Notes under the pieces: generated by a model | Database searches by the model: none | Seen by the model: the letters and a program-made list of their open reading frames with translations, nothing else | What the model was told of the DNA's origin: nothing | In this document: positions 1 through 64,000 of the stretch, one piece after another | Position numbering within the stretch: the first letter of the stretch is position 1 | Layout of the letters: each line of letters opens with the position of its first letter | Source of the DNA: Sulfurisphaera ohwakuensis | GTDB taxonomy: Archaea > Thermoproteota > Thermoprotei_A > Sulfolobales > Sulfolobaceae | Assembly: GCF_009729055.1 (NCBI RefSeq) | Contig: NZ_CP045484.1 | Span: 1,674,001 to 1,738,000 of the forward strand | Length of the DNA stretch: 64,000 nt | Direction: 5' to 3' | Translations under genes and position numbers: made by a program

Positions 1-752
1 CTGCTGCAACAGTAGCTGCAATCATCCCTGGAGTAGAAGTTATAGTTCCTCCTCAAGTAGCAGCTGTTTCTGGTTTTCCTAAATCTCTCCTTGTAGATTC
101 ATCTGGAAATCCAATTAAAGCTTCTGAAATACCAGTAAACAGTCCTTATATTGTTCTCTTTGAATACCCTATGACCGGGGAACCGAACTTCCTATTGAAT
201 CTAGGAGATTCGTCTGGCAAACCAGTAGAAATACCTCCAACAAAAGTTGTTGTTCCACAGACTGGAGATACTTATGACTTTCCTGGAGGAGTAGGTCCAA
301 ATAAATCAATCGTAGCTTATAGTGCAATATGCCAGCACCTTGGTTGCACTCCACCATATATACACTTTTATCCACCACAATATGTTAGTCCTTCACAATT
401 AACTGCACCAGAACCAGATCAATTAACTGCCCAAGCATTATTAGCTGCTAAACAAGCTAAAGTGCCAGCAATAATCCATTGTGATTGTCACGGTTCTACA
501 TATGATCCTTATCGTGGTGCTGCTGTTTTAACTGGTCCTACACAGAGACCATTACCTACTGTTGTATTAGAGTGGGATTCTAGTACAGACTATCTTTATG
601 CTGTAGGATCTATAGGAGTTGCGGTTTATCCAGAAGGAGCTAACGGCGTACCGTCATCTAATCCAAAAGTTGATTTAGATAATAGTTTTGGGTCTCCAGT
701 GGGTAGCAAGACGACTGTTCAAAATACTCAAAATCCTTTTAGCGGAAGTTAA
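1..752 (+). CDS. soxL: Rieske iron-sulfur protein (SoxL type), 5' end cut off
   Basis: Rieske [2Fe-2S] subunit of a quinol-oxidising cytochrome b complex, expected on the outer face of the membrane. The reading frame is open from base 3, so the gene begins before the window; the first ATG in frame (171) is inside the protein. The visible residues start with an alanine-rich hydrophobic stretch, probably the end of the membrane anchor. Cluster ligands are visible as CQHLGC and CDCHGSTYD, the two Rieske boxes, separated by an insert of about 50 residues rich in Ala/Gln. It lies 120 bases before a cytochrome b gene on the same strand, as in the Sulfolobus soxL-soxN pair. Family assignment is firm; which SoxL paralogue is inference. 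Confidence 0.93.
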   Translation, partial: AATVAAIIPGVEVIVPPQVAAVSGFPKSLLVDSSGNPIKASEIPVNSPYIVLFEYPMTGEPNFLLNLGDSSGKPVEIPPTKVVVPQTGDTYDFPGGVGPNKSIVAYSAICQHLGCTPPYIHFYPPQYVSPSQLTAPEPDQLTAQALLAAKQAKVPAIIHCDCHGSTYDPYRGAAVLTGPTQRPLPTVVLEWDSSTDYLYAVGSIGVAVYPEGANGVPSSNPKVDLDNSFGSPVGSKTTVQNTQNPFSGS

Positions 753-872
753 TTTTTTCCTCTTTTTATTATTTTCTTATTTAATTTTTGATAAATAGTG
801 AAGTATCTTCATCATTTCTTAAAAATCAGTCCAACGCTTAATCCTTTTTTAATATCTTTCTAATTTAATCAT

Positions 873-2360
873 ATGAGTGATAGAGTCTCAAATTGGTTTA
901 AGGAAAGACTGGGATTAGATGATTTACCATTTTTCAGAACACCAGACTATATGTATAAAGTCAATTTCTGGCTAGGAGCACTAGTAGCTTCAGCATTTAT
1001 CTATACTGTAATATCCGGTTTAATACTACTTCTCTATTATAATCCTGACCAAGGATATGAGTCCACATTATTCATCATAGATAAAGTTCCTTATGGATCT
1101 GTAGCCCTCTATAGCCACTTATATGGCGCTTATGCAATGATAATTTTAGCTTATGTTCATATGTTTAGAAATTACTTCGCTGGAGCGTACAAAAGACCTA
1201 GAGAGTTACTATGGATAATTGGAGTTATTATGTTAGTTCTAACATTAGGTACTTCTTTCCTTGGATATAGCTTAATCGGTGATGCATTGGCTACTAGTGC
1301 TGTAGATGTAGGTGCTGGAATAGTTTCTTCAGTTCCTGGATTATCGGGATTATTACCAGTATTATTTGGAAATTACGATGCTGGTCAGTACGGTAGAGTA
1401 TTAGCATTACATATAATTTTTGCTGCACTTATTGGAGTGCTATTTGTATTTCACTTCTTCCTAGCCGAGCACTACGGAATGATGCCGTCAAGGAAGGAAA
1501 AACCAAAAGCCCCTGCAGTATATACAAAGGAGGAATGGATGAAATTTAACCCATGGTGGCCAAGGAATTTTGTTTATATGATGTCATTAGTCTTCCTAAC
1601 TTGGGGCTTTATACTAGTTATTCCAAATGCACTATCATATTTAAGTGGATTACCACAGCAATTAAATCCATTCTTAAATCCAAAGCCTGCTCCTCCACCA
1701 AATTCTCCAGCTGCTGCACATATAACAACTTATCCACCATGGTTCTTCCTATTCCTATATAAGATGGCTGATTTCACTAACAACGTATTATTATTCCTAC
1801 TATTTAGCTCAATAATACCCCTAGTTTACCTAATAATTGTGCCATTCCTAGATAGAAGCGCAGAACTGCATCCTCTAAAAAGGAAAGTATTCACTGGTAT
1901 AGGAATACTAATGATTGTGTATTTAATTCAAAATACTATTTGGGGTGATCTAACCCCTGGAGTACCAATACCATTTAAGCAACAAGTTATAGCATTCTTA
2001 CCTCCAGCAGTAATAGTTGCTATAGGAATGTATTTCTTACCATCACCAAAAACAGAGACAAATGCTTCTTCACCATCATTAACTCAATCTACAAGTATTA
2101 CTAAAATGATGACGCAAAACTTACCTAATTTGCCTATAAAAGCTGTAGGAAAAGTAGAAGTTGCCTCTGAAACTAAAAAGAAATTTGCTGAGATTTTGAT
2201 ATCAATACTCTTTATTATGGCAGTAATATTAGCGGCACAAATATGGACAATACCTTCAACTGGTCCAGCCTCTAATCTATTTGGTATCGACTTAGGATTG
2301 ATATTTATAATGCTAGGTGAGGCAATATCCTTGTATCATTACGTAGTATATAAGAAATAA
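873..2360 (+). CDS. soxN: Cytochrome b, SoxN type
   Basis: Di-heme cytochrome b partner of the preceding Rieske protein; transfers electrons from reduced caldariellaquinone. 495 residues, longer than bacterial cytochrome b (about 400) because of extra C-terminal helices. Heme histidines are visible in two helices: HLYGAYAMIILAYVHM and LHIIFAALIGVLFVFHFF. The conserved quinone-site region shows as YPPWFFLFLYKMADF, near the PEWY position of classical cytochrome b but with PPW in place of PEW. About ten membrane segments. The upstream spacer is AT-rich with a TATA-like stretch near 861-868. Function follows from family and neighbours; the extra C-terminal region (after about residue 390) is not explained. 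Confidence 0.93.
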   Translation: MSDRVSNWFKERLGLDDLPFFRTPDYMYKVNFWLGALVASAFIYTVISGLILLLYYNPDQGYESTLFIIDKVPYGSVALYSHLYGAYAMIILAYVHMFRNYFAGAYKRPRELLWIIGVIMLVLTLGTSFLGYSLIGDALATSAVDVGAGIVSSVPGLSGLLPVLFGNYDAGQYGRVLALHIIFAALIGVLFVFHFFLAEHYGMMPSRKEKPKAPAVYTKEEWMKFNPWWPRNFVYMMSLVFLTWGFILVIPNALSYLSGLPQQLNPFLNPKPAPPPNSPAAAHITTYPPWFFLFLYKMADFTNNVLLFLLFSSIIPLVYLIIVPFLDRSAELHPLKRKVFTGIGILMIVYLIQNTIWGDLTPGVPIPFKQQVIAFLPPAVIVAIGMYFLPSPKTETNASSPSLTQSTSITKMMTQNLPNLPIKAVGKVEVASETKKKFAEILISILFIMAVILAAQIWTIPSTGPASNLFGIDLGLIFIMLGEAISLYHYVVYKK

Positions 2361-2409
2361 AATATTTTTTATTAGTTTTTCCCAAAATTTATATTGGGGG
2401 TGTTTTGTT

Positions 2410-2700
2410 TTGATTAGTGTTGGTTTTTATTATAGGGTTAAGAGGGGTTTTGAGAATGAGTTTGAGAGGAAGTTTGGTGAGGTTGTTTCTTTTTTGTCTA
2501 ATTTTAAGGGTTTTAGGGGTGCTAGGCTTTATAGGAGTGTTGATGATCCTTCTGAGTATTTGATTTATAGTGAGTGGGAGGATTTGGAGTCTTATAAGAA
2601 TTTTATCAACAGTACTGCTTATAGGGAGACTGTTGAGTATGGTAGGAGTATTATTGAGGGTAGACCAACACACAAAGTATTCCAACAAGTAAACACATAA
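2410..2700 (+). CDS. Antibiotic-biosynthesis-monooxygenase (ABM) fold protein
   Basis: Small (96 residues) dimeric alpha/beta-barrel protein of the ABM superfamily, whose members include heme-degrading and quinone-modifying monooxygenases. The pattern is typical: an N-terminal strand with a Tyr-rich start, a helix FENEFERKFGEVVSFLS, then YLIYSEWEDLESYKNFINS. The start is TTG, supported by a G-rich ribosome-binding stretch at 2396-2402. Substrate unknown; position directly behind soxLN hints at heme or quinone chemistry, which is inference. The coding strand is strongly G/T-biased up to about 2663, then C/A-rich for the last 40 bases, unlike the neighbours. Confidence 0.75.
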   Translation: MISVGFYYRVKRGFENEFERKFGEVVSFLSNFKGFRGARLYRSVDDPSEYLIYSEWEDLESYKNFINSTAYRETVEYGRSIIEGRPTHKVFQQVNT

Positions 2701-2777
2701 AAAAGTAAAGATATTATTTTTTTATTTTAACTCCAAAAAGTTTTTAAGTATAGAGTTTAAACTATATTTGATGACAT

Positions 2778-3221
2778 ATGAAAATTACAATAGGTGAGAT
2801 AATTGCTATATTATTAATTTTAGCAGGATTATCTTTAGGGTTTTTATCAGCTACTCCAACAACTTCTACACATTTATCATTAATTTCGCCATCTGCGGTT
2901 TCTAAATACTTAGGAAACTCCTGGACAATTAACTATGAATATATTGGTAGTGGTTACTATTCTAAGATACCCCAATTGCAAATTTATAAGAATGCTGAAT
3001 TAGTATATGAAAACCTAACTGACAGTTTAGGTGATGAATTGATAATAATATACGCTTATCCATATCATGGTACTAATACTCTTTACGTTCACGGATATAC
3101 AGTCTTGTTTACAACAAATAAAGGAAACGGATATTTAATGATTAGCTATATAGGAAATTCCACATCAGTAAGTGTAACACAGATAGAGGCATTAGCTAAC
3201 TATATCTTCAACGTTGAATAA
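2778..3221 (+). CDS. Secreted or membrane-anchored protein of unknown function
   Basis: 147 residues. Residues 5-25 form one hydrophobic segment (signal peptide or anchor); the rest is Tyr/Ser/Thr-rich and probably beta-stranded, with possible N-glycosylation sites (NLTD, NSTS), as usual for sulfolobal outside proteins. No family recognised. It sits in the position occupied in some Sulfolobus genomes by a small gene of unknown function after soxN, so an accessory role in the respiratory complex is possible but unproven. A TATA-like stretch near 2760-2767 suggests its own promoter. Confidence 0.7.
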   Translation: MKITIGEIIAILLILAGLSLGFLSATPTTSTHLSLISPSAVSKYLGNSWTINYEYIGSGYYSKIPQLQIYKNAELVYENLTDSLGDELIIIYAYPYHGTNTLYVHGYTVLFTTNKGNGYLMISYIGNSTSVSVTQIEALANYIFNVE

Positions 3222-3250
3222 TTTTTAAGCATTGAAAAGAAAGATTTTTT

Positions 3251-4318
3251 ATGGTAAATTATTTTCCCTACCTCTTAAATTATCTTAACTCATCTGAATT
3301 TTTCCCAGTAGATCAAATAATACCAGAGCTTAGACCATTATACTCATTTATCTTAGCATATAAATTTTCTTGTCAAGGAAATCTTCAACAAGCATCATTT
3401 TTGCTTCAAAGTGCTAGAGATTCCCCATTTATTAACCCTTATTCGTTAAAACAGCATCAGCTACATAATCCACAATGCTATGATAAGCTTTTCTTAGCCG
3501 TAAACTCATTCTATCTTCCTAACGATCCTTGGAGAAATGCCTTATCAGCAATAATACTTGAAACTAAAGGGTATATTACCCCTAATTCTAGCTTTATAAC
3601 GGAAGGAATCTCAAACGCTTTACAATTGATTAATAAGACAATATCTCTTTCCCCTCATGTAATTTATAAGCTTTATAAAGCATTTATCTCTAGGGATTTC
3701 GATAATAAGCACTTACAGCTTGTTAAGGATTACTTTAAAGAAATAGAACCCCATTTCCTAAATTACTATCAAGCTCTCTTTGATTTATCTTTTTACCACC
3801 TTTCCTTTCTAAAATATACTGATTACTCTCCAGTAGTTGCTACTATAACAAATTTCATTTCTTTTGGTGAAGTTGATTTATTATCAGAAGGGGTAAAAAA
3901 GATATCTTCTCATCTTACCCAAACACCACTAGCGTTTACAGATCTATATTTTGCCTCTAGGGATTTGGGTATTTTAGTTAGTGAAATAATTTCTTCTCCG
4001 AGTTTTAATTTAGAGCAAGTTGATCACGTTAGAGATTTAAGCTTAGAGGCTTTATCTCATGCTATGAAAGAATTAGAGAAACATGGAAGAGAAAGGTATG
4101 CTATCTCTATAAAGGTAATGATTAATAGAATAGCTGGTAAAAAGACAGATGAACTTTTAAAATACTTTAATTTAATGAAAGAAATACAAGATGTTGCATA
4201 TAAGGATTACATTTACTTCCTTTACCAAGGTGCCAGTAGTAAGGTTAAAGAGGAGTTATGCAACTTACCAGAATTAAAAGAATCTTGTAAAAATCTTAAA
4301 CAAGGACAGATTTTATAA
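3251..4318 (+). CDS. Hypothetical alpha-helical protein
   Basis: 355 residues, no membrane segment, no recognised motif. Composition is rich in Leu, Phe, Tyr, Ser and Lys and reads as repeated amphipathic helices (TPR-like spacing is possible, but I cannot assign a repeat). Four Cys are spread along the chain (CQGN, PQCYD, ELCN, ESCK). It follows the 147-residue gene by 29 bases, with a short TATA-like element before it. Real gene by length and codon use; function unknown. Confidence 0.75.
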   Translation: MVNYFPYLLNYLNSSEFFPVDQIIPELRPLYSFILAYKFSCQGNLQQASFLLQSARDSPFINPYSLKQHQLHNPQCYDKLFLAVNSFYLPNDPWRNALSAIILETKGYITPNSSFITEGISNALQLINKTISLSPHVIYKLYKAFISRDFDNKHLQLVKDYFKEIEPHFLNYYQALFDLSFYHLSFLKYTDYSPVVATITNFISFGEVDLLSEGVKKISSHLTQTPLAFTDLYFASRDLGILVSEIISSPSFNLEQVDHVRDLSLEALSHAMKELEKHGRERYAISIKVMINRIAGKKTDELLKYFNLMKEIQDVAYKDYIYFLYQGASSKVKEELCNLPELKESCKNLKQGQIL

Positions 4319-4380
4319 TTATAAATTCTAAAAACCTATAAGAGAAAATTTATTAGTTACCGAACTAAGTAAGCATTGCA

Positions 4381-5787
4381 ATGAATATCAAGCTTGTACT
4401 TTTAGTACTTACATTAGGAACACTAATGGCTGCAGTTGATACTACAATAGTTCTTTTAGCCTTACCTACGATAACTGTAGACCTAAATACAGACTTACTT
4501 ACATCAATCTGGGTATTATTAGCTTACCTCTTGGTTTTAGCAATACTAACTACTCAGACTGGTAGGCTAGGTGATATTCTAGGAAGAAGTAAAATCTATA
4601 ACTTGGGCTTTATATTATTTACCCTAGCATCTGCATTAGCTGGTGCTTCAGCAAATATTTACGAATTAATTGCATTTAGAGTTATTCAGGCTATTGGGGG
4701 TGCAATGTTAACTGCTAATAGTAATGCCATAATTGCCGATATTTTCCCTCCTCAAGAAAGAGGAAGAGCTTATGGGATAACTTCATTAGGATGGAATATT
4801 GGAGCTCTGCTTGGAATAGTATTAGGAGGAATTTTAACTACATTCTTTGGATGGAGGTTCATATTCTACATTAATGTTCCTATTGGAATAATAGCTGTAA
4901 TAATAGGTTTAAGAAATATTAAAGATATAAATAAAGTTAAATCATCCTTAGATATAACTGGAGCTTTAATTCTCGGAATCTCATTAACTTTCATATCACT
5001 TTCAGTTATGTTCATGGCTGCTAACGGTATGAGTATGCAATATCTTCTTGAGTTACTTGTGGGAGTCCTACTAGTGCCACTGTTTATTTATAACGAGATA
5101 AAGGTTAAAATGCCTATGATAAACATCTCAGTATTTAAAATAAGATTGTTATCCTTCTCTCTCATTTCCAGCTTTCTGCAGGGTGTTGGTGCATTAGCCT
5201 TAACATTTCTATTAATAATGTATTTACAAGGTGTCAGAGGTTTATCACCGTTAGATTCCTCTCTTCTGTTAACACCTAGTTATATTATAGCTAGTGTGCT
5301 AGCTCCAATAATGGGTAGAAGAGCTGATAAAGGTTCACCAGGTTTGATTGCTGGGATAGGGTTGATATTCATATTTATCTCCTTACTCCTTTACTATCTC
5401 CTGTTAACACCAACAACACCACTGTATGACATTTTATGGATTTCAGCAATAACTGGTATTGGTTCAGCAATGTTTTGGCCATCAAATGCAGCAGCAATAA
5501 TGTATTATGCGCCTAAGCAATACTATGGTTCGGTTTCTGGTATTTCTAGGACTTTAGGAAGCATAGGTACTGTCTTAAGTTATGTTATGAGCATTTCAAT
5601 AGCTACTTTAGTTATTCCTAGATATGTTGCGTTTGAAATCTTATTAGGTACAAACGCATTAGATCCGAAAACTGGTGCAGATTTTGTTCAAGGCTTACAC
5701 TTTGCTTTCCTAGTTTCTGCTGTAATAATTATTATTGCGTCAATATTCTCAATGGCTAGTGGGATAAAAAGAAAATTAAGTTCTTAG
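4381..5787 (+). CDS. MFS transporter, DHA2 (14-helix) drug exporter family
   Basis: 468 residues, 14 predicted membrane helices. Motif A is visible as GRLGDILGRSKIYNLGF, and the DHA2/motif C signature as WRFIFYINVPIGIIAVI. N-terminal motif D1 is VDTTIVLLALPTI. Proton-driven export of hydrophobic compounds is the usual family role; the substrate is unknown. Monocistronic: convergent with the ABC permease gene, whose stop lies 11 bases away. A close relative with the same signatures is at 46818-48470, there coupled to a MarR regulator; this copy has no adjacent regulator. Confidence 0.92.
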   Translation: MNIKLVLLVLTLGTLMAAVDTTIVLLALPTITVDLNTDLLTSIWVLLAYLLVLAILTTQTGRLGDILGRSKIYNLGFILFTLASALAGASANIYELIAFRVIQAIGGAMLTANSNAIIADIFPPQERGRAYGITSLGWNIGALLGIVLGGILTTFFGWRFIFYINVPIGIIAVIIGLRNIKDINKVKSSLDITGALILGISLTFISLSVMFMAANGMSMQYLLELLVGVLLVPLFIYNEIKVKMPMINISVFKIRLLSFSLISSFLQGVGALALTFLLIMYLQGVRGLSPLDSSLLLTPSYIIASVLAPIMGRRADKGSPGLIAGIGLIFIFISLLLYYLLLTPTTPLYDILWISAITGIGSAMFWPSNAAAIMYYAPKQYYGSVSGISRTLGSIGTVLSYVMSISIATLVIPRYVAFEILLGTNALDPKTGADFVQGLHFAFLVSAVIIIIASIFSMASGIKRKLSS

Positions 5788-5797
5788 AATTTTTATC

Positions 5798-7183
5798 TCA
5801 TATATTCAATCGTTTGAAGATAATATATCCTCCTAGGACAGGTAATATTATCCACAACAGTTGGCTAATTACTGAAACCCCTAAATTAACTCCCTTTGGG
5901 AAATGAAGGTATAACATGTAATATGAGATTAATGAGCTAACGGATGAAGGGTTAATGTAGTAGCTTAGTACATTATTTAATGACGGATATAAAAGGCTAA
6001 TAACGGATATTGCTATATCTACAATAAAATATAATGCTATTGAGATTCCTAAACCAGCAGTTGGAGATGTAAGAGAGTAAAATAAGTAGCTAATTGAATA
6101 CCATACTAATACGATCGTAAAAGTATAGATAAACATGTAATAAGCAATAAAAGATGGTATAAAGTGTAATAATGAATACGACGTTATTGAAATTGCTAAG
6201 CTAAACAGTAAGCTTGCTACTAACGTAGATATGACACCAGAAAAGTATCTTGTAAAATAGAGCTGTCCTCTTGTTATTGGCCTAGAAAGTATAAAGTCTA
6301 ATCCTCTATCTTTCAACTTTCCAAACATTACGTATGCAACGTAAATAAAGATTATAATAAATGCAAACGAGAATAATCCCATAGCTCCTAGCATAGGGGT
6401 TACTATCTCGAATTCTATCTCTGGTTCTAAAGGCATACCTGTTCCACTTAACGAGACATTAGGAACACCGACATAAATATAAAAGGTATGTGAAGGTATC
6501 TGAATTACATCATCTTTTATTCCGTTAACAGATAAGTTGATCGTTTTAATCACAGAATTATTAAGATTTCTGAATTCTACAGAAAAATTTCCAATGCCAG
6601 CAAATATAAAGTGTGCTGTAGTGCTATTGTAACCAGCTATAACATAGAATACCAGAAAGAAAGGCTGAGAAGCGTATGCAATGCTTGAGTAATCGACTAG
6701 TTTGCTTATATTTGCAAAAATTATAGTATTAATAAACGGATTTTCAATTTGGTTACTAGTTTGTACGCTAGATCCGAAAGAATTAAATCCTACAGAAATA
6801 TGATTAATATTTACATGTAATATTACCTTTTCTTCTCCATTATAATTAGCTGTGATTGACGATGGGAAAGTAGAAGTATCTACTACAATATATCCAGATG
6901 AGTTAGTTACATAGGTATTATTATTTATCTTTATAGCCACTCCCGATAATGGATTACCATCAGTATCAAAGGCAAATCCTATAATATGATATACTCCACT
7001 AGCCTGATTTTGACTAACGGTAACTATTACGTTATAATTGTATAGTTCTGCAGGATATATATTGAGAGAATGATATGCCTCGTAAATTATTCCTACTCCA
7101 CCAACAACAAAGAGTATTAAGAAAATTAATACAGAAAGTCTTAAAAATGTTCTTCTAAAATCATAAAGTAGCGGATTTACCAT
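5798..7183 (-). CDS. ABC-2 type permease with an extracytoplasmic domain
   Basis: 461 residues. Residue order: one N-terminal helix (about 12-32), an outside domain of about 230 residues, then five or six C-terminal helices. The start of the outside domain resembles the carboxypeptidase-regulatory/Ig-like fold (GFAFDTDGNPLSGVAIKINN), then Asn-rich strands with many NxS/T sites. The C-terminal half contains the ABC-2 permease pattern (DRGLDFILSRPITRGQLYF). Its partner ATPase is divergently encoded at 7302-8213. Exporter by family; the substrate is unknown. The large sensor-like insert between helix 1 and 2 is the unusual part. Confidence 0.82.
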   Translation of the reverse strand: MVNPLLYDFRRTFLRLSVLIFLILFVVGGVGIIYEAYHSLNIYPAELYNYNVIVTVSQNQASGVYHIIGFAFDTDGNPLSGVAIKINNNTYVTNSSGYIVVDTSTFPSSITANYNGEEKVILHVNINHISVGFNSFGSSVQTSNQIENPFINTIIFANISKLVDYSSIAYASQPFFLVFYVIAGYNSTTAHFIFAGIGNFSVEFRNLNNSVIKTINLSVNGIKDDVIQIPSHTFYIYVGVPNVSLSGTGMPLEPEIEFEIVTPMLGAMGLFSFAFIIIFIYVAYVMFGKLKDRGLDFILSRPITRGQLYFTRYFSGVISTLVASLLFSLAISITSYSLLHFIPSFIAYYMFIYTFTIVLVWYSISYLFYSLTSPTAGLGISIALYFIVDIAISVISLLYPSLNNVLSYYINPSSVSSLISYYMLYLHFPKGVNLGVSVISQLLWIILPVLGGYIIFKRLNI

Positions 7184-7301
7184 ATATTTTACATGTTGTT
7201 ATTAGATTTTAAATTTAATGCTTATATTGAAGAATTTTAACGACTCAACACCATATTCACTTTCTAAAAACTTTTTATATTTAGAAGTAATATGTAACTT
7301 A

Positions 7302-8213
7302 ATGATTAGAATAGTAAATCTCTATAAGAAGTATGGCGATTTCTTAGCTCTTAAAGGAGTTTCCTTTGATGTAAATAATGGAGAAGTTGTAGGCTTTGTT
7401 GGACTAAACGGGGCTGGTAAAACGACTACAATAAAAATTTCAGCTGGTGTAAATTTTCCCACATCGGGTGATGTGGAGATTGATGGATATAGTATTACTA
7501 AAGATAAAAGGAAAGCAAGTAGAAACGTTGGTTGGGTTCCAGAACTGCCTAATTTTGAGCCAGATGTAAAAGCTTTGGATTACTTTGTCTATTTAGCTGG
7601 CTATTATGGTATTTCCTCTCAAGAAGCTAAAAACCTGGGCAAAAAGCTTTTAGAAGAGGTTGGTCTCTCAGAATGGATGAACGTAAAGATTGGTAAGTTT
7701 TCTCAAGGAATGAAGAAGAGGTTCGCCTTAGCTGTTTCATTAGCTGGTAATCCTAATAACTTTCTATTTGATGAAGTTTTAAATGGCTTAGATCCTGCAG
7801 GGATGCAATTCTTTAAAGATTTAGCAATAAAAATGAAAAATGAAGGGAGAGCTATACTTTTCTCTTCTCATATTTTATCTGAGGTTGAAAACATAGCAGA
7901 TAGAGTAGTGTTTATTCATAAAGGTAAGATAATTGGAATTAAAAAGATGGAAGACTTAAGGAAAATGGTTTCAACAAACATTGTAAAAGCAGTGGTAAAC
8001 AATTACAACGAAGCACTAAAGGTTGCTGAAAAATATGGTAAACCGGCTATAGTGAATGGACAAATAATTATATCTGATTTTAAGGGCGATATCTCTGAAC
8101 TATCGAGTGAACTGAAACCTTATGGTTTAATAGAAATTGGTTATGAAAGACAAAATCTTGAAAGTGTTTTCTTCCAATTAATTTCTGAGAGTGAAAAAAG
8201 TGAAAGCCGTTGA
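7302..8213 (+). CDS. ABC transporter ATP-binding protein
   Basis: 303 residues starting at ATG 7302. Walker A GLNGAGKTTT, signature FSQGMKKR, Walker B-like NNFLFDEVLNGLDP (Phe-Asp-Glu instead of the usual hydrophobic-Asp-Glu), H-loop SSHILSEVE. I chose 7302 rather than the longer frame from 7218: the extra N-terminal residues do not resemble the family, and a TATA-like stretch at 7272-7280 lies about 25 bases before 7302, fitting a leaderless transcript. Family: CcmA/multidrug-type ATPases that pair with ABC-2 permeases. Divergent to the permease gene; overlaps the next gene by 23 bases. Confidence 0.92.
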   Translation: MIRIVNLYKKYGDFLALKGVSFDVNNGEVVGFVGLNGAGKTTTIKISAGVNFPTSGDVEIDGYSITKDKRKASRNVGWVPELPNFEPDVKALDYFVYLAGYYGISSQEAKNLGKKLLEEVGLSEWMNVKIGKFSQGMKKRFALAVSLAGNPNNFLFDEVLNGLDPAGMQFFKDLAIKMKNEGRAILFSSHILSEVENIADRVVFIHKGKIIGIKKMEDLRKMVSTNIVKAVVNNYNEALKVAEKYGKPAIVNGQIIISDFKGDISELSSELKPYGLIEIGYERQNLESVFFQLISESEKSESR

Positions 8214-8802
8214 TGCGATTAATGAACTTTTTGCCAATTATCGACTCATTATCCTTACTTTAATTATAGCGATAATTGGTGCTATAGTAGTGGGTATTAT
8301 TTCTTTACTTTTAGGACTAGGTGTATCTATTTCCTCAATCTTTGGAATCTCTTCCCCATACGGAGTAGTTGTAAAACTGATACTTTCTGTCATAGTAAGC
8401 ATATTTTACATATTTGCTTTAGCAATTTCAATTTACTCATACAAGAGATATTGGGATATCTCTAGAGCTTTTTCCAGTATAGGTATATTTTTCTCCGATG
8501 CAATAATAGCTGGAATAGCATTAGGTCTTGTAAACTTTATCTTCTCTTACATTCCAGTAGTGGGAATATTAATATCAGCATTAGTATTTACTGGTCTTGC
8601 GTTAAGTTTCTCCGTTTCCGAAAGAGGTAAAAAAATTGTTGACTCGATGAACGAAGGTTTTTCAGCAATATCTAGTTTAATAAGAATAGATGCTGTCTCT
8701 CTTCTCATCTTGTATATAGCGGCAATACTCTCTTTTATTCCTATTTTAAATATAGTCGCAATACCTTATGTTGCGGTATTATCGTCTCTTTTAACTAAGT
8801 AA
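8191..8802 (+). CDS. Polytopic membrane protein, operon with the ABC ATPase
   Basis: 203 residues with five or six hydrophobic segments, GTG start at 8191 (a second GTG at 8200 is possible). It overlaps the ATPase gene by 23 bases, so the two are translationally linked. Gly/Ile/Ser-rich helices with the pattern VGILISALVFTGLALSFSV resemble the DUF4013-like small membrane proteins of archaea, but I am not certain. It could be an accessory membrane part of the exporter; that is inference from overlap. Confidence 0.72.
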   Translation: MKKVKAVDAINELFANYRLIILTLIIAIIGAIVVGIISLLLGLGVSISSIFGISSPYGVVVKLILSVIVSIFYIFALAISIYSYKRYWDISRAFSSIGIFFSDAIIAGIALGLVNFIFSYIPVVGILISALVFTGLALSFSVSERGKKIVDSMNEGFSAISSLIRIDAVSLLILYIAAILSFIPILNIVAIPYVAVLSSLLTK

Positions 8803-9105
8803 TTTACTTAATTTCTCATAGAGTTCAGCGTTTTTGCTTTTTACAACTTCTTCATTTATCTTTTTTAACATAGAAATAATTTCAGATGAATTAGCTAATT
8901 CATGTCTTCCTAGGGGGGATTCGACATAAGCTTTTCCGTTTTTAATTACTATTTGTATTTTACCTAATTGAGAACCTATAGCAACTTCATAAGAAATTTC
9001 CTCAGCAATTCTTATCTCATCTTGGGAAACATTGACAACAATCCAACTACCTTGATAGCAAAAACCAATACCGTCTTTCCTTACCTCAACTCTTTGAAAT
9101 GACAT
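8791..9105 (-). CDS. Small hypothetical protein
   Basis: 104 residues, soluble, mixed strand/helix, ends in a charged helix (about residues 70-104). No family recognised. Convergent with the membrane protein gene and overlapping its 3' end by 12 bases; divergent from the 128-residue gene, leaving only 37 bases between the two starts for both promoters, so both are probably leaderless. Codon use like the surroundings, so likely real. Confidence 0.65.
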   Translation of the reverse strand: MSFQRVEVRKDGIGFCYQGSWIVVNVSQDEIRIAEEISYEVAIGSQLGKIQIVIKNGKAYVESPLGRHELANSSEIISMLKKINEEVVKSKNAELYEKLSKLLS

Positions 9106-9142
9106 AATTTATTTTATTTTCCCAGAGGTTAATATATTTATC

Positions 9143-9529
9143 ATGACCAAATCAATAATAAAAATTGATGACAAAATCTTGATAGAAATAAATAAGAAAG
9201 GGATAAATGCGATACTTGTCAACGGAGAAATAAAAGTAGGGGATTATGATGGTGTAGAATTTAAAGAAACAAAAATGAAGCATGAGGAATTTGTAAAGGA
9301 AATAGTTGATAAAGTAAAAGAATTTCTTTTGAAGTGTAACTTCATTCAGTCTATTGTTATGTCTGATATGTATTACATAAAATTTTATCTCGGTGAAAGA
9401 GAAGTTATTGCGTTTATCTCAGAAGATGGAAAAATTACACTAAACGTTGAAGTAGAGTTAAACGAAGATTTAAAGGAAAAATTACTTTTGTGCGTAGATG
9501 AATTTAAAAAATTATTAAAAATCTCTTGA
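9143..9529 (+). CDS. Small hypothetical protein, Lys/Glu-rich
   Basis: 128 residues, highly charged (Lys, Glu, Asp) with alternating strands and helices, three Cys (KCNFI, LLCVD). No recognised domain and no membrane segment. Divergent from the 104-residue gene; both have similar size and style, so a distant relation is possible, but I could not align them convincingly. Function unknown. Confidence 0.65.
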   Translation: MTKSIIKIDDKILIEINKKGINAILVNGEIKVGDYDGVEFKETKMKHEEFVKEIVDKVKEFLLKCNFIQSIVMSDMYYIKFYLGEREVIAFISEDGKITLNVEVELNEDLKEKLLLCVDEFKKLLKIS

Positions 9530-9575
9530 AGGTTTTCTCTTTAAGTTTTTTAGTAATTATGATGAAAAATTGTAT

Positions 9576-10169
9576 ATGAAAAAATGTCCTAGATGTGGTT
9601 ATGAAAATCCAGATAATGCGGAATTTTGTGAGAAGTGTCATTATCCGCTCTTTGAAATAAGAAGTTTATCAATCACTGAAGTCACTGAAACTAAAGAAAG
9701 ATTGAAAATTGTAGTGTTTTATTATCTCTTATTTGCATCAATATTTTATATAATTAGTATAGTAGGCTTTTCTATTTTTCCTCAATATATGAGTATTATA
9801 AACGCAATAGCTACTATTCTTCTCTCATTAGCAATATACGGGTCTAAAGCTAAATGGTATTATTATTTTGCTAATTTATCATCATTAGGCCTATTTCTTA
9901 TATCAAAACAACCTTTAGTTGGATATGTTATATTTTCTCTCAGTGGTATTATTATTTCCGATTATATAAGAGTAATTTATAACATAGAGAAAGATGAAAT
10001 TTTTAGAATATCATTTCTTATTCTTACCATAGGTTATTTAGGAGGTTTATTATTTACAATACTTTATAACATGATTATAGCTGGCTATCTTGTTGCTGTA
10101 ATGGAGAGTGCAAAAAGAATAATGGAAAAAGGGAAGGCAAAAAATAATTTACCTTCTTCTAAGGACTAA
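9576..10169 (+). CDS. Zinc-ribbon membrane protein
   Basis: 197 residues from ATG 9576 (a TTG two codons upstream is the alternative). The N-terminus is a zinc ribbon, CPRCGYENPDNAEFCEKC, of the zinc_ribbon_2/DUF7577-like kind, cytoplasmic. Five hydrophobic segments follow from about residue 45. Proteins of this architecture are common in archaea and have no agreed function. Its 3' end overlaps the convergent surface-protein gene by 21 bases. Confidence 0.78.
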   Translation: MKKCPRCGYENPDNAEFCEKCHYPLFEIRSLSITEVTETKERLKIVVFYYLLFASIFYIISIVGFSIFPQYMSIINAIATILLSLAIYGSKAKWYYYFANLSSLGLFLISKQPLVGYVIFSLSGIIISDYIRVIYNIEKDEIFRISFLILTIGYLGGLLFTILYNMIIAGYLVAVMESAKRIMEKGKAKNNLPSSKD

Positions 10170-11810
10170 AACTAAGCCTATTACAATCAATATCACTGCT
10201 ATTATTATACCTATAATCAAAACTGTATTTGTTGATGACGAGGTTGTTGTAGAGAGTGGGGGTATTAGTTGAGATGTTGTTGCAGTTGAAGGTGTTTGAC
10301 TAGTTGTTGATGTTGAAGTTGACTGCTGTGTAGTTGATGTTGAAGTAGTTGTAGCAACTGTACTTGGTTGTTGGTTATATACTACATAGTATACATTTGA
10401 GGGATCATCAAATACTATAAGCTTTCCGTTAGCAATAAAGTAATTTGAGGAATTTAATTCTATAAGTTCTCCATTCACTAATTTGTAAACTGTAACTTCA
10501 CTATTGTTAGTGAGAAGACTAACGTTAAATAATATATACTGTGATGATGAATTGACTATAACTTCTTGTGCTACATAAGCTTTACCCTGAATTTTTACTG
10601 TAGTATTACTAACATTTTCTGGTTTAACAGTTGTCACATTTGCAGTAACATTAGACTTGGTAACTACAACAAATTTAGCTGAGTTATTTAGGTAAATAAG
10701 TACTAAAACTCCAGCTTCATTATTTACAGAAACCACATGGGTAAAGTTTACGTAAGCTGTAGAAGAAACCTTACCGTGACTATTAGCAACAATTATAATT
10801 TCATTTCCGTTTACATATGTTTTCCCTACAAATTCACCATGAACTACAGTGACTCCTTGAACTTCAACTATTTTAATTTCAGAAAACTCGAAGTTAGTAC
10901 TGTGTTTTATGGGTCCTAGACCAAATGAATTAGTTCCGTTAACATTAACCATATGAACATACCCAACTACGGTACCATTAACACCATAAAATTCTATGGT
11001 TTCTTCACTAAATTGTAACTTACCACCACCCATCAATCCTCCAGCAAAACCGTATCCCATCCCTTTCCAAACTAGTGCTGGCGTCAATGAACCATTAAAA
11101 TATGCCTCTGTAACTATATATCCAGACTCATTGCTCCATGATGTACCGTTATAATTTACACTCATAAAGAGTGGAGAATACCTCTTGGGAATTTGTGTTT
11201 GAATCGAAAGTTCTCCACTGGTAGTTGAAGAGATTGCGAAGCCCATTGAAAGTAAGCTTAAGCTAATGTCCTTAGTTAATGTAGTATTAGTCTTAATACC
11301 TAAAGTTACGTTAACAATAGAAGTACCGTTTGCGAATTGTAGGAGTAATGTTCCAGTACCGTTAACATATGCTAATGTATTAATTGTAATAGAGCTATTT
11401 TCAACCCCAGCCCACACTAGCTCTGATTGTCCAGCACTATATACTATTACTCTAATCAAGTTAGGAACGTTTGTGTAAAGTGAAAGAGAATTGTTTGTAT
11501 ATATGCTAACTTTAACTTTACCAGTATAGTTGCTTATAGAGTTGAAAGTTAGTAGATATACAGATTTATTATAAGTGGCATGTAAAGCTTGATTATTTCC
11601 AGATATCGTATTATTATACATAACTGATGTGACAGTATATAGTACACTGTTAGAATTTAACAAGAAGTTTTTTACACCACCACTGCTATATACACTATCA
11701 TATCGTGTATAGTAAACATGAATTGTCTGATTATTTGAGGCTAAAGGTATAATTGAAAAAATTGGTAAAATTAACACTATTAGTAGAGCATATATTACCT
11801 TTTTCATCAC
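10149..11810 (-). CDS. Cell-surface glycoprotein with Thr/Ser stalk and C-terminal anchor
   Basis: 553 residues. Signal peptide at residues 1-25, then a beta-rich ectodomain of about 430 residues with very many NxS/T sites, a Thr/Ser/Gln stalk (about 465-520) and a single C-terminal helix ending in RRR. This layout is typical of sulfolobal membrane-anchored surface proteins (S-layer stalk, binding proteins, proteases). No catalytic motif seen. It is co-directional with the MMPL transporter gene 70 bases upstream, so the two may act together at the envelope. Confidence 0.8.
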   Translation of the reverse strand: MMKKVIYALLIVLILPIFSIIPLASNNQTIHVYYTRYDSVYSSGGVKNFLLNSNSVLYTVTSVMYNNTISGNNQALHATYNKSVYLLTFNSISNYTGKVKVSIYTNNSLSLYTNVPNLIRVIVYSAGQSELVWAGVENSSITINTLAYVNGTGTLLLQFANGTSIVNVTLGIKTNTTLTKDISLSLLSMGFAISSTTSGELSIQTQIPKRYSPLFMSVNYNGTSWSNESGYIVTEAYFNGSLTPALVWKGMGYGFAGGLMGGGKLQFSEETIEFYGVNGTVVGYVHMVNVNGTNSFGLGPIKHSTNFEFSEIKIVEVQGVTVVHGEFVGKTYVNGNEIIIVANSHGKVSSTAYVNFTHVVSVNNEAGVLVLIYLNNSAKFVVVTKSNVTANVTTVKPENVSNTTVKIQGKAYVAQEVIVNSSSQYILFNVSLLTNNSEVTVYKLVNGELIELNSSNYFIANGKLIVFDDPSNVYYVVYNQQPSTVATTTSTSTTQQSTSTSTTSQTPSTATTSQLIPPLSTTTSSSTNTVLIIGIIIAVILIVIGLVLVLRRR

Positions 11811-11880
11811 AGTAAAGAAAAACGTTTCGACTATATAAGTTTAATACGAACAAGCAAAATGGATTTTAGTAAAATTCAAT

Positions 11881-14409
11881 TTATTTACTTTGTTCCACTC
11901 TTTTTACTAAAGAGATTTTGAGGATTGCTGGATAAATTATAGTTCTAACTATGAAAGTATCTAGAATTGCAGCCAAAGCTATTGCTAAACCAAGTTCTTG
12001 AATAGATTTAATGGGATTTATAGCTAATGCACCGAACGAAAAGGCTAAAATTACACCTAACGCAGTTATAGTATTGGCTGAAATAGATAATCCCTTTACT
12101 ATTGGATCTTTTTCGCCATTCTCAATTTCCTCTTTCACTCTAGAAAGAATAAATATACTATAATCATTTCCTAAACCCATCATTAATACGTAAACTGCTA
12201 TAGGAATCAAGAATAGTATTCCTACATTTGGAGAAACCCTAAACCCTAAATACACTATAGCTAAAGCGGATACTATAGTTAGTATTATACTTAATGAAAC
12301 ACCAATACCTATCCTAATTGAACGTATGAAAATTGCTACTATTATTGCTAAAACTACGGGTAATAGAAGCATTAATGTATAGTAGTAAGGAAATAAATAA
12401 TCCATGAAAGCTAGATAATCTGCAGTAGTTCCCCCAACATAGCCAGTTTCAGTTAAACTTTGAATTTCCTTCACTAGGTTGTAAGCTTGTATACTATCAT
12501 ACTTGTAAGAGGGTATTATAGTAACGAGTAATGTCCTATTGTTATTTCCAACATTTGCTTTAAACATACTAAGAACTGATGGTGTTATTGTGCCGTTAAA
12601 GTTTAGTGGTACTGGACCAAAGACTTCCTCAACACCATTTAACTTACTAACCTCAGCCTCAAATTTCCCTACTTGGATTAAATCTTGTAGCGTTATAGGG
12701 TGAGAATAGTTAAATACTACAAGAACAGGGTTTAGGTAATTTTCTCCAAAAGCCCTATTAATTACGTTTAATCCTTGTACAGCTGGTGTATTAGGTAAGT
12801 ACGATTGGAAATTCAAGTTTAAAGGGGTTGAAAATACATAGAAGCCTGCTATTAAACCAATGACTAAAGCAATTACAAACACTATTACCGGTTTAGATGT
12901 TGACAGTTTAGCAACTTTTTCAAACCTTGGTTTTACCTTAAATTCTTTTGAAGGCCAGAACACCTTTTTCCCTAAAGCTCCGTAGATTATTGGTAATAAA
13001 GTTACAGCAATTCCTACAGCAAACGGTACTGAAAGACCGATTATTAATCCCCATTGTCCAGCAAACGGAATAAAAGTCATTGAAAGAAAGACTATAGTTA
13101 CTGTTGTCCCACTTATCAAAATCGCTTTTCCAGACGTTTTCACAGAAATTTCCATGGCCTTCCATTTATCAACTCCTTTACTTAGTTCTTCTCTAAAACG
13201 TGAAAGTAAGAATATACTATAATCAGTTCCTACACCCATGATTACGGCTATCATAGGTTCTATTACTTGGAAGTCTATTTGCTGTTTTGTTACTAAACTC
13301 ACTAGGGTTACCATAGCTAAACCGGAAATGATCGAAAGGCTTATAGTAATTAAGGTTATTATAGGTGCTAAAATGCTTCTGAAGTAGATAGCTGTTACGA
13401 CAAGTAGGAAAGCGAAAATTAAGATAAATGTAATTGCATCATACTCATTCTGTAATTGAGAAAGCTCAGCAAATACTGGTGTTTCACCAGTAACGTAAAA
13501 TGTTCCGTTAAAAACTTCCTTAACACTTTCCTTTACCTGTGGTACAATTTGCTCATCAATAAATGTTCCATTAGGATAAACTGCAGTAGCTGAATATTTT
13601 GTGTAAATAAGAATAACATCTGTGTGGTTCTTAGAATAAACTGCAAGTAGTGAGGAGGGAGGATTTAAAAGTCTGAAGAAAGCTTTAGGGTCCGATTCTA
13701 ATGCATTATTAACACTTTTGAACAGTAGAAGGGAAGATACTTGCGGTGAAATGTTTAAAACTTTTGCAGTAGCAATTGGTAGTTGCTTCTCTACGTACTC
13801 TGGCGTAACAAATCCTTGAGGATTGATAAATGCTAATGCTATTAACTGAGTTTTGTTTAAGGTCGAAATACCAACTTCAAATGCTAAAGTATAATTTTCA
13901 GTTTTCACGTAAGTATTAGCGAAGTTTTCATAAAACGAAGAATATGAAGATGGCATTCCTTTTTCAGCTTCACTTAAGGCTAGTGTTTCGTTATGTGTTT
14001 CGTTTAACAAGAACAGGAATTTTTCTGGAAAGATATAAAGTGCATATGCACTTTCGTTGAGTAATGATCCCGTTTCATTAACTACTTTCCCTAAAAAGTT
14101 CGCATAGCTTATGTAAACGTTAGGTACCCCACTTACATTAGTTATTAAGGGTATATTAAGTAGTTTTTGCTCTATTAAATAATCTTCATAAGGTGTGGAG
14201 TTAACTAAGACAATATCAATAGAGTTGTTACCGCTACCGGATGGGAAATATTTGCTAAGTAGGTTAGTTGCTATAAATGCTTTACTGTTTGACGGAAGTG
14301 TTACGTTTTCGTTGTAGGAAAGGTGTGCGAAAGATTGTGAGGCTAAATACATTGAGAAAAGAAGAATTAACACCCAAACTATTATTGTTACGATAAACTT
14401 TCTATTCAT
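11881..14409 (-). CDS. MMPL/RND-family transporter
   Basis: 842 residues, a duplicated architecture: one helix, a large outside domain (about 30-320), six helices, a second outside domain (about 540-650), six helices. The conserved TM4 motif of MMPL proteins appears in both halves as GVGTDYSIFLLSRFREE and GLGNDYSIFILSRVKEE, carrying the Asp-Tyr pair used for proton relay. The family exports lipids or hydrophobic molecules in bacteria; in Sulfolobales the cargo is unknown, perhaps envelope lipids. The next gene downstream on the same strand encodes the stalked surface protein. Confidence 0.92.
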   Translation of the reverse strand: MNRKFIVTIIVWVLILLFSMYLASQSFAHLSYNENVTLPSNSKAFIATNLLSKYFPSGSGNNSIDIVLVNSTPYEDYLIEQKLLNIPLITNVSGVPNVYISYANFLGKVVNETGSLLNESAYALYIFPEKFLFLLNETHNETLALSEAEKGMPSSYSSFYENFANTYVKTENYTLAFEVGISTLNKTQLIALAFINPQGFVTPEYVEKQLPIATAKVLNISPQVSSLLLFKSVNNALESDPKAFFRLLNPPSSLLAVYSKNHTDVILIYTKYSATAVYPNGTFIDEQIVPQVKESVKEVFNGTFYVTGETPVFAELSQLQNEYDAITFILIFAFLLVVTAIYFRSILAPIITLITISLSIISGLAMVTLVSLVTKQQIDFQVIEPMIAVIMGVGTDYSIFLLSRFREELSKGVDKWKAMEISVKTSGKAILISGTTVTIVFLSMTFIPFAGQWGLIIGLSVPFAVGIAVTLLPIIYGALGKKVFWPSKEFKVKPRFEKVAKLSTSKPVIVFVIALVIGLIAGFYVFSTPLNLNFQSYLPNTPAVQGLNVINRAFGENYLNPVLVVFNYSHPITLQDLIQVGKFEAEVSKLNGVEEVFGPVPLNFNGTITPSVLSMFKANVGNNNRTLLVTIIPSYKYDSIQAYNLVKEIQSLTETGYVGGTTADYLAFMDYLFPYYYTLMLLLPVVLAIIVAIFIRSIRIGIGVSLSIILTIVSALAIVYLGFRVSPNVGILFLIPIAVYVLMMGLGNDYSIFILSRVKEEIENGEKDPIVKGLSISANTITALGVILAFSFGALAINPIKSIQELGLAIALAAILDTFIVRTIIYPAILKISLVKRVEQSK

Positions 14410-14459
14410 AATATAGGTTAAACAGATAAAATTAAAAACTCAACATTCTTTCTCTCTAT

Positions 14460-15032
14460 TTAAACTAGCCATCTTAACAGACCTTCTTCATTCACTTTAT
14501 CATATAAGTCCCAAATACTATTTGGTATTTCAATTTCCCTAGTTATAACACTTTTTATGAATATAAATTTGAATCCTCGTTTGCTTCTCACTATTTTTAT
14601 TATAGAATGTGCAGTATGAGATCCAAATATTGAACCTTCTCTTTCTCTATCTAAAAAACTGAACAGAAACTTTCTCCCCTTCCCCTTTCTTATAGCTGCA
14701 ACAATTCTAGTGTATTCCTTTTTGTGATGATAAGGATCAATTATTATAAGATCATCATCTCCCATAGATTCAATAGTTAGTGGTACGTCCTCAGCCTTAA
14801 ATGCTCTTCTTATATAAACTTCCTCTTCATTAGAAAATATCCTTTGGAAACGTTTTACTAAATAAGGATCTAACCCTCCCCTTTCTGATACAACTACTAC
14901 ATAGACCGGAGAGGAAAGAGCAATTACCCTATGATAAAATATCCTTAGTAACTCTTCATCTGGAGAAAAGAACTCTACAATTTGATCCTTTTCTATTATT
15001 TCGTCTAAAAATGCAAAACCAGTTCTCAACAT
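14460..15032 (-). CDS. RecA/RadA-superfamily-like protein without Walker A, third gene of the dpo2 operon
   Basis: 190 residues. The start (TGFAFLDEIIEKDQIVEFF) reads like the N-terminal strand-helix of archaeal RadA paralogues (TGxxxLDxxL...xGxIxEFxG), but the P-loop GxxGxGKT is missing (FSPDEELL at that position). A Walker-B-like strand DDLIIIDPYH remains. It overlaps the polymerase gene by 7 bases, so it is translated with it. In Sulfolobus the dpo2 operon is known to be induced by DNA damage; this protein is therefore probably a structural partner in that response. Nucleotide binding is doubtful. Confidence 0.72.
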   Translation of the reverse strand: MLRTGFAFLDEIIEKDQIVEFFSPDEELLRIFYHRVIALSSPVYVVVVSERGGLDPYLVKRFQRIFSNEEEVYIRRAFKAEDVPLTIESMGDDDLIIIDPYHHKKEYTRIVAAIRKGKGRKFLFSFLDREREGSIFGSHTAHSIIKIVRSKRGFKFIFIKSVITREIEIPNSIWDLYDKVNEEGLLRWLV

Positions 15033-16648
15033 TTAATCGCCTTGGTTAAATCATCAAATATCCTTTCTAGGTATGCCTTATAGTAGTCAACATCTTTACC
15101 CTTAAATCCTTCCCTAGCATCATAAAAACCTTTTATTCCCCTAACATATGGAACGTCCTTGATCCAAATAACATAATCGGCTGGCTCACCGTTAATTACT
15201 CTTCTTTTATAATAGTCCAAAAGTTCCTTAATTTTCTTTACACTTGCTTTGACTTCATTACAGTCTTTAGTCTTTGAAAGAATTTCAAGGGAATCGTTTA
15301 GGAAGGACTTCACAATGTTAGGCATATTACTCCTTATGAGTCCTTTAGCGATAATCTCTCCATCCTCCCTATTTGCTATATATCTTGTTGGATAAGGCAT
15401 ATTATCTTTAGTGGTTGTAAAGATAACCCACTTAAACTTCTTGTAATCTAACTTTAAACCGGTTTCTTTTTCTACGGTTTCAACTAGTTTCGAAACGTCT
15501 CCCTTAACTATTAAAGAATCAATTATACCGTGAAGTACTTCAATTCCCAAACTTTCAGCTATCTCAATTGTTTTCCTTAACGTTTTTCTAGCAAAATAAG
15601 TAACCATCTCATACGCTTCTATCTTACCAAACTTAGAGTTCCTATACCCTAGATAGCCAAAAGAGGCCACTAAAATCCATTTTATTGCTTCTGCTCTCTC
15701 TTCATCAATTTTCTTTAGCTCTTCTTTTCTCCTTATAAGCCATTCTAAAGCTTCTGGCACAATACCCCTTTCTTTAAGACAAATTGAATGCAACTCTGTC
15801 TTTATGTCATCACAAGTGTCAACAGTTTCAGCGGATATGTTATATTTTATAATCAGAGAAGGATACATTGATTTAAAATCTATTTGGTAAACGTCCTCAT
15901 AACAACCGGGTTTAGGGAATATAAACAAACCTCCCTTATCTGCTCTCATTATATCTTCTAATTTTCTTAATTTCTCTATTCTAGGAACAACATTTGGTAT
16001 TATGATTTTCTTCTTTAAAGCTACCCACGCTTCATTCGTTGTTAACGCTTTTCCAATAGTTGCATAAGCAATTTCGTGCAATGGTGTTTTAGATACATAA
16101 GACCACTCAAGAAGTCCCTTTATAGATACTGGTGACCTTTTCATCTCTCCTTGAACCTTAACTTGAGCTTTAATCTTGTTACAAGGAAAACCATAACATT
16201 CTACAACATCAGCTTCAAAGTCATCTAAATCATAAACTCTTTCGCCATTTATTTCGTAACAATCTGTACACCCATCATACCATCTAAGGAATTTTACCGT
16301 AGCATAATTAACTTTCTCTACTCTATCTACTAAAGGAATTTTCAGTCTATACAGTGTTTGTGCTAGTACTGTTGGTATCTCGTTGACTACTTTTAACCTT
16401 TTCTTTATGTAATAGTAAGCGTTAAAGCTTTCGACCTCAAATCTGTAAAGCTCAACTTCTTTACCATCTAGGCTCTTCCATTTTTCTTTCTCATAGTATT
16501 TCACCTCAGGATGTTGAAGAACAATGTCTGGATTATCAGTTATTACATAGACTGGGAAAGTTGTCTTTACGAATTCAGTTCTAAAATCGTTTAGCAGAAG
16601 TTTTACTCCTCCTTTTGTTGGATAAGCGTCAAGTACAATTTCTTCCAT
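15026..16648 (-). CDS. dpo2: Family B DNA polymerase, Dpo2 (PolB2) type
   Basis: 540 residues, much shorter than Dpo1 (about 880) because it lacks a recognisable 3'-5' exonuclease. Motif A: DFKSMYPSLI at about 257-266. Motif B region: ILVASFGYLGYRNSKFGKIE at about 325-344, with Lys lost from the usual KxxxNSxYG. Motif C: HGIIDSL at about 373-379 instead of YxDTDS, so only one of the two metal-binding Asp remains. Four Cys near 127-156 (CTDC, CYGFPC) could bind metal. Such changes are known for the crenarchaeal PolB2 family, reported as weak but damage-induced. Middle gene of a three-gene operon. Confidence 0.88.
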   Translation of the reverse strand: MEEIVLDAYPTKGGVKLLLNDFRTEFVKTTFPVYVITDNPDIVLQHPEVKYYEKEKWKSLDGKEVELYRFEVESFNAYYYIKKRLKVVNEIPTVLAQTLYRLKIPLVDRVEKVNYATVKFLRWYDGCTDCYEINGERVYDLDDFEADVVECYGFPCNKIKAQVKVQGEMKRSPVSIKGLLEWSYVSKTPLHEIAYATIGKALTTNEAWVALKKKIIIPNVVPRIEKLRKLEDIMRADKGGLFIFPKPGCYEDVYQIDFKSMYPSLIIKYNISAETVDTCDDIKTELHSICLKERGIVPEALEWLIRRKEELKKIDEERAEAIKWILVASFGYLGYRNSKFGKIEAYEMVTYFARKTLRKTIEIAESLGIEVLHGIIDSLIVKGDVSKLVETVEKETGLKLDYKKFKWVIFTTTKDNMPYPTRYIANREDGEIIAKGLIRSNMPNIVKSFLNDSLEILSKTKDCNEVKASVKKIKELLDYYKRRVINGEPADYVIWIKDVPYVRGIKGFYDAREGFKGKDVDYYKAYLERIFDDLTKAIKC

Positions 16649-16869
16649 TTTTCACACTCCTCCGCTAAAGCCCAAATAAATGTGAAATACACTAGATTAT
16701 AGGGATCTACAAATTCGTCATAAGAAGCGCTTTGGATGTATCTAACTTTCTTTCTTACTTCCTCAAGAAGTGACTCTAATGAAGGGGAATGTAAACGTGA
16801 AATGATCTTTTCTACTGTTTCCAGCTCCTTATCTACAGCCCTAGTGTAAGAGGGTTGTGTTCTTCCCAT
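16603..16869 (-). CDS. Small protein heading the dpo2 operon
   Basis: 88 residues, helical, charged; no known domain. Its 3' end overlaps the dpo2 start by 46 bases in another frame, an unusually long overlap that makes translational coupling likely. ATG 16869 lies about 27 bases after a TATA-like stretch, so the operon message is probably leaderless. Equivalent small genes precede dpo2 in other Sulfolobales (from memory), so it is probably an accessory subunit. Confidence 0.75.
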   Translation of the reverse strand: MGRTQPSYTRAVDKELETVEKIISRLHSPSLESLLEEVRKKVRYIQSASYDEFVDPYNLVYFTFIWALAEECEKWKKLYLTLIQQKEE

Positions 16870-16891
16870 GTGCTTTTTCTCTACATTATTC

Positions 16892-16922
16892 TAATTAAGG
16901 CTTTAGAGAGATAAGTGAAATT
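16892..16922 (-). promoter_or_regulatory. Promoter of the dpo2 operon with an ANTTTC-type damage motif
   Basis: On the minus strand: AATTTC (16917-16922), then a weak TATA-like TTAATTA (16892-16898), then ATG at 16869. ANTTTC is the hexamer described in promoters of DNA-damage-induced Sulfolobus genes, including dpo2. A single hexamer in AT-rich DNA can occur by chance; the operon context is what makes it credible. Confidence 0.45.
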
Positions 16923-16977
16923 AATAGTTTAAACTTTTGAATAAAAATACAACGTGATTAATACCAAAAAATAGTAT

Positions 16978-17031
16978 TATCAGTAAGGCCGGGTTATCGT
17001 CACCATTCTTATTCTGGCGGTCTCATCACTA
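16978..17031 (-). ncRNA. Candidate C/D box sRNA directly after the TldD-like gene
   Basis: Minus strand, 5' to 3': C box GTGATGA (17029-17023); a 12-base guide GACCGCCAGAAT; a degenerate D' (AAGA); 4 bases; C' TGACGA (17002-16997); a 13-base guide TAACCCGGCCTTA; D box CTGA (16983-16980). The spacing fits archaeal dual-guide 2'-O-methylation sRNAs, and the guides are far more GC-rich than the surrounding spacer. The C box begins on the last base of the TAG stop of the upstream gene. D' is not canonical; the targets (rRNA or tRNA) are not assigned. Confidence 0.62.
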
Positions 17032-18057
17032 AAATAATATTATTCTTACCGGCATTAAAACATATGGTGAAACTATTCCGTGTTGTTCATCTAACGCATA
17101 AGGTTTTACATTTTTTGACAAAGCCTCTATAGATAGAAGATCTTGGAAAGGAACAGCTATCTCTCTTATTCTTAACCCGACACCGTCTTTCTCAACAATT
17201 TTGGGTGTTATCCTTATACTATTTTCAATGATCTGGACAGATTCAACACCATATATGGTTATAACACCTTTGTTCTCATCTCTCATTTCTTCTAAACTCC
17301 AATCTCCACCTTTAATTTCTAACGTAAAGAAATCAGGTTCTGGCGGTATTCCTCTTGCATTGCCTGGATTTCCAAATCGTGAATAGAGCGTGCCTAAGTA
17401 ATCTTGAACTACTCCATCACCTATCAATTCCTTCTTTTTAGTTAAAACTCCCTCATCATCAAAAACTGTAAATGCTGGTGAAATATCGTTAAGTGGGTTA
17501 TCAAATATTGTCAAAGGAAATACTTTTTCATAAAGCTTTAGTTTAGGATAATTTCCGTTTAGTAAAGTCTTAACAGTATATGCTATTATAGTACCAAAAA
17601 CCTCTGGAGATAAAATTACTCTAACTCTACCTCCGGTTTGATAGTCTCTGAGTATTCGCTTTACACTTCTTATCTCGTTCTGTAAATAGCTAACTAAACT
17701 ATCTATGTACTGAACTTTACCTCCTACTTTTAGGTAGTCTTTTTCTACTAATGTGATGAATTTTATTTCTTTGCATTCTCCTACTCTCCTCTCAATTCTC
17801 TTTATAACTATTTTGTCTACATAAGGAATTAGTTTCTCAGCTTTATTTATAACCTCTTGATATACATCTTCTTTCTCCTCGTATGAAATACAAGGAGTAA
17901 AATTTTTACCTGGTTGAAAACTAATTTCTTTATTTTCAAGAATCCAGCCTTCTGGTGTCAGAGTCATTTCTGCTTTAATTTGAGAACTTTGTGAGTATTT
18001 TCCAGACCTTGTGATAATTAGGGAATCCTCCTTGGAATTAAAAAAGATTTGTACCAT
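17029..18057 (-). CDS. TldD/PmbA-like protein (divergent)
   Basis: 342 residues. The central and C-terminal part matches the TldD/PmbA fold: LSPEVFGTIIAYTV, then FDDEGV, then a DGVVQDYLGTLYSRFGNPGN segment before a Pro-rich loop. TldD/PmbA modulators process peptides; TldD carries an HEXXH metal site, which I do not see here, so this is more like the non-catalytic PmbA partner or a degenerate copy. Only one member is encoded here. The stop codon overlaps the candidate C/D box sRNA by one base. Confidence 0.7.
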   Translation of the reverse strand: MVQIFFNSKEDSLIITRSGKYSQSSQIKAEMTLTPEGWILENKEISFQPGKNFTPCISYEEKEDVYQEVINKAEKLIPYVDKIVIKRIERRVGECKEIKFITLVEKDYLKVGGKVQYIDSLVSYLQNEIRSVKRILRDYQTGGRVRVILSPEVFGTIIAYTVKTLLNGNYPKLKLYEKVFPLTIFDNPLNDISPAFTVFDDEGVLTKKKELIGDGVVQDYLGTLYSRFGNPGNARGIPPEPDFFTLEIKGGDWSLEEMRDENKGVITIYGVESVQIIENSIRITPKIVEKDGVGLRIREIAVPFQDLLSIEALSKNVKPYALDEQHGIVSPYVLMPVRIILF

Positions 18058-18080
18058 ATAATATATTAAAAAATATATTC

Positions 18081-18218
18081 TTATAACGGTGTAGTTAAGG
18101 AATCTCTAACTACACAAGCTATTAATTTGCAAACCTCTTTACCGTTTTCTAATCTACATTCATATAAGCCATAGTTAGTGGGACAGTAGTATGTCTGTTT
18201 GACGGTATAGTATCTCAT
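18081..18218 (-). CDS. Four-cysteine microprotein, 45 residues
   Basis: An intact short frame from ATG 18218: it begins MRYYTVKQTYYCP and has Cys at residues 12, 21, 30 and 35. The spacing is irregular but would allow a zinc site. A strong TATA-like box (GTTTATATAT on the minus strand, 18250-18241) lies about 25 bases before the ATG, the arrangement of leaderless sulfolobal genes. A perfect 9-base inverted repeat (GTGTAGTTA / TAACTACAC, 18089-18097 and 18107-18115) lies within its last codons and may form an RNA hairpin. Function unknown; possibly a DNA-binding or chaperone-like microprotein. Confidence 0.55.
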   Translation of the reverse strand: MRYYTVKQTYYCPTNYGLYECRLENGKEVCKLIACVVRDSLTTPL

Positions 18219-18240
18219 ATTTAAACATTTAGCTATTCAA

Positions 18241-18285
18241 ATATATAAACTTTTATAAATCTGTGTGTATCTACATACACAGATT
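18241..18285 (-). promoter_or_regulatory. TATA box plus upstream inverted repeat
   Basis: Inverted repeat AATCTGTGT (18258-18266) / ACACAGATT (18277-18285), 9 bases perfect with a 10-base spacer. It lies 8 bases upstream of the TATA box (18241-18250) of the 45-residue gene and 6 bases downstream of the stop of the 325-residue gene. It could be an operator for the small gene or a 3'-end hairpin of the larger one; the position next to TATA favours the operator. Confidence 0.45.
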
Positions 18286-18291
18286 ATTTTT

Positions 18292-19269
18292 TTATATAAA
18301 TATAATATCCATAAAATCTGGAGTTGTGAGAGTTAGAAAATTATCGAGAGTTCCAAACTCTACAATTGAAGGAACAGATATAGTAAATGTCGATATACCG
18401 TGCTCTTTATGCGTTACTACCACTTCTTGTTCCCTCAGTATGACGACTTGATTTCCCACAAGAACACCTATTACTTGAACTAGGTGAGGAGAAGTATAAT
18501 GCCCATAATACATCTTTAGTTTCTCTTCTTTATTTACTATGAATTCCTTGAACTTATCTTTAATTTTGCTTACTTTCATGAAATATATTCTATTTCTTTC
18601 TGGTATTCTTTTTACACCTAATAAATCTCTTAATCTTTGTTTGACTTCTTCTTCAACTTTTGCTATTTCCCTTTCCCTAATTCCTATCATATAGTTTATC
18701 CTCCTTATCCTCCTTATTTCGTCCAACACATTTAGTAGCCTTTCTATTTCCCCTAGTTCTTCATCTTCTTGTAAATACCTTCTTATAAACTCCTCCCAGA
18801 GAGTACTACGTATATCATTAACCCCGATTCCCGGAAAAAAGGAAAGATAATTAAGTAATCTATCTAAAGAACGAAAAGTCTTGATAACTCTTATTGCAAA
18901 ATCTCCTTGAATTCTTATTATTTGACCCTTCTTTAGGTTAGTTACTTCCCATTTATGATGGGTAAAACCCATAAAGTTCTTCAACCTTTGAATTTTCTTA
19001 TCTTCTCTTATTCCCTTCTCCAATATGATGCTCGGATCACCATTTATCAATCGTACAAATATTTTTCCAGTAGTATCATCTATTCCCATTACGAAGAAAT
19101 TCCTTGAAAATTTCATGGGGAAAATTACATAATCACCTACACGTTGAGATTCCCTATAATAAGATAAAGCCAATTTACCCCTATAATAATGATCCTCAGA
19201 GAGAAAACAACTACTATTGTCTTGTAACTTTAAGGGGTCATGATATAATAATTCTTTACAATCTTCCAT
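18292..19269 (-). CDS. Hypothetical protein with a coiled-coil-like centre
   Basis: 325 residues, soluble. The centre (about 165-235) is strongly charged, Arg/Glu-rich and helical; the flanks are mixed strands. No family recognised and no catalytic motif seen. Leaderless start likely at ATG 19269. Transcribed towards the microprotein gene and the TldD-like gene, all on the minus strand. Probably specific to Sulfolobales. Confidence 0.68.
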   Translation of the reverse strand: MEDCKELLYHDPLKLQDNSSCFLSEDHYYRGKLALSYYRESQRVGDYVIFPMKFSRNFFVMGIDDTTGKIFVRLINGDPSIILEKGIREDKKIQRLKNFMGFTHHKWEVTNLKKGQIIRIQGDFAIRVIKTFRSLDRLLNYLSFFPGIGVNDIRSTLWEEFIRRYLQEDEELGEIERLLNVLDEIRRIRRINYMIGIREREIAKVEEEVKQRLRDLLGVKRIPERNRIYFMKVSKIKDKFKEFIVNKEEKLKMYYGHYTSPHLVQVIGVLVGNQVVILREQEVVVTHKEHGISTFTISVPSIVEFGTLDNFLTLTTPDFMDIIFI

Positions 19270-19666
19270 AAGTAATACTAGGAGTTATCCTTTTTAAACT
19301 ATTTCCTACTAGTTCAGCTATGATCATTTTTACTAAAAAGGTAACGTTTTTGGTTTATATTTGTCTTATTAAAATTGAGTTTTTAATTATTAAATAAATA
19401 TTAACATATAATGTATATAAAATCATATAACAAGGACTTTAATAATTTAGACAATACAAAGTATATCTTTTGATATCATTATCTAGTTCACTCTTAATAT
19501 CTTAAATTAACAGTCTTTTTTATAATAATTGTAAGAGACAAGCTTTACCTTAAGATGTAAAAGTAAGCTAAACAATCAAGGCGACATGATATGCTTTGTA
19601 CTGATATATGGCATTTATCCTTTGCATTTACTATGAAAAACACTATAATAGGATTAGGGGTTTCCC
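19270..19666. other. Gene-poor spacer
   Basis: AT-rich sequence without a convincing gene. It holds a segment, 19603-19640, that matches 55761-55798 in the integrated element at about 31 of 38 bases (core GCATTTACTATGAAAAA). The remainder shows nothing I can identify. Confidence 0.5.
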
Positions 19667-19756
19667 TTAAATTATACTATTTTTAATTTTTTCTAATTCA
19701 ATTTCTCTATCAAATAAGTCGCGTCTATTATCTTTAGGTCTTTCACCAAATATCAA
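19667..19756 (-). pseudogene. N-terminal relic of an archaeal ATPase (PF01637-like)
   Basis: From TTG 19756 the minus strand encodes 29 residues, IFGERPKDNRRDLFDREIEL and a few more, then TAA (19669-19667). The RPKxxRxDLFDRExE pattern is the conserved start of archaeal P-loop ATPases of the MJ/Arch_ATPase family, which normally run to 350-450 residues. Everything after the first helix, including Walker A, is missing. It retains a TATA box (19771-19777 region). Recognition rests on one motif. Confidence 0.55.
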
Positions 19757-19757
19757 C

Positions 19758-19789
19758 TTCTGCCCCAGAATTTATATTCTGCCCCAGAA
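19758..19789 (-). promoter_or_regulatory. TATA box framed by two copies of TTCTGCCCCAGAA
   Basis: The 13-base sequence TTCTGCCCCAGAA occurs at 19758-19770 and 19777-19789, 19 bases apart. Each copy is itself an imperfect dyad (TTCTG-CCC-CAGAA). The 6 bases between them hold the only TATA-like sequence, and the relic ATPase start lies just downstream on the minus strand. This is the geometry of a repressor operator that blocks TBP. The regulator is unknown. Confidence 0.5.
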
Positions 19790-19833
19790 GTAATAAACTT
19801 CTTATCCTAATACAACATTAGCAATAATAAAAC

Positions 19834-20727
19834 TTAAACACCGATCGATCCTTTATTTAAATTTAGTAATTTACACATTTCATTTATTTTTTCTCTAATT
19901 TCTCCTTTAGATATTCTATCTACTTCTTTCGAAAGTTTAATTTCCCACGTTTCACTTTCATAGCTAGAATGTAACATTATCCACGCATTGATCATTGATC
20001 TATTAACCCAGTCTCTTAGATCTATATCATAAGGATATCCAGTTTTTTCTAGGAAAGACAATAAATTGTCGATCTCTTCTTCAGTAGCTCTTTTGGCATT
20101 CCAACTAATTTTCCTTTCTCCCACATACCTTTCACCCTTCCCTGGTATAATTACTAAACCATTAGCACCCTTAACACGATACGTTGCTGTGTCAACACTA
20201 TCAGCATTAAAGAAAATTTTTCTCATGTAAGGTGAGCCAGCACCTAAAACGTGGATCTTCTTAACGGATTTTCTGACATAATGGTATAAGTATATTACTA
20301 TTTTTCTCCCTCCCTTTAGTGATGGAGGAACTATACCGCCAAATGCTATTACATCTACATATTGGGAATAAAAATCGATAGCCTTATCAATGTCTTCAAC
20401 ATTATATCCGTGAACAACTGGAATTACGTTTATCTCTTTCTCATAAAGATATTCAAAGTGTTTAAAGTTTCTCTCATCAACCCTCTCACAAGGAAATGAG
20501 GGAATGTCAAGATTAATATACGCATCAGCAGTTAACGTTCTATATTTCTTTTCTAGCATCTCTGGGCTTAACGGAATTCCCTTTTTCATTATCTGATAAC
20601 CACCGCTATCTACCCACGTTTTATTATTCCAGAGTACACTATCCCACCTAAGCTGATTAATCATAACTGGCGTGTGAAATTCCCATACTGGGACCTTCAA
20701 GTCTTGTACTCCAAGAAAAATTTCCAT
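19834..20727 (-). CDS. tRNA-guanine transglycosylase-superfamily protein, short and zinc-less
   Basis: 297 residues with a TIM-barrel pattern of base-exchange enzymes. WVDSGGYQ at about 38-45 matches the DSGGFQ substrate motif of TGT; VLGAGSPY and DSVDTATYR (about 165-185) match the region of the catalytic Asp (LGVGTPE...DCVLPTR). The CxCxxC...H zinc site of queuosine/archaeosine TGTs is absent, and the length is about half of archaeal ArcTGT. The DSVD pattern is closer to DpdA-like enzymes that insert 7-deazaguanine into DNA. Divergent to a stand-alone ArcS-like domain. Substrate, tRNA or DNA, is open. Confidence 0.75.
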   Translation of the reverse strand: MEIFLGVQDLKVPVWEFHTPVMINQLRWDSVLWNNKTWVDSGGYQIMKKGIPLSPEMLEKKYRTLTADAYINLDIPSFPCERVDERNFKHFEYLYEKEINVIPVVHGYNVEDIDKAIDFYSQYVDVIAFGGIVPPSLKGGRKIVIYLYHYVRKSVKKIHVLGAGSPYMRKIFFNADSVDTATYRVKGANGLVIIPGKGERYVGERKISWNAKRATEEEIDNLLSFLEKTGYPYDIDLRDWVNRSMINAWIMLHSSYESETWEIKLSKEVDRISKGEIREKINEMCKLLNLNKGSIGV

Positions 20728-20803
20728 GAAAATATTTTGATCATACCAGGTTTATAGGTATTACTAAAAAGAGATTATTAAATATCCCGGCGTATTTTTT
20801 AAT
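20728..20803. promoter_or_regulatory. Divergent promoter of the transglycosylase and ArcS-like genes
   Basis: 76 bases separate the two starts. On the plus strand a TATA-like stretch (TTATTAAATAT, about 20774-20784) lies about 25 bases before ATG 20804, so that gene is probably leaderless. The shared spacer means the two could be co-regulated. Confidence 0.45.
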
Positions 20804-21358
20804 ATGCAATGTCCTCCTCTTCACGGAGAAAGAATAATTAAAAGAGAAGGAGAGGATCCTTTTAAACATCCAGTAGTTAGAAAATGGTATGAAATTCTTC
20901 TTAGTGAATGGAAATCTACAAAACCTTACGCTATTCTTCTTCCTTGTACCTCTATAAAGCCATATCACTTATCAAGAACACATAAGTTAGCTTATGCTAT
21001 AATGAGAGGATTTGAGGAAAAAGTACAGTTTTATTCCGTATCAGAGCCAATGTTACTAGTGCCAAGGGAATATGAGGATTGTTACCCGTTTAACTCTTAC
21101 GATTATCCACCATCGATGATGACGAAGGAAGAAAGGGAAGAATTTGTTGAATTATTAGCAAAAGTTCTTATAAATGTTAGAAATATGCATTCTTACATCA
21201 TAGGAATATTGCCAAAACATCACTATAGTGTAGTAAAAGAAGCTTCAGAAATTAGTGGAATTAATATTAACCTATATCCTTATGGAAGGTTACCATTTAA
21301 AACTATTTCTGAAGTATTAAATAATTTGAAAGAAATGATGAAAGCCCGCCACACTTAA
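20804..21358 (+). CDS. Stand-alone ArcS/DUF5591-like domain protein
   Basis: 184 residues. ILLPCTSIKPYHLSRTHK is the signature of the DUF5591 domain (PCSxxKPYSxSxSH) found at the C-terminus of archaeosine synthase ArcS and related TGT-family proteins. Here the domain is alone, without a catalytic TGT fold or PUA domain. Its divergent neighbour supplies a TGT fold, so the two look like a split pair. The domain takes part in 7-cyano-7-deazaguanine chemistry on tRNA in ArcS; the role here is inference. Confidence 0.75.
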   Translation: MQCPPLHGERIIKREGEDPFKHPVVRKWYEILLSEWKSTKPYAILLPCTSIKPYHLSRTHKLAYAIMRGFEEKVQFYSVSEPMLLVPREYEDCYPFNSYDYPPSMMTKEEREEFVELLAKVLINVRNMHSYIIGILPKHHYSVVKEASEISGININLYPYGRLPFKTISEVLNNLKEMMKARHT

Positions 21359-21399
21359 CGGTGAAGAAATACGCAGGCACTGAATATTTAAACGTAAAC

Positions 21400-21432
21400 T
21401 TGGTAATACTATTACCAAAAAAATTATATACT
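21400..21432 (+). promoter_or_regulatory. Perfect palindrome next to a TATA box
   Basis: TTGGTAATACTATTACCAA (21400-21418) is a perfect dyad: two 9-base arms around a single C. It abuts a TATA-like ATTATATAC (about 21422-21430), about 25 bases before ATG 21456. A dyad overlapping the BRE site is a typical archaeal repressor operator. I did not find the full dyad elsewhere in the window. Confidence 0.6.
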
Positions 21433-21455
21433 TGAAAGAGAATAGGCAATCTAAC

Positions 21456-21752
21456 ATGAAGACAAAATATGTTATTTTACTGGGTTTATTAAGTGGACTT
21501 ACTAGTATATTCCTCTTTATGAGTTTAGATTTTTACTTCTTTTTGAATGGGCCAATTAGGATGTGGTTTACACCCTTTAACGTGTTTATACTACCAATCA
21601 TTGTAGCCTTATTAATTGTAAATATTTTATCACATAAATTCTCTTTTAATGAAAAAATCTATAGTAACTTAATCTCTGGCATAACAGCTTATATAGGTTC
21701 CCTTCTTGTAATGTCAATAATTAACAGTATTATCCTTGCTATAAGACCTTGA
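21456..21752 (+). CDS. Small three-helix membrane protein
   Basis: 98 residues from ATG 21456 (a TTG at 21432 would add 8 residues but lies inside the promoter). Three hydrophobic segments, about 5-25, 40-60 and 75-95, with short loops. No family recognised. Its last 39 bases overlap the convergent hyuB gene. The palindrome immediately upstream suggests tightly regulated expression. Confidence 0.68.
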
Positions 21753-23252
21753 ATAACCACCACCTCCTGGAGTTTCAATAATCACCTCATCTCCTTCATC
21801 TAGATCTATCGTAAATTTACTAGGCATTTCCATTCTCTTTCCCTTCTTTATTATATAAACTCTTCCAGGCTTACCATTTTCACCACCATTTAAACCCCAT
21901 GGAGAGGTCTTGAACCTATCAGCTAAAATAGAAAGCCTCGTGGGAGAAAGAACTTTAAAACTCCTAATTATACCATCACCACCTTTATGAACTCCCTTAC
22001 CACCACTTCCAGCTCTTATTTTATATGAGGTAAAGAGAATTGGATAGTTCATTTCGGCAATCTCAATTGGAGTATTTAGAGTGTTAGTCATGTTTGTATG
22101 AACAGCTGAGACTCCATCAGAATTAGGCCTAGCACCACTGCCACCAGCAATTGTTTCATAATAAGACCAGTATTTACCTTGATAAATACCACCCATCATA
22201 ACGTTCATCATAGTCCCTGAACTAGCTGCTGGAATATAAGGTAGAAAACGGGATAGGGCTAAAAAAGTAACATCAGCAATTCTTTGTGAAGTTTCAACAT
22301 TACCACCACCAACGGCAGCAGGCTTTTTAGGATTTACTAAAGAACCTTCTTCAGCAATAATTTCTATGAAAGAATAAAAGCCCTCATTAGTAGGTATGTC
22401 TTTATTTAAGGCTGATCTAATTGCAAAGGAAACTGCAGAATAAGTAACTCCTAAAACAGCATTCAATGGACCATCTATTTGCCTATGAGTACCAGTAAAA
22501 TCTGCAATAATTTTGTCTTTTTTAACATGTAAATGCAAAGTTATATTCAGCAGATTATCATTAAACTCCAGGTAATCCTCAGCCTCATAAACACCTTCTT
22601 TCCAGCTATGCTGGAGAACAAGATTCCTAGTGTGGTTTATACTCTTATCCCAACCTTCAAGAACTTCCTTCTTACCGTATTTTTCAATGAGTTGCTTTAT
22701 CCTAGTTACTCCAGTCTTATTAGCTGAAACTTGGGCATTTAAATCGCCAATAGAAACTTCTGGAACTTTAAAGTTCTCCTTTACAAACTTAATTACCTCA
22801 TCCGTTAATTTCATAGGAGGAATTACGATACCCTCCTCATATAGGGTTTTGGCATTTGGATTTATACTACCAGGTAATGGTCCGCCTACATCAACATGAT
22901 GAGCCTTATTTATAACATAACCCACTAGTTCTGATTCATAATAAATTGGAGTTAATATTCCAACGTCATTCAAATGAGTCCCAGATATGTAGGGGTCGTT
23001 AAATATTAGACTTTCCCCTTCTTTTAATTCCTCAGCAAACTTCAGTACGTTTTTAACCGCAATTTTAAAAGAACCCAAATGAACTGGAATATGTTCAGCT
23101 TGAGCAACAATTCTACCTTCTCTATCTACTATTGCACAGCTATGATCCATTCTTTCCCTTATATTTGGTGATAAGGCAGATTTCTTTAACATAACTCCCA
23201 TTTCTTCTGCAATGAATATTGTAGCTTTATTTATAACTTCCCAACTAACCAT
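21714..23252 (-). CDS. hyuB: Hydantoinase/oxoprolinase subunit B
   Basis: 512 residues, the normal size. HyuB landmarks: [14 protein letters not shown] (about 84-97), [33 protein letters not shown], and the C-terminal [18 protein letters not shown] before [17 protein letters not shown]. It forms an ATP-dependent hydrolase with HyuA that opens hydantoin, 5-oxoproline or related lactam rings; acetone carboxylases share the fold. It follows hyuA after 2 bases, so the two are one operon. The exact substrate cannot be read from sequence. Confidence 0.93.
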
Positions 23253-23254
23253 TT

Positions 23255-25180
23255 TTACTCCCTCATTAATTCTATGAAATAATTAGGGAGAATAGTAAAA
23301 CTCCAACCATCTGGAACTAATGTTGTTGCACTATATTCTTCTATGATTGCTGGACCTCTATCTCTAAAGCCTATTGGCAAAGTCTCTCTGATGAAGACTT
23401 TAGCATTAACCCAATCATCAAAGTAAACTTTCCTCTCCTTTACTTTAACGTTATCTGAGATCTTTAACATTATCTTAGGCTTCTTAATCCTCTTAACGGC
23501 AAACACTCTTATATTCACAATCTCAATATCATAGGGTAAAGTAAAACCGTACGCAATTCTATGCCTCTCCTCAAAATTTCTTCTTATATCACCATCAGCG
23601 GGTACAGTTAACTCCCATCCTTGACCCTTATATCTAACATCAGCATACCTTAAAAAGTAGTCAATACTGGACATTTTCCTTCTCAATTCCTCTTCCAGTT
23701 CTCTGAATTCTACGTCAACGTCCTTTGGGTAAGCCCTTCTAATTTCTATCTTAATATCAGCTAATAACATAGATAGGGCACTAAACAATCCGGGATATAC
23801 TGGGACTAGAACCCTCTTAATACCAAGCTCTTCAGCTATGCCTAATGCAAACTGCGGTCCAGCACCGCCAAAAGAGAAAAGTGCGAATTCTGAAGGATCT
23901 AACCCCCTTTCGACCGTTACCAACCTTATTGCCCTAGCCATTTCTAAAGTAGCCAACCTTATTGCTTCCTTTGCAATTTGTATAGGATCGCCTAACTTTT
24001 CAAGTCCTTTTATTGCCAGTTCCTTATTTAGTTTCATATCACCGCTTAACAACTCCTCTCCAATTCTTCCTAAAACGAGGTTTGCGTCAGTTAACGTTGG
24101 CAAATTACCACCCTTATTATAGCAAATAGGACCCGGATCAGCACCAGCACTTAAAGGACCAACATTTAGTCCTCCAGCCTCATCTAACCAAATTATTGTT
24201 CCACCACCAGCAGAAACTTCAGCCAAATCAATGAAAGGAAACCTAACTGGATAACCGGAGCCTTTTATTATTCTACCGTGATGAGTCCTGCCACCAACCT
24301 CATATTCATTAGTTATCTCAATTTCACCATTAACAATTGAACCAGCTTTAGCTGTAGTTCCACCCATATCAAAACTTATGGCATTTTTTATCCCCATCTC
24401 ATCAGCAAAGTATTTAACACCAACAACTCCAGCCGCTGGTCCAGATTCGATTAATTGTACTGGTCTCTCGATAGCCTCATTAGCATCAATTAATCCACCA
24501 GAACTTGCCATTATGAAGAATTCCTTGGGTTTTATCTCATTCCATAACGACTCTATGTACTTACTTACAAGAGGCTTTAACATCACATTAATTACTGTCG
24601 TAGTAGTTCTTTCATATTCTCTTTGTTCTGGAGAAACTTCATACGAGGCTGAAACATACTTTACATATCTTGAAAGTATTTCTTTAGTAATCTTCTCATG
24701 GACAGAGTTTAAATAGGAATGCAAAAATACTACTGCGACTGCATCAGCTTTAATTCTTTTTGCTATTTCTTCTACCTCCTTAGTATTGAGTGGCTTTACA
24801 ACTTCGCCTCTTGAATTAATCCTTTCGTTAACTTCAAATCTCAATTCCCTAGGAACTAACGGTTTAGGTTTTTGAAAGAACAAATTATAGAGTTCGGGTC
24901 TGTTTTGTCTTCCAATCTCAATTATGTCAGAAAAACCTTTAGTAGTGACTAATGCAGTTTTCGGTAACTCTAAATTGACTTGTCCAAGAAGAGAGTTTGT
25001 TGCAATTGTTGTAGCATGTATAAGTGTATCTACGCTTATTCCTAGTTTTTGAATACCTTCTTTCACTCCATTTTCTGGATTTTTTGGTGTTGATAAACCT
25101 TTGTAATAAATTATTTCTCCGTTATCTTTCACTCCTATTATATCAGTAAATGTACCGCCTATGTCAACCGCGACAAGCAT
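23255..25180 (-). CDS. hyuA: Hydantoinase/oxoprolinase subunit A
   Basis: 641 residues, normal length. ASKHA-type ATPase subunit: [14 protein letters not shown] at the N-terminus (phosphate-1), [22 protein letters not shown] (phosphate-2), [12 protein letters not shown] and [18 protein letters not shown]. It activates the lactam with ATP for HyuB. First gene of the pair; start ATG 25180 after an AT-rich spacer. The MHS-type transporter at 25699-26937, same strand upstream, may bring in the substrate; they are 518 bases apart, so not one tight operon. Confidence 0.94.
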
Positions 25181-25698
25181 ATATGAATCTTTAATCGACT
25201 ATAATAAAATTTTACCTTATCAATAATTGCTATGACGAACATGGTCTTCTTGTGAATTATAATATTCTCCCAGTAGTATAATTCTATTTGATTAGAGTGT
25301 GGTGTTCAGCAATAACTCTTTAGGGTAGTAACTCCAAGAAGAATTAGCTTTATTGTCCCTAAATATATATAATTAATCTCTTTTTATTAAAAAAGAATAA
25401 AGAAATGATATATTAAGCACTACATTAGTCCTTTCACTCAGCAAGAAATTTCGAATATCTCGTTTCTCTTTCCACTATTTCTGTAGGGATTCTTTACCTC
25501 TACAATTTTATCGTGATATCAATCAATTATTTCTTCATAGAGAATTTAGGAATATATTACAATCCACAAAAGGCACATGATTACTTTGCTAAATTACTAA
25601 TTGGAATCCTCTAGCTTTCATTATTGATATATTCCAAATAACATTTATTGAAAAATGATAATTATGTAATTTCCTAAATTTTCCTAGCTAAAGTAGGG
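25181..25698. other. Spacer without a recognisable gene
   Basis: 518 AT-rich bases. Short frames on both strands are interrupted by stops. I see no repeat, RNA or conserved motif, only possible promoter elements for hyuA near the low-coordinate end. Confidence 0.4.
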
Positions 25699-26937
25699 TT
25701 AAAGAGTTTTTATCTCCTTTGTTTCTTTAACCTTATATAACGATATTAATGAGATTATTATTATTATGAGTGTAAATATAGGATATAGTGCATAGCTTAT
25801 ACTGCCCAAAAAGTCGGAAACATAGCTTGCTGGTCCTCCTATAAAAGAGTTACCAAATTGATATGCTGAGGACGAGCCACTATATCTCACGTTTGTAGGA
25901 AATATCTCTGAGATTAGTGCAGCTAAAGGGGAATAACCTAAACCATGAGCAATACCATAACTTGCTATTAATGCTACTACTATAATATCATTAGTGATAT
26001 AAAATGAGGGGTAAAGTAGAATTAATCCTATGACATTAGATAAGATTAGTAAAAGTTTTCTTCCTAATTTGTCTGAAAGTACTCCTCCTATAAATACAAA
26101 TATTGAATCTGTTAATCCCATCAATAATGTTGCAAGAAAACCTAGCTGTACCGGTAAGATTTTTAGGCTCTCCATTATTCCAGGGACTAATATAGCTCCA
26201 ACGTAAAATATAGTTCCTAGAGAGCCTGCAAGTAAAGTGCCTATTAATACTTCTTTCCAGTTTTTCTTAAATAGCTCCTTAGAGGGAACATCCAATATAC
26301 TATTTTCCTCTTTTGCCTTCTTGAAGGCTATAGTTTCCTCAACCTCAAGCCTTATTAAAATTCCTATAGCTGTTAGTATGAATGAAATTAGGAATGGAAT
26401 TCTCCATCCTATACTAAGCATAAAGGACTGAGAAGAAAATGATGATAATACCAAAAAAACTAAACTGCCGAGGATCAATCCAATACCGACTGTAGATTGT
26501 ACAAATGATACCCAAAAGCCCCTTTTACTTTCAGAATTTTCAACCATTAATAGAACCGCCCCACCCCATTCTCCTCCTAATCCAAAGCCAAGTATTAATC
26601 TCAAGATAACTAATAGAATGACAGTAACTAAACCTAACTGTGCGTAAGTAGGTAAAACTCCTACTAGGCCACTAGCAATTCCTGAGGATGTTAAAGTTAT
26701 AATAAGCATTTCCTTCCTACCTATTTTATCACCGAAGTGGCCGAAAACTATTGCTCCTATGGGTCTAGTTAAAAATCCTAGAGCAAAGACCAAGAAAGTA
26801 TTAAGTAGAGCTACTGTAGGATTTGTTGGTGGAAATAACTCTAACGAAATATAATAAGCCCCGGTACCAAATATGAATATATCATACCATTCTATAATTG
26901 TTCCAACCATTGAGGCTAATACTGTTGTAGATTTCAT
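25699..26937 (-). CDS. MFS transporter, metabolite:H+ symporter (MHS) family
   Basis: 412 residues, 12 helices. MHS family signs: GTIIEWYDIFIFGTGAYY at the first helix, GFLTRPIGAIVFGHFGDKIG (motif A) and GGEWGGAVLLMVE in helix 5. The family carries carboxylates, osmolytes or aromatic acids such as shikimate or alpha-ketoglutarate with protons. Located upstream of hyuAB on the same strand, so a cyclic amide or carboxylate substrate is a reasonable guess. Confidence 0.9.
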   Translation of the reverse strand: MKSTTVLASMVGTIIEWYDIFIFGTGAYYISLELFPPTNPTVALLNTFLVFALGFLTRPIGAIVFGHFGDKIGRKEMLIITLTSSGIASGLVGVLPTYAQLGLVTVILLVILRLILGFGLGGEWGGAVLLMVENSESKRGFWVSFVQSTVGIGLILGSLVFLVLSSFSSQSFMLSIGWRIPFLISFILTAIGILIRLEVEETIAFKKAKEENSILDVPSKELFKKNWKEVLIGTLLAGSLGTIFYVGAILVPGIMESLKILPVQLGFLATLLMGLTDSIFVFIGGVLSDKLGRKLLLILSNVIGLILLYPSFYITNDIIVVALIASYGIAHGLGYSPLAALISEIFPTNVRYSGSSSAYQFGNSFIGGPASYVSDFLGSISYALYPIFTLIIIIISLISLYKVKETKEIKTL

Positions 26938-26994
26938 AAAAATAAACTATTAAATGCTAAAAATAAGCCTTATTTTATACGGAATACGAAAAGT

Positions 26995-27017
26995 CTTATA
27001 AGAAAATCACTTATAAG
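26995..27017. repeat. Two CTTATAAG palindromes upstream of the MHS transporter
   Basis: CTTATAAG at 26995-27002 and 27010-27017, start to start 15 bases, within the 350-base spacer 26938-27287. It may be a regulatory site for the transporter (start 26937) or only TATA-like sequence. The rest of this spacer has no gene I can support. Confidence 0.3.
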
Positions 27018-27287
27018 GAGAAAAGGCTTAAGATAACAAATTCTTATATTATCAGATTTTAAGCAAAAATAGTATTACAAATAAATTCAACATTTTTAAG
27101 ATTTTTAATAATTCAACCCAAAAATTTGTTATTAAACGCACCAATACTATCGCCCTTTAGAGGATGAGGAAGACAGATAATATTTTAGGTAAAGGATATT
27201 ACTTATCAAAATTCTGAATAGAGAAATGCAATACAGTGTTTTATACGATAAAATTTATAATAAAATATTAGTATATATCATACTATT

Positions 27288-28715
27288 ATGAAGATTAAGG
27301 ATATACTAAAGGAAAATTCCATTAAAATTCTCTCAGTACTTATAGCTACGATTGTTATACTAACTATAGCATTCGCCATTCTTTACTTGTTTACACCAGT
27401 GCTAATAGGGTTTCAAACAACTTCTGACGGTGTAATAGAATATTTTAAGAATGTTCTTAACCCGTCTTTTGTAGTAAAAACTTATGTAAATGGTGGATTA
27501 GCAAACACTATAATCTCTGTTTATATTAATCAACCGGATAACGTGAAATTTTATAAAGAGTATTATGGGGAGACATTAGAAATACCATTTTCAGCACTAA
27601 CAAACTATGTTAAATCATGGGAAAAACATAATGTAATAAACACATCAATCCTCATCATAGCAACATACATAGAAGGAGGAAAAGCATACACTGAAGCAGA
27701 AGAAGTAGAGTATAATCCAGACTGGATTATAAACAATAATCCAATACAAATTGTTGCAATAATTAACATAATACCAAAAATAATAAAAACAGACAATATA
27801 ACGGTTGAGCAAATCACTAAACAAGTAATAAACACAAGCAATGTGACAAAATACCCTTACACAATAAACATCATTGAAGAAGAATATAATGAACCACAAA
27901 TACATCTATCCTCAACTGTTTACACTCCAGTTATGAATATCTTGTATTTCTATAACTTCTCTGTACCATTAAGCTGGACAACATTAAGCAATAACGTGAA
28001 AAACAAGGATAATTATACAGCGATATATTTTTGCACCAAGTTTGTCGGTAATGTAAGTTGGTTTGGAGCAAGTAACTATTATTCATATATAGGAATCTCA
28101 TATTCAACTCATGTACATGATAGCCCCTCTGTTTCATTAGATAAAACTTATCTTTCCACTTTATCTAATCCTATAATTTATACTTACTATAATGCTACAA
28201 TAGCAATAGTTACTTATACGTTATATCAGAGAGTACACGGTCTCAATATACCGATATGTAATTTAAGTGTATCAGAGATTTTATCTTTATCCAAATTTGG
28301 AATTAATGTTGAAAGTAGTAGTGGTTTAACTCGTATTGTTTTCACTAATTCTTCTGGTAAATATGTTTATTATTTACCTATTGGCAATGGTAGTGTGAAA
28401 TTATTTTACACTTATTTTGGAGAATTTGTTAAAACCTTAAAAAGTCTTCCATATGGTTATGCATATGAAGAAGAAGGTAAAGTTAATGCTACAAAGAATG
28501 TTTGTATTGGGGTGAACACTATTGGTGTTACTACATATTACTTTTCTAATTTAAGGACAGAAATATATCTACTAAATCCTGTCGTAAATATGATTATTTT
28601 GCATGGTAATGCTCAAGTTTATTTTAGTTATTTTGTTTATTCTACTGGTTGGGGAATGCCTATAGAGGGTTTTATACTAAACTATACTTCTTATTACTAT
28701 GGGTTTAAAGTATGA
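27288..28715 (+). CDS. Membrane-anchored extracellular protein of unknown function
   Basis: 475 residues. One helix at about 14-38, then an outside domain rich in Tyr, Asn, Thr and Ile with many NxS/T sites. No motif recognised. Preceded by a TATA-like run near 27255-27262. Base composition changes inside the gene: about 27600-27900 is A/C-rich on the coding strand, while about 28300-28700 is T/G-rich, suggesting segments of different history. It is followed by a copy of a sequence repeated in the integrated element (28799-28820), so a mobile origin is possible. Confidence 0.7.
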   Translation: MKIKDILKENSIKILSVLIATIVILTIAFAILYLFTPVLIGFQTTSDGVIEYFKNVLNPSFVVKTYVNGGLANTIISVYINQPDNVKFYKEYYGETLEIPFSALTNYVKSWEKHNVINTSILIIATYIEGGKAYTEAEEVEYNPDWIINNNPIQIVAIINIIPKIIKTDNITVEQITKQVINTSNVTKYPYTINIIEEEYNEPQIHLSSTVYTPVMNILYFYNFSVPLSWTTLSNNVKNKDNYTAIYFCTKFVGNVSWFGASNYYSYIGISYSTHVHDSPSVSLDKTYLSTLSNPIIYTYYNATIAIVTYTLYQRVHGLNIPICNLSVSEILSLSKFGINVESSSGLTRIVFTNSSGKYVYYLPIGNGSVKLFYTYFGEFVKTLKSLPYGYAYEEEGKVNATKNVCIGVNTIGVTTYYFSNLRTEIYLLNPVVNMIILHGNAQVYFSYFVYSTGWGMPIEGFILNYTSYYYGFKV

Positions 28716-28798
28716 GCAGGCTAATATGCCATAGTTATTTATTTAGGGTCTTTAAATGAAGAAAATTAAGATTAATAGTCCTTTTTTAACATGTAATG

Positions 28799-28820
28799 CA
28801 TAACTGTAATAATTTTCCTA
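28799..28820 (+). repeat. Third copy (C) of a 22-base core seen in the integrated element
   Basis: CATAACTGTAATAATTTTCC followed by TA matches the cores at 59193-59214 and 62930-62951 at 19 of 22 positions. Here the core runs directly into ATGAATAAGTGC, a possible start of a short frame (14 codons). This copy lacks the longer flanking homology shared by the other two. Confidence 0.5.
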
Positions 28821-28920
28821 TGAATAAGTGCTACGGAATATCAAATTTACTTGCTCGTATATAAAATAAAAAAACAAGTATATATTTAAAAATATAAATA
28901 AGTGATTCAATTAAAATGGT

Positions 28921-29436
28921 GTGGATAACTCAATTTTAGTAAAAGCCGAAAAGAGAGAAATAATGAAAATTATAACTGATCCATTCAGATTATTTGGTAT
29001 AATATCTCATATTAACATTCTTCAAGTGTTTGATGAGGAAAATAAGGTTTTCACTACTTTAGATAAAATAAATAAATTTCCAAAAAAATTTAGAGTAATG
29101 TATATTTTTGGAACTCCAGATACTGGCATAAAAACATTTTTAGGTTATGCCGAAGGCCCAAATATTATACCAAATGGAGTAAAATACCAAGGTAACAGTG
29201 AAGATGAAACTTTTTACTGGGAGATTGAAATTTTTGTTACAGAGAGAATTGAGGCTTCAAACATAGTTTTCAATATGAATACAATTTACAAACCGAAGGT
29301 AGTCCAAAAATTACTAGGGAAAGACGTAAAAGAACTAAAACCAGATTTTAACTTTCCTGATCACGTACTGAAAGCGCATTTAATACCGTACTTTAAGTTC
29401 TTCTCTGGCGATACATTATTAACAGAACAACAATGA
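28921..29436 (+). CDS. SRPBCC-like hypothetical protein
   Basis: 171 residues from GTG 28921; an overlapping ATG at 28916 is out of frame. A TATA-like TATATTTAAAAATATAAATA lies at about 28880-28899. The pattern of a long N-terminal helix (REIMKIITDPFRLFGIIS), a run of beta-strands and a C-terminal helix fits a START/SRPBCC ligand-binding fold, like the polyketide-cyclase-like proteins of Sulfolobus, with moderate certainty. The last 44 bases overlap the convergent sedolisin gene. Confidence 0.6.
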   Translation: MDNSILVKAEKREIMKIITDPFRLFGIISHINILQVFDEENKVFTTLDKINKFPKKFRVMYIFGTPDTGIKTFLGYAEGPNIIPNGVKYQGNSEDETFYWEIEIFVTERIEASNIVFNMNTIYKPKVVQKLLGKDVKELKPDFNFPDHVLKAHLIPYFKFFSGDTLLTEQQ

Positions 29437-32400
29437 CAAGAAGAATAGCTATAATTGATAGTACTAAAGATATTGTTAAAATACTATTAGACTGTATATA
29501 AGCCTCAAAGTTTTCGCTCGTTATTTCTCCATCATTCTGAACTACTATCACATGAATTTCATTGTATCCGCTGGATAGAGGAAGTGTAACTTGAGTGGAT
29601 GTGCCATTATACATTAATTTTCCGTTTACGAAAACCTCAACATTTTTAATATCTTTACCGTGAACTATTACCTCGTTTCCGCTGAGTAAGACTGAAGGTA
29701 AAGGTATGGAAAGGTATTTAATTACTGAGGTCTCATTAGATATCCTAGAGTTAGATAATAACGTTATATTCATGATTTTAGAATTAATCACACTTATAGT
29801 CGAATTTATAACTACTATTTTATCACCTACAACACCGTCAAGTGTGATATTAGAGTTTCTTATTACTAAAGTTCCATTTATTTGAGAGTTCATAATTTCC
29901 AGATTACTGTTGTATATTATGTCATTTTCTAGTATATCGTTAAATAGCTTACCTATCATTGAAATATTATCACGATAAAAGTAAACGTAAAATGTTTGAG
30001 CGAAAGTTAATGATGTGTTTGCTATCAGTGTATATGGTTGAACTATAAACGGTTTTTGGGCATTAAGGTTATTAGTTGTAGGATACCCACTTACCGAAAT
30101 TCCTGAGATAAAGATAGAGAAAGGACCAAAATAATTTCCTGATAGGTATGTGAAATTACCTTGAGTATAGGTTGACGGTAATGTGAAATTACCTATCCAT
30201 AAAGTTCCATTGAACCATAATGGTATCTCAAAACTTTCGGTGTAAGTTTCATAGTTACTCTGAAGTTGTAACGGATAAACAGTTGCTGAGAACATTCCGT
30301 ATTTAACTTCAGTACCATTAGGATAGGTAATATTAGCTAAAATTTTTACGTTATTCCCTTCAGCTAAAATTCCCTCAAGTCTTACACTAATTGAAAGATT
30401 TTGAGGTACAACATATATTTGCGAATAGTATCTTCCTTCTAACACGCTGGTATTACCTAACGTAGAATATTGATTAAGAATTATAGTATAAAGTCCAGGT
30501 GTTATGTTATATGGAATTTTTAAGTAACCAATATAAGCATAAGCTAAGAGTCCTTCAAATGGCACTAAAACCCAGGATAGGTTTGTAACAGATAGTACTT
30601 TTCCGTCATTACTATACAGTACAGCCGAAATATTAGTGTTGCCGAATGGTATATTAGAAGGTTCTATAAAAAGTGAACTACCGGGCGTTACAACACCAGG
30701 CTCTACTACAAGTGGGGGAATTATTAGTGTATTTAACAGAAGAGAACTACCTGCGAAAGTTGGTATATAACCATAAACATTATTCCCAACAATTAATATT
30801 GGACCAGCTGTAATATTTCTACCTAAATATGCTATGTATTCTCCTTTACTAGAATTCATTATAATATCTGTGATTTTTACATAAGAGTTATTTAGAGGCT
30901 GGTATGCATATATCGTTACATTTACATAGGGCACATTAATACGCTCATCGTATAAGTTATACACTTCTCCTCTAATTTCTGGGTAAATAACATTTAAATT
31001 TCCCTTGATGGTTAGTACGTAACCTACAAAGGCGTTAGTCCCACTCTCATTATTAACTATAACTTCTATTGGGCCTTCAACAGTAGGGTAATAATAACCT
31101 ATCCATCTACTGCCGTTAAAATGAAGTTTGATATCTGCTACTTCACCGCTTAATGAATATACATAAGCATTAAATGAACCGCTGGTTACTTCTTTTCCGT
31201 TCTCCGTAATGTTAGCAATTATTTCTATTTCTTGGTCTGGTAGAAAGTAATAGGTGTAATTTGTACCGTTGTAAAGAGAAATAGTTATTTCTAGCTGGGA
31301 AGAAGATTTAATCAGCTTAACTAAATGGGCGATTTCTCCGATGTTTGGTGCACCGAGTCCCGTAACAAGATTATATCCGTATTTTGCAACCCAAGGAATA
31401 TTGTAACCAAATGTAATGGGGAAATAAGCCTCATTGTAATATTTCTCTCCTAAATAATAGAGTAGTGGGTTAATGAGACCAAAAGTTGTGTTATCTTTCT
31501 GCATAACTAGTGTTAATAAACCAGCAAAAAGTGGTGAAGCTTCACTTGTACCTCCTATTAAATAAGTTATATTACCGGGAAAGATTACCTGAATACCTGG
31601 GAAAAGGTTAGCGTTTAAGGAAATATCTGGTACCATTCTTCCATAAGGATAAGTGTTAGGTGTTGGGATATAGAACTGATACCATGGTTTTACAAATAAA
31701 ACACTAATACCTCCAGTTGAACCACCGTAGTTGATGAAATATGGTATGAAACCGTAATTTGACCAAGCAGTTTGATAAGCACTGCCATTTAATGTAATAT
31801 ATGTTGTGGTACCACCTATAGCAGTAACAAATGGTGAAGTTGATGGAAAAGTAACAGAACCTATAGGAGAGGTACTGTAACCGCTACCGCCTACATCACC
31901 GGTACTTGCTAGAAAGGTTATTCCCTCGAGCGAACCTAAAGCATAATACAAATTCATTTCGTAAACTGTCATGAGATTTGCCGGATTATCTACTATTTCT
32001 GATTCTGGAATACCCCAGCTCTGAGATAATACGTTAACTTTATCCTCTTGAACAATTTTAGCTAAAACTGCTGGTAATGGTAAATTTGGATTTGCGACAT
32101 AGAGTATAATACTAGCCTTAGGTGCCATAGCATGTGAAACTTCAACATCAAGACTTATTTCTAAATTCCAGCCTGAAAGTAAACCTTCAAATGGACAAGA
32201 AGGTCCAATATATTTAATCTCAAAAGATGGCGGAGGGGGTAAATCGTATATTTTATCGAAATAAGCTAATTGTTGGACTATAGTAGGATCTCCATAAAAA
32301 TCTAGGATTCCTATTGTATAACCTTCTCCAGTTGCATTAAGTCCAGTTGCATTATATGCCTTAAGTAACCAGGTTACTGGATAAGATTCATCAGCGTAGG

Positions 32401-32926
32401 TAAAGTTCAAAGTTATGGCTTTTTTCTCGATTTGATTAATGAGAGAAGGTGTAACTAAATCGTCAGGTGATTTCAAAAATAATGTGGTAAAATTACTTGC
32501 TACTATTACGTTGCCATTAAAATAACTAATCCCAGAATAATATGTGTAATTTTGGAATTTACTAAAGAAAATAGTAGTGTTAAGAAACTCCTCAAGTTGA
32601 ACAATACTCACATTGACTACAATTATTGAATCTAAAGAAGTAGAAATTATTTTAATACCATGCGATTTAAGAAAAGATAACATAGCTTCATATTCTTGTA
32701 TATTCATAAATTTCATTATTTCTGATGAATTTAGAAAGTGATGATATAAAGGAGAATTAGGATCGGAAACTTCATACGCTAATGAATAGATTTGGCTAAT
32801 ATCTTTAGGTGGAATAAATATACTTGCGATAACATATTGTCCTTCTGTATTAGAGTAAGATAATAAAAATGTAGGAAAGATAGAAATTAAAAGAAGAAAT
32901 ATAAAGATAATTATTACTCTTTTCAT
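29393..32926 (-). CDS. Membrane-anchored sedolisin (S53) peptidase, giant form
   Basis: 1177 residues. Signal peptide 1-20; prodomain about 30-180 (Pro-kumamolisin-like, SPLYHHFLNSSEIM); S53 catalytic domain about 195-530. Catalytic Glu and Asp are in NLEISLDVEVSHAMAP, the Ser in GGTSEASPLFAGLL, and the oxyanion Asp probably in the QSWGIPESE neighbourhood. Then about 550 residues of beta-sandwich, N-glycosylation-rich repeats and a C-terminal helix (about 1145-1170) with a short Arg tail. Sedolisins are acid proteases, suited to the outside of an acidophile. Convergent overlap of 44 bases with the preceding gene. Confidence 0.9.
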   Translation of the reverse strand: MKRVIIIFIFLLLISIFPTFLLSYSNTEGQYVIASIFIPPKDISQIYSLAYEVSDPNSPLYHHFLNSSEIMKFMNIQEYEAMLSFLKSHGIKIISTSLDSIIVVNVSIVQLEEFLNTTIFFSKFQNYTYYSGISYFNGNVIVASNFTTLFLKSPDDLVTPSLINQIEKKAITLNFTYADESYPVTWLLKAYNATGLNATGEGYTIGILDFYGDPTIVQQLAYFDKIYDLPPPPSFEIKYIGPSCPFEGLLSGWNLEISLDVEVSHAMAPKASIILYVANPNLPLPAVLAKIVQEDKVNVLSQSWGIPESEIVDNPANLMTVYEMNLYYALGSLEGITFLASTGDVGGSGYSTSPIGSVTFPSTSPFVTAIGGTTTYITLNGSAYQTAWSNYGFIPYFINYGGSTGGISVLFVKPWYQFYIPTPNTYPYGRMVPDISLNANLFPGIQVIFPGNITYLIGGTSEASPLFAGLLTLVMQKDNTTFGLINPLLYYLGEKYYNEAYFPITFGYNIPWVAKYGYNLVTGLGAPNIGEIAHLVKLIKSSSQLEITISLYNGTNYTYYFLPDQEIEIIANITENGKEVTSGSFNAYVYSLSGEVADIKLHFNGSRWIGYYYPTVEGPIEVIVNNESGTNAFVGYVLTIKGNLNVIYPEIRGEVYNLYDERINVPYVNVTIYAYQPLNNSYVKITDIIMNSSKGEYIAYLGRNITAGPILIVGNNVYGYIPTFAGSSLLLNTLIIPPLVVEPGVVTPGSSLFIEPSNIPFGNTNISAVLYSNDGKVLSVTNLSWVLVPFEGLLAYAYIGYLKIPYNITPGLYTIILNQYSTLGNTSVLEGRYYSQIYVVPQNLSISVRLEGILAEGNNVKILANITYPNGTEVKYGMFSATVYPLQLQSNYETYTESFEIPLWFNGTLWIGNFTLPSTYTQGNFTYLSGNYFGPFSIFISGISVSGYPTTNNLNAQKPFIVQPYTLIANTSLTFAQTFYVYFYRDNISMIGKLFNDILENDIIYNSNLEIMNSQINGTLVIRNSNITLDGVVGDKIVVINSTISVINSKIMNITLLSNSRISNETSVIKYLSIPLPSVLLSGNEVIVHGKDIKNVEVFVNGKLMYNGTSTQVTLPLSSGYNEIHVIVVQNDGEITSENFEAYIQSNSILTISLVLSIIAILLVIVVLLIMYRQRRT

Positions 32927-33203
32927 TATTCTAACTATATGAGAAGCTATTATTTAAAATTGTTCATCACATTTGTCTTCTTGTATTTCTTTTCTAAATG
33001 AACAGAAGTAGATTAGCACTCTATCTGATGATTAGAATTATCTCTAAAATAGAACTATTCCCCAAAATTCTTAAGGTAATTTCTCACTTTAAGAGGAAAT
33101 AAGTTAATCACTTTTCTATCATTATAAAGTAACTTTTATTAATGAATCACTGTACGAATATTTTCGATTAACACTTATTGCTTTAAAGGCGTACAAATTG
33201 TTA

Positions 33204-34148
33204 ATGAACTTGCTTGATGAAAATATAAGACGTGATATATTTCTATTCTGTAGACAGAGGCTTTACCTTAATCCTAGTGAAGAAGATTATAAAGAATTCG
33301 TTTCATTATTTAAAGACTATAAGGAAGATCTCCGTAGGAGTGAGTACGAATATAACGTCGAGAATGTATCCTCTCTGTATGAGGTAATAAACGAGGATAT
33401 GTTGAAGTACAGAGTATTTATTGAGCCTAAACATGACGGGACTCAGATCGTAATGAAGGTAAACGATAAAATTCACTTAAGTCATAAGAGCGGTTCTGGA
33501 ATAAATAAACAAGATATAGCCTTACTCTTTGGAGTATTTATAAAATTCCGTGAAGACTTTCTTGAGCTATTGAGGAAAGCTAAGGAAGAGGGAGTAATAG
33601 TAAAGATGGAGATATTCGGTAAGGAATATTCTCCTTTTAAAATAGAGAAAGAATCCCTTAATTTTTCAGTTTTTGACGTGCTTAAAGGTGATCATTATTT
33701 ACTGCCTATAGAGCTTTCATATCCACATTCAGTAGAGTTTATTGAGATTAAGAGCTTAAAAGATATAGACTCAAGGAAAGTTTTATCATGGTTAAAGAGT
33801 AAGGAGGGGGTTGTCGTGAAGATTTACGACGATTCTCTTCCCTATAGGAAGGCCAAGAATTTTAACATGTTAGCATTTAAATATAAGCCGTTTATTGCAC
33901 AACTAGTCGATGAAATGAAGGGCAAAAAGATAATTAAAGATCAAGGAAAGTTTTCTGCTATATTTTCGGAGTTAATCACAGAATATGCTAAGGATAAGAC
34001 TAAGTCCTTCGAGGAAATTCTGGAGAAGGTAAAAGAAGACCATGAAGAACTAAAAGACTTCATAGATAAAAATCATGAGATAATTAAAGACTACTGGTTT
34101 AATAGTAAGGCTGTGAGATCAGTGCTCCAGTTAATCGACATGAAGTAA
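33204..34148 (+). CDS. ATP-dependent RNA-ligase-like nucleotidyltransferase
   Basis: 314 residues from ATG 33204 (a TTG two codons earlier is possible). Covalent nucleotidyltransferase motifs in order: I, EPKHDGTQIVMK (Lys-x-Asp-Gly); III, VKMEIFGKEY; IV, EGVVVKIYD; V, LAFKYKPF. A helical C-terminal domain follows (about 215-314), with no OB-fold like that of DNA ligases and no PCNA box seen. That layout points to the archaeal/viral RNA ligase (Rnl) group. Sulfolobus also has a standard DNA ligase elsewhere; role here is open (RNA repair or an element-borne gene). Confidence 0.75.
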   Translation: MNLLDENIRRDIFLFCRQRLYLNPSEEDYKEFVSLFKDYKEDLRRSEYEYNVENVSSLYEVINEDMLKYRVFIEPKHDGTQIVMKVNDKIHLSHKSGSGINKQDIALLFGVFIKFREDFLELLRKAKEEGVIVKMEIFGKEYSPFKIEKESLNFSVFDVLKGDHYLLPIELSYPHSVEFIEIKSLKDIDSRKVLSWLKSKEGVVVKIYDDSLPYRKAKNFNMLAFKYKPFIAQLVDEMKGKKIIKDQGKFSAIFSELITEYAKDKTKSFEEILEKVKEDHEELKDFIDKNHEIIKDYWFNSKAVRSVLQLIDMK

Positions 34149-34291
34149 AAATTTTGTCTTTGATATATTTATGTAACTTTTAGTTATTTTTAATCCTCTT
34201 AAATAAGCTGATGTGGTATGCTTATCAAATCCCTCTCTATTTTAATCCCTTTATGTTCATTAGAGTTAGTAATACCTATAGATCGCTAGAA

Positions 34292-34306
34292 TAAGGTTGA
34301 ACCTTA
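34292..34306. repeat. 15-base perfect palindrome
   Basis: TAAGGTTGAACCTTA, two 7-base arms around one G, in a gene-free stretch. No promoter or gene start sits at a useful distance that I can see. Possibly an orphan operator. Confidence 0.35.
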
Positions 34307-34354
34307 ATTTAATGCTTTAATAACACCACGAGTGAGTATTTACCTCTTGGAAAA

Positions 34355-34498
34355 TCATAAATCCCTCATATTATCATTCTTATTTAGTGAACTTCTTTTC
34401 TTTATAAAATCCTCAAACATAGCATAATCAACACTAACCTTAGCGGGAATTTCAGGAACTGAGACAAAGTGTTTAATCTTAACGCATTGACCTTCTCC
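34355..34498 (-). pseudogene. Possible C-terminal gene relic
   Basis: A 47-codon stretch open on the minus strand between two stops, without a start codon, containing KIKHFVSVPEIPAKVSVDYA and a Lys-rich tail ending in RDL. Codon use looks protein-like, whereas the other frames do not. No family recognised. It lies next to the IS200/IS605-type derivative and may be the damaged end of a gene. Confidence 0.3.
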
Positions 34499-34590
34499 TT
34501 AGGCTAAACAAGTTTTATTATTTCAGAATTCATATAATCTTGATACTGACTTCCTTATATATTACATTTTATATATAATATATTGTAAAA

Positions 34591-34940
34591 AGCCTACTCA
34601 ATCTGTCGGGGATTTGCCCGAGGGCTGAACCCTTTTTCACGTTAATAAAAATCTTTTTATATTTGATAATGTTAAAATTTTTCCGATAAAGATGATCTCT
34701 CACACCGATGTGGGCTATGCCCAAAAGGGTGAGGGAGATAACGGAGATGTGAGTCCCGTGCCGTTGGGCTCAAAGGAGTCCCATGACCCATCTACCAGTA
34801 GGTGGTTGAGGGCTAAGCCCCTACACTAGATCATGATTGAAGATAAAATGAGTGAAATGAAAGTGTAGGGACAAACGGAATGAGAGTAGATAAAGCCTAG
34901 ACTTTTCGGGTTTGCCCGAGGGGTATGAAAGGCTTTTTAT
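34591..34940 (+). mobile_element. Non-autonomous IS200/IS605-type element (MITE/PATE)
   Basis: About 350 bases bounded by similar hairpin ends. Left: AAAGCCTA, then TCGGG-GATTTG-CCCGA (34606-34621) and AGGG. Right: AAAGCCTA, then TCGGG-TTTG-CCCGA (34906-34919) and GGGG. Repeated subterminal hairpins in the same orientation, without terminal inverted repeats, are the mark of IS200/IS605 ends. Between them is the C-terminal end of a TnpB-like frame and a GC-rich structured stretch, where omegaRNA is encoded in intact elements. No tnpA, no full tnpB: it must be mobilised in trans. Exact ends are not determined. Confidence 0.65.
34692..34829 (+). pseudogene. tnpB: TnpB C-terminal remnant overlapping the omegaRNA region
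   Basis: A 45-codon frame from ATG 34692 to TAG 34829, containing GDVSPVPLGSKESHDPSTS and ending RWLRAKPLH. This resembles, from memory, the variable tail after the zinc ribbon of sulfolobal TnpB proteins. Catalytic domain and zinc ribbon are absent, so it is the 3' end left after an internal deletion. The same stretch is GC-rich and hairpin-rich, as expected if it also encodes the omegaRNA scaffold. Confidence 0.5.
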
Positions 34941-35200
34941 TATTTTATTAGCTTCTCTATTACGAACAATTATTATGTTTTCGTTAGTTTATCAAAAAGA
35001 TATAGAGTCATTTATCAATATGAAAATATAACTAGTGGAATAATATTTAAGAGCGCAATTCTATTCATAAAGATTAATAAATTTAATTTCTAGAGTAGTG
35101 ATAAAGTTTGTTCATACTTAATTTAAATTAACAATCGGGAAAAGTAATTCTTCTCATCATTCATCTTTCTTGGTAATATATTTCGTATTAATCTTAACTT

Positions 35201-35614
35201 TTATTTTCTCTTTATAGAAATTAAAAATCTACTAATAGCTATTGTGATTATTAATCCGGCATAAGTTAAGAGTATAGTAGCTTGCGGTGTACCATTAAAT
35301 ATTTCTATTATAATTTCCCTAAGCAGAAAAGATACAGTAGCATCCATAACATACACTACGCTCCTTCCTCTTCCTTTACCGAAATCAGCAATGCTCTGGA
35401 ATATTTCTAAAAGTACTACTAACAGAAATGCATTGCCTACTAATCCTATAACTTCAACTATAAAACCTTGTGAAATAGTAGTTAATAGTTCATAAATTGT
35501 ATAAGCTATCATAACTGTTATAGCAATTAAAACTATTCCTTCTATCACTTTAACTATATTGGATACTATTTTTTCTTCTTTTAGTTGAGCTTTTATGAAA
35601 TCTATTAATTTCAT
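35201..35614 (-). CDS. PsiE-like membrane protein
   Basis: 137 residues, four hydrophobic segments (about 22-42, 55-75, 85-105, 112-132). The spacing and motifs (LEIFQSIADF, then a short basic loop, then SFLLREIIIEIF) fit the PsiE family, small membrane proteins linked to phosphate starvation in bacteria. Its biochemical role is unknown. Divergent from the methyltransferase gene with 30 bases between starts. Confidence 0.75.
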   Translation of the reverse strand: MKLIDFIKAQLKEEKIVSNIVKVIEGIVLIAITVMIAYTIYELLTTISQGFIVEVIGLVGNAFLLVVLLEIFQSIADFGKGRGRSVVYVMDATVSFLLREIIIEIFNGTPQATILLTYAGLIITIAISRFLISIKRK

Positions 35615-35644
35615 GATTATATACTACTTCTCCCACTTAGAATT

Positions 35645-36172
35645 ATGATTAACGAAAATGACTTTCACCCGATTTTAAGAATGGGTATCACAGTTGACGA
35701 GGAGATATTTATAGCTAAGAAGGTAAGTAGAATATTAGGTGATATTCAAGGAAAAATTTTGGATTATGCATGCGGAAATTGTTTAATTCCAATTTACATC
35801 TCTCTGACAAACAACAAGGAAATTTATTGTGTAGATGACTGGAAATATGTTAATAAAAAAGAAGTAGAAGGGTTAATTTCAAAATATACTGCTAAAGTGA
35901 AACTATTTGATGGTTTAGATAAAATTCCGTTCTCAGATAAATATTTTGACTTTATATACTCTGTTATGTATTTTTACAATTTAAAGAGAGATAAGTTAAA
36001 AGAAACTCTAAATGAGGTCCTAAGAGTACTTAAAGATAATGGAAAAATACTAATAGTAGATATGATAATGATAAGGGGAAAAATAAAGAAAGAAATGGAA
36101 GAAAGAAAATACTCCCTTGATTATTATGAGGAAGCTAATGGCTTATTCTTTTCAACTTGGAAAAAATTATAG
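35645..36172 (+). CDS. SAM-dependent methyltransferase (class I)
   Basis: 175 residues. Motif I: ILDYACGNCLIPI (a variant of the usual GxGxG, with Cys-Gly-Asn), acidic end of strand 2 at YCVDDW, motif post-I FDFIYSVMYF, and EVLRVLKDNGKILIVDM for the strand-4/5 region. Short for the UbiE-like group, without a clear substrate domain, so the target is unknown. Its stop overlaps the convergent DUF2173-like gene by 6 bases. Confidence 0.82.
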   Translation: MINENDFHPILRMGITVDEEIFIAKKVSRILGDIQGKILDYACGNCLIPIYISLTNNKEIYCVDDWKYVNKKEVEGLISKYTAKVKLFDGLDKIPFSDKYFDFIYSVMYFYNLKRDKLKETLNEVLRVLKDNGKILIVDMIMIRGKIKKEMEERKYSLDYYEEANGLFFSTWKKL

Positions 36173-36637
36173 TCTATATGCCATTGAAGATTTAGACGCT
36201 GCCAAGAAAACTATTCCCACGATCAGTAATATTGCTGGCAAGTAAAATCTTGGTTCTGGTGCTAACCAACTCATATATGGTGTAAATGCTAAACCAAATA
36301 GGATTATAGATAATGCTGTAATAACAATTCCAGTTATCAGAACGCTCCATGAGTAAGTATAGTAAATGAAGAGTTCTTGCCAATCAGCCTTCCTAGTGTC
36401 TACAACTACTCCAAGGCCTTTCATAAAAGCTAAAGAGTAATTGCTTCCGATCATTGCAAACCCATTCATTTTATTAAATCCTAATTCTTTAGCCTCTTCA
36501 TTACCCTTTTCCACGTTAAACTTCAGAACGTTTGCCCATTCTTCCTCATTTTCTAGGTTTTTTGCTTGTATTACTTTTCCTTCTTCATTTATTGCTATAT
36601 GACCTTTATAACCTTTAATTTCTTCAACTTTTTTCAT
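36167..36637 (-). CDS. DUF2173-like protein with C-terminal membrane helices
   Basis: 156 residues from the second ATG (36637). The first 100 residues look like the DUF2173/roadblock-like fold (KGYKGHIAINEEGKVIQAKN, then GFAMIGSNYSLAFMKGLGVV), followed by two helices (about 106-128 and 133-152). The adjacent 109-residue protein has the same soluble domain, so they are paralogues. Overlaps that gene by 14 to 20 bases, so both are in one operon. DUF2173 proteins occur in sulfur-oxidising prokaryotes; role unknown. Confidence 0.7.
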   Translation of the reverse strand: MKKVEEIKGYKGHIAINEEGKVIQAKNLENEEEWANVLKFNVEKGNEEAKELGFNKMNGFAMIGSNYSLAFMKGLGVVVDTRKADWQELFIYYTYSWSVLITGIVITALSIILFGLAFTPYMSWLAPEPRFYLPAILLIVGIVFLAASKSSMAYRL

Positions 36638-36953
36638 ATACACCCACCTCTTTTAATAAGCTTTTAATTAGAAAATCCCAATTTGTTTTCTTTGCTTCAG
36701 TTATAACTATTAGACCACTCAGATATGTTATGCCTATATCATCAACTACCATAGCAAAACCTAAGAAGGGATCAATAAGTTTTAACTTCTTTGCTTCATC
36801 TTCACCTATTCTCATATTTTCCATTATTATATTTTTTAACTTATTAATATCAATATTAATATCTTTGCCATATATTTTAATAACTGTATCACTATCAATT
36901 TTATATACAGCAATTAAACCAGGTATTCTATCAAAGTTAATTTGCGACATCAA
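36624..36953 (-). CDS. DUF2173-like soluble protein
   Basis: 109 residues. IPGLIAVYKIDSDTVIKIYG followed by GFAMVVDDIGITYLSGLIVI parallels the soluble domain of the downstream neighbour, but there are no membrane helices. First gene of the pair. The domain resembles roadblock/LC7 folds, which often partner with small GTPases or ATPases; a MinD/ParA-like ATPase is encoded just upstream on the same strand. A functional link is inference. Confidence 0.65.
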   Translation of the reverse strand: MMSQINFDRIPGLIAVYKIDSDTVIKIYGKDINIDINKLKNIIMENMRIGEDEAKKLKLIDPFLGFAMVVDDIGITYLSGLIVITEAKKTNWDFLIKSLLKEVGVYEKS

Positions 36954-37017
36954 ATTAACTATTGTTTTACTAATTAATAAATCTTTCTAAGTTAAGATTA
37001 ATATAATTAAAATTTAA

Positions 37018-37620
37018 TTATATTTGAATCAAAATATCTAACAAATCTTTTATAATTTTTCTAATCAATGAAGAATTTTCTAATTCTGAAAATGAACTAT
37101 AAAATGGTATCCCATAGACCTTATGAAAAATACCCTCACCGTAAACATAATCAATAAATTCTTCTTCAATTTTCTTAGGGTCATCGGCAAAATTAACTAT
37201 TAAAATCCTAGGCGAATTCCATTTAGATGCATATTCTATAGTGCGAGGCACTGTGGTCTTATCTGTAAGAAATACGTTTAGATTTACATTGGTAATAGAA
37301 TCTTGAAACTGTATAATCTCACTATTAGGATCTATTCCAGTAAACATATCAGAAATGGTTACTAGCCAGTGATATTTCTCTAACTGTTTTTTCAGCTTAT
37401 TTTCGTTTACTTTTAGTCTTCTATAAAGAAAGTCATTTGTAGAGAAGTAAATAATAATAGGTAAAGTATTAGATGATAAAACCCTTATTGTTTCAATTGG
37501 ATCTAGTTCTTCCACTATAAATGGTACTTCAATCTCCTTCAGATAGTTGGCTATTAGCAAAGATAATACTGATTTTCCTACACCGCCCTTGATACTTAGT
37601 AACCTGATTCTTCTTCTCAA
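37018..37620 (-). CDS. MinD/ParA-like P-loop ATPase
   Basis: 200 residues, shorter than classic ParA (about 250). Deviant Walker A LLSIKGGVGKSVLSLL at residues 7-22 with the signature Lys. ELDPIET at about 38-44 is in place of the usual D-x-D region, and NFADDPKKIEEEFIDYVYG is near the end. No DNA-binding HTH and no ParB partner nearby. It could be a membrane or complex-positioning ATPase for the DUF2173-like pair; inference only. Confidence 0.8.
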   Translation of the reverse strand: MRRRIRLLSIKGGVGKSVLSLLIANYLKEIEVPFIVEELDPIETIRVLSSNTLPIIIYFSTNDFLYRRLKVNENKLKKQLEKYHWLVTISDMFTGIDPNSEIIQFQDSITNVNLNVFLTDKTTVPRTIEYASKWNSPRILIVNFADDPKKIEEEFIDYVYGEGIFHKVYGIPFYSSFSELENSSLIRKIIKDLLDILIQI

Positions 37621-37755
37621 TTTAGCTACCCGTTTATTAGTAAAAATAATTATTGGTAAATATAAGTGTAACTGAAGTGTTATAAAGTACAGTTATTTAT
37701 AAACAAATGAGATTTTAGGAAAAAAGTTATTACTTTAAATCTACTATTAATTACG

Positions 37756-38643
37756 ATGGCAAAAAGAAAGAAGAAGGAGAGTAATGAAAGTAAATTATTA
37801 TATATACCATTTATTGCACTAGTTGTAGTCTTAATAGTATTTCTTATGTTACCAATGATACACCCAAATTCCGGGAGTTCTGGAAATAGTGTAGTGAATG
37901 CACAAGAACCTTTCTTTCAATTTGCGAAAGTATCTAGCCAAGATTATGCCCCACCAGGAAAAGTAGAAGTATATCTAGTTAGTTGGGTAGGTTGCCCATA
38001 TGGTGCTTCAGACTCTTGGGGACTTTATATTGCATTGAGCCATTATGGTGTAGTTAACGTTACACCAAATTATTCTGACCTAGAACAAATACCAATTTCA
38101 GCACCAGATAATACAATTTCTGGCAAAGTACCGGGATTAATATTCAACTCTTTTAATCCAAACTCCAGCGTAGAATTTCATTCAATATATTTACTAGGAA
38201 GAATATACACCTCAAATTCCTCAGCATCATTACCTAATGGAACGATTATAACCTATTCAGGTAATTCCCTTGTCAATTTTGAATTAAACGAATTACAAAA
38301 ACTTGCTCCATCATGGGTTTATAATCTAATTTACCAATATCAAATAACCACGCCATTTCCTGGACATAATGAAGGGATAGCTTATTTAGGAAACCCACCA
38401 CATATTGTGTCCACAATTATAATAACCGGACCACATGGTACTTGGATGATAATGGGTTATGATCAGCAAGTAAACTATGGTATGCCCGGACTACTAGCCC
38501 AATACGCTGCTGATTATAACTATAACTCACAACTTCCAGCAATGATTCTTCAAGATATAAAAAATGGTAATATACCTTCACAAATCTCCTTCATTCAAAC
38601 AGAAGGAAATCAAATTATTCAAATAATTCAAGAAGCTATGTGA
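37756..38643 (+). CDS. DUF929 (thioredoxin-like) membrane-anchored protein
   Basis: 295 residues. A basic N-terminus, one helix (about 17-36), then an outside domain that starts with VEVYLVSWVGCPYGASDSW, the DUF929 motif corresponding to a thioredoxin active-site position but with a single Cys. DUF929 proteins are archaeal, mostly sulfolobal, of unknown function and often several per genome. A role in extracytoplasmic redox or metal handling is possible. Convergent with the iron-sulfur membrane protein, 16-base overlap. Confidence 0.8.
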   Translation: MAKRKKKESNESKLLYIPFIALVVVLIVFLMLPMIHPNSGSSGNSVVNAQEPFFQFAKVSSQDYAPPGKVEVYLVSWVGCPYGASDSWGLYIALSHYGVVNVTPNYSDLEQIPISAPDNTISGKVPGLIFNSFNPNSSVEFHSIYLLGRIYTSNSSASLPNGTIITYSGNSLVNFELNELQKLAPSWVYNLIYQYQITTPFPGHNEGIAYLGNPPHIVSTIIITGPHGTWMIMGYDQQVNYGMPGLLAQYAADYNYNSQLPAMILQDIKNGNIPSQISFIQTEGNQIIQIIQEAM

Positions 38644-40565
38644 GATTTTTTACTCAAATAATTTGTTATATCTACTATCTCTAAATTATTGTATGGGCAA
38701 GCTTCAACACAGTCTCCACAACCTACACAGCTTATCCTATTTGAATATCCCTTGGTTATTACATCTTGAGATATCGGTATTTTTACTGGACAAGAAGAGT
38801 CACAAGCTTTTACCTCACAGCTCTTGCATGTCTCAGCTTCATTTGCCTTTATTTTGAAAAACACTTTGTTAAATATTCCAGCAAATGTTCCGAAACCACA
38901 CCATCCTTGTCTAGCACAGCTATAGGTACCAAATACTGGGGTCAGAAAGTAAAATATCCACCAGATATAATTTAATACAAACATTCCGTAAAAGTTTAAG
39001 GGATCAAGAGTTATCATCCCTATCTTAGGTGGAGTCCATAAATGAATTTCCATGAATATGTAGAGAGAGAAAGCTACAATCATCGGAATTACGAAAACCC
39101 ATCTTAAATATTCCCATACTTTACTGCTCTTCTTTGGCTTAAATTGATCATAAAATATATTAGTCCACATATGAGCTGACATGCAAACAGTGTTACAGTA
39201 AGCTCTCCTGCCAAATAACGTTGACGCTATCGCAACTGCAAGTAACGACAATATAAACGGTAATAGAGTTACTGGAAATATCATACCACTCATTCCGAAA
39301 ATGTAAAAGTTCGTATAGTATGGTATTAAAACTACAAATATTGGAATTCCTAAAAGTATAACTAAAGTCCATCTCTTAACTCCTAGGTTTTTCACACGCT
39401 TATATCTTTCATAAACTAAATAGCTCATTTCAGCTCCCATCATTATAACATAAAACGGCGTCATTGTAGTTGCCATGACAAACATGTAAGAAGTGAATAT
39501 TGCTTTCAGAATGATATTAATGTTAGTATGAATAAACATTAAACCCATACCTAGAGGATTAATTGGAAATAACCACCATAAAGGATTTGTAAATGGACTT
39601 CTCATCATTATTCCATGCTTCATCATCATGTGTGATTGCATGTTGGAAAATATTGAATTACTTATAGTAAATCCTAGGACACTTTCGCCAAATCCCATAG
39701 TCAATTCGGCTAAATTTACAAAGACTAGAAAAATGAAGGGATATCTTAGCTTCATTTCAATTCTCCTAGAAGGAATTTCGTAAAATATAAGAACAAAATA
39801 CCATATCATAGATAGAACTATTGACAAAGATATTAACCACATGTCATTAAGCGACGCAAAAGTAGTTAATCCTAACATCATTAGAAAGTCAAAAAACGCT
39901 AAAGTTATCGAAAAGAGTTGTCCTTGTAGTGTAACTCTCCTAATTTCAATTAAGTAAAGCGTTACAATATTTATGATCATTATTATCGTAGATATAAAGG
40001 AGACGATAAGTTCAGTAAGTTTACCAGTTTCTACAAATATAGATGGTAAGAATGCCATGGATATTGCGAATGTAGTTAAAGAAAACTCAATTATACTTTT
40101 CACACGGGATATTAATAAGAAGAAAATTCCGTCAGCTAACATCATTATTCCAAAGGCTATATTGCTTACAGCGTCAATAAACGGATTAAATACGTGAGGA
40201 CCAAAAGCTGATGCATAAAGATAACCCATAGCAACTTCATCAAAAACTATGGAAAATGAGAGTAAGGACGCAGATATTTTATCACTCCTTACTCTGACTA
40301 CTTCACTTTTTATTATAGCAGACATAATAATTGGAATTGAAGCTAACAGAAGTACGGCAGGCTCTATAAAAGGACTTCCGTGATAGAAAATAATATAACC
40401 TAAAGAGATACTTTCGACGCCCATGTATAAAATAATTGAAAGTAAAAATAATACTGCTCTTCTGTTTAAGTATTCTTTTCTCAAAATATAACCTAGAATT
40501 GCAAAGTTTATTCCCATCATTAATACTATATACGTTAGAACCACGATGGAAAGGAGACTTATCAT
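38628..40565 (-). CDS. Polytopic membrane protein with a C-terminal 2x[4Fe-4S] ferredoxin domain
   Basis: 645 residues with about 14 hydrophobic segments, then two cluster motifs: CKSCEVKACDSSCPV (about 590-604) and CVGCGDCVEACPYNN (about 621-635). The last third resembles NapH/CcoG-type electron-transfer proteins (SCARQGWCGFGTFAGIFN). A Met/His-rich loop, MQSHMMMKHGIMMRS (about 305-320), could bind copper. Likely passes electrons between membrane and cytoplasm; donor and acceptor unknown. The adjoining DUF929 gene is convergent. Confidence 0.78.
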   Translation of the reverse strand: MISLLSIVVLTYIVLMMGINFAILGYILRKEYLNRRAVLFLLSIILYMGVESISLGYIIFYHGSPFIEPAVLLLASIPIIMSAIIKSEVVRVRSDKISASLLSFSIVFDEVAMGYLYASAFGPHVFNPFIDAVSNIAFGIMMLADGIFFLLISRVKSIIEFSLTTFAISMAFLPSIFVETGKLTELIVSFISTIIMIINIVTLYLIEIRRVTLQGQLFSITLAFFDFLMMLGLTTFASLNDMWLISLSIVLSMIWYFVLIFYEIPSRRIEMKLRYPFIFLVFVNLAELTMGFGESVLGFTISNSIFSNMQSHMMMKHGIMMRSPFTNPLWWLFPINPLGMGLMFIHTNINIILKAIFTSYMFVMATTMTPFYVIMMGAEMSYLVYERYKRVKNLGVKRWTLVILLGIPIFVVLIPYYTNFYIFGMSGMIFPVTLLPFILSLLAVAIASTLFGRRAYCNTVCMSAHMWTNIFYDQFKPKKSSKVWEYLRWVFVIPMIVAFSLYIFMEIHLWTPPKIGMITLDPLNFYGMFVLNYIWWIFYFLTPVFGTYSCARQGWCGFGTFAGIFNKVFFKIKANEAETCKSCEVKACDSSCPVKIPISQDVITKGYSNRISCVGCGDCVEACPYNNLEIVDITNYLSKKSHIAS

Positions 40566-40644
40566 GATAAATAATTCAACGAGAAGTTTTTAAACTTTGT
40601 AATTATAATTAACAATTAAGTTAAAAATTTGTTTAACTTTATTT

Positions 40645-41859
40645 TCATATTAAAAATTCTCTGTAAAAGCCTTTAATAATTCGGTTCCATAATTCTACTT
40701 TATCCTTTAGTTCACAAGAGTCACAGAGTCTAACATCTTCTCCTTTATTTCTATAATACCATAAAGATATAGGATCGACTATAGATATCTCATTACCCGC
40801 CACAGCTCTAACGTATTGAATGTCATAAAGTATTCTTTCTAGCTCAAACACATCCTTGACGTATTTAGCACCAATCCCTTTTGAAATAACACTATTGACA
40901 AAATTACTGATCAATTTATCGAAGTTTTGATATTCCACTTTGAAATCCTTTTGGGTTACTATGAATGAGGAGAAGAGGTACGAATTTATTGTAAATATGT
41001 TCTTTTCATGGTATTCAAAGAGGTCAAAGGAATTTAGCTTAACAAACTTTTCCCCATCATGAATAAAGTAACCTACATTTAGCGTGTTCTTTTTCTCTCT
41101 AGATACATCTAAAAATTCTAAAGGAATAGGTTTCAATATACCCTTGGACGTTACTGAGAAGAACTTTCCTTGTTTCTTTATCATTTTTTTATTTTGAAAT
41201 TCACCTTCTTCTCCTATTTCGCCTAAATCTTGGTATAAAGCTGTAAAGAACGTGTATTTTTCATATGAAGAGAATGGATTACCTTTTTGCAAATCGAACT
41301 TTAGTGTTGATAAAACGTAAATTATCGTAATTGGGTCAACATTAATTGGTGAAATATTTCCGTCAGAAACTCTAGATATGCTTTTAACTATTTTATCTGT
41401 TGAGATAAGTGATAGATTTTCTAGTACTATAGCTATAAGCTTTCCATTATCAGTGAAAAGAGGTATAATATTGTATGCAGAGGGTAGTTTTCTCATTTCC
41501 TCTATTAAATTCCTTGTATCTATCACTCTCTTTTTCTGTGGTCTTTCTCTTTTTACTTCTTGTCTCTTAGGAACGCAGTCCTCAAACTTTACACTGCTTG
41601 AAATATTAAGTTCTGCAATTTCTTTTCCTAAATAAGAGGATATTTCTTCAAGCAATTCAATAACTGCCCTATGGAGTGTAGGTTTATCAAATTCTTTATG
41701 GAACTTCTTGACATTCTCATCTTTACAAATATAAACACTTATCTCATACTCACTGTCTTTAGATAACATTAACGGTATACCGTCATTTGTAACTAGTGCA
41801 GTTACAGAGTTTGGCTCTAAATGTTCTAGTAAATATGCTAGGATATCGTATGCTTTCAT
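40645..41859 (-). CDS. Hypothetical protein, roadblock-like N-terminus possible
   Basis: 404 residues, soluble. The start (AYDILAYLLEHLEPNSVTAL) and two stretches ending in VTNDGIPLM and FTDNGKLIAIVLEN look like repeated profilin/roadblock-type strands, but that is tentative. A CDSCELK motif near the C-terminus, with a preceding Cys-poor region, cannot form a complete zinc site alone. No enzyme motif seen. Upstream of it on the same strand is a small membrane protein gene 34 bases away. Confidence 0.62.
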   Translation of the reverse strand: MKAYDILAYLLEHLEPNSVTALVTNDGIPLMLSKDSEYEISVYICKDENVKKFHKEFDKPTLHRAVIELLEEISSYLGKEIAELNISSSVKFEDCVPKRQEVKRERPQKKRVIDTRNLIEEMRKLPSAYNIIPLFTDNGKLIAIVLENLSLISTDKIVKSISRVSDGNISPINVDPITIIYVLSTLKFDLQKGNPFSSYEKYTFFTALYQDLGEIGEEGEFQNKKMIKKQGKFFSVTSKGILKPIPLEFLDVSREKKNTLNVGYFIHDGEKFVKLNSFDLFEYHEKNIFTINSYLFSSFIVTQKDFKVEYQNFDKLISNFVNSVISKGIGAKYVKDVFELERILYDIQYVRAVAGNEISIVDPISLWYYRNKGEDVRLCDSCELKDKVELWNRIIKGFYREFLI

Positions 41860-41893
41860 CTTAAACTTTCATATCATTAGAGGTTAATACGTT

Positions 41894-42451
41894 TTAACCA
41901 AAAATGTGAAGGTTTTTAAATGCCTTAAACAAGAGGAAACCAAGGATTGCTGTCATTGCTATAATCATAACATAGCCCGTAAGTGGCTCTTGAGTTGAAG
42001 GATATGGCGAATAAGATAAGGGCGGAGAAGTATAGAAAGGATATTGGATTACTAAAACTACTGCAAGTGTGGTATCACCAAGCATCCATAAAACAAATAG
42101 TAAGATTTTTTCTATTAACCTCATATTTCTTACTGCTAGTCCAATTAGAAAACCGCCAGCAAATAGGCTTATTTCATCTAGAACCCTAAAAGTTAATATC
42201 CCGCCTCCTAAAGTAAAAAGTTCTGGCAAATGCCAAATTACTATAAGTAGTGAGCCTAAATAAGCAAAATAATTTCTTCCAGAAAAATAGTAGTAACCAA
42301 CTAAACCACCTGCAATGGCTAAGGCATAATGTGATGCCATAAAAACTTCCTCATTATTGAACATAACTTCTTCAACATATGGATTTACGAAAGCCAAAAT
42401 CAGAATAAGTGGTGGTATTAGGTAAGTTTTGGAATTTGTCTGTCTTTTCAT
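41894..42451 (-). CDS. Polytopic membrane protein
   Basis: 185 residues, five or six hydrophobic segments. Contains a Tyr/Phe/Gly-rich region (GGLVGYYYFSGRNYFAYLGS) and a Pro/Ser/Tyr loop between the last two helices. No family recognised with confidence. It precedes the 404-residue gene with 34 bases between, so probably one operon. Divergent from the glucose dehydrogenase gene, 58 bases between starts. Confidence 0.65.
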   Translation of the reverse strand: MKRQTNSKTYLIPPLILILAFVNPYVEEVMFNNEEVFMASHYALAIAGGLVGYYYFSGRNYFAYLGSLLIVIWHLPELFTLGGGILTFRVLDEISLFAGGFLIGLAVRNMRLIEKILLFVLWMLGDTTLAVVLVIQYPFYTSPPLSYSPYPSTQEPLTGYVMIIAMTAILGFLLFKAFKNLHIFG

Positions 42452-42509
42452 AACATTCTTTTAGAATTTTTGCATAAAAAATTTTTACTTTGAAGACCTA
42501 AAGAGGTAT

Positions 42510-43592
42510 ATGAAAGCAATAGTTGTTACACCTAAAAAATCTGGTGTAGAAGTCAAAGATATTCCAGTAAAAGAAGCTTTGGGAAAGGGGCAAGTCTTAG
42601 TTAAAACACTATATACCGGAATTTGTGGTACTGACAGAGGAATTGTTAACGCGAAAATAACATTTACTTACCCTCCAGATGGTTATAATTTTCTTATTTT
42701 AGGTCATGAAGGACTTGGCATGGTTGAAGAAGTTGGAGATGGAGTTAAGTATCTAAAGAAAGGTGATTATGTAGTACCAGTAGTTAGGAGAGGTTGCGGA
42801 GTTTGTTTAAATTGTAGAATTGGGAGACAAGATTTTTGTGAGACTGGAAAATTTGTTGAAGCTGGAATAAGAGGTAAACATGGTTTTATGAGAGAGGAAT
42901 TTGTTGATGATGAATTATGGTTAGTAAAAGTCCCAGATGAAATAAAAGACATAGCAGTGTTAACTGAGCCTTTATCTAATGTTATAAAAGCTATAGACGA
43001 ATTATTATTTGTGCAAAGAAGAATGATATGGACTTGCGAGGATTCCACATTTCAGTGCAGAAATGCATTTGTAATTGGTAGCGGACCAATAGGTACGTTC
43101 TTTTCTCTAATTCTTACTACATTAGGTTTTAACGTTTATATGATTAACAAAAGAGATCCTTCTCCCATGGAAGATTATATCAGTAAAAGATTAGGCGTAA
43201 CTTTTATTAACTCAATGAAAGATGGTGATAAACTTCCAGAAGTGGATTTGATAGTTGATACTAGTGGAGTTCCTTCTGCGTTTATACCTTTAATGAGCAA
43301 AATGAGACCAAATTCAGCATTAATTCTTTTTGGTACATTAGAAGGAGAAAAGTACGAAATAACATCTGATTTAGTTACTTTCATAGTAGAGAGAAATATA
43401 ATAGTTATTGGCAGTGTTAACGCTAGTAAGAGAGATTTTCAAGGTGCCATAAACTATTTGAGTATATGGAAAAATAGGTATTATGACGTTCTACAGAAAA
43501 TGATAACTTCAAAAGTTTCTGTTGAACAAGCACCAGAAGTTTTAATGAGAAAGCCTAGTGGAGAAATAAAAACAGTCATTGTGTGGGATTAA
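42510..43592 (+). CDS. gdh: Glucose 1-dehydrogenase, zinc-dependent
   Basis: 360 residues, family length 355-366. Catalytic zinc region GICGTDRG and GHEGLG; structural zinc cysteines in [21 protein letters not shown]-binding [11 protein letters not shown] at about 190; the sulfolobal insert [17 protein letters not shown] just before it. Oxidises glucose and galactose with NAD(P)+ to the aldonolactone, the first step of the branched Entner-Doudoroff pathway. Starts after a purine-rich leader; convergent with the FAH-family gene, 4-base overlap. Confidence 0.92.
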
Positions 43593-44434
43593 CTCTCTTT
43601 TTTTACATAATTTCTTAAAACTCCTATTTTCTCTACTTCAACTTCTATAGCATCACCATCTTCAAGGTACTTTTTCCCAGTAAATTCAGCTACACCAGCT
43701 GGTGTACCAGTAGTTATTACGTCTCCAGGCTCTAGAGTAATTCCTTGGCTGAGATAAGAAATCAGATCCTCAACAGAAAATATCATATCCTCTGTATTTC
43801 CATCTTGTACAACTTGACCGTTAAGCTTAGTTATTATTCTAAGTTTGAAATCCTTAATTTCATCTTTAGTAACAATCCATGGACCAATCGGCAACCCGGT
43901 ATCTAACGCTTTTCCCATAACCCAATTTAGACCGTAAGGGTGAAGTTCTGGAAATTGATAATCCCTAAAGCTTACATCATTAACTATTGTATAACCAAAC
44001 ACATAATCCATTGCTTCCTCTTTCTTTATGTATTTTCCTCTCCTTCCAATTATAATCCCTATTTCCCCCTCATAGTCTACCCTTTTTAAATCTCTTGGGA
44101 TAATTATGTAATCTTCCGGCCCAACTACACTATTACTACTAAATTTGGTAAAAAAGTAAGGTGATTTTGGTGGGGTCATTGAAGTTTCTGATGAATGGGA
44201 TCGGAAGTTCACAGCAGGTAAAAAGATCTTATTAGGGAATAACGGTGGTAGAAGCTTTTTTATCTTTATCTCGGTCTTAGGTAAATTCACCATGACGTCA
44301 TATGCTTTAATAAATGATATTGGATTAGATACAACACAATCTAAACCATCTTTCTTTATCTCATAATATTTTTCATTTTCTATGAACACAACTTTCTTTT
44401 CCCCATTTTCTGTTATAGCAAAACCTATTTTCAT
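43589..44434 (-). CDS. Fumarylacetoacetate-hydrolase-family enzyme
   Basis: 281 residues. Family landmarks: [28 protein letters not shown] (metal-binding Glu pair), [26 protein letters not shown], and the C-terminal [15 protein letters not shown]. Members hydrolyse or dehydrate 2-oxo acids; in Sulfolobus related proteins act in pentose degradation (2-keto-3-deoxy-arabonate dehydratase) or aromatic catabolism. The glucose dehydrogenase neighbour makes a sugar-acid role plausible, but the genes are convergent, so this is weak. Overlaps nothing upstream; start 18 bases from the ECF ATPase start. Confidence 0.88.
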
Positions 44435-44452
44435 ATAAGCCTCACATATACT

Positions 44453-45553
44453 ATGCTAATTATAAATGATAAGCTTGTTGTCAGCGATAACGAAATCGTT
44501 GGTTTGATTGGGAAAAATGGTAGTGGTAAAACTACTTTAATAAAGAGTAGTCTTTGTCTTGACTCAAAGGCAAAAGTAGTATTGGATGGAGAGGATTTCT
44601 GTAAAAATAGAGATTACTCAAAGTTATCAGCAGTATTTCAAGATCCTTCAACACAAATATTAGCCTTAACGTGTGAAGAGGAATTGAAACTCCAATCAAT
44701 GTTCCATCCCGTAGATGATAAAATAGCGAAAGAAATTATGGGAGAGTATTTTAATAAGGATTTTTATACATTATCTGATGGCTACAAGAAAAGATTCGTT
44801 ATTTCTACAATACTAGCATCTAGGCCAAAATATATTCTATTTGATGAACCCTTTGCTAATTTAGATAAATATGCGGTTAAGTTAGTAAAAAGTGTTATAC
44901 CAAAAGGGAGTTTGATTGCTGAACACAGAATAAAGGAAATTAGAGATATGATTGATCGCGTTTATTTAATCAAAAATGGTGATATTAGGGAAATTGAAAA
45001 AGAAAAGTTGTATGATGAAGATTTTCTCAGAAGAGAAGGATTAAGAGGATTCTCTTTGCCTAAAATAGAGATGGAATTAGGGGAAGAATTGTTAAACCAT
45101 GAAGGAATAAGGGTAAGGGAAAGCGAAGTCGTCTGCCTAGTTGGGAGAAATGGTGTAGGAAAAACTACTAGGTTGAAGAAGCTGGTCGGAAAAATTTATC
45201 TAGTCCTTCAAAATCCTGATCTACAGTTCTTTGAGGAAACAGTTGAAGATGAGGTAAAAGATGAAAATGCACTATCACTCTTTAATCTAAAAGATAAGAA
45301 AGACAGAAGTCCATTTACTTTAAGCTATGGTGAAAAAATGAGGGTACTTATTGCTTCAGCGTTTGCCTCAAAATACAAAGTTATTGCTTTAGATGAACCT
45401 TCAGTTGGCATGGATGGCGAAGCACTTCTATCGTTTTATGAGGCTATCAAAATCTTAAAAGAAGAGAGGAGAGGAATTATAATAGCAACTCACGATGAAG
45501 ATTTGATCTCAATCTGTAATACTATAATAAACATGGATCAGCGGCCTACGTGA
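44453..45553 (+). CDS. ecfA: ECF transporter ATPase, two domains fused
   Basis: 366 residues holding two shortened ABC ATPase domains. Domain 1: Walker [13 protein letters not shown], signature TLSDGYKKR, Walker B YILFDEP. Domain 2 from about residue 215: [11 protein letters not shown], signature [16 protein letters not shown]. Each is about 180 residues, smaller than usual NBDs, because the beta-strands before Walker A are trimmed. Provides energy for the ECF transporter whose T and S subunits are encoded convergently just beyond, overlapping by 8 bases. Confidence 0.9.
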
Positions 45554-46139
45554 ACATCATCATTTCAGTTGCAAGGTTAATCATCACCAGTAGTAAAGAT
45601 AGCGAAATTAAGATAATATCTACTGACGTGGGTTTAAAATTTCTTTTTCCGTTAAATTTCCCGTAAAGTTTTATAGTATAAGAGACGTAGAGGTCTTCAG
45701 CAACTTTAACCATTTGAACAACAAATGGTAAAACTAACTTATTTATGTGAAAACCGATTTTCCTAGCTCTAGCGTTAAAACTTATTTCAGAAGCAATCCT
45801 ATAAAAAAGGGGATAATAAGCGAAGCCAACAACAAGTGGTACTCCTTTCTCTCCAAGAAGATAAAGAATAGAATTGTAGTCAACATATTCACTCATAATA
45901 AAGTATAAATTTATATATGAAATTGCCCTAATAGTATATATAAATAAATATTCTTTTTCTAGTATGTGCAAAAAAGTAAAAGAAATAATTACAATCAAAA
46001 TCTCTATTGCAATGACTCTCCATCTTTTGTATATCAAACCCATGGTCAAGATAAGAGAGTAATAAGTTGGATACAATGTAGTTTCTATAGCAGTTATTAT
46101 TAGAAATATTAAGGAATAAAGAAAAGTTGCCTTAGCCAA
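45546..46139 (-). CDS. ecfT: ECF transporter T component
   Basis: 197 residues, four or five helices and the cytoplasmic coupling region; slightly short (usual 230-270). The EcfT arginine motif is visible as [15 protein letters not shown] (Ala-Arg-Ala pattern that docks to the ATPases). Located 2 bases after the S component, same strand, so one operon. The ATPase lies on the other strand with overlapping 3' ends, an uncommon arrangement. Confidence 0.78.
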
Positions 46140-46141
46140 TC

Positions 46142-46678
46142 TTATCCCTTAATAATTCCGCTTTTTAATAAATATGAACCTAACTTATACGAGATTAATC
46201 CCATTATAGCACTTTCTACCAGATAAATTATTGTAAATATTAGATAAGCTAATGCTAAATCCTTAAAAGGAATTGAGCCAATTAACCCCACCATCATAAT
46301 ACCAAATATAACACTTAGGATTCCGACTAAAGTTCCTACTACAGTGGTGTTAATCATCACTGCTTTAAAACTTCTAAACCCTACAAACCAGGTTATTATC
46401 TCATCAATAACACCGGCAATTACTAGAGTCGGAACCATAAATAGTAAACCTGTTGCGGCATAAAGTACCGCATTTATTAAAGTAAGTAAAAGCACGCTGA
46501 ACTTCTCATTCATAGCCTGTAAGCCAATTGAAAGTAAGATGAGTGGTATTGTAAGAGTTACTATCGGGTCTGTGAACGAACTAATAGCATAAGCACCAAT
46601 ACTAAGAGCTAAAGCAGCTGCAGAAGCGTAAGAAGCTATTGAGAAAACTACACCATATATTACAGTTCTTATTTTCAT
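46142..46678 (-). CDS. ECF transporter S component (substrate binding)
   Basis: 178 residues, six hydrophobic segments, typical S-component size. Gly/Ala-rich first helix with SAAALALSIGAYAISSF. Substrate cannot be told; typical substrates are vitamins or metal cofactors. An N-terminal AxxxA-type contact to EcfT is plausible in helix 1 (ASAAALALS). First gene of the S-T operon; promoter region shared with the divergent MFS gene (139 bases). Confidence 0.72.
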   Translation of the reverse strand: MKIRTVIYGVVFSIASYASAAALALSIGAYAISSFTDPIVTLTIPLILLSIGLQAMNEKFSVLLLTLINAVLYAATGLLFMVPTLVIAGVIDEIITWFVGFRSFKAVMINTTVVGTLVGILSVIFGIMMVGLIGSIPFKDLALAYLIFTIIYLVESAIMGLISYKLGSYLLKSGIIKG

Positions 46679-46817
46679 ACGCTAATATTATTCCTAAGTG
46701 TTTTAAAACTTATTCCTTAAAGATTAGTTCTCTATCTAAAACTTTAAGAATTTAAAAATTAATTTCTTATTGTTTTACATCGAAAAAGTTAAAAATTAAA
46801 AAATCAATCATGTATTT

Positions 46818-48897
<2,080 letters not shown>

Positions 48898-48968
48898 GTA
48901 ACCGCCATTTCACCGCTCAAACTCCCCTAAAACTCATCATTTTTAAATAACCAAGAAGAATTTATTTT

Positions 48969-50732
48969 ATGAATGCTAACACATCAACATCTCCTACTCC
49001 TTCGCTACTTTCAACATATATTAATGCGATTGAACTGGGAATTATAATTTTAACTTTCATCATTCCGTTAATCTACTTTATTTACTTTATGAGAATGATG
49101 AGAGTAGGACATTCACAACAAAGGCAACTAGAAAGGAAAATGAATAGAATACCATCAATCACATGGGATCAGATTTACGACATGGAAGAAATTAAGACTA
49201 GATTAGATGAAATTGCTAGTTACGTTATGAAAAAAGGGAAAGCTTACGGTGTAATACTATTCGGTCCTCCAGGTACTGGAAAGACGAGTATTGCTAAGGC
49301 ACTCGCTAATAAACTTAGATGGAATTATTTCGAATTAAAGTCTACCGATGTAATGAGCAAATGGTATGGTGAAAGCGAGTATTTACTTGATAACTTCTTT
49401 AATGTAGTGGAATTAAACGCTCCAGCCGTTGTCGTAATTGATGAGATTGACGGATTTACTCTAAAAAGAGAGGGAGATATCCATGAAGTCACTCACAGAT
49501 TAATTAACATATTTTTAATGAGGTTACAAGAATTACATGACAAGAACTTACCGATACTTATTATTGGGACAACAAACATCCCGCAAGAAATAGATGAAGC
49601 GCTTTTAAGGCCAGGAAGATTTGACGAAGTGATCTACGTACCTTTGCCAGATGAGAATAGTAGGGAAAAAATATGGTGCGGTTACGTTCAAAACGTTGAT
49701 TGCAAAGAATTAGCTAAAAGAAGTAATAGACTTTCACCAGCAGACATAAAAGAAATTGTTGAAGAAGTAAAGATCCGGTGCGAAAAAGAGGGAAGAATCC
49801 CAACAACACAGGACTTTATAAAGGCCTTAGAAAGTTATAAACCGTCTGTGTCTATACAAACTATCGTAAAATTCGAAAATATTGCTAAAAAATACTCAAG
49901 GCATAAACTAGGTGAAAGACCATATGGAGTACCGGATATAAGATGGGATGATCTAGGAGATCTAGAAGATGTTAAAAGGATAATCAGGGACTCCATAGAG
50001 TTACCACTGAAGAGGAAAGACCTTGCCGAAAAGCTGGGAATAAAACCAGTTAAAGGATTGTTACTTTACGGTCCTCCAGGTACTGGAAAGACGAGTATTG
50101 CTAAGGCATTAGCAAATGAGCTTAATGCTTCCTTTATTATTCTATCTGGTGAGGAAATATCTTCAGCTGGGCCATTTAATGCGGGAGAAATAATTGCAGA
50201 AAAGTTTCATATTGCTAGGGATAATGCACCCGCAATAATATTTATTGACGAGATTGATATGATTGCTAGGGCTAGGGGTGAAAACGAGTGGAGAACCGCA
50301 TTGACTGAACTTTTAAATCAAATGGATGGTATAAGGGAGAATGAAGAAATAGTAGTAGTTGGAGCAACAAATAGACCATGGGACTTAGACCCAGCAATAC
50401 TAAGACCTGGGAGATTCGATAAGATAATCTATGTACCACCACCAGATGAAAAAGGAAGAGTCGAAGTTCTTAAAGTATTATGTAGAGGCTTAACTGTAGA
50501 TGAGGAAACTTTACAAAAAGTTGCTAAAATCACTGATGGTTATACACCAGCTGATTTAAAACTGGTAGTGGATGAGATTAGGAGAAACTTACTTAAAGAG
50601 GCAACGATTACTGGAGTTGCCAGAATTACATTAACCTTTAACGATTTCATAAAAATATTAGCTAATGTTAAACCAAGCGTTAGTAAAGAAACACTGAAAA
50701 TGTATGAAGAGTTTAAAATACAGAGGATTTAG
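48969..50732 (+). CDS. Membrane-anchored double AAA ATPase (Cdc48-like)
   Basis: 587 residues. One helix at about 14-38 with a short outside N-terminus, then two AAA domains. D1: Walker A GPPGTGKTS at about 98, Walker B VVVIDEID, Arg finger RPGRFDEV. D2: GPPGTGKTS at about 367, IIFIDEID, RPGRFDKI. No Cdc48 N-domain; the membrane helix takes its place, as in FtsH-like or MSP1-like extractases, but there is no protease domain. Likely pulls proteins from the membrane. A 40-base identity between the two Walker A regions is noted separately. Confidence 0.9.
   Translation: MNANTSTSPTPSLLSTYINAIELGIIILTFIIPLIYFIYFMRMMRVGHSQQRQLERKMNRIPSITWDQIYDMEEIKTRLDEIASYVMKKGKAYGVILFGPPGTGKTSIAKALANKLRWNYFELKSTDVMSKWYGESEYLLDNFFNVVELNAPAVVVIDEIDGFTLKREGDIHEVTHRLINIFLMRLQELHDKNLPILIIGTTNIPQEIDEALLRPGRFDEVIYVPLPDENSREKIWCGYVQNVDCKELAKRSNRLSPADIKEIVEEVKIRCEKEGRIPTTQDFIKALESYKPSVSIQTIVKFENIAKKYSRHKLGERPYGVPDIRWDDLGDLEDVKRIIRDSIELPLKRKDLAEKLGIKPVKGLLLYGPPGTGKTSIAKALANELNASFIILSGEEISSAGPFNAGEIIAEKFHIARDNAPAIIFIDEIDMIARARGENEWRTALTELLNQMDGIRENEEIVVVGATNRPWDLDPAILRPGRFDKIIYVPPPDEKGRVEVLKVLCRGLTVDEETLQKVAKITDGYTPADLKLVVDEIRRNLLKEATITGVARITLTFNDFIKILANVKPSVSKETLKMYEEFKIQRI
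49262..49301 (+). repeat. 40-base internal identity between the two AAA domains
   Basis: Bases 49262-49301 and 50069-50108 are identical over 40 positions, covering Walker A and the next helix turns, whereas the domains on both sides differ freely, including at synonymous positions. This suggests recent gene conversion between the halves. Confidence 0.85.
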
Positions 50733-50762
50733 AATATTGTTAATTAACCCTATAAAATTTAC

Positions 50763-51112
50763 CTGTTAGATAGCCTGATTAAGAATCCTCACTTCTACAG
50801 AAAAACATCGCAGGGGTTAATGATAGCGCCTTTATTTGAGTTCACTGGAGACGCTAGCAGTATATTAATAAGATTAATGAGATAATATCTCAGCTAGATC
50901 TAGGACTAATTAAAGTGAACCTTGATAAACTAAATTGTAGTATTGTTGTCCAGAATAAAGAGATGAAAAAAGCTGTTTGCAGATCCAATGGCAATGTAAA
51001 GATGGGCTTTGAAGCATTATCTATGATAATTTCTGCTAAAGGGCAAGGCAAGATAGGAGTATATACAATAAAGATAGAGGACATAATTGATACTTTATAT
51101 GCATTAGACTAG
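50763..51112 (+). pseudogene. Broken gene, one-base deletion
   Basis: Two protein-like frames join if one A is restored near 50870-50874: LIKNPHFYRKTSQGLMIAPL and following residues, then EIISQLDLGLIKVNLDKLN, ending IEDIIDTLYALD. Together about 115 residues without a start codon, so the N-terminus is also lost or uses an unusual start. No family recognised. It lies right after the AAA gene, same strand. The remaining intact part is 65 codons from 50915. Confidence 0.55.
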
Positions 51113-51304
51113 ACTTTCCCCAGAAGCTAAAAAACTTATATGCATTTAGGTTTTTGTTAAACTTGACAAGTTATATAATATTTTTGGAAAGTATATAACA
51201 TAATTCTTGCTAATTTTCTTATTTCTTTAACAACAAATTTATGTCCTTCATCAAGGAATAGGTGAAGCCATTACGTTTATTAAATCAACAGACTTATATA
51301 ACAT

Positions 51305-51796
51305 ATGATTAAAGAGCCTTATGCTACATTACTTAATAATATAGTCAGAATAATGAGGGAGGAATTTAAGGACGATCTTATATCTATTGTACTTTACGGA
51401 AGCGTTGCCAGAGGAGATAACAGAAATGATAGTGATGTTGACTTACTAATAGTTATGAATAACCTACCTAAGGATAGTATGCTGAAGAGAATTAGATTGT
51501 TTGAAACCAGAGTTGAAGATAAGTTAAATTTAGATGAGTACTGGAATAAGGGATATTATATATCACTCTCTCCTATCCTTAAAACTCCAGATGAAGCAGA
51601 AAAGATTTCACCTCTTTATCTAGACATGGTATATGATGCTGTGATACTTTACGATAAGGATCAATTCTTTACAAGGATATTGGAAAAGCTAAAAGAGAAG
51701 CTTAGAGAATTAGGTGCTGAGAGGATAATAATGGGCAAAAAGTGGTACTGGATACTGAAAAAAGATTCGAAATTCGGTGAAACTGTTGAACTTTGA
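51305..51796 (+). CDS. MNT-type nucleotidyltransferase (antitoxin)
   Basis: 163 residues. Polymerase-beta-like signature IVLYGSVARGDNRNDSDVDLLIV (Gly-Ser...Asp-x-Asp) at about 29-51. In MNT-HEPN pairs this enzyme AMPylates the HEPN toxin and silences it. It overlaps the HEPN gene by 20 bases. Length is larger than minimal MNT (about 100), with a helical C-terminal part. Confidence 0.88.
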   Translation: MIKEPYATLLNNIVRIMREEFKDDLISIVLYGSVARGDNRNDSDVDLLIVMNNLPKDSMLKRIRLFETRVEDKLNLDEYWNKGYYISLSPILKTPDEAEKISPLYLDMVYDAVILYDKDQFFTRILEKLKEKLRELGAERIIMGKKWYWILKKDSKFGETVEL

Positions 51797-52214
51797 CTCT
51801 CTTGCATTATCATATATCTTACAAGCCGAAGAGAGATTAAACTTGGCTAAAATAGAGAATGAAAGGAAGAAATATAATATAGTAGTGAGGCTTTGCCAAG
51901 AAGCTGTAGAACTTTCACTTAAAGCTTGTTTAAGATTAGTTAATATTGAACCACCAAAATTTCATGATGTAGGACCAATATTGAAAAACAACGCAGAAAA
52001 ATTCCCCCAATGGTTCAGGGAAAAAATAGATATTTTTGCTTCTTACTCAAGATCGTTAAGAAAAGAGAGAGAACTATCAATGTACGGCGATGAAGAAACT
52101 AACACACCCCCAGAACTACTTTACTCAGCGTATGATGCACAGCTGTCAATCAGAATTGCTGAGGAAGTATTAGAATACGCAAAGAAACTTTATGAAGAGA
52201 AGAAGAATCAGTAA
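51777..52214 (+). CDS. HEPN-domain protein (toxin partner of MNT)
   Basis: 145 residues, GTG start 51777. Helical HEPN pattern: ALSYILQAEERLNLAK and LCQEAVELSLKACLRLVNIE. The RxKxxxH-type RNase motif is not evident, but SMYGDEE near residue 108 resembles the conserved tyrosine motif (tens of residues before the C-terminal helix) that is AMPylated in the HepT family. A type VII toxin-antitoxin pair is likely; the toxin may be inactive. Confidence 0.82.
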   Translation: MKLLNFDSLALSYILQAEERLNLAKIENERKKYNIVVRLCQEAVELSLKACLRLVNIEPPKFHDVGPILKNNAEKFPQWFREKIDIFASYSRSLRKERELSMYGDEETNTPPELLYSAYDAQLSIRIAEEVLEYAKKLYEEKKNQ

Positions 52215-52306
52215 AAAGAATAAATAGTTTTGCTCAATTTTGTTTTTAACTATACCTAATACTTATAGGTTTCATTTTTTTCTCTTATATATTCTAAAAA
52301 ATAAGA

Positions 52307-54529
52307 TTATTGAACAAAACTCCATAAGGAGACTAAAACACTATCCATCGACATAGCTAAGGCAGCATATTCTGGAGGCAAATAGAAGGGGTAAAGTATA
52401 CCAGCTGAAATTGGTATTAAAACAGAATTATAAGTAAAAGCCCAAGCTAAATTCTCCTTTATTTTCCTCACAGTCCTCTTAGACTGTTCAATAACATATT
52501 TGATAGAGAGAACGGAAGGTACAATAATATCTCCAGCGTACTTAGCAATATCAGTACCAGTAGAAACAGCAATACCAACTAAAGCCTCTTTCAAAGCTTG
52601 AGCATCATTAACACCATCACCGACAAAAATTACCTTACCGAGCTTTCTAACTAGTTCTACTTTATCATCTGGCGAAAGACCCTTATACACTTTTACTCCC
52701 AGAACTTCTCCTACCTTATCGGCAAAATTACTTGAATCACCAGTAGCAATAATAACCTCATAGTATTTCTTAAGCTCATTAACCAACTCAACAACCCCAT
52801 CTCTTATTTTATCTTCCAACAAAAACCCAGCAACAACTTTTGAGTCAACACAAACTAAAACATCAGCATCTAAATCTCCTTCACAATTCTTAAGTACAAA
52901 TTCCCTTTTACCCACTATTACATCATGATCATTAACCTTTCCGTATACACCCTCCCCTTGAAATTCGTTAAAGTCCTTAACTTTAGCATTTACATCATAT
53001 AAAGACGCAATAGCCTTACCTACTGGATGAGAACTAAGCTTTTCCACAGCACATGCTAATTTTATTGCGTTTTCATCACCTATCGGTTTTACTATAAACT
53101 CTCCGGTAGTTATAGTCCCAGTCTTATCAAAAACAATATATTTCGCCTCTCTAAGCCTCTCTAAACTCTCAGCATTCCTTACCTTAATTCCCTTTTTAAC
53201 CAATTTCCTTATTCCTACCATAACAGCCATAGGTGTTGCTAAACCAAAAGGACACGGACATGCTGAGGCTAAGACTGCAACAGAAATTAAAATAGAGAAA
53301 GTAAGCGAATGAGAGACTACATACCATAATGCAAAGGCTAAAACAGAAACTCCAATCACTACTGGGACAAAGATTGATGAAACCTTATCAACAAGTGACT
53401 GTATAGGTAACCTAGTAGTCTCAGCCTCTCTTATAGCCTCAATAACTTGCGAAATATAAGTCCTATTTCCAGCCCTAGTAACATAAACTTTAAGAAAACC
53501 AGAAGTTAAGATTGAACCGCCAATCACAGGATCTCCCTTCTTTTTTCTCACCGGTATAGTCTCACCAGTATAAATTGACTCATTAACATATCCTTCTCCT
53601 TCATCAACAATACCATCAGCGGGAATAATCTCACCGGACTTAACCATGACTACATCACCAACCCTCAATTTAGAGGAATCCACTAAAGTACCATCAGTAA
53701 GTCTGGCCTTAACAGTTTGAAGTCTAATAACGTCATCTGAAGTCTTCTCCTTAATATAGGCTTCTAAAGTCTTTCCTATAAGAATGAAAGTAATTAAGAG
53801 GGAAGAAGCTTCAAAAAAGTAATTAGAAGAATGTATTAGGTAAGAGTAAAGGCTATAAAACCAGGCAATATTAGACGAGAGGGAAACTAGCGTATCCATA
53901 TTGCTGGTCTTATTTCTTAAAGCTCTAAGAAAACCTAAATGAAATCTTAAGCCCGAATAGAATTGGACTGGAATTGATAAGAAAAGCTGGTAAGCTGGAA
54001 AGATGAATATGAGAAAAGAGAAGACTGAGGCAATTACTAACCTTGTAAATAAATCACGAAAGTCACTTTTTCCCTTAAAGCTCTCAGTAGTTATTTCAGC
54101 TTTATAACCTCTCCTCCTTAATTCCTCAACAATTTCATCTCCAGTTACAGTTGCAGGATTAATTTCGAGAATAACAAAACCCGAAGAAGGATTAATCTTA
54201 ACGTCAATAATTCCAGGTATATTATCTAGAACAGAAATCAGTTTACCGGCTTCTTCTTCACTAAGGCTTACTTTTAAAGTAACTTTTTGTGTTACAACGT
54301 CGTAACCAGCCTTTCTAACAGCCCTTACAATATCCTTCAACCTAGCATTTTCAATTACAACCCTAGCATTACCAGAGGCTAAGTTAACATTTACATCTTT
54401 TACCCCTTGAACGGAAGAAATTGCCTTAGATACTGTTGAAACACAAGTTGCACAATGCATTCCTACGATTTTTAACTCTTCTTCCCTCTTAATCCTAAGA
54501 TCTTTCTTCTCATTTCTCACCTCGCTCAT
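52307..54529 (-). CDS. copA: Copper-exporting P1B-type ATPase
   Basis: 740 residues. N-terminal metal-binding domain with GMHCATC (about 23-29); a second ferredoxin-like domain (about 80-145) lacks CxxC and is structural. Eight helices; the ion-binding motif is ACPCPFGLATP, with Pro-Phe where most have Ala-Leu. DKTGTITTGE phosphorylation site, HPVGKAI (nucleotide site), GDGVNDAQAL hinge. Exports Cu+ across the membrane. Preceded by copM after 14 bases. Confidence 0.95.
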   Translation of the reverse strand: MSEVRNEKKDLRIKREEELKIVGMHCATCVSTVSKAISSVQGVKDVNVNLASGNARVVIENARLKDIVRAVRKAGYDVVTQKVTLKVSLSEEEAGKLISVLDNIPGIIDVKINPSSGFVILEINPATVTGDEIVEELRRRGYKAEITTESFKGKSDFRDLFTRLVIASVFSFLIFIFPAYQLFLSIPVQFYSGLRFHLGFLRALRNKTSNMDTLVSLSSNIAWFYSLYSYLIHSSNYFFEASSLLITFILIGKTLEAYIKEKTSDDVIRLQTVKARLTDGTLVDSSKLRVGDVVMVKSGEIIPADGIVDEGEGYVNESIYTGETIPVRKKKGDPVIGGSILTSGFLKVYVTRAGNRTYISQVIEAIREAETTRLPIQSLVDKVSSIFVPVVIGVSVLAFALWYVVSHSLTFSILISVAVLASACPCPFGLATPMAVMVGIRKLVKKGIKVRNAESLERLREAKYIVFDKTGTITTGEFIVKPIGDENAIKLACAVEKLSSHPVGKAIASLYDVNAKVKDFNEFQGEGVYGKVNDHDVIVGKREFVLKNCEGDLDADVLVCVDSKVVAGFLLEDKIRDGVVELVNELKKYYEVIIATGDSSNFADKVGEVLGVKVYKGLSPDDKVELVRKLGKVIFVGDGVNDAQALKEALVGIAVSTGTDIAKYAGDIIVPSVLSIKYVIEQSKRTVRKIKENLAWAFTYNSVLIPISAGILYPFYLPPEYAALAMSMDSVLVSLWSFVQ

Positions 54530-54543
54530 TGCGAATACACCAA

Positions 54544-54720
54544 TTAATGATGACCTTCTTCATCTGGCATTCCTTTAGGTCCTTCTCTTAAGTACTTCTC
54601 TGGGTCTTTTTCAAACGCCCTTTTACATGCAGAACTACAAAAATAGTATATTTTACCTTTATACATTGTCTTATATTGTGATGATTCATTTACTTCCATT
54701 CCACAAACCGGGTCAATCAT
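54544..54720 (-). CDS. copM: YHS/TRASH-domain copper chaperone
   Basis: 58 residues, too short for most gene callers. Frame intact from ATG 54720 to TAA. YHS/TRASH motif DPVCGMEV, then YYFCSSACKRAFEKDPEKYL; His-His C-terminus. Equivalent of the Sulfolobus copM gene, a metallochaperone of the copTMA cluster. A TATA-like box at 54741-54749 lies about 25 bases before the start. Co-transcribed with copA. Confidence 0.85.
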   Translation of the reverse strand: MIDPVCGMEVNESSQYKTMYKGKIYYFCSSACKRAFEKDPEKYLREGPKGMPDEEGHH

Positions 54721-54825
54721 AATCTTAAATTCTCGTCAATTGTATATTTACTTAACGTTTACAAAGAAACTTTTTCTTACTTATTAAGATCGCTAAAAAT
54801 AAAAATGTAAATTGAAAAGGGAATA
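54721..54825. promoter_or_regulatory. Divergent copMA / copT control region
   Basis: Minus side: TATA-like TGTATATTTA (54741-54750). Plus side: A-rich TATA candidate near 54793-54806 and purine run AAAAGGG before copT. CopT in Sulfolobus binds the copMA promoter and releases it with copper; a binding site would lie here. I see an AT-rich direct repeat TTTAC (54747-54751, 54758-54762), but nothing that I would call the operator with certainty. Confidence 0.55.
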
Positions 54826-55341
54826 ATGATGACAAAAGTAAACCAAATTGAGTATAAGATTTTACAAATGTTAAAAGAGGATTCGAGGAAAAGTGCAAGT
54901 AAAATAGCAAAGGAACTTGGCTTAAGTAGGGCTACGGTAGCTAAAATAATAAAATCGTTAAAAGATAAAGGGGTTAAATTTACAGTTGAATATCACGAGA
55001 AGGGAGAACTGTTCGCATTTGTAATTTCTGATAAATGTCTTGCTGAAGAATGCTACAAACTTATAGACGGAAAAATAATGAACATAATAAGAGGAGATTT
55101 GAGTACTATTAGCCAGAAACTTTCAGAATTAGGAAGTGACAAGTATTTTATTTCCATGGAAAAGTTAAATGAAGTAAGTATAGAGAGAGCGGAACTATAT
55201 TGTGACTATTGCGGAAATGAGATTAAAGGAAATCCATATTTGGTAAAGTTAGGTAAAAAAGTGTATTACACTTGTTGTAAAACGTGCCAAACTCAGCTAA
55301 AGAAAAAGTTAGAGCACGGAAATGATGGAGGAAAACTATAA
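54826..55341 (+). CDS. copT: Copper-responsive regulator (AsnC-type HTH plus TRASH)
   Basis: 171 residues. N-terminal Lrp/AsnC-type HTH (VNQIEYKILQMLKEDSRKSA, recognition helix LSRATVAKIIKSLKD), a linker, and a C-terminal TRASH zinc/copper domain: CDYCGNEI then YYTCCKTCQTQL. This is the architecture of Sulfolobus CopT, which represses copMA. Either of the two leading ATGs may be the start. Divergent from copMA. Confidence 0.92.
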   Translation: MMTKVNQIEYKILQMLKEDSRKSASKIAKELGLSRATVAKIIKSLKDKGVKFTVEYHEKGELFAFVISDKCLAEECYKLIDGKIMNIIRGDLSTISQKLSELGSDKYFISMEKLNEVSIERAELYCDYCGNEIKGNPYLVKLGKKVYYTCCKTCQTQLKKKLEHGNDGGKL

Positions 55342-55368
55342 ATACCTTAATTCTTATTTATCCTTAGT

Positions 55369-55444
55369 GCGGCCGTAGTCTAGCCTGGATTAGGACGCCG
55401 GCCTGCCACGCCGGAGGTCCCGGGTTCAAATCCCGGCGGTCGCA
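55369..55444 (+). tRNA. tRNA-Gly (anticodon GCC), integration target
   Basis: Complete cloverleaf: acceptor GCGGCCG / CGGTCGC with one G-T pair, anticodon stem CCGGC / GCCGG around loop CTGCCAC (anticodon GCC), T arm CCGGG-TTCAAAT-CCCGG, discriminator A. No intron. CCA is not encoded. The 3' half also lies within an antisense integrase frame (55380-55637), so the gene is the chromosomal attachment site of an integrated element and has remained intact. Confidence 0.96.
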
Positions 55445-55637
55445 CTGTTAGGGGGAGGAATCCCCCTAATACCCCCTCTTTTTCTTTTAGATAAGTTTCC
55501 ACGACGTCAACTAAAGGACCTACGTAAGTTTCCTTTACCTCACCGTTCACCGTTTCCAATTTATAGACATAATACCGCCCTTTTCTCTCACGTATAATTA
55601 TGTCGCCATATTTATAACGCGTCTTTTATTTCGTCAT
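55380..55637 (-). pseudogene. int: SSV-type integrase N-terminal fragment, int(N), at attL
   Basis: Minus strand from ATG 55637: MTK, a stop (TAA), then [20 protein letters not shown] and [17 protein letters not shown], a close match to the known start of SSV integrases. The frame then runs without interruption through the antisense of the tRNA 3' half, giving [10 protein letters not shown], and stops at 55380. In SSV-type integration the attachment site lies inside int, so int is split; this is the int(N) half. The TAA at codon 4 would need to be CAA or similar in an active virus. Confidence 0.9.
55448..55469. repeat. 9-base perfect hairpin in the int(N) frame
   Basis: TTAGGGGGA / TCCCCCTAA around GGAA, just after the tRNA, followed by C- and T-rich bases on the plus strand. 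It could end tRNA transcription, but since it is inside the int coding frame on the other strand, its conservation may be of coding origin. Confidence 0.5.
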
Positions 55638-55708
55638 TTTCCGTCAAGTATTATGGTTGCCAAAACTTGCTTAAAACTTTGGCAACCCGTAAAATTTTGC
55701 CGTCAAAA
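55491..55708 (-). repeat. 218-base direct repeat, copy 1
   Basis: Matches 58355-58572 at 215 of 218 bases, same orientation. It covers the first about 49 codons of the integrase gene and its promoter region. The three differences, all in the upstream part, are transitions. Recombination between copies would remove 2.86 kb. Confidence 0.95.
55655..55687 (-). promoter_or_regulatory. Inverted repeat upstream of int(N)
   Basis: GGTTGCCAAA (55655-55664) / TTTGGCAACC (55678-55687), 10-base arms, 13-base spacer, 18 bases before the int ATG. In repeat copy 2 the same dyad (58520-58550) has 9-base arms. Likely a regulator site of the integrase promoter. Confidence 0.6.
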
Positions 55709-55829
55709 CACGTTGAGATGTTAAAAGTAAGTATATAAGCGAGAAGATACGATTCTTATTGATGGATATCATTTACCCTTCGCATTTACTATGAAAAAGA
55801 TTATATTAGTATAAATGTAATTTAATCAT

Positions 55830-56027
55830 ATGCCGGAAAGTTTAGTAGTCAGAGACCCTAAATATCTGGGTAAGTTCATTGCAGTAGACGAGAACTTTAA
55901 TATTATAGGCTATGCCGATTCCAGAGAAGAGCTAGAAAAGGAGTTAACAAGAAAGGGTTATAGTATAGCAGATTACGATATAATATATGTCCCTAAATCC
56001 TTCAAGAAAAACACTGAAGGTCATTAA
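55830..56027 (+). CDS. DUF5678-like small protein
   Basis: 65 residues. DPKYLGKFIAVDENFNIIGY followed by a charged helix (SREELEKELTRKG) and IIYVPKSF is the DUF5678 pattern, found in archaea next to retropepsin-like proteins. It overlaps the next gene by 41 bases, so the pair is coupled. A TATA-like TATTAGTATAAATG lies at about 55804-55817. Possibly a small regulator or antitoxin-like partner; function unknown. Confidence 0.78.
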   Translation: MPESLVVRDPKYLGKFIAVDENFNIIGYADSREELEKELTRKGYSIADYDIIYVPKSFKKNTEGH

Positions 56028-56427
56028 ATTTTCGGACTTCTACGGAAACCTTATTCCTTTACTAAAAATAAGGTTTGAATGCCCTAAGCTTGGAAAGGAC
56101 AAATTGGTACTAGGGTTAATAGATACAGGTAGCAGATATACAGTTGTAAACAAGTATACCGCTAATGAATGTTTCACAGAAGATGAAATGAGATCTAGAT
56201 ATGTAGATAGAGTAATAATTAATAATAGGGAATATTATAGATATTCATTTAGGTTTACCTTTCCTCAGCTAGATGATATAAGCTGGAACTTTAACGCTGC
56301 TATAATGGAGTATAACCCTTACCCAGAAGAAATAGTCCCGGCTGTAATTTTAGGTAGAGAAGATTTCTTACGCAATATTATAGTATGTATATATAAATCT
56401 GAATGGATGACATTATATATTGATTAG
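55987..56427 (+). CDS. Retropepsin-like aspartyl protease
   Basis: 146 residues. LGLIDTGSRYTVVN carries the Asp-Thr-Gly active site at about residue 45-47, and PAVILGREDFL is the flap-to-second-strand hallmark (hydrophobic-hydrophobic-Gly-Arg) of single-domain, dimeric retropepsins. Pairs with DUF5678 through a 41-base overlap. Such pairs recur in archaea; the target of cleavage is unknown. Confidence 0.78.
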   Translation: MSLNPSRKTLKVIKFSDFYGNLIPLLKIRFECPKLGKDKLVLGLIDTGSRYTVVNKYTANECFTEDEMRSRYVDRVIINNREYYRYSFRFTFPQLDDISWNFNAAIMEYNPYPEEIVPAVILGREDFLRNIIVCIYKSEWMTLYID

Positions 56428-56481
56428 TAATTTTCGGTGTTCTCGGTCTATTATTTATTAGTTTATATTAACTGATCGTGT

Positions 56482-56642
56482 ATGGATAAAGATAGTTATC
56501 TGAAAGGGTTTGAAGACTGTTTAGACTGCAGGAATAGAGATGAAGGATTTTCTTCTGCGATTATGATGACCCCAAGGAATATGTATTCAGAGTAATAGCT
56601 AATAAGATAACAGAATTCCCGAACACAGATGATATAGCCTAG
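56482..56642 (+). pseudogene. Small frameshifted gene
   Basis: MDKDSYLKGFEDCLDC at the start (ATG 56482) and, in another frame, DYDDPKEYVFRVIANKITEF ending at TAG 56642 together look like one small acidic protein of about 53 residues broken by an indel near 56540-56560. No family recognised; small acidic proteins are usual in Sulfolobus plasmids and viruses. Confidence 0.4.
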
Positions 56643-56705
56643 ACGATAGCCAAAGCTAAGATAAGAATTACTAAAGTAAAAATTAGTGCTTTCACAAGAA
56701 CTAAA

Positions 56706-56942
56706 TCACTTTAACACTCTTTTTATAATAATTAAAATACCGTTAAGTTTACTCTCTTTCACGAAAAAGTCTACAGCCTTTTCTTCTTTCTCGTCATTAA
56801 CAAATACCATGATAATATGCCTCTTAGCCTCCATGTTATCCTTCAACTGAAGGTATTGTGATAAGTTTTCTACTATATTCTTGTTAAAAATTGCTAACTT
56901 ATCCCCTTCAAAGGGCTTAAATTCAATCTCTACCTTATCCAT
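56706..56942 (-). CDS. Small hypothetical protein
   Basis: 78 residues from ATG 56942 (four more if ATG 56954 is used). Strands alternating with one helix; IIMVFVNDEKEEKAVDFFVK in the middle. No family recognised. Lies alone between the broken small gene and the CRISPR-like unit. Codon pattern is protein-like. Confidence 0.55.
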   Translation of the reverse strand: MDKVEIEFKPFEGDKLAIFNKNIVENLSQYLQLKDNMEAKRHIIMVFVNDEKEEKAVDFFVKESKLNGILIIIKRVLK

Positions 56943-57037
56943 GATTATTATCACATATTAAATAGGAGTGGGGAAGTAAAAGTATCTACTGATGATCTTA
57001 CATTTTCCTTGTTTTGTGGTTTTTTAGAAAATAATTA

Positions 57038-57126
57038 TTTTCAATTCCTTTGGGGATTCAACGGATGAAGAAGAACAAAAGAATGTAATGGTTAATAACA
57101 ACTTTCAATTCCTTTGGAGATACATC
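57038..57126 (-). CRISPR. Mini-CRISPR unit: two repeats, one spacer
   Basis: Repeats at 57038-57062 and 57102-57126 (25 bases, 21 identical), spacer 57063-57101 (39 bases). Read on the minus strand both end in AAAGGAATTGAAA, the conserved end of the main Sulfolobales CRISPR repeat family (…AATCCCAAAAGGAATTGAAAG). Repeat and spacer lengths fit these arrays (24-25 and 36-44). No leader and no cas genes nearby. The unit lies between the two int(N) repeats. Repeats are degenerate at their 5' ends. Confidence 0.65.
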
Positions 57127-57271
57127 CTTGCCTGTTCCTCTTCGTGATTGTTGTTAACACGGTTAGAGATTTGATTAGCTCCCTTAATTTGAGGAGTGCG
57201 GAGTAATTTCTCCGGTTCGTTGAAATTCGTTTAGGTGGTGCTCTAGGTTTGAGGAAAACTTTTAAGTTACG

Positions 57272-57404
57272 TTAAAGCAGAATAACTACTATAACTAAAA
57301 TTTTGGGGATCCAAGTTAGGATTAAAAGTTCTATTGCGGTTCCAAAAGAGTACTTCAGATAATTTCTTCGGGGCTAAAATATCACCACAGAGTACCGTAT
57401 CGTT
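57272..57404 (-). pseudogene. C-terminal relic of a membrane protein
   Basis: Minus strand: DTVLCGDILAPKKLSEVLF, then after removal of one T (T-run at 57344-57347, seen as A on the plus strand) GTAIELLILTWIPKILVIVV and a stop at 57272. The end is one hydrophobic helix. The upstream part is lost. Family unknown. Confidence 0.4.
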
Positions 57405-57589
57405 TTATCGTATAAAAATAAAGTGTTCTCAATCAACTGGGAAAACAATTCTTCTCAATAAACACCTGAATTTTTCTCACAGCAAAATTTGACGACTAAT
57501 GCTTATCTATTCTATCAATCTTTTTTTTTCAAAAATTCAATGAGAATAATTACCATATCCTTTTTAATGCTTGTAGCAAATATATAATT

Positions 57590-57742
57590 ATGAGAATTGT
57601 TAAGAAAGGTGAAGATACTTTCGTAGAATTTGAAGACTTTGGGGAATTAAGGGATATATTTAATGAGGCAATTAAAGAGCTAGAGGATGAAGAAAAAGCT
57701 AAGACCCGTAAACCTTCTTATGAGACCCAATCCCCCAAATAA
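57590..57742 (+). CDS. Small acidic protein, possible antitoxin
   Basis: 50 residues: MRIVKKGEDTFVEFEDFGEL, then an acidic helix and a basic tail. The layout (short strand, helix, disordered tail) fits small RelB-like antitoxins. Its last 44 bases are antisense to the 3' end of the RelE-like gene, so they are convergent and overlapping rather than in one operon, which is unusual. Pairing is inference. Confidence 0.5.
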   Translation: MRIVKKGEDTFVEFEDFGELRDIFNEAIKELEDEEKAKTRKPSYETQSPK

Positions 57743-58007
57743 ATACGATACAGTTTTTTGAATCCACACTATAAAGTATCCTTATATCACCGGTAACCTC
57801 TATAGAAAACATAGGATTTCCGTACTTATCCTTTCCCAGCTTCTCTCTGGTGTACTTAAATGGATCCTTATATAACAATTCCAGTTTCTCAAGGATAATC
57901 CTAAGAAGTTTTGAGCGTGGAAAATTCCTCTTCAACCACTTTATGAACTCTGCTCTATCCATTTCACCCTTAACTAAGAATCTAAAAATCCACTTCTCAC
58001 AAACCAT
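57699..58007 (-). CDS. RelE/ParE-superfamily toxin
   Basis: 102 residues. RAEFIKWLKRNFPRSKLLRI at the N-terminus and GDIRILYSVDSKNCIVFIWG then SHKKVY at the end match the RelE fold (two helices, then a sheet with the conserved Arg and the C-terminal His/Tyr). Probably a ribosome-dependent mRNA interferase. No same-strand antitoxin seen; see the convergent 50-residue frame. Part of the integrated element. Confidence 0.78.
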   Translation of the reverse strand: MVCEKWIFRFLVKGEMDRAEFIKWLKRNFPRSKLLRIILEKLELLYKDPFKYTREKLGKDKYGNPMFSIEVTGDIRILYSVDSKNCIVFIWGIGSHKKVYGS

Positions 58008-58091
58008 GATAAAATAAGAAGAAAAGTATATTTAAAAATCTTTATATTTTCATTTAATATCCCATAAGAAATAATAGCAGATATGAGAACA

Positions 58092-58117
58092 AAATACGGC
58101 TGCATAAGACCGTATTT
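58092..58117. repeat. Inverted repeat AAATACGG / CCGTATTT
   Basis: 8-base perfect arms, 10-base spacer. Downstream of it, 58163-58185 and 58228-58255 form a second, imperfect inverted pair (GAAATTTGCG...TTCATATC against its complement). The stretch 58021-58288 has no gene; it looks like structured or regulatory DNA. Confidence 0.4.
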
Positions 58118-58288
58118 CCATCAAGAACAATAGAAAAATTCGGCCATATACCTCTCATTTCTAAGAAATTTGCGTTCATATCCCCGTATTACAAAGATTT
58201 AAATACTAGAAAATTGTGGATGCATATGGAGATATGAATGGTCTGCGAATTTCTTTCTAAGGAATATAAAAGTTAACTTCTTGAAATT

Positions 58289-58501
58289 CTAACAATAAAA
58301 AAATCTAGTTGGAGCTAGGGTGATATCCCCTATTATCCCCGATTTCAATTTTATATAAGTTTCCACGACGTCAACTAAAGGACCTACGTAAGTTTCCTTT
58401 ACCTCACCGTTCACCGTTTCCAATTTATAGACATAATACCGCCCTTTTCTCTCACGTATAATTATGTCGCCATATTTATAACGCGTCTTTTATTTCGTCA
58501 T
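58289..58501 (-). pseudogene. int: Second SSV-type int(N) fragment
   Basis: Same start as the first copy, including the TAA at codon 4, identical to about codon 49, then [18 protein letters not shown] and a stop at 58289. The continuation KLKSGIIGD is closer to free viral integrases than copy 1, but the tRNA-antisense part (PPGFEPG) is missing. Likely the remnant of another integration or of a tandem duplication whose attachment end was deleted. Confidence 0.85.
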
Positions 58502-58572
58502 TTTCCGTCAAGTATTATGGTTGCCAAAACTTGCTTAAAACTTTGGCAACTCGTAAAATTTTGCTATCAAAA
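58355..58572 (-). repeat. 218-base direct repeat, copy 2
   Basis: Partner of 55491-55708; three differences, all in the last 30 bases (upstream of the int promoter dyad or within it). Contains the dyad 58520-58528 / 58542-58550. Confidence 0.95.
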
Positions 58573-59040
58573 TGTGTGTAGCTGAAAGAAGTCGATAAAT
58601 ATTCCTTTGTCGCGCAAAAAATTAAATTTCAGAACCCTAGATTATTTACTATACATAGAAAGATTGATAGATAAATAATAGAAGATTTTTAGTTATTGAT
58701 AAGACGCCCATATTTATGAAATCGCTGCTATAGATGAAGAAGCTACCTAGTACGTAGTGTCCGTTTCATTATTTCTGCTAAAGTGAAAAGAAGTGACAAC
58801 GTTAACTACTTGAGTAATCACAAGACGATTACTATTGAGTAGGAGGAGTTATGTTAATGTCACTAACTGAAGCCTACACAAAACGATTAATCCAGACAAT
58901 CGTCAAGACGTTTATATGATTCATAAGCTATTAATCGTTAACTTCGGGGTAGTCCTTTTGTATGTCCTCCTGCTTTACACCTTATTTATTATTTGTTGCA
59001 TTGAAGAATTATTTACGTTACGAAGAGCATACAAAGAATA
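58573..59040. other. Gene-poor stretch of the element
   Basis: No intact gene. A dyad AGTAATC / GATTACT (58813-58819, 58827-58833) is present, and short protein-like pieces (for example EIAAIDEEAT followed by a stop near 58751) hint at decayed genes, but none can be named. Confidence 0.4.
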
Positions 59041-59214
59041 GTAGTTTAAACGAAATTCCGTTACCATAAAAAATCATAATATTTATTTCGTGAGTTAATA
59101 AATATTTTTTAATTTTATTTCTTAGTCTATCGCTTATCAGAAAAAATTTTCAGTTAGTAAGAGGATCTTTATTATATATTTTTAACGTAAAGTATAACTG
59201 TAACGATTTTCCTA
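59041..59214 (+). repeat. About 170-base diverged direct repeat, copy A
   Basis: Aligns with 62781-62951 over the whole length (GTAGTTTAA, TTACCATAAAAAAT, ATAATATTT and the final 22-base core are shared), with indels. The core TATAACTGTAACGATTTTCC (then TA) also occurs at 28799-28820. It seems to be an upstream region duplicated before small genes; here a zinc-finger relic follows. Confidence 0.75.
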
Positions 59215-59223
59215 TAGTGCTAA

Positions 59224-59292
59224 AAGAAGTGTCCAATTTGCGGTAAAGTGTTCACATTAACCATGTGACGTTAGACCATGTTTGAAAAAACA
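59224..59292 (+). pseudogene. C2H2 zinc-finger relic
   Basis: KKCPICGKVFTLTM followed by in-frame stops. C-P-x-C-G-K-x-F is the first half of a C2H2 finger, a very common type of small protein in Sulfolobus viruses. No start codon in frame; the histidine half is lost. Recognition rests on one motif. Confidence 0.4.
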
Positions 59293-59320
59293 TAATATCC
59301 GCGTAAGTTAGTGATTTATC

Positions 59321-59650
59321 ATGGATAGGCTAAAGGTTATTTGGCTTCTCATTATCTTAGGTAATATATTTGATTACGTGACAACGCTTCTGTTTTCCTA
59401 TTTTGGTATATTATATATGGATCGTAACATCCTCATAGGCTATAACACAAATTTTACAGACGTTTTGTTAACCTTAACCGGTGAGAAGTTATTGTTCTTA
59501 AGTGGAGTTTATTGGTTTAGCAAATTATTCGATTATCTAAAAATCAGTAAGTATAAATGGATCGGGCTTTTACCTTTTACAATAATAACTACCATAATAT
59601 GCGTACTTGACTTGTTAGGGCTTATCTTTTACTTCTTAAGCTCTTTATAA
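59321..59650 (+). CDS. DUF5658-like membrane protein
   Basis: 109 residues, three or four helices. GNIFDYVTTLLFSYFGILYM with a second segment GEKLLFLSGVYWFSKLFDYL fits DUF5658 (N-x-x-D-x-x-T-T-L... then a Lys-containing helix). TATA-like elements are weak. A broken relative is at 62219-62531. Probably encoded by the integrated element; function unknown. Confidence 0.68.
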   Translation: MDRLKVIWLLIILGNIFDYVTTLLFSYFGILYMDRNILIGYNTNFTDVLLTLTGEKLLFLSGVYWFSKLFDYLKISKYKWIGLLPFTIITTIICVLDLLGLIFYFLSSL

Positions 59651-59674
59651 AGTTAAACTCTTTTTTCGCTTACA

Positions 59675-60590
59675 ATGAGGAAGGAACTACTAACTTTAGT
59701 TTTCATAACAATACTATTGACGCCGATTGTGCTAAACATAACACCTAAAGCGATAACAGCATCAGATGTAGGAGCACAAAAAATATACACAACATCTTCT
59801 GGAAATTGGGCCGGTGTCGTATACTCAGTTTATAATACTTCAACAGATGCACCTATAGAAATAACATCAGTAAGCGAGTCAGTGTGTTTCGGAAACGCTG
59901 AAGTTAATTATGTTCCAGATCCTTACGGGGCTGATGATATCGGTATATGGGTTGCTCTAAGTCCTCAACCTTCTACTAACCCTCTTATAGGTTATTGTTT
60001 CTTCCAAGCCGGCTTTGGTCTAATAGTGTACTCTAATGGTTCTTATGCATTGAATCCTTTCGTAATAGCTATTACGCTTTCTGGCGGTAAGATACAACCA
60101 ATAGTTGATTATTATAACACAATACCTATTGAAACTGTAAATGACTTAGTATTATCAATGTTCATATAATATGAGGGAAACGGAAAAGTATATATTTGTC
60201 TGGCCGCGGGGTATCAAATTCCCTCTGGGCCATATGACCAGTTTTTCCAATACTCAAATACTTTTTCATAGCCTTTTTGGCTCTACACCAGAATCAGCAT
60301 ATACCATAATAGAAGCACCTTATGTTGGCGATACTAATTATCATTATTCATTACCGCAGATATCCGGTGGATTAATATACGGTTTTAATTTTATGTATCC
60401 ATCGGGACAAGGACCCGGATCCTCACAACCAAATACGGAGTTTGTAGCTGTGTTATTTAACTTAAACTCGCTTGTTAATTACAATTATGTTTATGCATAT
60501 CCCTATAGCGGTACTGGAACTACTGGTGCATGGCAATATACATACGAGTTTATTGATACACAGAACGACCAAACTACGTATGGTTTATAA
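59675..60590 (+). pseudogene. Broken secreted glutamic-peptidase (G1)-like gene
   Basis: Signal peptide 1-29, then SSGNWAGVVYS, the NWAG start of the eqolisin fold, GIWVAL and FFQAGFGL (catalytic Gln position), and later SAYTIIEAPYVGD (catalytic Glu position). Three pieces: frame 1 to TAA 60167-60169, the same frame on to about 60262 (YEGNGKVYICLAAGYQIPSG), then a +1 shift at a T5 run (60262-60266) into the frame ending at 60590. Repairing the TAA and one T gives about 304 residues. Eqolisins are acid proteases, mostly fungal, so an archaeal copy is notable. Confidence 0.6.
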
Positions 60591-60653
60591 AGGTAACTCT
60601 TTTTTCTTTTTCTTTTGAATGGATTTATAACTTTAAATCCTTAATCAGTTTTA

Positions 60654-60914
60654 ATGAGAAGGGCCACCATCCTACTTTCTATCATTTCGGTTGTGCTAAT
60701 AACGATAGGGGTTTACTTTTTTATGATAGATAAACCTACTATGATCCACCCACCTAAGGTAGTATTCAATACGTCAATAATTAAAGCTAATTATGGTGGA
60801 CCCCCAATACTCGTAAACCCTCCACCATGGTATGCAAACCTATGGCCTGAAACGCTAACAGCCGGAATTGTATTACTTCTAATCTCAGCCCTCCTATTAA
60901 GGTGTAACTCCTGA
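60654..60914 (+). CDS. Two-helix membrane protein, NLWPET family, copy 1
   Basis: 86 residues. Helices at about 6-24 and 68-83 enclose a Pro-rich outside loop with PPPWYANLWPETLTAG. The same motif recurs in the next two loci, so these are tandem duplicates. No known family. Composition and position suggest a virion or element membrane protein. Basic N-terminus and RCNS end. Confidence 0.65.
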   Translation: MRRATILLSIISVVLITIGVYFFMIDKPTMIHPPKVVFNTSIIKANYGGPPILVNPPPWYANLWPETLTAGIVLLLISALLLRCNS

Positions 60915-60977
60915 ACCGACAGTTACTTCACTTTGTTTCGGAAAAACCTTTATAAGTCAATTTTCTTTTTTATAGAC

Positions 60978-61346
60978 ATGGAATTTGTTTCACTTTTTGT
61001 CTTCGTTTCCGGAATAATTGTAGCTTTATTAACTCTTTATTTCTCACCGGATTTTGGAAGGGTTAAACCAAATAAAAGAAACCTATCGACCATATTTTTA
61101 TCGCTAGCCCTTGCGGGAATAGGTTTATGGCTTTACTACATTGACCGCCCAACATATATTGCTAAGCCCATAAAGCCTATTTTACCACCAGGGAATTTTG
61201 ATACATATTTTGGCCTTTATGGCCCTCAAGTGGAGTATATTCGTATCCCACCACCTTGGTACGCAAACCTATGGTCGGAAACACTAACATCTGGTGTTAT
61301 ATTGTTAGCCTTAGTAGTTTTCCTACATTTCAGACCCAGAAAATAG
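60978..61346 (+). CDS. Two/three-helix membrane protein, NLWPET family, copy 2
   Basis: 122 residues from ATG 60978, chosen because a TATA-like TTTATAA at about 60950-60956 lies some 25 bases before it; a longer frame opens at 60933. Helices at about 4-24, 38-55 and 100-117; loop IDRPTYIAKP then PPPWYANLWSETLTSG. Close to copy 1 in the second half, with an added N-terminal helix. Confidence 0.68.
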   Translation: MEFVSLFVFVSGIIVALLTLYFSPDFGRVKPNKRNLSTIFLSLALAGIGLWLYYIDRPTYIAKPIKPILPPGNFDTYFGLYGPQVEYIRIPPPWYANLWSETLTSGVILLALVVFLHFRPRK

Positions 61347-61379
61347 TCCCTTTATAAACTTACTCTTTTTCCACTATTA

Positions 61380-61550
61380 ATGAAGTGAGCCATAGTCTTT
61401 ATCCTATTTGTTGATATATCAGTATCAAATAATACGATATTGTTTACAGAGAGACGCTATTCTATAATGATAGCTCTACTTGAGAGTGCAAATACGTATA
61501 TTGTACCGACATTCGGCCCAGGAACTCAAGGAGTTCAATACTACTTGTGA
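61380..61550 (+). pseudogene. Short secreted-protein gene with an internal TGA
   Basis: M-K-stop-A-I-V-F-I-L-F: a 56-codon frame (ATG 61380 to TGA 61548) with TGA at codon 3 that would be TGG (Trp) in a working gene, giving a normal signal sequence. It contains GPGTQGVQYYL near the end. Preceded by a TATA-like CTTTATAAACTTA at about 61350-61362, at the right distance. No family. Confidence 0.45.
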
Positions 61551-61568
61551 ATAAATTTTTATAATATA

Positions 61569-61925
61569 AGGTATTTCTTCCTTATATTAATAATAGCCCT
61601 AGTTCTCCTCGGTGTATCGCTCTATCTTCACTCGATAGACCATGTTACTATACCACGGTAAAACATACTACCCAGAGCAATATCACAACAACTGTAACCA
61701 ATGCAACGGCCGCCATTTATAATTACGTAAGACAACTTTCATCCCCATTAGCGAGTGCTCAGTACCTACCGCAACTCCACCATAACCAGACTAGCTTAAC
61801 TAACTCTACTACGACAAACAACCAGACCACCACCTTATGAAAACCTCTGGCCAGAAACAGTGGCAATAGGAATAACACTACTCCTAACCTCAGTTCTTCT
61901 ACTAAGGCGTAAATCAGACCATTAA
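61569..61925 (+). pseudogene. NLWPET family, copy 3, frameshifted
   Basis: Frame 0: RYFFLILIIALVLLGVSLYL and SIDHVTIPR to TAA 61659; frame 2 (61688 on): TTVTNATAAIYNYVRQLSS and an Asn/Thr/Gln-rich loop; frame 0 again from 61836: YENLWPETVAIGITLLLTS to TAA 61925. The two shifts compensate. The helix-loop-helix order and the NLWPET motif match copies 1 and 2, but the loop is longer. Confidence 0.55.
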
Positions 61926-62218
61926 TAAACTCACACTCTTTATGCGATGTATAATACTAAGTATTTAGTAGTGAAGTATTGCTTAAAGTTCTTACTTTGG
62001 GCCAATATCTACTATCTCAATGCTGTATTTTAATTCAGTTTGTAATTCTATAGTGCACGAAAATGTCTTTACGTCCAAGACCAGTTACTTATAATAGGCA
62101 TATTATCAGTGTTATGAACTTTATAACGGTGAGATTTTTCGAAGAAAAACATTAAGCATCTAGTCGTTAAGTATACTTACGATAAAATTCTTTTACTCAT
62201 ATACTTTAGCGTAATAAG

Positions 62219-62531
62219 ATGACTCTAAACCTAATTTATGATCTGATATCGTTCTTTGGATTTCAGTTTAACGACTTTTGGTCAACAGTGCTAGGATTAA
62301 GGGTAGGTGCTGTAGAGCAAAATCCATTAGCCCGCTTAGTCTCTAAATCATGGATAACATTAGCGTTATATAAGTTCAGTCTTGCTGGGTTAGCTTTTTC
62401 CCCTAATTTTCTTAACAATACCAATTAACACTATAAGGACTTATATTATAATAGCTGCAGATGAACTAGAATGTCTAGTAACGTTAAATAATATTTTAGC
62501 AATTAAACAACATAAGAGGAATAAAAAGTGA
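62219..62531 (+). pseudogene. DUF5658-like gene with one extra T
   Basis: Frame from ATG 62219: FQFNDFWSTVLGLRVGAVEQ and NPLARLVSKSWITLALYKF, typical of DUF5658. Removing one T from the T5 run 62395-62399 continues as FLTIPINTIRTYIIIAADEL and ends KQHKRNKK at 62531, about 103 residues in total. As it stands, translation ends after 69 codons. Confidence 0.65.
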
Positions 62532-63225
62532 GCGAAGTATTGTAGGGTCTGTTAAACTAGTAATATGTTAAATATCATAAAGATTAGAATGAGATGTTAT
62601 TTCTATTACATTTTTTACAAAAAATTGCAGTTAAATAGGACTGTTCTCAAACAGTCATGAAATTCGATAAGCATTTGTAATATTATATCAAATTACCATA
62701 AATATTTTTAATCATCTTTAAATAAATCTCATTTAAGGTGTTAACTTTCTAGAGAATATTAAGGATAAATAACCTAACTTAGTAGTTTAAGGAAATTACC
62801 TTACCATAAAAAATTATAATATTTGCTCATGAACTAATAAATACTTAGAATTTACTTCCTTACTTTTATAGCTTACTAGAAATAAATTTCCAGTAAATAA
62901 ATGGATCTTTCTTATTTTTTAACGTAACGTATAACTGTAACGATTTTCCTAATAAATCAAATGCTATACTCTGTCAGAGCTTATAGGGCAAGATATTATC
63001 CTTAAGGTCTTATATGAACTTAGAGATACTGTTGTACTTTAAGTTATGAACAAATATAATATTATTTATTTCATTGTTAAAACATCTTTAGTTATATTGG
63101 TCTTTCTTTGTTAATTCCAAGTTAAAATCTCTTCATTGAGAATCTAAATATTCATAATTATCTCGGGTAAATTCAATCAATTTTAAAGACAGTAATGCTT
63201 ATATATCCATTTGATTAATTAGATA
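62532..63225. other. Gene-free stretch containing repeat copy B
   Basis: About 690 AT-rich bases. 62781-62951 is copy B of the about 170-base repeat (see 59041-59214), whose core is followed by AATAAATCAAATGC. No intact gene otherwise; a TATA-like TTATATATCC (63199-63208) precedes the next pseudogene. Confidence 0.5.
62781..62951 (+). repeat. About 170-base diverged direct repeat, copy B
   Basis: Partner of 59041-59214. Shares GTAGTTTAA at the start, TTACCATAAAAAAT and the 22-base core at 62930-62951 without a mismatch to copy A. Spacing of shared blocks differs by a few bases. Confidence 0.75.
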
Positions 63226-63732
63226 ATGAGTAAAAATGTTGTCCAAAATAGTAAATAAAAACTTAAAAAAATAGCTATTCTAGGTATATTATCAATACTG
63301 ACACTGTTATTAATGTCGCCACTCCTTATTGCACAAACCTATCCAAACTACATAGAGGTTCAGATGAATGTAAAAAACATATTTGGATGGGTGATAGCTT
63401 CGGCGTGATTAACATGACAATTCGCGACTAATGGGCAATACATCACGTCACAAGCTCTAGGTCCTTATGGTGCAGCGTCCTACTGGTTCAGTGTATCTGT
63501 ACAAACAGGAAAAGTGACAGAAACTGGGAGTTTGAATAGTTTAAGTGCAAACTTACCAGTCACTATAAGAAATTGGGCTGGACAAGAAATATCGGGCCAG
63601 CTATATAATGATGTGTATTATTGCGGAGGTAATCAAGTTATCGACTACTACGGATTTAATGGTAACATATGTTATGGTAATTCTAATATACTTCCTATCC
63701 CAATAACTATAACATTCCAGTTCGACGAATAA
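63226..63732 (+). pseudogene. Secreted protein gene with three in-frame stops
   Basis: One unbroken frame of 168 codons apart from TAA at codon 11 (63256-63258) and TGA at codons 61 and 64 (63406-63408, 63415-63417). Reading TGA as Trp gives IASAWLTWQFATNGQY, natural for a secreted protein. Hydrophobic helix at about 17-38, then a beta-rich outside part with NWAGQEISGQLYNDVYY. The intact 72-codon tail starts at 63514. Family unknown. Confidence 0.55.
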
Positions 63733-63806
63733 AATATTTTGTTTTTTATCTTTTTTATATGAATAACTTTTTTATTATTTTTAAATATATAATCGGTGAT
63801 CGGTAA

Positions 63807-64000
63807 ATGAGAATATCTTTCACAACTATAATTGCATTTGTATTAATATTCTTAGGTATATTCATAAACTTCATGCCAACAATAATTTATTATATTCAAG
63901 TATATCCTAAGATTCCCCTAAATAGAGTCGAACCAGGGGCTTACTTCACTTATGTAGCGCAAGATTTAGTTATTCCACTAAAATCAACTAACGATAGCAA
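63807..64000 (+). CDS. Membrane-anchored protein, cut by the window edge
   Basis: Open frame from ATG 63807 to the last base (64 codons so far). N-terminal helix at about 5-32, then an outside segment with YPKIPLNRVEPGAYFTYV. TATA-like TTTTAAATATATAA at about 63779-63792 supports the start. No stop reached; family unknown. Confidence 0.55.
   Translation, partial: MRISFTTIIAFVLIFLGIFINFMPTIIYYIQVYPKIPLNRVEPGAYFTYVAQDLVIPLKSTNDS

Follow-up and report, generated by a model that had tools for sequence, protein, structure and literature searches.

The question raised by this locus is what a short transglycosylase (TGT) and a lone ArcS-type domain, encoded by two divergent neighbouring genes, do together, and whether they act on tRNA, on DNA or on something else. 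The genes lie in the window, i.e. the whole stretch of 64,000 nucleotides of Sulfurisphaera ohwakuensis DNA that was analysed, within a host genome (G000) that is a single contig of 2.80 Mb. Their open reading frames are separated by a gap of 76 bp and have the following features:

19834..20727, minus strand: short transglycosylase of 297 aa, zinc motif absent, phage-DpdA-like (ORF, PHROG match, AlphaFold model, fold alignments)
20596..20613, minus strand: DSGGYQ, residues 39-44, which holds D39 (position computed from the ORF; invariant in 49/49)
20413..20415, minus strand: H105 within PVVHGY, invariant, facing the PCFH stretch of phage 9g DpdA in the alignment
20179..20205, minus strand: DSVDTATYR, residues 175-183, which holds D178 (invariant in 49/49; aligned with the host's own ArcTGT and with 9g DpdA)
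20804..21358, plus strand: lone DUF5591 (ArcS-type) domain protein of 184 aa (PF17884, ArcS model, predicted structure)
20942..20965, plus strand: PCTSIKPY, residues 47-54, part of the ArcS signature (conserved-column alignment)

The sequence-only reading had assigned the first protein to the TGT superfamily by DSGGYQ and DSVDTATYR, and the structural evidence agrees: both motifs are present, and the AlphaFold (AF2) model (mean pLDDT 91.7) aligns with solved TGTs over 240-256 residues at Z 18.6-20.4 among the best 50 matches, including ArcTGT 1iq8 (Z 20.3, rmsd 3.0, 250 residues), which gives it a TIM-barrel TGT fold. The Pfam TGT model does not match the 297-aa protein at E<=1; the PHROG family phrog_887 (queuine tRNA-ribosyltransferase) matches it at E 2.1e-38, a result that is not independent because phrog_887 may include archaeal-virus proteins themselves. 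Residues D39, D73, H105, H158 and D178 are invariant in 49/49 aligned family members; D39 is aligned with the general-acid aspartate of TGTs and D178 with the nucleophile, which we take to be their catalytic roles. With both catalytic aspartates retained, the short TGT looks like an active base-exchange enzyme. The zinc site and the PUA parts are missing, as had been noticed: CxCxxC occurs in 0/72 distinct sequences of the short-TGT family, and the PUA domain is absent, whereas the host ArcTGT (491 aa) has the zinc motif CSCPIC at residue 275. The enzyme, described earlier as half-size, has ~60% of the length of the host ArcTGT.

The position of this enzyme among known TGT branches was assessed by sequence and by structure. 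The family profile matches phage 9g DpdA (317 aa, CxCxxC absent) at E 4.2e-12, and hhalign aligned the two over 231 columns (E 1.8e-11, 23% identity), with H196 of 9g DpdA opposite H158 of the short TGT, as against 165 columns (E 1.1e-7) for the host ArcTGT. The profile search of the PDB placed ArcTGT (6.6e-6) ahead of the solved bacterial DpdA 7ui4, a DNA-guanine transglycosylase (3.1e-4), and Foldseek found the TGT model closer to ArcTGT and tRNA TGTs (2.2e-9) than to 7ui4 (1.1e-5). Against the curated ArcTGT model TIGR00432 the protein scores 13.8 bits, below the threshold of 350, and the NCBIfam bacterial DpdA model NF041059 does not match it at E<=1. The viral structure library returned a protein of rudivirus SBRV1 at the top (TM 0.83), then phage TGT-like proteins including that of Vibrio phage nt-1. 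From these mixed affinities of sequence and structure and the NF041059 non-match, we place the window TGT in a small branch of its own that is, by sequence, closest to phage DpdA among those compared. Its zinc-less short form is not odd in itself, since it is common to phage 9g DpdA. Cap10 (9ntn) is also among the fold matches (E 9.5e-7), and TGT-fold and QueC-like proteins have been repurposed for immunity according to the available text of PMC11996544; a role in modifying or binding a protein, on the model of type IV CBASS, in which Cap10 binds a partner with an N-terminal 7-deazaguanine, is nevertheless very improbable for the present protein, in which both catalytic aspartates are invariant, as fits base exchange.

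The second protein had been described as having only the PCSxxKPY domain of ArcS. It is indeed a lone DUF5591 domain, but its motif reads PCTSIKPY and not PCSxx; PC[TS]xxKPY fits the majority of DUF5591 rows, and P47, C48, K52, P53 and S57 are invariant in 25/25 rows. The ArcS signature is PC-x3-KPY-x2-S-x2-H. The 184-aa protein scores 69.5 bits against DUF5591 (PF17884; Pfam cut-off 26) and 70.3 bits against the matching part of the ArcS model NF040592, below the threshold of 440 for full-length ArcS. Its predicted structure (pLDDT 92.2) matches the fold of AF0587 (2q07) at Z 14.0, and the host genome holds one DUF5591 copy. A uracil-DNA-glycosylase-like fold was also considered and rejected, the SMUG1 match being too weak (Foldseek E 0.01, Z ~6). 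The earlier idea of a split, reduced 7-deazaguanine system acting on tRNA or DNA thus survived in part: a DpdA-type enzyme fits, with DNA apparently favoured, but the term split ArcS is inexact because the TGT retains the nucleophile and the general-acid aspartate. Neither of these TGT aspartates is known to persist in the N-terminal domain of ArcS.

The check for a full ArcTGT elsewhere in the host genome, proposed together with that idea, found one at G000:C1:196421 (257 bits), and a QueC-domain protein occupies a 466-aa frame of Gat-QueC size (matched on the QueC domain). Since ArcTGT and the Gat-QueC-sized protein are separate from it, the TGT and DUF5591 pair is unlikely to be the machinery of tRNA archaeosine, and on the same ground an ordinary archaeosine tRNA branch was ruled out. 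RaSEA (TIGR01210) reached its curated cut-off in 0/31 Sulfolobaceae genomes, with one weak match in G007; in a control search it was above cut-off in 3/14 genomes. Another QueC, encoded by a frame of ~205 aa, was also observed, and its distribution does not follow the system. In the available text of PMC11298593, the preQ0 nucleoside is the minimum substrate of Thermococcus ArcS, whose lysine transfer requires RaSEA, and that of Methanocaldococcus works with NH4+, Asn or Gln; by analogy with these enzymes, it is plausible that the DUF5591 protein acts without RaSEA on preQ0 that is not part of tRNA.

These observations also bear on a second RNA (tRNA or rRNA) 7-deazaguanine system, in which the TGT would act at another RNA position and DUF5591 would finish the base. 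It would account for the tRNA TGT fold of the first protein, structurally closer to ArcTGT than to bacterial DpdA, and for the occurrence of DUF5591 in ArcS, an enzyme acting on tRNA. We consider it decidedly improbable, given that the TGT has neither PUA domain nor zinc motif, has a sequence closer to that of phage 9g DpdA than to that of the host ArcTGT, coexists with a separate ArcTGT and a Gat-QueC-sized protein, and is repeatedly linked with genes of a DNA translocase and a nuclease. DNA is quite probably the substrate of the pair.

That linkage is seen best in other Sulfolobaceae. An oddity of the window only was ruled out by the occurrence of the TGT in 18/31 genomes of the family, and a link to the window's own neighbours was dropped, since the window is represented in none of the 40 most widespread neighbour families except TGT and DUF5591. 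Nine of the 18 TGT-bearing genomes (G005, G014, G016, G021, G022, G024, G044, G045 and G046) carry on one strand TGT, DUF5591, HerA, an AAA+ ATPase, a small ORF and NurA, the small ORF having been checked in the first six of these. In the genera g3 and g5 this cluster reads TGT, DUF5591, HerA, a ~1,010-aa protein, a ~230-aa ORF and NurA. The other nine (G000-G003, G006, G007, G011, G015 and G019) have the last four genes apart from the TGT, at distances from ~21 kb (G007) to ~1.3 Mb (G001), or, in G006 and G015, on a different contig. In the window genus and in g4 the two halves lie well apart; the host-genome block (HerA 527, ATPase 960, small ORF 214 and NurA 328 aa) is found at G000:C1:612242-618320, ~1.08 Mb from the window genes. 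Frames of TGT and DUF5591 overlap by 17-47 bp in 15/16 measured same-strand pairs from Sulfolobaceae, the STSV viruses and a Njordarchaeon; two g9 genomes outside these 16 have gaps of 184 bp and ~1.5 kb.

HerA (PF01935) and NurA (PF09376) are both above their Pfam cut-offs. The ~1,010-aa protein has no Pfam family above its cut-off; we infer an AAA+ ATPase because its Walker-type motifs (D62 W63 G64, G66 K67; I110 D111 E112) are invariant in 15/15 sequences, and its profile gave weak matches in the PDB (best E 0.026), mostly to coiled coils. The small ORF protein is partly coiled-coil, and its counterparts at loci L166, L168, L172 and L173 are not recognisably similar to the L054 protein. Among the L054 partner proteins there was no match to Mre11 or Rad50. 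The host genome has 6 NurA matches at 5 places.

In the census of 31 Sulfolobaceae genomes, TGT and ATPase occur in the identical 18 and neither occurs in the other 13 (TGT counted above 400 bits, which excludes ArcTGT and a fragmentary copy in G043); the presence covers 5/11 genera and is all-or-none by genus. DUF5591 was searched in 25/31 genomes of the family, with G043-G046 read at one locus each: TGT and DUF5591 are both present in the same 15/25 and both missing from the other 10. The pairing of TGT with DUF5591 is far beyond chance. On an ArcTGT tree of 26 genomes the presence pattern corresponds to 4 changes (3-4 in the bootstrap; the starred branches force 2, and the deep forks are weak). 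G043 has an intact DUF5591 beside its TGT fragment and no ATPase, G023 has a weak, stop-interrupted ATPase match (3.4e-5; none in the 31-genome census), and the TGT of one g5 genome clusters with g4 (support 99/96). We regard the gene linkage of the system as well supported and hold it with high confidence.

Outside the family, HerA and/or NurA flank TGT or DUF5591 in some Desulfurococcales, Njordarchaeota and Thermoproteales; the flanking genes are Pfam-confirmed at L099, L102, L084/L109, L078, L105 and L114, and recognised by our own profiles only at L110, L112, L113, L127 and L224. The arrangements are:

L102, Njordarchaeota: HerA, then TGT and DUF5591 (overlap 47 bp), with a convergent NurA 13 bp on
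L099, Desulfurococcales: TGT, DUF5591, NurA and HerA, in this order
L084 (contig common with L109): TGT divergent from HerA, NurA, a PAPS-reductase-like gene and DUF5591
L078, Pyrodictiaceae: NurA and HerA near DUF5591
L224: TGT, DUF5591 and HerA on the same strand (own profiles)
L105/L110, Thermoproteaceae, and L112-L114, Caldivirga: TGT adjoined by HerA
L058 and L062, genus g9: TGT followed directly by a further NurA
L095: ribonucleotide reductase adjoining TGT

Within the stretches fetched, many of them on short contigs, a HerA-like frame occurs in 10/42 loci and a NurA-like frame in 4/42, as counted with locus-scan profiles of HerA and NurA that were built partly from the same loci. Of these, the Ignisphaera, Pyrobaculum and Pyrodictiaceae TGT loci showed neither kind of frame in the sequence retrieved. 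For an approximate baseline, 13 regions, mostly of 18-19 kb, surrounding other lone DUF5591 genes (L225-L237) gave one weak HerA match. A search of 16 order-level genomes that do not belong to Sulfolobaceae yielded no ATPase. Among 300 genomes of the phylum, 50 have the TGT (E<1e-30) and 25 a lone DUF5591 (an open frame of <=300 aa), and 20 have both against 4.2 expected, an excess that was tallied by eye and is inflated by relatedness; Fisher values for it overstate independence because the sampled genomes are related. The lone DUF5591 is missing from 30/50 TGT genomes, including 14/14 of f20 and 13/14 of f29 (TGT-positive genomes counted).

This distribution can be read in terms of chromosome maintenance: the pair would mark chromosomal DNA, and HerA-ATPase-NurA would be a repair- or replication-associated machine reading the mark, with no restriction of foreign DNA. 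Presence in Sulfolobaceae is genus-wise all-or-none, as in vertically kept genes, the canonical HerA-NurA is an end-resection pair (PMC4351679), and the L095 TGT lies next to ribonucleotide reductase. We nonetheless judge this explanation unlikely, as several concerted gains and losses, the grouping of a g5 TGT with g4 (99/96) and the existence of viruses that carry the modification half alone all fit conflict better.

The viral genes form two groups. In STSV1, STSV2 and STSV4 both genes, TGT and DUF5591, are present near thyX (thymidylate synthase) and overlap by 23 bp, and in STSV1 and STSV2 a DNA methylase is close by. The DNA of STSV1 is said to be unusually modified, reportedly on the authority of Xiang in the 2005 paper on this virus. 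The SIRVs, SBRV1 and SRV have a TGT match and no DUF5591. TGT matches were found in 30/42 records bearing the rudivirus capsid protein (GenBank/RefSeq duplicates included); the 12 TGT-less records are those of ARV1, ARV2, ARV3, MRV1, SMRV1 and SSRV1, two each, Saccharolobus solfataricus rod-shaped virus 1 being without a match, unlike the S. islandicus rudiviruses. In the phage collection there was no record matching the ATPase or the system's NurA, and the system's HerA gave weak matches to 3 bacteriophage records; a plasmid search returned 3 distant TGT matches. On the TGT tree the rudivirus copies are one clade (100/100), and the STSV clade (100/100) falls among chromosomal copies, where the local branching leaves the direction of STSV-chromosome transfer unfixed. 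That unfixed direction, the separate rudivirus clade and the presence of both genes in STSV would suit a pair of viral origin that chromosomes domesticated and that has no link to HerA-NurA, an explanation to which the exact TGT/ATPase co-occurrence in 31 genomes and the Njordarchaeon holding the pair, HerA and NurA together leave hardly any probability.

The joint gain and loss of these genes, together with viruses that have only the first one or two of them, is the expected look of 7-deazaguanine restriction-modification with viral counter-defence. We consider it somewhat probable that the pair supplies the modification half of a 7-deazaguanine DNA modification-restriction system in archaea and that the viral copies serve counter-defence. 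In the proposed scheme, i) the DpdA-type TGT would swap guanine in DNA for preQ0 supplied by the host archaeosine pathway; ii) DUF5591 would turn the nitrile of the DNA-bound preQ0 into an amidine (2'-deoxyarchaeosine), an amine or an amino-acid adduct, by which the mark would be fixed; iii) the HerA translocase, the AAA+ ATPase, the small protein and the NurA nuclease would sense and degrade DNA that is without the mark; and iv) the copies in STSV (TGT and DUF5591) and most rudiviruses (TGT) would, most simply, protect viral DNA. Restriction activity of the system is moderately likely, and we infer both the identity of the modified base and the anti-restriction role of the viral copies. The complete scenario, in which Sulfolobaceae and other archaea mark their chromosomes by 7-deazaguanine with a finish by the lone ArcS domain, any DNA not so marked is destroyed by HerA-AAA+-NurA, and the copies in STSV and rudiviruses are anti-restriction genes, is put forward tentatively, at a little under even chances.

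If true, this scheme would provide base-replacement DNA marking and restriction in an archaeal family with genetically tractable strains, and a chromosomal archaeal counterpart to bacterial dpd with another finishing enzyme and another effector. The unexplained queuine tRNA-ribosyltransferase genes of the model archaeal viruses SIRV and STSV would acquire a clear function, DUF5591 would have a role outside tRNA, and so would some of the additional HerA and NurA genes found in thermophilic archaea gain one.

Several known systems share parts with the one described here. The TGT resembles phage 9g DpdA in its length of ~300 aa, the absence of CxCxxC and the aligned catalytic motifs; phage 9g, unlike the window pair, has its own preQ0 genes, and the sequence divergence is large (23% identity). 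To our knowledge, no HerA-NurA module accompanies phage DpdA. According to the available text of Hutinet 2019 (PMC6884629), deletion of dpdA in phage CAjan abolishes DNA modification, and DpdA-only phages have no (Orion) or very little (7-11) modification; its virus list includes 12 Ligamenvirales and 2 Bicaudaviridae, and that text makes no mention of a chromosomal TGT pair or of DUF5591. The bacterial dpd cluster (DpdA-K) likewise couples TGT-family DNA base exchange to a restriction part, as given in the available part of PMC12839542, but has DpdB, DpdC and the dpd restriction genes where the archaeal system has DUF5591 and HerA-ATPase-NurA; PADLOC returned no match named dpd, as far as its library covers dpd. 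BREX-Related Capture (BRC), described in the same available part of PMC12839542, also brings together, for defence, a TGT and a HerA/FtsK translocase; it rests on PglZ and further has DUF6079, DUF4007 and a STAND NTPase. In the four partner proteins of L054, whose ATPase stays unclassified, Pfam matched none of these at E<=0.5, and the words NurA and DUF5591 are absent from the main text of PMC12839542. Our DUF5591 protein shares the domain (PF17884) and the PC-x3-KPY motif with ArcS and differs from it in being a single domain with the RaSEA partner absent, and the HerA-NurA genes share PF01935 and PF09376 with the end-resection pair and differ in their linkage to an AAA+ ATPase and a small ORF. 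The gene context, i.e. TGT-DUF5591 with HerA-ATPase-NurA, is a new result: none of the top matches in open-access full text links a TGT to HerA-NurA in Sulfolobales, and PMC10855626 mentions HerA, NurA and 7-deazaguanine once each.

In the Sulfolobaceae genome G043, where the ATPase of the HerA-NurA partner block is absent, a 70-aa fragment of the short transglycosylase (TGT) adjoins an intact gene for the lone ArcS-type domain protein (DUF5591). Because its start is similar to that of the G007 copy, this locus may represent a decayed transferred copy.

L223:5296-6052 (G043), DUF5591 and TGT fragment

Two archaeal loci have PAPS-reductase-like PP-loop proteins as neighbours of TGT or DUF5591; the coordinates of such proteins are given here.

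L084:4554-5444, PAPS-reductase-like PP-loop protein
L101:3470-4333, PAPS-reductase-like PP-loop protein
L068:68-880, PAPS-reductase-like PP-loop protein

Besides PAPS reductase, the L084 protein resembles BrxP, SspD and DndC. QueC had no match in G027 or G037, the two genomes of the L084 family in the QueC search. In the rudivirus SBRV1, a gene annotated as PAPS reductase lies at a distance of four genes from the TGT.

In L095, TGT is adjoined by a ribonucleotide reductase gene, with a radical-SAM protein carrying an HMPTM-type zinc ribbon nearby; similar frames of 867-880 aa lie beside TGT in L072, L090, L092 and L094.

L095:8948-11569, TGT neighbourhood with ribonucleotide reductase

The window also encodes a polymerase flanked on the same strand by 190-aa and 88-aa ORFs, neither of which matched any Pfam family over its cut-off.

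Window 14460-16869, PolB-family polymerase, 540 aa (PF00136)

Finally, a TGT-like stretch on an Oscillatoria plasmid is reminiscent of the GNAT-TGT fusions of BREX-Related Capture systems (PMC12839542).

NC_019763 249751-250377, TGT-like stretch annotated as GNAT acetyltransferase

Follow-up and report, generated by a model that had tools for sequence, protein, structure and literature searches.

The window, i.e., the whole stretch of DNA analysed, comprises 64,000 nucleotides of the Sulfurisphaera ohwakuensis genome, positions 1674001–1738000 of a single contig of 2.80 Mb. Its sole tRNA gene, identified with ARAGORN, is an intact tRNA-Gly(GCC). A minus-strand frame of 85 codons, designated int(N) A, begins at 55637, runs antisense through the 3′ half of this tRNA and stops at 55380–55382, inside the tRNA 5′ half (Table 1). 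Past codon 4, the frame matches the N-termini of SSV integrases at 76–79% identity, far above chance: 76% to the SSV1 integrase and 79% (best E 2e-32) to the integrases of the Mutnovsky and S. islandicus fuselloviruses. The frame includes the peptide PPGFEPG, which is the tRNA T arm translated antisense. A T-arm peptide of this type is the usual mark of an SSV-type attP lying inside int. An integrase N-terminus antisense over the 3′ half of an intact tRNA is the arrangement of an SSV-type attL, and identity and tRNA overlap together bear out the assignment made in the sequence-only reading, namely an N-terminal fragment of an SSV-type (type I, "suicidal") integrase on the attL side of tRNA-Gly(GCC).

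That reading also had the frame running from 55637 without a stop. The SSV integrase N-terminus and the antisense course through the tRNA 3′ half stand, but codon 4 is TAA (55626–55628). The ATG at 55637 can thus be read for three codons only, and the next in-frame start-type codon, the TTG of codon 27, lies behind the conserved N-terminus. That is, copy A is not an open frame from its start codon. Near the tRNA, just two int(N) fragments were recognised, and no whole integrase gene, as at a pNOB8-type site, was recognised beside it. Immediately to the left of the tRNA, at 52307–55341, are a heavy-metal P-type ATPase and a TRASH-domain regulator, a copper-type locus, and at 51305–52214 neighbouring nucleotidyltransferase (MNT-like) and HEPN genes form a typical toxin-antitoxin pair.

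Table 1. Features at and to the right of tRNA-Gly(GCC), in window positions.
Feature	Position	Strand	Remark
tRNA-Gly(GCC), intact; 3′ half is the SSV attachment core (attL side)	55369..55445	+	ARAGORN
int(N) copy A, SSV-type integrase N-terminal fragment, pseudogene	55380..55637	-	TAA at codon 4
Inverted repeat TTGCCAA-N15-TTGGCAA, just upstream of int(N) A	55657..55685	.	
DUF5678-like small ORF, between the int(N) copies	55830..56027	+	Score just under Pfam cut-off
146-aa ORF with LIDTGS motif, retropepsin-like by eye	55987..56427	+	No Pfam match
ParE/RelE-like toxin ORF	57699..58007	-	Weak matches
int(N) copy B; TAA at codon 4 as in copy A; no tRNA core	58301..58501	-	
Inverted repeat upstream of int(N) B	58521..58549	.	
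SSV2 ORF155 / SSVK1 B158 homologue, degraded	58750..59036	+	
SSVK1 B111 homologue, 73% aa identity, phrog_8567	59321..59650	+	
SSV2 ORF305 homologue (phrog_11028), pseudogene split over two ORFs	59675..60590	+	
SSVK1 C108 partial homologue, phrog_9637	60654..60914	+	
SSVK1 C108 homologue, 59% aa identity	60933..61346	+	
SSV2 ORF100 / SSVK1 B98 homologue, frameshifted, DUF5658-like	62219..62528	+	Last recognisable viral piece

The second fragment, int(N) B, lies 2.9 kb from A. It went unremarked in the sequence-only reading, as did the fusellovirus remnants to its right. Copies A and B share one tract of 196 bp with 100% identity (55491–55686 and 58355–58550), which spans the inverted repeat, the TAA and the greater part of int(N), and beyond this tract they are clearly divergent. 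The inverted repeat is expected 0.02 times by chance in the window. It also precedes int in SSV1, ASV1 and pSSVi, as well as many chromosomal int(N) copies. Since the int promoter has its TATA-like element between the two arms of the repeat, the repeat plausibly serves as an operator here.

The stretch between A and B holds the DUF5678-like, 146-aa LIDTGS and ParE-like ORFs and one of 82 aa, and in none of them is a viral origin recognisable. Genome G003 likewise has the ParE region, at 1.2 kb from its orthologous tRNA-Gly. Fusellovirus genes are recognisable only to the right of B, at 58750–62528, where they are broken or partial; several SSV-homologous genes beside an int(N) are what a fusellovirus remnant presents. 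Among these remnants, the tested SSV proteins VP1, VP3, VP4 and DnaA-like, i.e., the core by which a Fuselloviridae provirus is recognised, and int(C) have no match; the VP4 negative holds for the S. ohwakuensis genome. It had been proposed that everything rightwards, past the window's end at 64000, is an integrated virus or plasmid. Fusellovirus genes do lie to the right, but as fragments only, within 58.7–62.5 kb, and from 62.1 kb the chromosome is syntenic with sister genome G002. This colinearity starts at 62110 and continues for over 40 kb beyond the right end of the window.

A provirus of this kind would end in int(C) and a second copy of the tRNA core, and both had been predicted beyond the window. 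A whole-genome blast with the tRNA and its 3′ flank found no copy of the core between 1.729 and 2.029 Mb, about 300 kb rightwards, and neither int(C) nor a tRNA repeat occurs within the first 50 kb or so. Profile searches of the genome found int(C) at no more than two loci. The int(C) at 2154574 (2.15 Mb) is rejected as the partner of int(N) A, as it forms the end of a pRN-like element in tRNA-Ala(CGC), and that at 1128678 (1.13 Mb) is rejected because its core matches tRNA-Thr(GGT). Neither mark of a complete SSV-type provirus, i.e., a far-end int(C) with the catalytic domain and a direct repeat of the core, was therefore found, and tRNA-Gly(GCC) carries an orphan scar, an int(N) without its int(C). 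The element in tRNA-Ala(CGC) (genome 2148365–2155488) appears to be an intact pRN-like plasmid, with int(N), a 902-aa replication protein, small DNA-binding ORFs, int(C) and a core repeat. The truncated int(C) with its tRNA-Thr core (genome 1128621–1129121) is a relic of the opposite and rarer kind; beside tRNA-Thr(GGT) itself (genome 1135433–1135507), no int(N) was recognised.

G002 has, at the same tRNA, an int(N) and a related decayed viral set, so the integration is old. G003 is without the SSV int(N) at tRNA-Gly(GCC) and has instead a piece resembling a pNOB8-type integrase, as judged by eye against a 441-aa integrase. This piece, and the inversion of the neighbouring block, disqualify G003 as a clean empty site; a rearrangement around this tRNA sets S. 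ohwakuensis and G002 apart from G003. G001 lacks a tRNA-Gly at the orthologous position, which lies behind its copT-like gene. An identical sequence in strains devoid of the downstream genes, which would have spoken against an integration, was not encountered: int(N) is absent from G003 and is present together with related viral remnants in G002. The exact 32-mer of tRNA-Gly(GCC) was found in no viral contig searched.

Copies A and B belong to a larger family. The S. ohwakuensis genome has 12 int(N) matches, most of them beside tRNAs (Gly-GCC, Gly-CCC, Val-GAC, His-GTG, Pro-TGG, Ala-GGC, Ala-TGC and Ala-CGC). Across 31 Sulfolobaceae genomes, 198 int(N) matches (E ≤ 1e-3) stand against about 32 distinct int(C) loci (strong rows, counted by hand), a ratio of about 6:1. 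In viral contigs, the same two alignments recognise int(N) in 10 contigs and int(C) in 11, which argues against a detection bias as the source of the excess, given that this count used a different search method, that the sample partly overlaps the viruses behind the models and that the models are unequal in length. We found no published report of the asymmetry in a literature search that scarcely covered subscription journals. Most int(N) frames in the 31 genomes have no stop inside the match. Four S. ohwakuensis copies, i.e., A at Gly-GCC, B at 58.3 kb, and those at Gly-CCC and Val-GAC, have TAA at codon 4, and all four carry ATGACGAAATAA. Neither ATGACGAAATAA nor the codon-4 TAA form is present in any of the 30 other genomes searched, and the TAA form did not appear in scans of viral and GTDB contigs, from which the S. 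ohwakuensis genome was possibly left out.

Comparison with G002 reveals int(N) sequences that differ within chromosomal flanks that scarcely do. At tRNA-Val(GAC), int(N) differs at 71 of 215 sites, whereas flanks and tRNA differ at 8 of 1165 (Fisher p 6e-53); the divergence begins and ends abruptly, on one side at the tRNA end and on the other within the promoter repeat. For tRNA-Gly(CCC), the corresponding counts are 72 of 324 for int(N) and 6 of 787 for the flanks (Fisher p 3e-34), with a more gradual outer border. The windows for both tests were chosen after inspection of the profiles, and the p-values thus express a contrast rather than a blind test. At both sites, then, the two sides of int(N) are about 98–100% identical between the sister genomes and int(N) differs by 22–33%. 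Large parts of the compared genomes are about 91–93% identical, as against about 98–100% for these flanks. Within G002, the Val-GAC and Gly-CCC int(N) copies are 99% identical over 150 nt, whereas their flanks are unrelated. For copy A, only the tRNA-side flank is orthologous to G002. Direct evidence of an in-place int(N) swap comes from tRNA-Val(GAC) and tRNA-Gly(CCC) rather than from tRNA-Gly(GCC). The exchanged tracts are seen as such; behind them we infer either of two processes. The simplest would be gene conversion, in which int(N) copies recombine homologously with one another. A virus that integrated beside an old scar would be expected to leave an equal trace if recombination between the two int(N) repeats then removed it.

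The reading that we consider very probable is that the locus preserves the orphan int(N) scar of an SSV-type integration beside the remains of a fusellovirus, in a genome whose scars are overwritten by homologous recombination. An SSV-type fusellovirus entered the 3′ half of tRNA-Gly(GCC) by means of its self-splitting integrase, leaving, as the anatomy of the locus shows, the integrase N-terminus antisense into the restored tRNA. The provirus has since decayed, with loss of int(C), the second core and the tested structural and replication genes, and the few broken SSV genes at 58.7–62.5 kb behind the second int(N) are what survives. The int(N) fragment has outlasted the virus, now as a pseudogene with its codon-4 TAA. 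Rather than decaying independently, it was most likely overwritten when it recombined with further int(N) copies or with the int genes of arriving viruses, because A and B share the 196-bp tract, the TAA recurs in four copies and the sister int(N) sequences differ within near-identical flanks. No function of the scar is needed for this explanation, and none emerged.

Three points count against it. The arrangement of tRNA, int(N) A, ParE region, int(N) B and SSV genes in this order is only partly accounted for, since B has no core, the ParE region is near the same tRNA in G003, and S. ohwakuensis and G002 are rearranged relative to G003. The in-place swap is documented at two other tRNAs and not directly at tRNA-Gly(GCC). 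In addition, the shared TAA could have come from repeat visits by a single TAA-bearing virus lineage, although no such virus was found. Taken further, this last point becomes an account of its own, in which the four TAA copies are independent captures of one lineage whose integrase starts elsewhere or is supplied in trans. The copies do share the start region (GGAAAATGACGAAATAA) beyond the TAA, are largely open after it, and have dN < dS among themselves after the stop. However, no virus and no genome besides that of S. ohwakuensis was found to carry the codon-4 TAA, the identity of A and B is confined to a single tract of exactly 196 bp that gives way to divergent sequence at either end, and the same genome pair exhibits in-place swapping at orthologous sites. 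We regard independent capture as unlikely.

Somewhat less likely still is that int(N) is kept for a function, be it by encoding a short protein that binds DNA or the integrase, by acting as a promoter/operator element, or by rejoining a new int(C) and so making integration reversible. In its favour are the excess of int(N) over int(C) in the 31 genomes set against the near parity in viral contigs, the predominance of frames without a stop in the match, and the finding that in S. solfataricus P2 (pXQ1/XQ2) int(N) alone is transcribed (PMC8371274). Ala-GGC int(N) orthologues with orthologous flanks give dN/dS of 0.10–0.38; this is not accepted as proof of function, as overwriting by, or renewal from, viral genes would also be expected to yield dN < dS. 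Against a function, the four S. ohwakuensis copies are broken at codon 4.

Tandem integrations also speak for rejoining. In G001 (tRNA-Val-GAC), G002 (tRNA-Ala-TGC), G014 and G017, a newer element has its int(C) directly followed by an older int(N), in the order int(C)-core-int(N). By its geometry, such a join could re-create a whole integrase gene. In the int(N)-int(C) joins examined, i.e., these four and one in G028, the frames do not match or int(N) is degraded, and no intact in-frame hybrid integrase was found among the tandem junctions read; that in-frame joins are lost through excision is speculation. A broader proposal is that orphan int(N) scars are a dispersed family whose members persist after their viruses have gone and undergo concerted evolution, each being overwritten in place time and again through homologous recombination with other scars or with visiting viruses. 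In-frame scars would let the next virus rebuild its integrase, making "suicidal" integration reversible, whereas broken (TAA) scars would close this exit. We hold this to be doubtful.

A complete SSV-type provirus with int(C) and second core beyond the window would suit the genuine int(N) at the tRNA and the SSV-like genes, but with the core absent for about 300 kb, both int(C) loci belonging to other tRNAs, G002 colinear from 62.1 kb and the viral genes incomplete and broken, it is refuted for the present assembly, and misassembly alone could revive it.

The preferred reading, an overwritten orphan scar, has partial precedents. The suicidal split of the integrase is reviewed in PMC8371274. 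The type I integrations of SSV1/SSV2 and pXQ1 (She et al.; PMC8371274) share the antisense int(N), the restored tRNA and the 76–79% aa identity; in contrast to them, the present locus has neither int(C) nor second core, has TAA at codon 4 and has lost most of the virus. Orphan intN fragments at tRNAs are known in S. islandicus LAL14/1, REY15A and HVE10/4 (PMC3718332), and those at tRNA-Gly(GCC) resemble them as remnants; unlike them, two copies lie 2.9 kb apart with a 196-bp identical tract, and the stop is common to four copies in the genome. In the model of Badel et al. 2020, as described in PMC8371274, homologous recombination between integrated elements gives rise to chimeric suicidal integrases. 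Recombination of related integrated int sequences is common to both cases. Their model is one of inversion between whole elements in Thermococcales, whereas here the exchange involves short tracts of orphan int(N) scars in Sulfolobaceae.

The scar is ordinary in kind; the int(N) excess and the in-place exchange behind it are more interesting. They bear on an open question, i.e., what becomes of self-splitting archaeal integrases once integration has destroyed the integrase gene. An int(N) excess of about 6:1, together with in-place exchange within constant flanks, indicates that int(N) fragments are not random, passively decaying debris. In-place exchange of int(N) is thereby a testable route by which integrases may acquire new N-terminal parts.
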